In this document: piece after piece, positions 1-33,446 of the stretch
Layout of the letters: every line of letters begins with the position of its first letter
Position numbering within the stretch: position 1 is the stretch's first letter
NCBI GenBank assembly: GCA_022768785.1
Contig: JALELI010000117.1
Span: 1-33,446 of the forward strand
Source of the DNA: Arcanobacterium sp.
Lineage (GTDB): Bacteria; Actinomycetota; Actinomycetes; Actinomycetales; Actinomycetaceae
DNA: 33,446 bases
Direction: 5' to 3'
Position numbers and translations under genes: made by a program
The notes under the pieces: generated by a model
What the model was told of the DNA's origin: nothing
Databases searched by the model: none
The model's input: the letters and a program-made list of their open reading frames with translations, nothing else

Positions 1-28
1 CCGAAAACAGCTACGATAGTGGGCGTTC

Positions 29-102
29 GCTCCTGTAGCTCAGACGGTTAGAGCAGGGAACTCATAATTCTTTGGTCGCGGGTTCGAGTCCTGCCGGGAG
101 CA
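29..102 (+). tRNA. tRNA with CAT anticodon (Met, or Ile2 if lysidine-modified)
   Basis: GCTCCTG...CGGGAGC 7-bp acceptor stem, TAGCTCAGACGGTTAGAGCA D-arm, anticodon loop CTCATAA, GGGTTCGAGTCCT T-arm, discriminator A; no encoded CCA. Confidence 0.93.
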
Positions 103-159
103 CAACGAGGAGATTTTTGATCCGAGCTTGCTCGAGATCAAAAATCGACGAAGTTGTGC
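100..159 (+). terminator. Long imperfect inverted repeat overlapping the tRNA 3' end
   Basis: GCACAAC..GATTTTTGATC.CGAGC-ttg-CTCG.GATCAAAAATC..GTTGTGC; the outer arm starts inside the tRNA 3' end. Confidence 0.5.
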
Positions 160-547
160 GCAACCGCGGAGCGGTTGCTGGCACACGAGGTGTGTGGGCT
201 TGTACTTGCTCGAGATCAAAAATCGACGAAGTTGTGCGCAACCGCGGAGCGGTTGCTGGCACACGAGGTGTGTGGGCTTGTGCTTGCTCGAGATCAAAAA
301 TCGACGAAGTTGTATCGGGAGCGGTGCTCCCTTTATCTCTGCCTCTTCGCGAGCCATGAGTGCATGCATTCTGGCTTGCTCTTCGTTGAGTTGTGCAATC
401 GCGGAGCGGTTGCTGGCACACGAGGTGTGTGGGTTTGTGTTTGCTCGAGATCAAAAATCGACGAAGTTGTATCGGGAGCGGTGCTCCCTCTATCTCTGCC
501 TCTTCGCGAGCCATGAGTGCACGCATTCTGGCTTGCTCATCGTTGAG
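131..547. repeat. Modular direct-repeat array (module order A C A C A B C A B)
   Basis: CTCGAGATCAAAAATCGACGAAGTTGT at 131, 209, 287 and 444 (spacings 78, 78, 157); 77-bp module B at 314-390 and 471-547 with 3 mismatches; hairpin modules GCAACCGCggaGCGGTTGC and GGGAGCggtGCTCCC. Confidence 0.95.
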
Positions 548-552
548 ATGCG

Positions 553-942
553 CTAGCGGTGCCTTAGTGCAGCGGCCACAAGATCTAGGGTTTGCTCCGG
601 CGTGAGGCCTGTGCGCCGGGCGGCTGCAACGAATTGTTCAACGAGCGCAGCTGGGGAAGTGCTGGTTGTGGAGTCGGTGGTGCCCGGTGGCGTCATAAAG
701 GTGCCGCGCCGGCCATGAGTGGCCACAATGCCGGAGTGTTCGAGATCTTTGTAAGCGCGAGCTACTGTGCCTGGAGCAATCCCGAGTTCTAGAGCGAGGC
801 GGCGCACGGGCGGGAGGCGGCGTACGGGAGCGTCGCTAGCGGGCTCAGGGAGGGTGGAGTTCACAGTTGCTCGCGCTGCGATAATCTGCTCTTTGAGCTG
901 TTCGTATGGCGGAATAGGGAGGTGTGGATCGATTGTGATCAT
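553..942 (-). CDS. GntR-family transcriptional regulator (YtrA-like short form)
   Basis: PPYEQLKEQI...PPVRRLALELGIAPGTVARAYKDLEHSGIVATHGRRGTF winged-HTH; start taken at MITIDPHLPIPPYEQ. Confidence 0.9.
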   Translation of the reverse strand: MITIDPHLPIPPYEQLKEQIIAARATVNSTLPEPASDAPVRRLPPVRRLALELGIAPGTVARAYKDLEHSGIVATHGRRGTFMTPPGTTDSTTSTSPAALVEQFVAAARRTGLTPEQTLDLVAAALRHR

Positions 943-1808
943 GGGTGCGTGCCACTCGCTGTGCTGAGGTACTCTGGATCGGGCCATAAGTGGCGTGCGG
1001 CATGGCGGGCAGCAGCTAGAGTGATGGCGGTCTGCGCTAGCATTGCCGTGCCCGCGGGAAGCAAGAAAGGCCAGACGTTCTTCGATACAATTTCTGGATC
1101 GAGGCTTGTGAGCAGGGTGAGAGTTGAAGCGTGAAAAGCGTAGAGGGGAAGGAACTGCACGTCGTTGGCAATGAGTTTATCTTCCCACCGCAGGTCAGCT
1201 TCGGAGTTAGCGTACACAGGTTGCCGTGCGATCCACATGGATACGAGCCAGGTGAGCGCACAGAGAATGGGCATCAGTATCAGTGCGGTGATTTGTATTG
1301 CGTTGCTGAGTGCGTAGGCGCGGTTGAGCGATAGATATTCGCTTTCAAATAGGATGAGAACAGCCCAGAAAGCGACGGCATATTTCGCTGCGAAATAATC
1401 TGTGAGTGAGGTGTAGCGGCTACGCGAATAGCGCACCTCGGAGCGTGAAGCTTGGCGGATTTCACGGTGGCGATCGATCACATTAGCAATCGCCTGAGAG
1501 CTCAATACCAGCATTAATGCGAAAGGAATGAGGAATGGGACGGTGTGGAAACCGTTAAAAGTGCCGATTGCAATCACGCTAAAGAGTACGAGTGAGAGTG
1601 CAACGGCGCGATTTTCAGTGCGGGTGCGGCGCTGAAAACGCTGCGTGAATTCTGGGGTGATCACAGGCAAGGGGAGTGCTCCCCGAGGAACGATTTCATC
1701 GCGTAGCCGATTGAGCTTTGTTGTGCCGTGATCGAGGGCGAATCCGGCGTAGATGATCACGGTAACTAATACTATGACGCCGATAAAAGCCCAGGTGGTG
1801 TGATGCAT
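939..1808 (-). CDS. Multi-TM membrane protein co-transcribed with gntR
   Basis: 289 aa with several hydrophobic segments; stop overlaps the gntR start by 4 nt (ATGA). Confidence 0.8.
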   Translation of the reverse strand: MHHTTWAFIGVIVLVTVIIYAGFALDHGTTKLNRLRDEIVPRGALPLPVITPEFTQRFQRRTRTENRAVALSLVLFSVIAIGTFNGFHTVPFLIPFALMLVLSSQAIANVIDRHREIRQASRSEVRYSRSRYTSLTDYFAAKYAVAFWAVLILFESEYLSLNRAYALSNAIQITALILMPILCALTWLVSMWIARQPVYANSEADLRWEDKLIANDVQFLPLYAFHASTLTLLTSLDPEIVSKNVWPFLLPAGTAMLAQTAITLAAARHAARHLWPDPEYLSTASGTHP

Positions 1809-1860
1809 AAGTTCTCCCTACTGGCCAACACACAATTCGTGTACTACCAAAGGAACAGTG

Positions 1861-1895
1861 ATTTGTATCAATACAAAAATTGTATTGATACAAAT
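1861..1895. promoter_or_regulatory. Perfect palindrome, candidate GntR operator
   Basis: ATTTGTATCAATACAA-AAA-TTGTATTGATACAAAT, 16-bp arms; each arm holds TGTAT-N2-ATACA dyads; 53 bp upstream of the 1808 start. Confidence 0.75.
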
Positions 1896-2163
1896 GTGTA
1901 GGTGTCAAGATGTTGAGGGCGGGGGAGTGGGAGCACCGGTATGGGTGATTGCGGTGGTGCTTCGCAGATACTCTTGCGTTGTTTATACGGCGATATCTGG
2001 GAGCGCGTAGGAACAATGATGGAAGTGCGCTAGAACGTGATGGTGTGAAGGCACACTTCCGATGTGGGCTCCCGCAAATATCTTAAGGGTTCGGCAATCG
2101 GGAAGAAGTGTGTATGTGGTAGCTGCGCGCGCGAATAGCTACAAGCAGGAGAGGCGTAGCTAT

Positions 2164-2195
2164 GCTTGGAGCGCAATGAGTATTGCGCTCCAAGC
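2164..2195 (-). terminator. Perfect hairpin downstream of the RclA-like gene
   Basis: GCTTGGAGCGCAAT-GAGT-ATTGCGCTCCAAGC, 14-bp stem, 4-nt loop; no strong U tract. Confidence 0.6.
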
Positions 2196-2205
2196 GGGCA
2201 CTCAC

Positions 2206-3579
2206 TCAGAGCACTCCATTGAACACTTCGGTGCTGGCAGGGTGGGTCCAGATGCCATCGCGCAGCATAGCGGCTGGTGCGCCAAGGCGCATAGCCAGAG
2301 CTACGGTGTTAATGAGCTCTTGGGAATCTACGCAGTAGAGCACAGCGCCAAGGATCTCATCGGTATCCGCATCGAGCACGAACTTCGCTAAGCCAGCTGG
2401 ATTGCCCACAATCTTGGGGCGGGGCATAACGGCAATATCGGCGATCTTAGCTTGCTTTACAGCCACGGCGCGCCCAGCTGCGCGCGCTTCGGCTTCGCTC
2501 ATGCCTACGCTCGCTAGTGGTGGATTGAGGAAGATCGTGTGTGGTACGGCCACCCGGTCAGTGGTGGTGCGCTTTCCTTCGCCGAGCAGCTCATCGGCTA
2601 GAATTCTGTGGTCATCGAAAGAAATGTAGGTGAACTGTGGCCCCCCGTTCACATCGCCCACGGCATACACTCCCGCAACGTTAGTGCGTAGATGTTCGTC
2701 TACCTGAATAAAGCCGCGCTCGGTGACGGCGATACCTGCGGCATCAAGGCCAAGCCCAGCAGTGGCAGGAGCGCGGCCAACCGCTACTAATACGGCGTCG
2801 GCGTCAATCGTTCCTTGGTCGGTGTGCACCTGCAGTGATCCCTCAGCGCTCTGCGTGATCTCCTGAACTTTCGAGTTCAGCGCGAATTTCACGCCTTGAG
2901 CTTCGAGATTAGCGTGTGCCTCACTAGCTATATCAGGTGCAAACATGCGCAGTAGACGTTCGCCCGGATCGATCACTGTTACGTTTGATCCGAAGCCGCT
3001 AAACATAGTGGCGAACTCCAGCCCAATCATGCCCCCGCCAATAATGGCCAAACGCTGAGGGAATGGATTGGCATGCTGGATCGTGGTGGAATTGTAGACG
3101 CCGGGAAGATCGGCACCTGGAACCTTTAAAGTGGCTGGAACTGTGCCAGTGTTGATAATGATTGTGGGGGCGTGCAGGGTGATTTCTTCATGGGCATCAC
3201 CCACCGGGGCGCTCTTGCCAGCCGTGGGAGTGATACGCACCTCATGTGCTCCTGTGAAACGTGCCTCGCCGTCGATGAGCAGAGCTTTGCCGTCGAGCAT
3301 TGAATAGTTTACGGCGTTGAGCTTGGAGATGAAGGCATCACGCTCATTCACAGATTTCATGAAATATTGTGCTGGATCATCGTGCTCGCTACGGCGTTCA
3401 GCGAGCGTGATTAGCTTCTTAGTGGGCACGCAGGCAATGTTGATGCAGGTGCCACCATACATCGTGGTAGAGCGCTCCACGAGCGCAACTTTTTTCCCAG
3501 CTGCTATCAGTTTGCTGGCGATTGATTTTCCGGCCTTGCCCCAGCCAATGATCAACACATCGAGATTGAGAGAATCCAT
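2206..3579 (-). CDS. Pyridine nucleotide-disulfide oxidoreductase, RclA/YkgC-like
   Basis: GWGKAGKSIASKL, GGTCINIACVPTKK redox-active Cys pair, GGGMIGLEFA second dinucleotide-binding motif, VYAVGDVNGG, C-terminal dimerisation region. Confidence 0.92.
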   Translation of the reverse strand: MDSLNLDVLIIGWGKAGKSIASKLIAAGKKVALVERSTTMYGGTCINIACVPTKKLITLAERRSEHDDPAQYFMKSVNERDAFISKLNAVNYSMLDGKALLIDGEARFTGAHEVRITPTAGKSAPVGDAHEEITLHAPTIIINTGTVPATLKVPGADLPGVYNSTTIQHANPFPQRLAIIGGGMIGLEFATMFSGFGSNVTVIDPGERLLRMFAPDIASEAHANLEAQGVKFALNSKVQEITQSAEGSLQVHTDQGTIDADAVLVAVGRAPATAGLGLDAAGIAVTERGFIQVDEHLRTNVAGVYAVGDVNGGPQFTYISFDDHRILADELLGEGKRTTTDRVAVPHTIFLNPPLASVGMSEAEARAAGRAVAVKQAKIADIAVMPRPKIVGNPAGLAKFVLDADTDEILGAVLYCVDSQELINTVALAMRLGAPAAMLRDGIWTHPASTEVFNGVL

Positions 3580-3944
3580 TTTATTTTATCCTCACTGTAG
3601 TGATATTTCCGCGCTCTTGAGCAGGCGCTCGCGTGCAGCTAGCTAGCAGTACGCTGAGCTTCTGCAGCAGTGGTACGTTCATACGCTGAAGGTGTATAAC
3701 GTGCACGTAACCGCATTAATTCTCTTTCATTGTGTGAGGTGCGCCGCTCGAATGATGGTTTGGGCATGGCTGGGTGTACTTAGTTGCGCTTGGGTTGGGT
3801 GTGTGCCGATTGAGTATGGGGGGCATGGCGCTGAAGTTATTTGCGATTTTGTGTGTTGCTCGGCGTGTTGTGGAGGCTGCTGCTTTGCTGTGCAATGGCT
3901 CAGGCTACCTATCTGCAATCTCAATGGTCGCTGCGAGTGCTAAT

Positions 3945-3986
3945 AATTAAAGTTAGAGTTTAAAAAACTAATGTAAAACTTTAATT
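3945..3986. promoter_or_regulatory. AT-rich nested inverted repeat upstream of the DUF2975/XRE operon
   Basis: AATTAAAGTT (3945-3954) and AACTTTAATT (3977-3986) perfect 10-bp arms; inner AGTTTaaaAAACT. Confidence 0.5.
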
Positions 3987-4188
3987 TTGCTATTAGGATA
4001 TGGGTCAAAGAGGCTAACGGTGTGCTGTGGCGCACGCTGGCAGCCAACGGAATGCAATAGGGGAAAGGCCCACGGCAGAGTGCGGCTTAGCAGGGAGTGG
4101 CCGGCGGAGCTCGGGCACACTGCATACGCAGAGTGGTTTGTTGCTCGGCTGCCAGCTTTGTAGCTATCAGCGAGGATTGGAGTATGTG

Positions 4189-4542
4189 ATGCAGAAAGAC
4201 CCCCAGAACAATATGGAAGAGCGCACAACTTTCAAAGCAGAGCACCCAGCTCTCAAATCGGCTTCCAACGCGGTTTTTGATGTAGCTCCGATCTCGCAGC
4301 GGCAGGCTCTCGAAAATCTCAAATGGCGCACGCGCACTGACATCTGGGTGTGTGCAGGATTGGCCGCTTTTCTCGCAATATTGGGAATCGTGCAAGTTAC
4401 ACAGTTTTTCATTGACCCGAGTTCCCGAGGAGATCTTGTGGAAGTTGGCAGCGCGTACCTATTTGGGGCGCTAGCATTGGCCGTTATGTTCGCGCTCTTT
4501 CGTGAAGCTGTGCGCACGGGGAAACCTTTTCCACATCAGTGA
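4189..4542 (+). CDS. Membrane protein, N-terminal half of a DUF2975-like protein
   Basis: TM segments and terminal LFREAVRTGKPF typical of the DUF2975 midsection; ATG at 4189 inside ORF 4027..4542. Confidence 0.65.
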   Translation: MQKDPQNNMEERTTFKAEHPALKSASNAVFDVAPISQRQALENLKWRTRTDIWVCAGLAAFLAILGIVQVTQFFIDPSSRGDLVEVGSAYLFGALALAVMFALFREAVRTGKPFPHQ

Positions 4543-4760
4543 TCCGCAAGCTCCGTGTGATCGGTTTTATTGTGGCAATGGCGTGTGTGATTCCACCCAA
4601 TCTGAGGCTGCTTGCTGATATGGCTCGTTTTGGTGAAGGAAATGCGCAGTTCCCTCCCATCACGGCAGTGCTTTTGGCTCTTGGAGTGGCTGTGATGATG
4701 ATCGGTGAAGTGTTTTGCTATGGGCAAGCGCTGCAAGACGACGTTGATTACATCGCGTGA
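4539..4760 (+). CDS. Membrane protein, C-terminal half of a DUF2975-like protein
   Basis: VIRKLRVIGFIV...LALGVAVMMIGEVFCYGQALQDD; GTGA overlap with the preceding stop. Confidence 0.6.
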   Translation: MIRKLRVIGFIVAMACVIPPNLRLLADMARFGEGNAQFPPITAVLLALGVAVMMIGEVFCYGQALQDDVDYIA

Positions 4761-4984
4761 AAGGCTCGAAAGTGATTGTGGTGCATTTAGACCGCGTGAT
4801 GCTAGATAGGAAACTTTCACTCGGAGAACTCGCAGAGCGAATCGGCATGAGCAGCGTGAATCTCTCCAACCTCAAGACCGGGAAAATGAAAGGTATCCGA
4901 TTTTCCACGCTAGCTGCACTGTGCCGTGAGCTGGAGTGCCAGCCGGGAGATTTGCTTGGATATGTGCGCGAGGCCGCTGAGTAG
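4757..4984 (+). CDS. Small XRE/Cro-type HTH regulator
   Basis: LSLGELAERIGMSSVNLSNLKTGKMKGIRFSTLAALCRELECQPGDLLGY; GTGA overlap with the upstream ORF. Confidence 0.9.
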   Translation: MKGSKVIVVHLDRVMLDRKLSLGELAERIGMSSVNLSNLKTGKMKGIRFSTLAALCRELECQPGDLLGYVREAAE

Positions 4985-5214
4985 GCCACTCAGGAAACTG
5001 CGGTGTCTGAAGCCTGGATATCAATGAGTGGTGCTGCAGTGAAGCGGTGCGCTGAAGGGGCACGTTGAAGCTAACTCGCGTGATCAGTCGATATGTGCAG
5101 AACTCCGGTGCCGCCTCATATTGATCAGCTTGGGCAAAACGTATGGCGTTAAGCGATGCGCAGCTGCGGTAGCTGCTGTAGTTTGCCCGGGGAAATCGCT
5201 GCTAGGCTGGAATC

Positions 5215-6498
5215 ATGATGAAATGCGCTAGCACGGCCGATTCGGCTCTCGTTTTTGCCCAACAATACTGCGATTTTATCGCTGCTTCCCCCACGGCCTA
5301 TCATGCTGCTGATCAGATCGCTCAAGCGTTGGGGCGCAGCGGGTTTGTGGAGCAGATAGAAGGCGAACCGTGGGCAGGAGAGCGCAAGGGGTATGCTGTA
5401 CGTGATGGGGCTGTGATAGCTTGGCGAGTACCAGAGCAGATTGATCATGGCGCTGGCGTGCGCATTGTGGGCACCCACACCGATTCGCCGAGCTTCCATC
5501 TCAAACCGGTGCCAGATACTGAAAGTTTTGGCTATGAACAGGTAAACGTGGAAGTCTATGGTGGCCCGCTGCTCAATTCATGGCTCAACCGCGATCTTGG
5601 GCTTGCGGGCAGAATTGTGCTACTTGACGGTGCAGAGCTCTTAGTGCGCACCGAGGCGGTGATGGTGATCCCCCAAGTGGCACCGCACCTAGACCGCTCT
5701 ATGAACAAAGAGCTCGCGCTTTCTGCGCAGCATGATTATCACCCAATCTGGAGCGTGAGCGGGGGCAGTATCGTGGATTATCTCGCCCGCACTGCGGCGG
5801 TGTCAGCCGAGCGGATCGCAGCGATGGACGTTTTTGCCTACGATGCCCAGCCTCCGCAGATTTTTGGCGGGCGTGCAGGCACAGATTTTATTGCGAGTGG
5901 GCGCCAAGATAACCTCTCGAGCGTATTTCCGGCGCTCGCGGCCTTTGTGGGAGCAGAGCCAAGCGGCGATATCCAAGTGTTCGCGGCGCTCAACAATGAA
6001 GAAATTGGATCACGTACTTATGCGGGAGCCGCTGGTGGATTCCTCGAGTCGATTTTACGCCGGCTCATTGAGCACACCTGTGGAGCTGGCAATGAAATCT
6101 TCGAGCGCGTGATTGCAAATTCGAGTTGTGTGAGCGCAGACGCCGGGCACGCCGTCAATCCTAACCGTGCTGAGCTGCACGATCCGGCTCATCGGCCGTT
6201 GCTGGGAGCTGGCCCATTGCTCAAAATTCACGCCAGTGGTGCCTATTCCTCAAATGCGCTCACGCAGGCGCTGCTGATCCGTGCTGCAGCCAGCGCTGAT
6301 GTGGCGATTCAAGAATTTGTGTCGAATAACGATGTGCCATGCGGCTCCACTATCGGCCCAATCACAGCCACTCGCCTCGGGATTGCCACGGTAGATTGCG
6401 GAATCCCGCTGCTCTCTATGCACTCTGTACGAGAACTGTCTGCTCCGAGCGACCTCAAAGATTTTGCCGCGCTACTCGCAGCCTACTGGGAGATGTAA
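5215..6498 (+). CDS. M18-family (aspartyl-type) aminopeptidase
   Basis: SPTAYHAADQIAQAL, GTHTDSPSFHLKP, ALNNEEIGS, DAGHAVNPN, GIPLLSMHSVRE motifs. Confidence 0.93.
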   Translation: MMKCASTADSALVFAQQYCDFIAASPTAYHAADQIAQALGRSGFVEQIEGEPWAGERKGYAVRDGAVIAWRVPEQIDHGAGVRIVGTHTDSPSFHLKPVPDTESFGYEQVNVEVYGGPLLNSWLNRDLGLAGRIVLLDGAELLVRTEAVMVIPQVAPHLDRSMNKELALSAQHDYHPIWSVSGGSIVDYLARTAAVSAERIAAMDVFAYDAQPPQIFGGRAGTDFIASGRQDNLSSVFPALAAFVGAEPSGDIQVFAALNNEEIGSRTYAGAAGGFLESILRRLIEHTCGAGNEIFERVIANSSCVSADAGHAVNPNRAELHDPAHRPLLGAGPLLKIHASGAYSSNALTQALLIRAAASADVAIQEFVSNNDVPCGSTIGPITATRLGIATVDCGIPLLSMHSVRELSAPSDLKDFAALLAAYWEM

Positions 6499-6737
6499 AT
6501 ATCACAGAGGGAGCAAATACTCTCCGCTGGCGCAGCTCTCTCAGGTTTATCACTTGCTCAGTGAGAGGCTTCACTGCACTCCAAAACGGCCAAACGAGTG
6601 CGTGGAAAGCCACTGCCATTCAGATATAGGCCGGGCAGCATAGGGGATACGAATATACTGCTACTGAGTGTATTGAGTGGCAGTGAACCCAGCGAAGACG
6701 CGAAAAGCCTCAAAACTTCAGGCAACTTGAGCGCGGA

Positions 6738-7571
6738 TTAACGCCGACGCAGAGCCCAGAACGTGACGGCGGCAGCAGCGGCCACATTGAGTGAATCCAC
6801 GTGATGGAGCATAGGGATTCGCACCACGTAGTCGGCGCTCGCAATTGTGCGGTGGCTCAATCCATCTCCCTCGGTGCCCATAATGATTGCGAGCCGAGAA
6901 TCGGGGGAACGCACTAATTCAGATTGTTCTAAGCTATCGAGGCTGACGGCGTCTGGTGCCAGCGCGAGCGCAAGCGTGGTGAAACCGAGCTCGTGGAGTA
7001 CATCGGTGGCGGGCCAGGTGGAGAGACGAGTCCACGGCACCATAAAGACGTTGCCCATAGATACTCGCACTGCTCGTCGATAGAGTGGGTCGGCGCAGCG
7101 CGGTGTTACGATCACAGCGTCGATACCAAGAGCTGCAGCCGAGCGGAACGCTGCACCAACGTTTGTGTGATCCACTAAATCTTCGAGTACGCACACACGG
7201 TGGGCATTGGCTAACAGCTGTGCGGGGTCTGGCAGAGGCGGGCGTTCCATAGCTGCGAGTGCTCCCCGGTGCACTCGAAATCCGGTGAGCTTCTCGAGAT
7301 CGGCTTCACTCCCCACATAAATGGGGATAACGCCGTCAATGCCAAAGCCAAGATGTTCATGAAAGAGCGTGTTGAGCTCTGGTAGCCAGCGGCGTTCTGT
7401 GAGCACCGAGCGAGGGCGGTGGCCGGCCATCAATGCGCGTTCGATCACGTTGCGGGATTCGGCAAGGTAAATTCCATGCTCGGGTTCGAGCGCGCGGCGC
7501 AACGCTACATCTTTCAAACTGGTGTATTCGATAAGCCGCTGATCTGCCAGGCTAGAAATCTCGATGAGCAC
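6738..7571 (-). CDS. SpoU/TrmH-family RNA 2'-O-methyltransferase
   Basis: Motifs NVGAAFRSAAALG, AIIMGTEGDGLS, IPMLHHVDSLNVAAAAAV; N-terminal substrate-binding region. Confidence 0.92.
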   Translation of the reverse strand: MLIEISSLADQRLIEYTSLKDVALRRALEPEHGIYLAESRNVIERALMAGHRPRSVLTERRWLPELNTLFHEHLGFGIDGVIPIYVGSEADLEKLTGFRVHRGALAAMERPPLPDPAQLLANAHRVCVLEDLVDHTNVGAAFRSAAALGIDAVIVTPRCADPLYRRAVRVSMGNVFMVPWTRLSTWPATDVLHELGFTTLALALAPDAVSLDSLEQSELVRSPDSRLAIIMGTEGDGLSHRTIASADYVVRIPMLHHVDSLNVAAAAAVTFWALRRR

Positions 7572-7731
7572 AGAGATATTGTGCGCTGCTAATTGTGGGC
7601 ATTTCCAATTTAAATGGCGTAAACATTTCCAATTCGGGGAATCTTCCTCTAACGTGGATAGTAGCTCATTAAAGAGTGTGGCGTTGAGCAGAAGCTAAGC
7701 GATGTACGCCTACAGATATTGAGGTGGATAA

Positions 7732-8655
7732 ATGAGTGTGAATCCTGCAGCGAGCGGCCAGCCTCGCCCTAAAAAGAGCAAAGTTCCGATTATTCTTGTG
7801 ATCGTTGGTGCGGTGATTGGCCTAATTTCATTGGTGGCCATTATCGTCTCTTTCACTGGTGCTGCAGGAGGGATAGCTCACTATGCGCAGCGTATGAATG
7901 CCGGCAATGGCAGTGCCACTGTGCGCGTAGATGCCGGGGATAAAGTGGTGGTGTTTGCCGATGCCAATCACGAAATTGATCTTGGCACTTGCCGAATCTC
8001 TGGTGTGAGTGGGCCTGATGCCGCGAATCAGATTACGGAATCCGCTGTGCCAGATATCCACTTCAATACTGGTGAAAACGCTTGGGTGGCCGTGGGGGCT
8101 TTTGAGACAATTCGGGGCGATACTTATTCTCTGAAATGCGAGGATAAAAACCCGGTGGCTCTCGTGCCTATGCCAGATCCTAAAGAAATGGTAGGGATTG
8201 GAGCCGGCTTTGGATTTGGGTTTCTGGGCGGTTTCGTGGGATTCGTGATTTTCCTTGTGGGCGTGATTTGGTTGATCGTTCGCCACGTGCGAGGAAAACA
8301 GCGCGCTAGCGCAGCGGCGGCGCAGGGATATGGTGCGTGGCAGCAGGCTGGGCCACAGCAATGGGCCCAGCAGCAGAACGCGCCACAGCAGCCTATGGCG
8401 TGGCAACAGTCGGGAGCTCCGCAAGGCCACACTATGCAGCAAGGAGCGTGGCAACAACCAACAGCGAATGCCCAACCGCAGCCGGCTCAGCCAGCTCAAT
8501 CGGCTCAGCCACAGCAGCCAGCTCGGCAGCCGTGGGCGCCGCCGCAGCCCAGCTCAATGGCTCAGCCAGGCATGGCTGCTCAGCCATACGTTCCGCCCTT
8601 TGGGCAGCCAGAGAAGCCCGCGGAGCCAGAACCTCCAGCACAGCCTCAGCAGTAA
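7732..8655 (+). CDS. Two-TM membrane protein with Gln/Pro/Ala-rich low-complexity C-terminal tail
   Basis: TM segments VPIILVIVGAVIGLISLVAIIV and FGFGFLGGFVGFVIFLVGVIWLIV; QQ/PA-rich tail of about 110 aa. Confidence 0.85.
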   Translation: MSVNPAASGQPRPKKSKVPIILVIVGAVIGLISLVAIIVSFTGAAGGIAHYAQRMNAGNGSATVRVDAGDKVVVFADANHEIDLGTCRISGVSGPDAANQITESAVPDIHFNTGENAWVAVGAFETIRGDTYSLKCEDKNPVALVPMPDPKEMVGIGAGFGFGFLGGFVGFVIFLVGVIWLIVRHVRGKQRASAAAAQGYGAWQQAGPQQWAQQQNAPQQPMAWQQSGAPQGHTMQQGAWQQPTANAQPQPAQPAQSAQPQQPARQPWAPPQPSSMAQPGMAAQPYVPPFGQPEKPAEPEPPAQPQQ

Positions 8656-8665
8656 GAGAAGGGGA

Positions 8666-8707
8666 AGTGGCGGGTGCCTAGCATGAAATAGCTAGGCACC
8701 CGCCACT
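8666..8707 (+). terminator. Strong hairpin terminator-like element
   Basis: AGTGGCGGGTGCCTAGC-atgaaata-GCTAGGCACCCGCCACT, 17-bp perfect stem just after the CDS stop. Confidence 0.8.
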
Positions 8708-8715
8708 CCGTACGA

Positions 8716-8750
8716 GCCTTAAGATCTGCCGTAAAGGCAAATTTTAAGGC
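8716..8750 (-). terminator. Second hairpin in the convergent intergenic region
   Basis: GCCTTAAgATcTGCC-gtaaa-GGCAaATtTTAAGGC. Confidence 0.5.
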
Positions 8751-8795
8751 AGCTGTGCGCAGCTAGACGCCACTTATTAGCTGCCAAAACCGCTG

Positions 8796-9212
8796 TTAGC
8801 GCTGCTGCTCCAGCCAGATTTGCGCCCCTGCGAGCGCGGCATCGCGGGCAGGGCCAGCTGCTCCAAGCAGTGGGAGCACACCGAGCTTACTCATAGTGTT
8901 CACCATTGGTGGCCCTGCATGGCCAGTGATGACGGCATTCACTCCGTGTTCACGCAGGAAGCGTACGATGCGCCCGTGGTGAGTGCCTTCAGGGCCAGTA
9001 TCGTGCAGAGTATCCCAGTTCACTTCATATTCTTTCCATTCTGAGATAGCGCCATCTGCCACGGTGGCTACGGCCATCGAGTGAGCGCGGCCAAGGCCCG
9101 CTCCCACTGAATCTCCAATGACATTGATCGCCACGACCACTGGGGTGGAAGGAGCGGTGCGGGGCGCAGCTGTGCTCTGCGAATCTGATGTGGGGGTATG
9201 TTGTTCATTCAT
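8796..9212 (-). CDS. NifX/NifB-type dinitrogenase iron-molybdenum cofactor biosynthesis domain protein
   Basis: VAINVIGDSVGAGLGRAHSMAVATV...HGVNAVITGHAGPPMVNTMSKLGVLPLLG. Confidence 0.8.
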   Translation of the reverse strand: MNEQHTPTSDSQSTAAPRTAPSTPVVVAINVIGDSVGAGLGRAHSMAVATVADGAISEWKEYEVNWDTLHDTGPEGTHHGRIVRFLREHGVNAVITGHAGPPMVNTMSKLGVLPLLGAAGPARDAALAGAQIWLEQQR

Positions 9213-9316
9213 AATAGCTATTCTAGGACGGGAATACTCGATGTGCTCGTTGAGGTGCAATGAGCCATGTTAGAAGGCCGATGAGACTTTAGAAAGCTTG
9301 GACTAGAGTGCTCAAA

Positions 9317-9337
9317 CATGAGTTTGTTTAACTCAAC
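9317..9337. promoter_or_regulatory. HAIR-like element (candidate HspR operator)
   Basis: CATGAGT-N7-ACTCAAC versus consensus CTTGAGT-N7-ACTCAAG: core TGAGT-N7-ACTCA exact, one mismatch per half-site. Confidence 0.65.
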
Positions 9338-9447
9338 TATTATTGTGGAATAAAAGCTCAACTATTGCGTTCTATTTAACGGATCGGGAAACCGATGAAG
9401 TGCGGTGCTTCGTCTCCCCGAAACTGTGTATGAATGGAGTGATTATC

Positions 9448-9918
9448 ATGGCAATGTTTACAAATGATCCTTTCCGTGGAATTGAACGTATGATGAACCA
9501 AGCGATGCGCACTGCTGCCACCGGCTCTGCAATGGGTATGGATCTCTACCGCTCGGGAGATAACTTTGTGGCGAAATTCGATATGCCAGGGGTAGATCCT
9601 GAATCTATTGATATCGATGTTGATCAGAACGCGCTCACAGTGCGCGCCTCCCGTAAAGGAGATATGGGAGACGACATCAAATGGCTCTCTCGGGAGCGCT
9701 TTGTTGGCACGTTTGCCCGCCAGCTCAGCCTTGGATATGGGCTAGATACCACTAATATCACAGCCGACTATACCGATGGGGTGCTCACCCTCACGATTCC
9801 GGTGGCTGAGGAATCGAAGCCGCGTAAAGTGGCTGTTTCGCACGCTGGAGCGCAAAAAGTGATCAATAGTAGCTCTGCTGAAAGCGAATCCCACAGCGAT
9901 CATTCAGAGCAAAACTGA
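9448..9918 (+). CDS. Hsp20/alpha-crystallin small heat-shock protein
   Basis: MDLYRSGDNFVAKFDMPGVDPESIDIDVDQNALTVRASRK...GVLTLTIPVAEESKPRKV; start at ATGGCAATG after GGAG. Confidence 0.95.
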   Translation: MAMFTNDPFRGIERMMNQAMRTAATGSAMGMDLYRSGDNFVAKFDMPGVDPESIDIDVDQNALTVRASRKGDMGDDIKWLSRERFVGTFARQLSLGYGLDTTNITADYTDGVLTLTIPVAEESKPRKVAVSHAGAQKVINSSSAESESHSDHSEQN

Positions 9919-9981
9919 TAGCTCAGAACAAAACTGATCGCAACACACTATTGGTCTTGTTGTAGTTACTGTGCTGCAATG

Positions 9982-10016
9982 AAGGAGCTCGGCACTTCAT
10001 ACGTGCCGAGCTCCTT
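9982..10016 (+). terminator. Rho-independent-like terminator after hsp20
   Basis: AAGGAGCTCGGCAC-ttcatac-GTGCCGAGCTCCTT followed by T. Confidence 0.8.
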
Positions 10017-10218
10017 TGATCCCAGCACAGGATTCCACGTGATAGCGAGTGGGTTAAAGGCTAGGCGCGTCAGAGGCGCCTTTACAGGGCGCTTCTATCA
10101 CAGAGAACTAGAGAGCCCAAAGAGCCAGGGGCAGGAAAAGACAGCGAAAGATGTAAAAGACGCGGCTCTAAAAAGATGTAAAAGGCGCGGCTAAATTAGA
10201 CACGCCCAAGCAGAACAG

Positions 10219-10285
10219 CCGCCTGAACCCAGAATAACTGCCTAGGCCCCAAATATCCGCCTGAACCCAGAATAGCCGCCCAGGC
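10219..10285. repeat. Imperfect 38-bp-period tandem repeat
   Basis: CCGCCTGAACCCAGAATA(A/G)C(T/C)GCC(T/C)AGGC at 10219 and 10257. Confidence 0.7.
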
Positions 10286-10340
10286 TCAGATAGCCGCCCA
10301 GCCAGGATCTTGCGCGATAGATTTTTCCTACCCCAGATTC

Positions 10341-11135
10341 CTAAATTCCAAGCACATCAGCCAAAAATGCGAGGGTATCTGCTTTTACGTCGTGGAAGTA
10401 TGCCTTGGCGTGGCGAGTGCCAGGCACTAAGCGCACCCATACGGGGAGCTGATGAGCGATGAAAGCTTCTTGTATTGCTAGTACTTCACTCACCGGAGTG
10501 ATCTCGTAATATGAGTTTGTGAACAGCATAGGGCCAGTTTTTCCATTCACGCGGTATACCGGTGAAGAATCGGTGGCCTTGGCTGAATCTCCATTGAAAT
10601 AGTTCAACAAAAACCACTTGTAGAACTGATCTACTGGCCCGATTGGGCCGGTAGGCCCCATAATTTCTGGGTGCTCTTTCACAACCTCTGCTAGTGGTTT
10701 GGCCTCTAGATCGGGGTGCGCGGCCAGCCACACATCATTTTGGAATGTGCCAGAGAGCGACACTCCTGGAATACCAAATCGAATAGCCATTTCAGCGGCT
10801 ATCGTGCCACCCACCGAATAGCCCACCACAGCCAAGCGGGTTCGATCGAAGGGGTATGTGCTAGCTGTGAACCATTCGATAGCATGCGCAATATCTTCAA
10901 TGGGCTGCGGGAAATAAGCATCGGGTGTGAGCGAATAGTTTGGAATGAGGGTGAGATATCCTGCTTCGGCGTAGAAAATGCCCAAATCTTCATCGGCTGA
11001 TTTATCGCCGCCCGCATAGCCTCCTCCGTGAATCACCACCAGCGCCGCTCCGTTTGGCTCACTTGGTTCATAGATATCGGCGGCTAAGCTGCGCTCTGAA
11101 TCAAACACCACATCTTTTGTTGTGCTCACAGGCAT
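10341..11135 (-). CDS. Alpha/beta hydrolase (esterase/lipase-like)
   Basis: VVIHGGGYAGGDKSADED oxyanion motif, AVVGYSVGGTIAAE nucleophile elbow, late TRHAKAYF His. Confidence 0.88.
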   Translation of the reverse strand: MPVSTTKDVVFDSERSLAADIYEPSEPNGAALVVIHGGGYAGGDKSADEDLGIFYAEAGYLTLIPNYSLTPDAYFPQPIEDIAHAIEWFTASTYPFDRTRLAVVGYSVGGTIAAEMAIRFGIPGVSLSGTFQNDVWLAAHPDLEAKPLAEVVKEHPEIMGPTGPIGPVDQFYKWFLLNYFNGDSAKATDSSPVYRVNGKTGPMLFTNSYYEITPVSEVLAIQEAFIAHQLPVWVRLVPGTRHAKAYFHDVKADTLAFLADVLGI

Positions 11136-11462
11136 ATGAACTCCTCTATTTCCTCGATGTGCCGTTAGCATTTGCCTAAGCAGTGGCCTGCGAAGCAGAA
11201 CAACTCCTACGCAGATAGGTTATGGTTGCTGCATAAGGCAGTGCAATAGCGCTAGTGTGCAGACGTGATACATGCCGCGAGAGGGATAGTCTCTCCCACA
11301 GCGAGAGAAGTGGCTAGAGTGCAGATTCGCGTTCGAAGTGCGCCCCTTGATTTCTGCTGTATCACGTCTATTTTATACCGCACTAGTTCTAGTGAGTTAA
11401 GCATGAAAACTAGTGCAGCAGAGTATCACGGCTGTTCCAGGAACAAATTAGCTGCTATAAAA

Positions 11463-11517
11463 TACCAGTTGGTGCATAATCTGCTCAGCACACACACTCA
11501 GCACACAATCAACTGGT
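11463..11517 (-). terminator. Large-loop inverted repeat at the 3' end of the lysophospholipase-like gene
   Basis: ACCAGTTG...CAACTGGT with ATTTTAT following on the minus strand; loop contains two CTCAGCACACA copies. Confidence 0.4.
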
Positions 11518-12441
11518 GAGAGTGGCAAGCCAGGCAGAGAAATCACTCCACACCTGAGCTTTATCCGTTTCATTGAAAATTTCATGTCGATCAGCGGGAT
11601 AGATATGAGACGTAATCTGCTTGCTGCCTGCATGCTGATATTGCTGCGCAATGGCGCGCACGGCTCGCGCGCCTCCCACAGGATCGAGCTCCCCAGATGC
11701 GATATAGAGCGGCAGCTGCGCTGGCACAGCAAAGGCGGCTGGCTCATTCACAGCACGAATTCCGCTCAGTAGATGGAAAAAGAACGCATTGCTCGCCACA
11801 AACCCACACAGCGGATCGGCAATATAAGAATCCACATTGCTGCGATCGCGCGAGAGCCAATCGAAGAGAGTGCGGTGTTCAAACGGCTTGTTGTAGGGCC
11901 CAAAGGCGAGCGCATTGAGCAACATAGCCTGCTTGCGGGGGCGAATAGTGCTGAGCATACGTGCCAGAGACAGCCCTACGGTGCCTAATGCTCCAGGCCA
12001 GATTCCAGTGCCAACAATAGCTGCTCCCGCTAGCCCGGCCGCATAGCGAGTGAGATAACTACGCACTAAAAAGGAGCCCATCGAGTGCCCAAACAGCACA
12101 TATGGAACGCCGGGATAGCGCTCAGTTGCATAGGTGCGCACCGCGTGCAGATCGTCCACTATGTCATTCCAAGTGACGCCGTTTCCAAAATAGCCGAGGG
12201 GGTTGCGGCTATTGGCGCTGAGGCCATGGCCGCGATGGTCAGCTCCAACAACGGTGTAGCCTTGCTGCGTGAGATATTCAGCGAGTGGGGCATAGCGCCC
12301 GAGATGTTCCACCATGCCGTGCGCTAGCTGTACGACGGCGAGTGGTACAGGAGCTGAGCCGTCGTCTGCAGGCGCTGGCGTCCACTCGTAGTAACGCAGC
12401 GTGGTGGGGTGTGCCCCGGAAATTGTGAGTTCGTTGTGCAT
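11509..12441 (-). CDS. Alpha/beta hydrolase, lysophospholipase/monoacylglycerol lipase-like
   Basis: QLAHGMVEHLGRYAPLAEYLTQQGYTVVGADHRGHGLS, LFGHSMGSFLVRSYL, GELDPVGG. Confidence 0.92.
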   Translation of the reverse strand: MHNELTISGAHPTTLRYYEWTPAPADDGSAPVPLAVVQLAHGMVEHLGRYAPLAEYLTQQGYTVVGADHRGHGLSANSRNPLGYFGNGVTWNDIVDDLHAVRTYATERYPGVPYVLFGHSMGSFLVRSYLTRYAAGLAGAAIVGTGIWPGALGTVGLSLARMLSTIRPRKQAMLLNALAFGPYNKPFEHRTLFDWLSRDRSNVDSYIADPLCGFVASNAFFFHLLSGIRAVNEPAAFAVPAQLPLYIASGELDPVGGARAVRAIAQQYQHAGSKQITSHIYPADRHEIFNETDKAQVWSDFSAWLATLTS

Positions 12442-12647
12442 TGTTCCTCCCGATGAGCGGCATATTTGAGGCTCTGCAGTGAGCACCGTTGCCTAGCACT
12501 ACCTCCTACCGCTTGGATAGTTTGCTACTAGATATTTTACGCGCCAATGGCGCTAGCATGTGGAAAAAAAGGGGAGCCATCACTCGGCGCTACATCGCTG
12601 TGTGGCGCGGTGTGTATCGAGGGGAGCTGGTGTGCGAGAATGGCGCC

Positions 12648-14096
12648 ATGCGATACGTTTCCACTCGTTCAACTTACGGCGCATCGAGCGCATTTTCAGA
12701 TATCTTGCTTGAAGGGTTGGCGGCAGATGGAGGGCTCTATGTGCCAGAAGCATATCCCCAGCTCACCGATGCGGCACTCACACAACTGCGCTCTGCGTTT
12801 TATGAGCGCGGGTATGCGGGCCTTGCGGCCGAGGTGATGGCGTTTTTTGTGAATGATATCCCGCGCGGAGATTTAGAAGCGCTAGCTGCTCGGGCATACA
12901 CAGCAGAAAAATTTGGTTCGAGCAGCGTAGTAACGGCCACTCGTGTGGGGGAGAGCTCGCTCTGGATTGGGCACGTATCTAACGGCCCCACAGCTGCGTT
13001 CAAAGACATGGCCATGCAGCTGCTCGGTGAGCTCTTTGAATACGAATTAGAGCGCTGCGGTGCCACTCTGAATATCCTGGGAGCCACAAGTGGAGACACC
13101 GGATCTGCAGCAGAGTATGCGCTGCGTGGGCGGAACGGGATTGCCGTGTTTATGCTCACGCCAGCCGGGAGAATGACTCCATTCCAGCGCGCACAGATGT
13201 TTTCGCTGATGGATCCCAATATTGTGAATGTGGCTGTTGATGGAGTGTTCGACGATTGCCAAGAGATCGTGAAAGCGGTGAACGCCGATGCGGAGTTCAA
13301 AATGCGCCACCACATTGGGGCGGTGAATTCGATTAACTGGGCTCGGCTTATGGCACAGGTGGTGTACTACGTGGCGCTGTGGATCCAGCTCACTGAGCGT
13401 AACAGCGAGCTAGTGAGCTTCGCGGTGCCGAGCGGTAATTTCGGCAATATCTGTGCGGGGCATATTGCCCGCTCAATGGGGATACCGATCGATAAGCTGA
13501 TCGTGGCCACCAATGAAAACGATGTGCTCGATCAATTTTTCCGCACGGGGTGCTATCGGGTGCGCGCCGCAAGCGAGGTGGCGAAAACTTCGAGCCCATC
13601 AATGGATATTGCAAAAGCCTCAAATTTTGAGCGCTTTGTGTTCGATCTTCTTGGGCGTGACGGCGCTCGGGTGCGCGAGCTCTTTGGGGTAGCACTTGCA
13701 CGGAACGGAGAGTTTTCACTCGCGGGCACGCCGGAGTTTGCGGCAATTGAGCATGATTATGGATTCATATCTGGGGCCTCAACCCACGCTGATCGGATCG
13801 CGCATATCCGAGAACTATGGGAAGAGTATGGGGTTCTGATCGATCCGCACACGGCAGATGGTGTGCACGTGGCAAGCCAGTTTGCTAATTCCGTAGATAC
13901 CCCGATTGTGGTGCTAGAAACGGCATTGCCAGTGAAGTTTGAACAGACGATCCGTGAAGCTATCGGCTCAGTGCCGCCAACGCCGGCGCTTTTTGCCGGT
14001 ATTGAGCAGGGGGAACGGCGAGTGCTGGAGCTGCCCAATAGCGTGGCTGCCGTGAAAGAGCTGATTGCGAAGTTCGATGCCGCCACCGAGCGCTAA
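12648..14096 (+). CDS. thrC: Threonine synthase
   Basis: MRYVSTRSTYGASSAFSDILLEGLAADGGLYVPE, GPTAAFKDMAMQLLG PLP-lysine motif, GATSGDTGSAAEYA, SINWARLMAQVVYY, VPSGNFGNICAG. Confidence 0.96.
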   Translation: MRYVSTRSTYGASSAFSDILLEGLAADGGLYVPEAYPQLTDAALTQLRSAFYERGYAGLAAEVMAFFVNDIPRGDLEALAARAYTAEKFGSSSVVTATRVGESSLWIGHVSNGPTAAFKDMAMQLLGELFEYELERCGATLNILGATSGDTGSAAEYALRGRNGIAVFMLTPAGRMTPFQRAQMFSLMDPNIVNVAVDGVFDDCQEIVKAVNADAEFKMRHHIGAVNSINWARLMAQVVYYVALWIQLTERNSELVSFAVPSGNFGNICAGHIARSMGIPIDKLIVATNENDVLDQFFRTGCYRVRAASEVAKTSSPSMDIAKASNFERFVFDLLGRDGARVRELFGVALARNGEFSLAGTPEFAAIEHDYGFISGASTHADRIAHIRELWEEYGVLIDPHTADGVHVASQFANSVDTPIVVLETALPVKFEQTIREAIGSVPPTPALFAGIEQGERRVLELPNSVAAVKELIAKFDAATER

Positions 14097-14151
14097 TATG
14101 CGCGGCTGCCATAAGCTCCTGCTCTGGTGCTGGCGCTGTGCATACTGATAT

Positions 14152-14190
14152 GGGTGTGGGAGAAATCCTCAGAGGATTTCTCCCACACCC
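14152..14190 (+). terminator. Strong terminator hairpin between convergent thrC and the OPT gene
   Basis: GGGTGTGGGAGAAATCC-tcaga-GGATTTCTCCCACACCC, 17-bp perfect stem. Confidence 0.85.
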
Positions 14191-14217
14191 ACGCATTATC
14201 AGCTATAAAGCTGTCGC

Positions 14218-16227
14218 TCACTGATGAGCAGCCAGCTCCGAGGGGAGAGGCTGATTCGACTTCTGTTTCACCCAGCGGTAGCTCACCACTACTACAGCGA
14301 TGAAGAGAATCAAACCGATCACTTTGCCAGCGCTGCCGAAGGAATCTGGTATCACGCCAAGGAAATCAGGATTACCACTCGCGCCGATCAAAGCAGCATT
14401 CAAGATACCAAAGAGCGAATCGCCCACAATCAAGCCAGTAGCCAGCAGCACGCCGTAGCGCTTAGAGCGCTCTGGATTAGCCTGTTTAGCTGCCCAGCGA
14501 TCATAGGCAAAGCCGGTGAATGCGCCGATAGCTACCATCAACGTGGTGGAGATATTCAGATACATACCCATGCCCACAGCGAGAGGAGCTAAATGATACT
14601 TGGTGGTTTTGCCGAGAATCTCATCAACGATTACCACAACCACGCCGATAATGGCTCCGATACCGAAGAGGTTCCACTGCATAGAACCGCCGAAGATACC
14701 GCTCGAAATAGCCGAGAGCAAAGTAGCTTGTGGAGCCTGGAGGGCGTTTGCCACATCGCCACCAGCTGGGCCAATGAGTTCGCCTTTAACGCTGAGGAAA
14801 CCGAAGCTATTCATCAAGAGCTGCAGTACTGGTGGGATCACGATTGACCCGAACACCACGCCAATAATCAGAGCCACCTGCTGCTTCCACGGGGTAGCGC
14901 CAACCAGTTGGCCAGTCTTGAGATCCTGCAAGTTGTCGTTAGAAATCGTGGCAATGCCAAAGACAATTGCTGTAGTAAACAGCGTATATGCCGTGAGCTC
15001 AGTGGGGTGCGTCTGGGCCTCGTTGCCAGTGACGAACAAGATCAACAGTGCTGCAGCCACCACCACGATGATGCCCACACCGGAAATCGGTGAGTTAGAA
15101 GCGCCGATCAATCCAGCCATATAGCCGCAGATCGAGGCTACGATCAGGCCGATAAGCAGCACGAAGATAATGCTCAGCATAATGAGTGCGCCGGTGTGGT
15201 GTGAAATGGGTGAGCCCTGCAAGAAGAGCCAGAGCAAAATTCCGATCGGAATCATCGAAACAAGCGTGATGAGAGCTACATACTTGAAGGGGATATCCTG
15301 CTCGGTGATCGGCAAGGTTTCTCCGGCCTCACGTTTCTTCGATGAAGCGAGAGACTCTTTAATGCCCTTAATGATGGGGCCGATAATCTTGAGAAGCGTC
15401 CACACGGCAGCCACTGCCATGGCGCCAGCGCCGATCATACGCACATCGGAGCTGAATACTTTACCAACGATATCTGCGAGATCGCCGCCCTGTGCCATAG
15501 CAGGAACTGTGAGCACTGGAAGCAGAATTCCATAGGCGAGCACAAACCCTACAGCCATTGCCAAGCCTACAGCTGGCCCCACCAAATGCCCCACGCCCAT
15601 CAGAGCGAGAGAGAGTGAGCCACCTACCATCGTGGCGCCAGCGCCCACTCGGAACGGTACTGATATTGAGCCAGCCACAGCTTTCATAGCCGCGAGCAAA
15701 CCGTATCCGGCAGAGGCGATGCCTCCCCAAATAATGATGAGTAGGCCGCGGTGATTTTCTTCAGCAGATCCATTCGTATCGCCCACCTTGAGCACTTCAG
15801 CGGCGGCTACGCCCTCCGGGTATGGAAGATCAGAACCAGTCACCAGTGCGCGGCGTAGTGGGATTGAATAGGTGACGCCGAGAATGCCACCTACGAGCGT
15901 GACGGCGGTGGTCTCCCAGAATGGGAAGCCACTCCAATAGCCCACCATCACCAAACCTGGTAATACGAAAATGATTGCCGAGAGCGTGCCAGCTGCAGAA
16001 GCAATCGTCTGCACAATGTTGTTTTCCACCACAGTGTGGTCTGCAAACTTGCGCAAAGCAGCCATAGAGATCACAGCTGCTGGAATAGAGGTAGCAAACG
16101 TGAGGCCCACCTTCAGGCCAAGATATGCATTAGCTGCAGTGAATACTAAGGTGATTAAGCCACCGATGATCACTGCTCGAATCGTCAATTCCTTAACGGA
16201 ACTGCGAGGTTTCGTTTGTTGCGTCAT
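14218..16227 (-). CDS. OPT-family oligopeptide transporter
   Basis: About 669 aa, many TM segments; LTIRAVIIGGLITLVFTAANAYLGLKVGLTFATSIPAAVISM, SDLPYPEGVAAAEVLKVG, ISNDNLQDLKTGQLVGATPWKQQ. Confidence 0.93.
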   Translation of the reverse strand: MTQQTKPRSSVKELTIRAVIIGGLITLVFTAANAYLGLKVGLTFATSIPAAVISMAALRKFADHTVVENNIVQTIASAAGTLSAIIFVLPGLVMVGYWSGFPFWETTAVTLVGGILGVTYSIPLRRALVTGSDLPYPEGVAAAEVLKVGDTNGSAEENHRGLLIIIWGGIASAGYGLLAAMKAVAGSISVPFRVGAGATMVGGSLSLALMGVGHLVGPAVGLAMAVGFVLAYGILLPVLTVPAMAQGGDLADIVGKVFSSDVRMIGAGAMAVAAVWTLLKIIGPIIKGIKESLASSKKREAGETLPITEQDIPFKYVALITLVSMIPIGILLWLFLQGSPISHHTGALIMLSIIFVLLIGLIVASICGYMAGLIGASNSPISGVGIIVVVAAALLILFVTGNEAQTHPTELTAYTLFTTAIVFGIATISNDNLQDLKTGQLVGATPWKQQVALIIGVVFGSIVIPPVLQLLMNSFGFLSVKGELIGPAGGDVANALQAPQATLLSAISSGIFGGSMQWNLFGIGAIIGVVVVIVDEILGKTTKYHLAPLAVGMGMYLNISTTLMVAIGAFTGFAYDRWAAKQANPERSKRYGVLLATGLIVGDSLFGILNAALIGASGNPDFLGVIPDSFGSAGKVIGLILFIAVVVVSYRWVKQKSNQPLPSELAAHQ

Positions 16228-16447
16228 ACGTTTTGTTCTTTCCAGTGAATGCGGTACAGCAGTGAAATCTTTCATCTCAACGCAGAAAACCGCTAACGAA
16301 CGGCACTATTATGCCTCTCAGGCGAGGAAACTTTGAAATTTTGCAGCGCTAAAATCAGAAATAAGGCCCTCTAAAGGCTGCTTGTTTTCCCTCAAACTAC
16401 ACGTCAGACGCTGGGAAAAGTGCGTGGGCAAGCCGCTGATTGAAAAG

Positions 16448-16511
16448 GTGGGATCGGTGAGAATCTCAGCTATCTGCACTGCGCGTGGATAACTCAGCTC
16501 ACCGATCCCAC
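16448..16511 (-). terminator. Terminator of glpK
   Basis: GTGGGATCGGTGAG (16448-16461) / CTCACCGATCCCAC (16498-16511), 14-bp perfect arms; minus strand continues CTTTTC. Confidence 0.75.
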
Positions 16512-16546
16512 TTGTTAGCTGCCGCCACTACAGCGGCAATTTGGTA

Positions 16547-18055
16547 TCACTCCACCCAGTCAAGCGTGCGATCCACGGCCTTCCTCCATTGGTGAATTTG
16601 GTGATCGCGTTGAGCGTCGTCCATTGCGGGCTCCCATCGCCGTGCTTCTTGCCAGTTGGCGATTACATCTGCTTCTCCGCTCCAGAATCCCACCGCAATT
16701 CCAGCCGCATATGCGGCTCCCAAAGCCGTTGTTTCAGCCACTTTAGGGAGCACAACGGTGGTATCCAAAATGTCACTCTGGAATTGCATCAACAAATTGT
16801 TCGCCGTCATGCCGCCATCTACGCGAAGCTCGCCAAGTTTCACGCCGGAATCCGCTTCCATCGCGTCGAGAACTTCGCGCGTTTGGAATGCGGTGGCTTC
16901 CAGAGCGGCGCGGGCGATATGTGCTTTCGTATTGTAGCGGGTCATACCCACGATCACGCCGCGGGCATCGCCGCGCCAGTAGGGAGCAAAGAGCCCTGAG
17001 AACGCTGGCACAAAATACACTCCGCCGTTGTCGGCTACCGATCTGGCAAGTGCCTCGACTTCTCCAGAGCTCTTGATGATCTGCAGGTTGTCGCGTAGCC
17101 ACTGAATGAGAGATCCGGTGACGGCGATAGATCCTTCTAGTGCGTAAACAGGCTTGCGATCTCCAATCTGATAGCAGACTGTGGTGATGAGGCCATTATT
17201 GGAGAACTGCGGCTCTTCCCCGGTGTTCATAAGCATGAAGCAGCCAGTTCCATAAGTGTTTTTCGCCATACCAGGATCAAAGCATGCCTGGCCAAACGTG
17301 GCTGCTTGCTGATCGCCGAGATCTCCGGCCACCGGCACACCAGGTAGCAAGCCGCTCTGGCGCCCATATCCGTACACCTCCGCTGAACTCTTGATCTCAG
17401 GAAGCATACTCATGGGGATTCCTGCAATTTCGCAAATATCTTCGCGCCAGCTGAGAGTGCGCAAATCCATCAGCATTGTGCGAGAAGCGTTCGTCACATC
17501 TGTCACATGGATACCGCCATTAGGGCCACCAGTGAGATTCCAAATCACCCAGGTGTCTGGATTGCCGAAGAGAAGATCACCCGCTTCAGCTTTCTCCCGG
17601 GCCCCTGGCACATTTTCCAAAATCCACATGAGCTTCGTGATTGAGGCATAGGTAGAGAGAGTTTCGCCCACAATAAAGCGGAAGCGATCTTCCCCACCGT
17701 CACGAGCCAAACGATCTACGATATCCTGCGAGCGGGTATCCTGCCAGACGATTGCGTTGTAAATTGGTTTGCCAGTGAGCCGATCCCATACGATCGTGGT
17801 TTCGCGCTGATTCGTGATTCCAACAGCAACAATCTCGTGATGGTTGGTTTCTGCTGTGGAGAGCGCTTCGCCAACCACTTTTCGGGTGTTCTCCCAGATT
17901 TCAGAAGGGTCATGCTCCACCCAACCGGCATGTGGGAAGATCTGCTGATGCTCAAGCTGCCCCACAGATACAATCTCTCCAGCGTGATTGAAGAGAATAG
18001 CACGGGTGGAGGTGGTGCCTTGGTCGATAGCCAACACGTATTTCTTTTCTAACAT
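16547..18055 (-). CDS. glpK: Glycerol kinase
   Basis: [89 protein letters not shown]. Confidence 0.98.
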
Positions 18056-18110
18056 TATTAAATCCTTTTGCACGTCGTTGTGAACATTAGATATCTGAAT
18101 AGTATGTGCT

Positions 18111-18854
18111 TTAGCTGGCGAGCACTCCGAAAGCGGGGCCAAAAATAGCTCCCGCGAGCACTCCGCCAACGATCGGGCCTACGATAGGCACCCATGCATA
18201 GCCCCAATCGGAGCCGCCCTTGCCTTTGATGGGGAGTATAGCGTGAGCAATGCGCGGGCCAAGATCACGAACTGGGTTGATTGCATATCCTGTGGGGCCG
18301 CCGAGTGATGCGCCGATAGAGACGATCACCAGAGCAACTCCGAGAGGCCCGAGGCCAGATTGGGTATAGCCAGAGAGCATCACCCATGCAACGAGCACAA
18401 ATGTGGCGATCGCTTCGGTAAGCACATTCCAGCCATAAGAGCGGATAGCTGGGCTCGTGGCGAAAGTGCCGAGCTTATCAGCTGGCCCTTCATGCTCGTC
18501 ATAGAGTTGCTTAAACGCTAGCCACGCTGCGATTGCCCCCACGATGGCGCCGAGGAGCTGAGCCACAATATAAGTGGTTGTGGTGGCAGCGGTGATCGGG
18601 ATACCCGGCATAAATTCAGATTTCCCGGATACTACGAATCCCAGTGTGACGGCGGGATTGAGATGAGCTCCGGTGGCGTAGGCCACGTAGACGCCCACGA
18701 ATACGGCGAGCCCCCACCCGAAGTTGATCAGGAGCCAGCCGCCGCCCACTGCTTTAGATTTGCGCAGCGTGACGTTTGCGCAAACGCCCACGCCGAGGAG
18801 GAGCAAAAAAGCTGTTCCAATAAACTCGGAGAGGAAAATTTGAGGAAGAGACAT
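18111..18854 (-). CDS. glpF: MIP-family glycerol uptake facilitator
   Basis: [32 protein letters not shown] first [16 protein letters not shown] second NPx motif; adjacent to glpK. Confidence 0.95.
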
Positions 18855-18928
18855 ATGTCCCCTTTCTAAAAAGGGATACACATCGTTGTGCATCCATATT
18901 AATTTTTTGGGCTTATGCTGCTAGGGAA

Positions 18929-19021
18929 TGGGGGATTCGCACGGTGTACTCGGGCACGCCAGTCGTTTTGGCTGGTTGTGCCTTGCTGGTGGGGGATTCG
19001 CACGGTGTACTCGGGCACGCC
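18929..19021. repeat. Two exact 32-bp direct repeats, 29-bp spacer
   Basis: TGGGGGATTCGCACGGTGTACTCGGGCACGCC at 18929-18960 and 18990-19021. Confidence 0.95.
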
Positions 19022-19179
19022 TGTAAAACGCTCCTGTGCTTTTTGCGCGCGTCTAAGCCTTTTGCGCACAGCGCGAACCACATTTCGCAGCTGCATATAG
19101 CCTCGGAGTGTGGTGAAACTACTCCGACGATTGAGAATATTTAGAGTTTTCTAGCTAGAAAGCTAGTGTGTATGATGAG

Positions 19180-20529
19180 CTATTTCCGCCTATGATGTTC
19201 TCCTTTTTCAGGAAGTTCGTTCCACGCTATACCGCGCAACTCACCAGTGCCGGCGAGCCCGAGTGCATGGTGAATGAGTTGTACTGGGTGAATCACCTCA
19301 GCGCCAGCGCCTTTGCGAATTTGCCAGCGGCAGGTTTCCGTTTCACAGGCAGCGAGCTGCGGATTTGTGCGGCGAACCATCTCAAAGAGTGGTGCGCCAA
19401 CCTGCTGAGCTACTTCGTATTTTTCTTTTTTCAGCCCATAAGTGCCAGCGATCCCGCAGCATGCTTGTTCGGATTCCACCACTTTCACGCCTGGAATCAT
19501 TTCCATCATGCGAATGGCAGGCTTGCCGATTCCCTGGGATTTCACCTGGCAAGGTTGGTGGTAGGGGATTGTGAGATCGCGCCGCTGCAGATCACTAATG
19601 GGGAAATTTCCGCTATCCATCAGCTCTAGCAAGAACTCTGACGTCTCTACCATGCGGGAGCCCACATCGATGAGTTCTGGATCGTTGATGCCCATAATCT
19701 CATGTGCTTCGTGGCGGAGCATTCCCGCGCAAGAGCCACTGGAGCTCACAATAGTGAGTTCTTTTCCTGCAGCCCGCAGCTGGTTGCAGAGCTCGCGCAC
19801 TTTGCGGGTGGCCTGTTTGAACAGTCCGTTCGACTGCTGAGCAAGGCCACAGCAGCCCTGCTGCGGTACGATTACCTCGTATCCGAGATATTCAAGCACC
19901 TCTACTGTGGCAATAGAGGTGGCTACTTCAAAATAGCCGCCTGCACAGCCGTGGAAAAACACCAGTGGGCCGCGTTCGCCTGCTGTGGAGCCAGCACGCA
20001 CGTGTTTTCCAGCCACTCCAAGCTGCTGATGTTTCTTCCACCAGGCAGGGAAAGAATACTTTTGCACAGTGGGCATAGGAGCATCTTTGTGCACGCCCAC
20101 CACTGCTTGCACGGCGGCGCGAATCGGCTTTGCCGAGAGCGCGGCATTAGCGATAGGGGCAAATGGGGTGAGCAGTTTCCCCTCGAGCTCGGTTTGAGTG
20201 ATGAGCCGATCTCGCAATGGCATGTGCTCGGCTTTCATCACGGCTCGCGCCTGGGCATTAATTTCAGCGATTTTGACACCCTGGGGGCAGGTGGTGGTGC
20301 AGATTGAGCAACCCGAGCAATAATCGAGCGAATGATCTACAGAAGCTCCGTGGCGAAATCGCTCTGCCTGGGGGCCCACATATTTCGGCCCTGAGAAAAG
20401 CGGAGTTACTCTCATCACTGGGCATTGGCTCTCACAAATCGTGCACTTCACGCACGAATCTAGAGAAGCTCGTGCGAGTGATGCTTTGGCGAAATCAATT
20501 GCCTGAGGTGCTTTAGATTGAACAGCCAT
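19180..20529 (-). CDS. glpC: Anaerobic glycerol-3-phosphate dehydrogenase subunit C
   Basis: Two 4Fe-4S motifs (CVKCTICESQCP, CSGCSICTTTCPQG), two CCG domains (HGCAGGY..CCGLAQQ; YHQPCQVK..CCGIAGTYG); order glpA-glpB-glpC. Confidence 0.95.
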   Translation of the reverse strand: MAVQSKAPQAIDFAKASLARASLDSCVKCTICESQCPVMRVTPLFSGPKYVGPQAERFRHGASVDHSLDYCSGCSICTTTCPQGVKIAEINAQARAVMKAEHMPLRDRLITQTELEGKLLTPFAPIANAALSAKPIRAAVQAVVGVHKDAPMPTVQKYSFPAWWKKHQQLGVAGKHVRAGSTAGERGPLVFFHGCAGGYFEVATSIATVEVLEYLGYEVIVPQQGCCGLAQQSNGLFKQATRKVRELCNQLRAAGKELTIVSSSGSCAGMLRHEAHEIMGINDPELIDVGSRMVETSEFLLELMDSGNFPISDLQRRDLTIPYHQPCQVKSQGIGKPAIRMMEMIPGVKVVESEQACCGIAGTYGLKKEKYEVAQQVGAPLFEMVRRTNPQLAACETETCRWQIRKGAGAEVIHPVQLIHHALGLAGTGELRGIAWNELPEKGEHHRRK

Positions 20530-21917
20530 CAGTGGTTCTCCTTCGTGCTAGCCGCTGGCTGCTGCGCTGAGGTGCTTTGGCGGGCGGCGATAAAAGAATC
20601 GAGTGCCTCCACAGCGGCGGCGGCACTTCCGAGCGCAATTCCCTCACCAGAGCCTTCATTCCAGGGCAACGCACCGCCGATAATGGAGCCAGCGCAGTAG
20701 AGATTGGAGAAAATGGGTGCTCCTGGAACGCCGTCAGCAGTATTCCCGAGTGGTCGCATCGCACTATCCACGCGCACGCCGGAGCCAAAGATTTCTCCCT
20801 CGGGGCTCCATACCGGTATGTCGCACAGAAGCTCTCGAATAGTGCCAAATGAATCGCGTTCCAGCGCTCCAGCATCAAAGCTGCCACCGGCGTAGATGAC
20901 GGCGTCTACTGGCAGTTGTTTCACCGCTCCGGCCACGCGAACGGCCACTGCCGTCACCAGCTGTGGGGTGGCCTCGTCCGTGGCTGGTGCACCTTGCGTA
21001 TGTGCGGCGGGAGAGCTATCAGTTGTGACCCCCACAGCTCCGGCGTTGAGCATAATATCTACCCGCATCTCGCGGCAGGCATGTACGAGGAAATCGTTGA
21101 TCCTCCGGCCCGGCACTGATGGCGGGGGCAGTGGAATTTCTCCCACGGGAGTGCCGAGCTGTTCCCTGAGCGCTGTGAAAGTATCTGGTTTGAGCCCGAG
21201 CACGCCGGGCAGCAACACGGTTTCTCCCTCATGGGCCAGGCCTTTTAGCTGATCGAGCAGGGCGTCAAAATCGGCGGTGCCCCACTCTTTATCTAGGCAG
21301 CGAGCGATTGTGGTGCCAGTGGTGTCTGTTTCGGCATGGCGCAGCGGCAATTTAATATGTGCTGCCCGAGCATGCACCTGCACATATGGCGATGCATTGA
21401 GATTATCTGCCACGAGCTGTGGATAGAAATCTTTGAGATTGTCGATTCCAACCACGAGATAGCGCTTTCCATTGGCAAGCACGCTCGCCGTCATCGATGT
21501 GGGCACGCATGCTGAGGGTTGCACTGCTCCGATTGCAGTGGGAAGTAGCTTGTTGGCCAGAGCAGTTCGCTCTTCCCGCTCGGCTACAACTGTTAGCTCC
21601 TGCGGCGAGAAGAAGGGGAGTTTGTGCACCAGCCACTGCACACCTGCGAGCACGTGATGAGCTCCAATGTGCGCATAAGGGTGGTCTGGGTGAGTGTTCA
21701 CAAATTCCGTGAATGCCGGCAAGATTTCTGTGGCAGGGGCACGAGTTGGCAGGTGCTCACGTTGTGTATTCCACCCGAGCACATCAACTGTGCCTTTGCT
21801 GAGCAGTAATCCTCCCCAGCCGTAAGTGACGATACGTACCTGATGTCCCCGTTCGGCGAGCATCAATGCACTGGTGAGCCCGGCAAGGCCAGCTCCAATC
21901 ACCACGATTCTGCTCAT
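20529..21917 (-). CDS. glpB: Anaerobic glycerol-3-phosphate dehydrogenase subunit B
   Basis: MSRIVVIGAGLAGLTSALMLAERGHQVRIVTYGWGGLLLSKGTVDVLGW; overlaps glpC start (TGATG) and glpA stop (ATGA). Confidence 0.93.
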   Translation of the reverse strand: MSRIVVIGAGLAGLTSALMLAERGHQVRIVTYGWGGLLLSKGTVDVLGWNTQREHLPTRAPATEILPAFTEFVNTHPDHPYAHIGAHHVLAGVQWLVHKLPFFSPQELTVVAEREERTALANKLLPTAIGAVQPSACVPTSMTASVLANGKRYLVVGIDNLKDFYPQLVADNLNASPYVQVHARAAHIKLPLRHAETDTTGTTIARCLDKEWGTADFDALLDQLKGLAHEGETVLLPGVLGLKPDTFTALREQLGTPVGEIPLPPPSVPGRRINDFLVHACREMRVDIMLNAGAVGVTTDSSPAAHTQGAPATDEATPQLVTAVAVRVAGAVKQLPVDAVIYAGGSFDAGALERDSFGTIRELLCDIPVWSPEGEIFGSGVRVDSAMRPLGNTADGVPGAPIFSNLYCAGSIIGGALPWNEGSGEGIALGSAAAAVEALDSFIAARQSTSAQQPAASTKENH

Positions 21918-23731
21918 TGGTGCAGCTCCTTCCACTCGGCGGCGTTGGCATCTAAAGCTGGCGGCGCCGAGTGAGTGCCGTGCAGCAGAGCGAGATCGCC
22001 GGTTGCCGCGATTGCTTCTTGGCTCGGTTGCGGTAGCTGATCTATGCCGAGCGTGCAGTGAGTAACCCACTGATTGAGTGCGGTTTCGCGCAGTTGCTGA
22101 GTGAACAGCAACGGAGCAATTCCGTGGAATCTGTTGTGCATAAAGAGCCGGAGTTGGGCGTTTGTGAGAGCCACAGCGGCGTTGGCGTCAGAGGCGGCAG
22201 GGCGTGCCGGTGAATCTGCAGCCGTGCCGGAGTTCTCTGCCACGGCTGCACTCGTGTCACAAGCCGTCTCGAGGTGAGCCGCTTCGTGGTGAGAATCAGG
22301 CTCAGTTGCTGCGCAGCTCGTTTGCAGCTGCTGGGAGCGCCAGGTGTGAACCACTCCAGCGAGCCGTGCCCCGCAGAATGTGCCCTGGCATGGCCCCATG
22401 CCAATGCGCAGTTGGCGGCGCAGATCATCGAAATTGGCAGTGGGCTGTTCGGTGAGAGCCTGCTCAATCATCGAGCGGGTGACGAGCTCGCATTCACAGA
22501 TAATCTGCTCACTGCCGCGCACGTGCTCGGCATGATTGAGACGATCTGTGATGGTGTGATTATGCGCGCTAGCTCCGGGAGTGTTTTCATCTGCTGTGCG
22601 GCAGGGGCGGTCTTCACCCAGCTGCTCACAGAGGGTATCAACCACGTTTTTAGCCATGAGCCGATAGGTGGTGAGTTTGCCGCCAGCGATCGAGAAAAAG
22701 CCAGATATGCCGTCGCGTTCTTGATGATCGATAATACTCATGCCACGGCTCATATGCCGAGTGTCGGATTTAGATACTCGGCGGTCGCGTACGAGTGGCC
22801 GCGCTCCGGCCCACACGTGCACAGCGCGTGCCGCGCGGAATCCAGGGATAAGTGCCTCTCCAGAATCGAGCATGTGCTGCACTTCTTCAGGCTTGATCTC
22901 CAAGAAATCTGGATCTGCTGCCTCTTGATCTGTGGTGCCGATAATGCACACCGTGTGATCGGGCACCAGGATGTCGCCATCGGCGGGGTAGACGCAGCGG
23001 TTGATCACGGTATTCACTAGGCGGTGGTTCATCGCCACCATGATTCCGCGCCCTGGCACCACATCTACATCGTAGGCTCCTGCGAGAGCGGCAATTTGGC
23101 CCGCCCACGGCCCGCCGGCATTGATGACGGCGCGGCAGCTCACGTGCACAGTTTCGCCAGTTTTCTCGTTGGTGGCGCTCACTGCGGTGACGCCATGTGC
23201 ATCTGTATGAATAGCAGTGACGCGATGATATGTGAGCACCTGCGCGCCGTATTCTTTAGCGGAGGCTACCGTGCCCCACACCATTCGCCACCCGTCTACC
23301 ACGGCGTCGCGCACCTCAAAAGCGCGCTTGATTCCTGGGTTGAGGCGCGGTTCGCGGCGCAGTGCCTCTGCCAGTGAGATCTCAGCGGCGGGCACGTGCG
23401 TAGCGGCGGCGGCGGCGAGGAATTTATCGGCGTGATCTTCCTCATCGAAAGGCGTCACCACAAACAGCCCGCCGGTTTCTTCAACGGCATCGGAGTGGAT
23501 TCGGCGCACGATTTCATTTTCTTGGGCACATTCGGTGGCGGATTCTGGATCGGAGACCACGTATCGGCCGCCAGAGTGGAGGAGCCCGTGGAAACGCCCC
23601 GTGGTGCCTTGGGCAAGATCTGCTCGTTCGAGGAGAATAGCATTGAATCCGCGCATCGCTAGATCGCGCAGCACGCCGGTGCCGGTGGCTCCTCCGCCTA
23701 TCACTACGACGTCTGTTTCTAATGAGATCAT
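21914..23731 (-). CDS. glpA: Anaerobic glycerol-3-phosphate dehydrogenase subunit A
   Basis: TDVVVIGGGATGTGVLRDLAMRGFNAILLERADLAQGTTGRFHGLLHSGGRYV; C-terminal BFD-like CECELVTRSMIEQAL..GMGPCQGTFC. Confidence 0.95.
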   Translation of the reverse strand: MISLETDVVVIGGGATGTGVLRDLAMRGFNAILLERADLAQGTTGRFHGLLHSGGRYVVSDPESATECAQENEIVRRIHSDAVEETGGLFVVTPFDEEDHADKFLAAAAATHVPAAEISLAEALRREPRLNPGIKRAFEVRDAVVDGWRMVWGTVASAKEYGAQVLTYHRVTAIHTDAHGVTAVSATNEKTGETVHVSCRAVINAGGPWAGQIAALAGAYDVDVVPGRGIMVAMNHRLVNTVINRCVYPADGDILVPDHTVCIIGTTDQEAADPDFLEIKPEEVQHMLDSGEALIPGFRAARAVHVWAGARPLVRDRRVSKSDTRHMSRGMSIIDHQERDGISGFFSIAGGKLTTYRLMAKNVVDTLCEQLGEDRPCRTADENTPGASAHNHTITDRLNHAEHVRGSEQIICECELVTRSMIEQALTEQPTANFDDLRRQLRIGMGPCQGTFCGARLAGVVHTWRSQQLQTSCAATEPDSHHEAAHLETACDTSAAVAENSGTAADSPARPAASDANAAVALTNAQLRLFMHNRFHGIAPLLFTQQLRETALNQWVTHCTLGIDQLPQPSQEAIAATGDLALLHGTHSAPPALDANAAEWKELHQ

Positions 23732-24110
23732 GCTTGCCTGCTTTGCTGAGTTATATCGATGTGATTCGCCATCGGCGGTGCAGCTTCTTTGCCGGTGCCG
23801 GTGGCACATAGATGTTCGCGCGGGTGCGGTATCACTCTGCTTGAAATCCTTTCGGAAAGAAACGGTAGCGCTTTCTGCAGAAGCGGGTGGCAAACATCGA
23901 GAGGAAAAGTAGATTTTAAGAAACCGTGCACGATTGCTTTGGGGTTTTGAACAAACGTGCATATCCTGGAGTAGTTGGTGCGGCGAGGCAGTTGGGGTGT
24001 GCGCTGAACGCAGGCTCCGAACACTGTATACAGCCAGCGGCTGCTATACGCCGTTGCATAGCGCGGCAGCTGGGCATAGGGCCGTGCTGTGTGAACAGAA
24101 AGGGCAGAGT

Positions 24111-25070
24111 ATGGCTCAAGAAACCGACTTTTTGTACGACATATCTGTGATGCATTACATCGAGGGTCTCACGATGGAAGCGATTGCACGCAAAGTTGGA
24201 GTGTCTCGCTCTACGGTGTCTCGTTCCCTTAAAGAGGCGCGCGAGCATGGGTATGTGCATATCACAGTGCGCTCCATCGATGCGCAGTCTTCAGAACTTG
24301 TGCAGTGGTGTGCGGCTACATTTGGCATAACAGCCACAATCGTGCCTGTGGCATTCGACGTCAGTGAAGTGCGGCGGCTCGATATCGTCACGGCGATGGC
24401 GGCGTCGCTCTTTACTGAAATGGTGCACCCTGGTGATGTGATCGGTGTGGCGTGGGGAAATACAATATCGAAACTCTCTGAGCATTTGCAGCCGCGGGCA
24501 GTAGATGGTGTGACGGTGGTGCAGCTCAACGGGGCTGCGAGCGTACCTGGCCAGGGCGTTCCGTATGCCGGTGCGCTCATTCAATCAATCGCAGCAGCTT
24601 TTGGTGCCCAGATGGTTACCTTCCCGGTGCCGGCCTTCTTCGATCATGCACAGACGCGAGAAGTGCTGTGGGAAGAGACGTCCGTGCGCTCAATTCGGGA
24701 GCTGCAGCTGCGGGCCAGTATTGCGATATTCGGGGTGGGCTCACTCAGCTCGGCGATTCCTTCGATGGTGTACTCGGGCGGTTATCTGAAACCAGGCGAT
24801 ATGGAAACGATCCGCCAAGAGGGTGTGGTGGGCGATGTGTGCACAGTGCTGCTACGAGGAGATGGCACGTGGAGAGACCTGGCTCTCAACGATCGTGCTT
24901 CGGGGCCGACCCCCGATATGCTGCGGAAAATCCCTAATCGTGTGGCCGTGGTGGCTGGAGCGGGGAGGGTGCCGGCTTTGCTGGCAGCGCTGCGCGCTGG
25001 GGTGATCACTCATCTAGTGATCGACCGCGATACGGCGATTCGGCTCCAGCAGCTTGTGAGCCGGCACTGA
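24111..25070 (+). CDS. SorC-family transcriptional regulator (divergent from glpABC)
   Basis: HTH YIEGLTMEAIARKVGVSRSTVSRSLKEAREHGYV plus sugar-binding domain GDVIGVAWGNTISKLSEHL, VQLNGA, GVITHLVIDRDTAIRL. Confidence 0.92.
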   Translation: MAQETDFLYDISVMHYIEGLTMEAIARKVGVSRSTVSRSLKEAREHGYVHITVRSIDAQSSELVQWCAATFGITATIVPVAFDVSEVRRLDIVTAMAASLFTEMVHPGDVIGVAWGNTISKLSEHLQPRAVDGVTVVQLNGAASVPGQGVPYAGALIQSIAAAFGAQMVTFPVPAFFDHAQTREVLWEETSVRSIRELQLRASIAIFGVGSLSSAIPSMVYSGGYLKPGDMETIRQEGVVGDVCTVLLRGDGTWRDLALNDRASGPTPDMLRKIPNRVAVVAGAGRVPALLAALRAGVITHLVIDRDTAIRLQQLVSRH

Positions 25071-25201
25071 TTAAGTGCTGGCCTGTGTGCATCGGCATTA
25101 GGACGGCTCTCAGCGGCGATAATGTGGCGGGCCAGGCTCATGATAGGCAGCCAGCGGAGAATCGTCGTCACCTTTGGTGCGCTGCTAGCAAAGCTTCTGA
25201 T

Positions 25202-25256
25202 ACGCCGCTGGCGTAAAGCTACGGCTCTGGCGTAAGGCTACGGCGCTCAGCGGCGT
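25202..25256 (-). terminator. 9-bp inverted repeat enclosing a 19-bp tandem duplication, overlapping the YhgE-like stop codon
   Basis: ACGCCGCTG (25202-25210) / CAGCGGCGT (25248-25256); CTGGCGTAA(A/G)GCTACGGCn copies at 25208 and 25227. Confidence 0.5.
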
Positions 25257-27574
25257 GCTAACGGAATGTAGCGAGTGGCAAAGGTGCGCAGCGAAGCTAC
25301 GTCTAGTGTGCGCCGTTTTGCCACAGCTGCTACTGCAGAGAAAAGCGATGCCAGGAACCAGAAAATGAGAATCCAGACAGCCACTGAGCTAGATCCGATC
25401 CCGGTGATCGCACTCATGAGCGCATCTTGGGCCTGTGGCATCGGGAGGAAAGAATGCAGCGCATTCACTAATGCTGAATCAGAGGCAGCTGGGAGCAGCC
25501 CGTTGAGTGCCACGATTTGCAGACCCAAGAATATGAGCGAGAGGATCGATCCACCTTTCATACCCAGTGTTGCAGTGAAAGCCACATGCAGAGCCATCAT
25601 AGTAAATGATGTAAAAAGCAGCAGCGCAATGAGCGAGAAGAGGTGTTCGATGGGTACTTTGCTCACGGCGAGCCCAATGAGCACTAAGAGGCTCTGCGCA
25701 GCTCCGATTCCAATTGCCGAGATAAGCGAACGCACGGTGAGCGCCAATGGAGTGAGTGGCTCATTGAGTTTTTTGCTGGCCATTGAGCTGCGATAGATAA
25801 TCGTGCCTAAAGCGCCGAGCCAGAGTGCGAGCGCTGCGAGGCCAGGGGTGAGCGCGGAACGTGGATCAACGAGTGCCCCTGGGGCGGCAATGCGCACTGG
25901 GGCGCCGAGAGCGCTGGCAGTGTGCTCAGCTTCGGCGCGAGTGTAGCTCGGAATCTGATCTGCCGCTTTAGTGAGCTGCTTGGCCAATGTGCGTGAACCG
26001 TCGGTGAGCTGGTTTTGGCCACTGGCTAGTGCCTGTGCGCCGTCAGCCAGCTGTGCGGTGCCATCAGCCGTTTGAGCGGCTCCGTCAGCCAGCTGTGCGG
26101 CTCCGTCAGCCAGCTGCGGAGTGCCACTCGCTAAGCGGTTTGCGCCGTCAGCCAGCTGCTGGGCTCCCGCCGTGAGCTGTGGACCATTGCGCTTCAATTG
26201 CTGCAACCCATCAGCTAATTGCCCAGTGCCATCGGCGAGCTGTGTGGCTCCTTTCGTGAAAGCAGCCCCCTGCGTGCCGAGCATCTGGGAGTTAATCTGC
26301 TCGGCAAGTGTGCCCAGTCCATCGGCTAGTGAGCGTGCTCCCTCTGCCAATTGATCTGCTGGATTAGTAATTTTTGTGAGCTCTTCGAGAGTGATTTCAC
26401 CCCGGGCGGCAGCGTCAGCGGCTTTCTGAAGCTGCTCTGCAAGAGTGGCGAGCCCCTGCGCTGTTTGGGCGGTGCCGGTGGCGGCCTGTGTGCAGGCAGT
26501 TTGATTTCCGGCACTGCACTGATCAATAAGATTGGTGAGTTTGCTGAAGCCATCGGAGAGCAGCTGGGCGCTGTGTGATGCCCCGGTAAGCCCTCCGGGA
26601 AGCTGTTTCACGAGTTCATCGGCCACAGTGTGAATGCCAGTAGCCACTTTCGTGAGTGCGTCAGCGAGCTGCTGGGCTCCGCCGAGCATTGATGTGCTCT
26701 GGCCCGGCTGCGGAGTGGTAATGCCATCGTAAATGCGTTGCACCCCGCCCACATAACCCTGAACTCCCTGCGAGAGCTCGCGAGCACCACTCGCGAGAGG
26801 AACTGCGCCATCGGCGGCGCGATTGACGCCCGCCATATATCGATTGAGCCCTTGCGCGAGCCCCGCAGCTCCAGATGCAAGTGGCTGTGCTCCAGTGTTG
26901 AGCTGCGTAACGCCGGAAGCTAGCTGTTGTGCACCACTGGATAGTTGAGTAGTTCCATCGGCAAGCGCTGCAGATCCCGCCGCGAGTGAGGTGGCTCCAT
27001 CAGCTGCTTGAGCGACGCCATCTGCGAGTTGGGTGGCGCCACTTGCTGCCTGCGAAAAACCGCTTTTAATCTTGCTCGTGGCTGCCAGTGATTCGGTGAT
27101 ATAAGACACAGTGAACGACGTGCTCAGATCTTTGCCGGCAGCGTTCACAATTTCGCGGGAAATATCTGCGAGCAGCGCAGAGCGGCCGTTGGTGCGCACA
27201 GTGATGACGCCCGGATCCGTGGCCGTATTCTGGAGCACTGCCGCCACGGCGGCTGAGAAGTTGTGAGGGATTTCCACCACTGCTTCATAGGTGCCATCGC
27301 GCAACCCTTTACTCGCTGAGGTGGCACTCACCACTGCCCATTGAAAATGCGAGCTGTGCTGCGGGTTGGTGAGCGTGGCAATCATCTGGCGCCCCGCGGG
27401 CAAAATTTGGCCTGTGGAAAGTGTGACGGGCGCATCAGAGTTCACGATTGCTGCGTGCGGAGAGCCGTAGTTGGCCAGTTGGTCAGTGTTTGCTCCGAGC
27501 AGTGCAATAAAAAGAAAAACCGGGAGTGCTATCACCACACTCAGCATTAGCCGGTGGTGCTTGCGCCGTCTCAT
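25247..27574 (-). CDS. YhgE/Pip-domain-like membrane protein with long (Q/T)LADGA repeats
   Basis: N-terminal TM plus extracytoplasmic region, many 7-aa xxLADGA repeats, C-terminal block of about 6 TM segments. Confidence 0.9.
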   Translation of the reverse strand: MRRRKHHRLMLSVVIALPVFLFIALLGANTDQLANYGSPHAAIVNSDAPVTLSTGQILPAGRQMIATLTNPQHSSHFQWAVVSATSASKGLRDGTYEAVVEIPHNFSAAVAAVLQNTATDPGVITVRTNGRSALLADISREIVNAAGKDLSTSFTVSYITESLAATSKIKSGFSQAASGATQLADGVAQAADGATSLAAGSAALADGTTQLSSGAQQLASGVTQLNTGAQPLASGAAGLAQGLNRYMAGVNRAADGAVPLASGARELSQGVQGYVGGVQRIYDGITTPQPGQSTSMLGGAQQLADALTKVATGIHTVADELVKQLPGGLTGASHSAQLLSDGFSKLTNLIDQCSAGNQTACTQAATGTAQTAQGLATLAEQLQKAADAAARGEITLEELTKITNPADQLAEGARSLADGLGTLAEQINSQMLGTQGAAFTKGATQLADGTGQLADGLQQLKRNGPQLTAGAQQLADGANRLASGTPQLADGAAQLADGAAQTADGTAQLADGAQALASGQNQLTDGSRTLAKQLTKAADQIPSYTRAEAEHTASALGAPVRIAAPGALVDPRSALTPGLAALALWLGALGTIIYRSSMASKKLNEPLTPLALTVRSLISAIGIGAAQSLLVLIGLAVSKVPIEHLFSLIALLLFTSFTMMALHVAFTATLGMKGGSILSLIFLGLQIVALNGLLPAASDSALVNALHSFLPMPQAQDALMSAITGIGSSSVAVWILIFWFLASLFSAVAAVAKRRTLDVASLRTFATRYIPLARR
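25980..27060 (-). repeat. Coding heptad-like repeats with 21-bp periodicity
   Basis: GTCAGCCAGCTGTGCGG(C/T)GCC(G/A)TCAGCC-type units; translation GTPQLADGAAQLADGAAQTADGTAQLADGAQ. Confidence 0.85.
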
Positions 27575-30351
27575 TTATCGCTCCTTTCCCGAGGGGCAGG
27601 TGCATGGAATGAAGGGGTATGTGCGGCCACAGCCCGGCGAATCCGGTGGCCTGTGGAGTGCGGCTGCTGGGTAGGGAGTGTGCTAGCAGTCTCAGGCACA
27701 TCGACGATGGCCGCAATGCTTTGTGCCTGTGCCTCGCCGTCAATAGCGATTGCGCGCACAGAAGTGGGGAGCTCTAGTTCAGGAGCCACAATTGCCAGCA
27801 CAGTGAGCCGCCGTGAATGAGCGCGTAGCAGGAATTCCCAATCCTGTGGGCCGGGATCTACACAGAGCACGAGTTTGGTGGCCGGAGGAATGAGAGTGGT
27901 ATCGGGGGCGCGCAACAGATAACTCGAAGCTTGAATTGCGGAGATCCCATCGGGCATGGTGTGCCCAGAAATTACGGCGATGCCATCGTTGGCGTGAATT
28001 CGCCCAGCGAGCAGTGCAGCGAGAGCTGAGCGGGCCAGTGCAGTCTGCAATCGCACCACAGCAAACTGGTGCGGGCGCACCACGAGTGACAGGTGCGAGA
28101 AAGCTAGCTCATGAGCATCATGTACGGCCACGTCTGAGAGGCGTACAGCTGCCTCACCGTGGTTCGCCACCCAATCGGAATGTTCTAGTGCGCGAGCTAG
28201 CCCCTCGCCCTCCACATCTACCACAGGCAAGCGTCTATCCAGCCACGCTGGTAGCCACCAGGCGTGTTTGCCGAGCAGAGCCATCACCGCTGGAATAAAC
28301 GTCATGCGCACTAAGAATGCATCGGCAAAAATTCCCACTGTGAGCGCCACAGCAATTGGTTTGATGTACTTATTCCCATCGGGGATAAAGAAAGCGAACA
28401 CAGAGGTCATAATCAGTGCTGCGGCGCTCACCACTTTAGCGGATCCAATGAATCCCTCTCGAACGGCTCGCTGGGCGTTGCCCGTGTGAATCCATACTTC
28501 ACGCATTCGCGAAACGAGAAACACTTCATAATCCATGGCGAGGCCGAAGAGAATTCCCATCACAATCACTGGCAGGAATGAGATCACCGATCCCACTTTG
28601 GTGACATTAAAGAAATCAGCGAGCCAACCCCACCCGAAAATTGCTCCCACGGCTCCTAGCCCAGAGCCTAGTGAGAGGATATAGCCTATTGTGGCAGTGA
28701 TGGGCACAGCAATGGAGCGGAACACCAGCATGAGGAGCACAATCGAGAGGCCCACAACCACAATTCCGAAAGGGAGTAGAGCGGAATTGAGCACACTCGC
28801 AATATCGACAGCCACTGCTGTGATTCCAGTGACCATCACATTGGAAATGCCATAGCGGTGTTCGAGCGCGGGGGCATTAGCACGAATCTCATGCACAATG
28901 CGCATCGTGGCTGGATTAGCTTGGCCAGTGGCGGGGATTAATTCGATGAAGGCGAGCGAAGCATCACCGTTCGGTGTGCCGAGAGCCACTTTTTCCACGC
29001 CGTCTATTGAAGCTAAATCTTTGGAGAGGTTGTTCACCAAACCGAGTGGATCTGTGCTCTGCACGATGTCTGCGATCACGATAATAGGGGAGTTGTATCC
29101 CTCGCCGAACGCTCGAGAAATTTCATCGTACGTCTCTCGCATCTGGGTGCCAGGCCGCTCATATCCGTTATCCACTAGCGAGAGGGAGAGGCCCGCGAGC
29201 GGCACAGCGCCCGCACCGAGCACCGCTATCACTAAGACGGCGAAGAGTGCGGGTTTGCGCATGATCAGGCCAATCCAGCCAGCGCCTAGCCGAGAGTGCG
29301 CAGGCGAAGTGACCGAAGCCTTTTTCGGCGCGAACCGCTTGCCGAGCAGCCCCAAAAAAGCGGGAATCGCCGTCAGCGCCACGAGCACAGCTATTGCCAC
29401 CATACCTGCGGCAGACACTCCCATCGCAGTGAGAAAGGGGATCCGGCACACGGCTAAACCGCACAGTGCGATCATCACGGTCACTCCGGCAAACACCACT
29501 GCGGAGCCGGCAGTGGCCACAGCTCTGCCAGCTGCCTCAATCGGGGAAATGCCGTGCATAAGATACTCTCGGGCGCGGCTCATAATGAAGAGGGCATAGT
29601 CAATTCCCACTGCTAGCCCAATCATGACGGCGAGTACGGGAGTGATAGCGTTGATAGTGGTGAAGTTGGCCGCCACGAGAATGCCGAGCATTCCCACGCC
29701 CACGCCCACAACGGCGGAGATTATAGGGGTGCCGGCTGCGAGTAAGCTCCCGAAAGTGGCGAACAAAACGAGTGCTGCCACCAGCACCCCGATAGCTTCC
29801 GTAATTGAGAGCTCCACGCCAGCCGTTTGCCCGATATTACCGCCGAGTAACACAGATAATTGGGGGTGCTCTGCCTCGAGCTGTTGGGCATATTGGGCTA
29901 ATTGGGCTTTCACCACGCTCGCTTTGCCGTCGGCATTTGCCGAGTAGGCTGCCACGGTGGAATCCGTTTGCACTTGTACAAGCGCGTGTTTGCCGTCTTG
30001 AGAGATAGTGCGCGTGCGTTCGGCAAACGGGTCGGTGGCCATGGAGATACCTGAAATTTTGCTGGTATCGCGCACAAACTTTTCAATTGCAGGCTGATAG
30101 CTGCTGATGTTTCCGTGCCGCGCAGAGATGAGCACCGGCTCAGATACCCCGCTTGCTTGGGGTAAGCGCTCGCGCAGTATAGAGATCCCCGTGATCGATT
30201 CAGTGGCAGAGATGTCAAAAGAGTTAGAAAGTTGCATTCCCACTGAATGAGCTCCGGCGCCGAGGGCCGCCAGCAGAAGCAACCATGCGATGAGCACTCT
30301 CCTAGAATGGCTCGCACACCAGCGGCCAAGTTTGAGAAGAAACGCGCTCAT
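27571..30351 (-). CDS. MMPL-family transporter with C-terminal degenerate ABC-ATPase-like domain
   Basis: MMPL hallmarks (GIDYALFIMSRAREYL; GLAMDYEVFLVSRMREVW), two TM bundles; extra C-terminal ~191 aa at 27574-28146; ATGA overlap with the YhgE-like gene. Confidence 0.93.
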   Translation of the reverse strand: MSAFLLKLGRWCASHSRRVLIAWLLLLAALGAGAHSVGMQLSNSFDISATESITGISILRERLPQASGVSEPVLISARHGNISSYQPAIEKFVRDTSKISGISMATDPFAERTRTISQDGKHALVQVQTDSTVAAYSANADGKASVVKAQLAQYAQQLEAEHPQLSVLLGGNIGQTAGVELSITEAIGVLVAALVLFATFGSLLAAGTPIISAVVGVGVGMLGILVAANFTTINAITPVLAVMIGLAVGIDYALFIMSRAREYLMHGISPIEAAGRAVATAGSAVVFAGVTVMIALCGLAVCRIPFLTAMGVSAAGMVAIAVLVALTAIPAFLGLLGKRFAPKKASVTSPAHSRLGAGWIGLIMRKPALFAVLVIAVLGAGAVPLAGLSLSLVDNGYERPGTQMRETYDEISRAFGEGYNSPIIVIADIVQSTDPLGLVNNLSKDLASIDGVEKVALGTPNGDASLAFIELIPATGQANPATMRIVHEIRANAPALEHRYGISNVMVTGITAVAVDIASVLNSALLPFGIVVVGLSIVLLMLVFRSIAVPITATIGYILSLGSGLGAVGAIFGWGWLADFFNVTKVGSVISFLPVIVMGILFGLAMDYEVFLVSRMREVWIHTGNAQRAVREGFIGSAKVVSAAALIMTSVFAFFIPDGNKYIKPIAVALTVGIFADAFLVRMTFIPAVMALLGKHAWWLPAWLDRRLPVVDVEGEGLARALEHSDWVANHGEAAVRLSDVAVHDAHELAFSHLSLVVRPHQFAVVRLQTALARSALAALLAGRIHANDGIAVISGHTMPDGISAIQASSYLLRAPDTTLIPPATKLVLCVDPGPQDWEFLLRAHSRRLTVLAIVAPELELPTSVRAIAIDGEAQAQSIAAIVDVPETASTLPTQQPHSTGHRIRRAVAAHTPSFHAPAPRERSDK

Positions 30352-30476
30352 CGCACTCCTTTCCTACCATGGGTTCATTTTAGCGGAAAAACCTTAAGAG
30401 CCACTGGGAAAGCGCCTCACTGCTTCTAAAAGCAGCGCCCGAGAGCAAAAACTAGTAGCTTGAAAGCGCCAAACAC

Positions 30477-30508
30477 AGCCTGAAATTTCTCAAGCCTGAA
30501 ATTTCTCA
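30477..30508. repeat. Exact 16-bp tandem duplication
   Basis: AGCCTGAAATTTCTCA x2. Confidence 0.95.
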
Positions 30509-30534
30509 GCGCAGCCCATGCCGCAAGGCACAAG

Positions 30535-30577
30535 CATAGTAGGCACCGATCTGTGTGCTGCCCACACTATGCCTAAT
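30535..30577 (-). terminator. Hairpin downstream of the DUF1015 gene
   Basis: GCATAGT / ACTATGC arms with inner GGCA/TGCC pairing. Confidence 0.5.
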
Positions 30578-30608
30578 GCGAATTGGTACTACGCGAAATT
30601 AATTGGCG

Positions 30609-31820
30609 CTAGGCGAAGCTGTGAATAAAGAGCCCGGAAGCTAACTTTGGCTCAAACCACGTGCTCTTAGGGGGCATGATTGCTGCGGCGTCACTCACGG
30701 CCATCACATCGGCCACAGATGTGGGAAACAAACTGAACGCCACCCCGGTATCTCCAGCTTCGCGCTCTAGCTTTTCGATTCCTGCAGCTCCTCCCACGAA
30801 GCTAATGCGCTTATCAGTGCGTAAATCGTGGATTCCAAGAATTGGCTGGAGTACGGCGTTTGTGAGAATTGAGGTGTCGAGATCGGCAATCACATCTCCA
30901 GAGAGTGGTCTTGTGTAGCGTGCTCGATACCAGCGCCCGCCCACAAATACTCCAAAGTGCCCGCGCTGCTGCGGCTGCGCTGCGCCGGCTGCTGCTGGTT
31001 CCACATCAAAATGTGGGGCGAGTGCTGCGAGAAACTCCTCAGGGGTGTGCCCAGCCAGATCCGCCACCACGCGGTTGTATGCAAGCACTTTCAGATCGCT
31101 GGCGGGGAAAATCACGGCCATGATAGAAGCCCGCGGATCATCGGCAGCCAGGCCACGCTCTCCGGCCACTTTCACAGCTGACGCAGAGCGGTGGTGCCCA
31201 TCGGCAATATAGAGAGTTTCCACAGCAGTGAAGGCCTCCACTAATGCGGCGCTGATGTTCTCGCCCAACGGCCACAGCTGGTGGTGTACGCCGTCATCAG
31301 AGATGAAATCGTAGTGCGGAGGAGTGGCGGCTATCGCCTGTTGCACCAGCAGATCGATCTGCTGACGGCGGCGGTACATTAAGAACACCGGCTCGGTTTG
31401 CGCATTCGTGGCTTCAAAGTGGTGAATTCGGTTGAGCTCTTTGGCCACTAGTGTGCGTTCATGCTGTTTAATCACGCCGGAGCGATAATCAGCCACTCGT
31501 ACACAGGCCACCACTCCGGTTTGCACATGGGCAAATCCCTCTTGGCGGTAGGCGTAGAGCTGCGGTGCAGGATCTTGGATCAGCACACCAGAGCTCTTGA
31601 ATTTGTCTAACGTGGTGCGCGCGAGCTGGTGAGCTTGTTCGGCATCTTCGGTGACGCTGGCTGGAAGCTCCGCCTCGGGCCGGATCACTGTGAGAAAGCG
31701 GTGCGTGGGAGCTAGCTTCGCAGCTTCAGCTCGAGAGAGCACATCGTAGGGTGGGCATGCAAACGTGGCGGCTTCAGCAGCTGCAGGGCGCCATGCGGCG
31801 AAGGGGATAATCTGCACCAT
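30609..31820 (-). CDS. DUF1015-family protein
   Basis: FACPPYDVLSRAEAAKL, IADGHHRSASAVKV, C-terminal MPPKSTWFEPKLASGLFIH. Confidence 0.92.
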   Translation of the reverse strand: MVQIIPFAAWRPAAAEAATFACPPYDVLSRAEAAKLAPTHRFLTVIRPEAELPASVTEDAEQAHQLARTTLDKFKSSGVLIQDPAPQLYAYRQEGFAHVQTGVVACVRVADYRSGVIKQHERTLVAKELNRIHHFEATNAQTEPVFLMYRRRQQIDLLVQQAIAATPPHYDFISDDGVHHQLWPLGENISAALVEAFTAVETLYIADGHHRSASAVKVAGERGLAADDPRASIMAVIFPASDLKVLAYNRVVADLAGHTPEEFLAALAPHFDVEPAAAGAAQPQQRGHFGVFVGGRWYRARYTRPLSGDVIADLDTSILTNAVLQPILGIHDLRTDKRISFVGGAAGIEKLEREAGDTGVAFSLFPTSVADVMAVSDAAAIMPPKSTWFEPKLASGLFIHSFA

Positions 31821-32061
31821 AACGATCCTTTTCGTGGTAGCGGGTGGGTGAAGCTGTGCAATTTCTTCTATTCTACCGAGGGAGGGTGGGTGAGGGCCTC
31901 ACGGAGCGCTCTTTGGAATATGCGCTTGGGGGGGAGGCGTTGTGCTTGTCCGGGCTGTGCATATTGCGAGAAATTGTGTGCGCTTTTGAAAATTCGTGGT
32001 TCTCTGGGCGCCAAGATGCGGCGTGAAGTGCGAAATTCATGAGTTCTTTCAGATAACTGAC

Positions 32062-32087
32062 ATAAAATTAAACTATTAGCATTTTAT
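32062..32087. promoter_or_regulatory. Inverted repeat upstream of the DyP gene
   Basis: ATAAAAT-N12-ATTTTAT, 26 bp upstream of ATG 32114. Confidence 0.35.
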
Positions 32088-32113
32088 CTTTACAGGATTA
32101 GGAAGGAATTTTC

Positions 32114-33235
32114 ATGAATGCTGCGGAGAAACTCCCGTTAGTGAACGCGATCCAGCCGTTTGACGGCGCCGTGCAGAGTGGCATTGTACAACCCGGCCCA
32201 GCGCACCTAGAGGTGTTGGCTTTTGATCTGAACGAAGGAGTGGGGAAAGAGCAACTCATCAAGCTGATGAAAGAGTGGACGCCGCTTGCTCGATATCTCA
32301 CTCAGGGGCGGGCTGCCGAGGTGCCGAACTTTTACTCGCCAGAAATGGTGGAGGCTGTGGCCAACTTAACCATCACCGTGGGGTTTGGCGAACGTGTATT
32401 CGATCTCATTGGTAAGAGTGAGCTCAAGCCCGAGGGGCTGCACGATATCCCGGCTTTTACCCATGATCGTTTACAAGAACAGTGGGGGCAGAGCGATTTG
32501 ATGCTTCAAATCTGCACCGATGATCCGGTGACGCTCTTTATGGCTGCCCGTATGATGATTAAAACAGCGCTGCCTGTGGCTCACGTGAAATGGCTACAGA
32601 AAGGTTTCGGCCATGCGTTTGGTGCAGCTCCTATGGGGGCTACGCCGCGAAATCCGATGGGCTCTATTGACGGCACCGTGAATCCTAGATCTGATGAAGA
32701 CTGGGCTGAGCAGGTGTGGATCGATTCAGACCAGGCCTATTTGAAGAATTCTTCTATTATGGTAGTGCGGCGGATCGCGCTAGACCTCGATGCCTGGGAG
32801 AAGCTTGATGATCTCGGGCGGGGCAAGGTGATCGGCCGCGATCATCACACTGGCGCACCGCTCTCTGGCGGAAGTTCCGAGTTTGATGAAGAGGATATGG
32901 ACGCCACAGATACCGATGGCAACTATTTAATCGACCGCAACTCCCATCTGGCGCTCTCGCGTGAGCAAGATGGATTGCCCAACGATGCGCTCCGGCGCCG
33001 TGCGTATGCGTACGACGACGCACTCAACCCACATGTGAAAACTTCCACGAATTCGGGCTTGGTGTGGATCGCTTTCCAAAAGAATCCAGATAAGCAGTTT
33101 ACGGCGATTCAGAAACGGTTGGATAAATCGGATCTGCTCAACGAGTTTGTAGCGCATATTGGCTCGGCCGTCTATTGGATCGTGCCGGGCACGCGGCCAG
33201 ATAGCTACTGGGGGCAGGCCTTGCTCGAAGCCTGA
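32114..33235 (+). CDS. DyP-type (dye-decolourising) heme peroxidase
   Basis: GSIDGTVNP (GxxDG motif), SSIMVVRRIALDLDAWEKL, RDHHTGAPLSG, HLALSREQDG, GLVWIAFQKNPDKQFTAIQKRL. Confidence 0.95.
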   Translation: MNAAEKLPLVNAIQPFDGAVQSGIVQPGPAHLEVLAFDLNEGVGKEQLIKLMKEWTPLARYLTQGRAAEVPNFYSPEMVEAVANLTITVGFGERVFDLIGKSELKPEGLHDIPAFTHDRLQEQWGQSDLMLQICTDDPVTLFMAARMMIKTALPVAHVKWLQKGFGHAFGAAPMGATPRNPMGSIDGTVNPRSDEDWAEQVWIDSDQAYLKNSSIMVVRRIALDLDAWEKLDDLGRGKVIGRDHHTGAPLSGGSSEFDEEDMDATDTDGNYLIDRNSHLALSREQDGLPNDALRRRAYAYDDALNPHVKTSTNSGLVWIAFQKNPDKQFTAIQKRLDKSDLLNEFVAHIGSAVYWIVPGTRPDSYWGQALLEA

Positions 33236-33375
33236 GTGTGTTGGCGAAAGCTGATTGGCTGCGCGGAATATGCGTGAAATAGGGTAGCCGTTTTTCAGCG
33301 GGCAAGGCTCTTGTTTGCTGTAGGCAGGGTTTTTAGCAGCCTTGATCGAGAATTCGCTTCTAGCTCTCTTCGTGT

Positions 33376-33405
33376 GGGAGGTGCGCTGAATGGAGGTGCA
33401 CTGAA
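33376..33405. repeat. 15-bp tandem imperfect repeat
   Basis: GGAGGTGCGCTGAAT / GGAGGTGCACTGAAT. Confidence 0.7.
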
Positions 33406-33418
33406 TAAAGACTGGTGG

Positions 33419-33446
33419 GGTGGCAGCACAAAATTGTGCTGCCACC
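33419..33446 (+). terminator. Terminator-like hairpin at the window edge
   Basis: GGTGGCAGCACA-aaat-TGTGCTGCCACC. Confidence 0.7.

Follow-up and report, generated by a model that had tools for sequence, protein, structure and literature searches.

Gene content of the locus

The window, a 33,446-nucleotide stretch of DNA from a 1.93 Mb Arcanobacterium genome, encodes on its minus strand a 926-residue MMPL transporter (27571..30351) whose C-terminus is almost certainly a degenerate ABC nucleotide-binding domain (NBD). The MMPL/RND core (aa 1-711; 28219..30351, minus) is delimited by ortholog alignments and by two stretches of similarity to Pfam PF03176 (241 bits, E 1.8e-71), one of which spans aa 47-367; both MMPL repeats are present. 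The proton-relay motifs of TM4 (GLAVGIDYALF; 29587..29619, minus) and TM10 (GLAMDYEVF; 28519..28545, minus) are intact, so that both Asp-Tyr relay pairs are in place. In MmpL3, such Asp-Tyr pairs belong to the proton path (PMC7458404). Every relative with the same C-terminal fusion carries both motifs, except L120, whose TM4 escaped our search pattern.

The next gene (25247..27574, minus) begins within the stop of the first: its ATG overlaps the MMPL stop codon by 4 nt (ATGA) and lies behind a ribosome-binding-like sequence, AAAGGAG. It encodes a 775-residue YhgE/Pip-like protein with ABC-2 type membrane domains flanking an LxxG heptad-repeat region. Pfam ABC2_membrane_3 matches above threshold (47.6 bits, cut-off 31.6). 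The YhgE assignment itself draws on the LxxG repeats and the full-length layout together with matches to TIGR03061 (87.6 bits, E 6.7e-25) and TIGR03062 (71.6 bits, E 6.8e-20), both below their cut-offs of 96.15 and 102.2 bits. The membrane part resembles ABCG/ABCH exporters over about 200 residues (probability 1.00), at an rmsd of about 4 and E values of only 0.02-0.3. The AlphaFold2 model of the protein is poor (pLDDT 70.8, pTM 0.42) and unfit for docking models. The YhgE/Pip family is widespread and has mainly been described as a phage-infection protein; we know of no settled function for it.

The first-pass annotation had proposed looking for the same fusion beside yhgE/pip in other actinobacteria, and there it is: every sampled tail-bearing MMPL gene with enough flanking sequence has yhgE directly downstream on the same strand, at about 50 loci in many families. 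None of the 10 plain MMPLs in our tree has a YhgE gene at its locus. We also sampled from the opposite direction, collecting loci by YhgE rather than by the tail. Among 74 YhgE ORFs from Actinomycetia, a non-random set chosen for high score and family spread, a free-standing NBD of the same family lies directly upstream of 61, the MMPL-NBD fusion upstream of 4, and neither upstream of 9. A third arrangement also occurs, in which YhgE genes form tandem pairs with no adjacent NBD or MMPL (L207, L208 and, in the window's own genome, L205 at G000:C45:1-9800). The whole NBD-YhgE unit is duplicated in tandem in two genomes from a single family, f35 (L189, L191).

The surroundings of the fusion vary. 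Several fused loci start with a TetR-type regulator, as read from the sequence; the window has a DUF1015 gene in the next position instead. Elsewhere in the window lie a Dyp-type peroxidase gene (32114-33235; Pfam Dyp_perox_N and Dyp_perox_C) and a glycerol cluster (16547-23962 and 23934-25070) comprising an FGGY kinase, an MIP channel, an anaerobic GlpABC-like dehydrogenase set and a divergent SorC-like regulator; the kinase, channel and GlpC-like subunit were identified by searches and the rest from their translations.

A degenerate NBD at the C-terminus

The extension (aa 712-926) has three parts. A conserved linker helix, DVEGEGLARALEHSDWVANHGE (aa 712-733; 28153..28218, minus), joins TM12 to the NBD-like core; it is helical in the AlphaFold2 model, and the pattern DVEG.GL..LE...W is invariant across an alignment of 21 relatives. 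The folded core of about 140 residues follows (aa 734-872; 27736..28152, minus), a RecA-like domain without the helical subdomain, as seen in profiles, the AlphaFold2 model, Foldseek matches and alignments. The remaining 54 residues (aa 873-926; 27574..27735, minus) are essentially unconserved, with 18-38% identity among congeners and pLDDT falling to 57-65 past about residue 880.

Homologous extensions occur in orthologs from many families. In a search of 59 related genomes, about 15 homologs carried an extension of about 180 residues and the others stopped close to where the MMPL core ends. Among congeners, dN/dS is 0.07-0.25 for the NBD-like core and 0.06-0.07 for the MMPL core, rough values because dS is near saturation. 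At that resolution the tail changes several times as fast as the MMPL core, and its NBD-like core is under purifying selection, judging from these ratios. Together, the orthologs and the dN/dS values rule out a frameshift read-through or other artefact as the source of the tail. Nor is the extension general to MMPLs: the 10 plain MMPLs stop shortly past the core and fall outside the fused clade.

Taken as a single sequence, the window tail has no match in Pfam, NCBIfam or the PDB (phmmer), and only profiles detected a relationship, so annotation pipelines would label the whole protein an MMPL transporter. When a profile of 13 tails was searched against the PDB, the best 60 of 381 matches (E<=10) were all ABC ATPases, led by AlgS (1.4e-7) and YtrE (2.2e-7), with FbpC and LolD among the matches listed. 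Three of the 13 tails matched Pfam ABC_tran individually. We then compared profiles of 21 fused tails and of full-length relatives (7 free-standing NBDs and the full-length fused protein L183) using hhalign, which aligned them with a probability of 98.5% and an E value of 2.6e-15 while skipping the helical subdomain. The full-length set is itself recognizably ABC: three of the four members tested, including two of the three free-standing ones, exceed the ABC_tran cut-off of 25, at 61 bits for a fused relative and 45-47 for two free-standing relatives. Less degenerate fused relatives can also be read directly as ABC proteins, L078 through its GARPCGKS motif and L183 through GPSGSGKT and a full-length NBD.

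The structural model leads to the same place. AlphaFold2, given aa 712-895 of the window protein and 20 relatives, produced a model with a pTM of 0.84 and a mean pLDDT of 90.9, which rules out a disordered tail. The top 50 Foldseek matches in the PDB are all ABC NBDs (probability 1.00, TMq 0.50-0.59), among them FtsE (1.2e-7, probability 1.00, TMq 0.56). In the model and these matches, a RecA-like core fold with an antiparallel β subdomain is present. We regard it as nearly certain that the MMPL tail is a degenerate ABC NBD.

Much of what an ABC ATPase needs is missing. The Walker A motif GxxxxGK[ST] is absent from the window tail, and in its place stands RLQTALARS (28027..28053, minus), in which the glycines are gone, lysine has become arginine and the serine is retained. 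This reading comes from a position-locked alignment to GPSGSGKT of L183, in which near relatives are column-locked and the window sequence is placed by direct comparison; both are RLQTALARS-like. The Walker-B-like strand TKLVLCVDPG (27850..27879, minus) has no catalytic glutamate, and the strand LTVLAIVAPE (27778..27807, minus), at the position of the switch strand, has no histidine. The helical subdomain with its LSGGQ signature is deleted: almost all fused forms have 40-62 residues between the post-P-loop GR and Walker B (about 41 in the near relatives L085 and L086), compared to about 100-134 in the free-standing NBDs that can be aligned there. By spacing or sequence inspection, only 3 of 47 fused NBDs keep the helical region (L183, L090, L199). 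Because P-loop, signature, catalytic glutamate and helical subdomain are all gone, we infer that the window tail would be unable to hydrolyse ATP.

Part of this had been anticipated. The first-pass annotation described an ABC-NBD-like domain with lost P-loop glycine and lysine, a Walker-B-like LVLCVDP and a switch-like strand; the profile and Foldseek results and the L183 alignment agree with it, and both motifs lie on strands of the model. It named disorder, a non-ABC fold or homologs lacking the region as grounds for abandoning the idea, and we found an ordered ABC fold and true orthologs that carry the tail. Its range of 27574-28146 covers the folded core but also takes in the unconserved end of about 54 residues, which is not part of the NBD. 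The helical subdomain deletion, and the tail's identity as the fused form of an NBD normally found beside YhgE, go beyond that description.

Origin of the fusion

The Actinomycetia free-standing YhgE ATPase belongs to the same NBD family as the fused tail and occupies the same place, directly before YhgE. It differs in being unjoined to an MMPL, in keeping the helical subdomain, with about 100-134 residues between Walker A and Walker B where the fused form has 40-55, and in sometimes retaining the P-loop lysine. By sequence and model comparison, the tail NBD shows itself to be a descendant of the subunit that partnered the neighbouring YhgE/Pip permease.

As read from the MMPL tree, the fusion arose once: among 57 MMPL cores, the 47 fused ones, spanning many families, fall on one side of a branch with support of 100/99. 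The full NBD tree looks different, in that fused copies do not form one group and the least degenerate, L183 and L090, sit among the free-standing NBDs. For a reduced NBD set, however, a single fused clade is not rejected (AU p 0.377). Given this result and the support for one origin on the MMPL tree, we set repeated fusion aside and prefer to explain the placement of L183 and L090 by long-branch effects, though replacement could also account for it.

At the P-loop lysine position, 47 distinct fused NBDs have arginine in 33 cases and lysine in 3 (L078, L183, L186); for 71 free-standing NBDs the counts are 42 and 12. No LSGGQ-like motif was found in any of 119 NBDs, fused and free-standing. The lysine keepers and the keepers of the helical region are scattered on the MMPL tree, for which several independent losses would be the simplest reading, provided that motifs were never regained; some of the forks are weakly supported. 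Because degeneration is also frequent among the free-standing partners, catalytic decay may be older than the fusion, and the NBD may serve as a scaffold throughout the YhgE family.

A group of YhgE-associated free-standing ABC ATPases from one genus, probably Streptomyces (L141-L145, L147, L148, L151, L153-L160, L162, L166, L167), has the P-loop GPSGSGRT, perfect apart from a uniform arginine for lysine, and no LSGGQ. From their sequences these proteins are likely to be pseudo-ATPases, perhaps annotated as active. The YhgE-type NBD family is not confined to Actinomycetia, since G717:C1:3280148-3280741, from outside this class, matches its profile strongly (5.8e-40). It is one strong match from a phylum-wide search with the free-standing profile, which was otherwise swamped by ordinary ABC ATPases at E values around 1e-20.

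A putative docking module

The earlier suggestion of a regulatory or docking module would fit these observations. The reading we favour, with a probability of roughly 0.6, is that the non-catalytic tail docks the proton-driven MMPL to the YhgE permease and couples the two for joint export. The reduced RecA-like NBD core, fused to the cytoplasmic end of the MMPL (RND) transporter, would sit beneath the ABC-2-type membrane part of YhgE, at the usual NBD site, and would tether YhgE to the MMPL subunit translated from their shared mRNA. The Asp-Tyr proton relay of the MMPL would power the pair, which would export one common envelope substrate, probably lipidic or amphiphilic. Docking of the tail to YhgE is in itself likely. 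It would have to differ from that in standard ABC transporters, because the deleted helical subdomain normally forms part of the groove for the coupling helix of the transmembrane domain.

A bolder version holds that the YhgE ATPase ceased to catalyse, became attached to an RND/MMPL pump and in its present form relays a proton-driven conformational change to an ABC permease. Such an exchange of proton force for ATP is plausible, though as a full account we consider it less likely than not; it would imply a composite exporter in which two transporter superfamilies share one motor. Lysine is replaced by arginine or histidine in free-standing partners as well, both Streptomyces-like and others. 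Catalytic loss therefore extends beyond the fused forms and may have causes other than a takeover by the proton force.

Known systems offer partial parallels. Export of PDIM in mycobacteria needs MmpL7 together with the ABC-2/type V exporter DrrABC; published work presents DrrA as a classical NBD and reports that MmpL7 lacks canonical proton-relay residues (PMC11539658). There, as we propose for our locus, an MMPL and an ABC-2-type exporter act in one export path, in that case for a lipid. There is no fusion in that system, and the pair in the window looks like its mirror image, with an intact MMPL relay and an ATPase that looks dead. In SbmA-like (SLiPT) transporters, an ABC-type membrane domain is driven by protons rather than ATP (PMC13316013). 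We name SbmA as a functional parallel only: it has dropped both the NBD and the coupling helices and has its own proton path, whereas the window system retains an NBD core and has its proton path in another protein family. MmpL3 shares the MMPL core, the Asp-Tyr relay and a cytoplasmic C-terminal extension, which is described as unstable and of open role, with no mention of NBD homology in the portions of that paper we draw on (PMC7458404). Within the open-licence literature we found no description of an MMPL-NBD fusion or of a YhgE-ATPase pairing.

The tail could instead serve the MMPL alone, as a structural or regulatory add-on for assembly, membrane targeting or effector binding; MMPL and YhgE would then export independently under a common promoter, the NBD having lost its role upon fusion. 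We consider this unlikely, though it accommodates the faster change of the tail, the strong reduction of the NBD in most lineages and the 9 sampled YhgE ORFs without an NBD, which indicate that YhgE can work NBD-free. What it leaves unexplained is the persistence of the core fold in all lineages and a linkage to YhgE that is strict at about 50 loci in many families and absent from plain MMPLs. A heterodimer with one working site, in which the tail pairs in trans with an active ABC ATPase from another locus, seems improbable. One degenerate site is common to many ABC systems, and the genome has other ABC ATPases (7 profile matches), but the loci we inspected have no second ATPase between or beside the two genes, and a tail lacking helical subdomain and signature would not offer what the partner's ATP site needs from it. 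Still more doubtful is a tail that binds nucleotide and gates the MMPL by sensing energy state or nucleotide: GxxxxGK[ST] survives in a few fused relatives and arginine is frequent at the lysine position, but the window tail has lost every P-loop glycine and the Walker B glutamate.

These results offer YhgE/Pip a candidate physical partner, a dedicated if atypical ABC ATPase that in one clade has become part of an MMPL pump. They also open a general question to testing: can a primary, ATP-driven transporter run on the proton drive of another protein?
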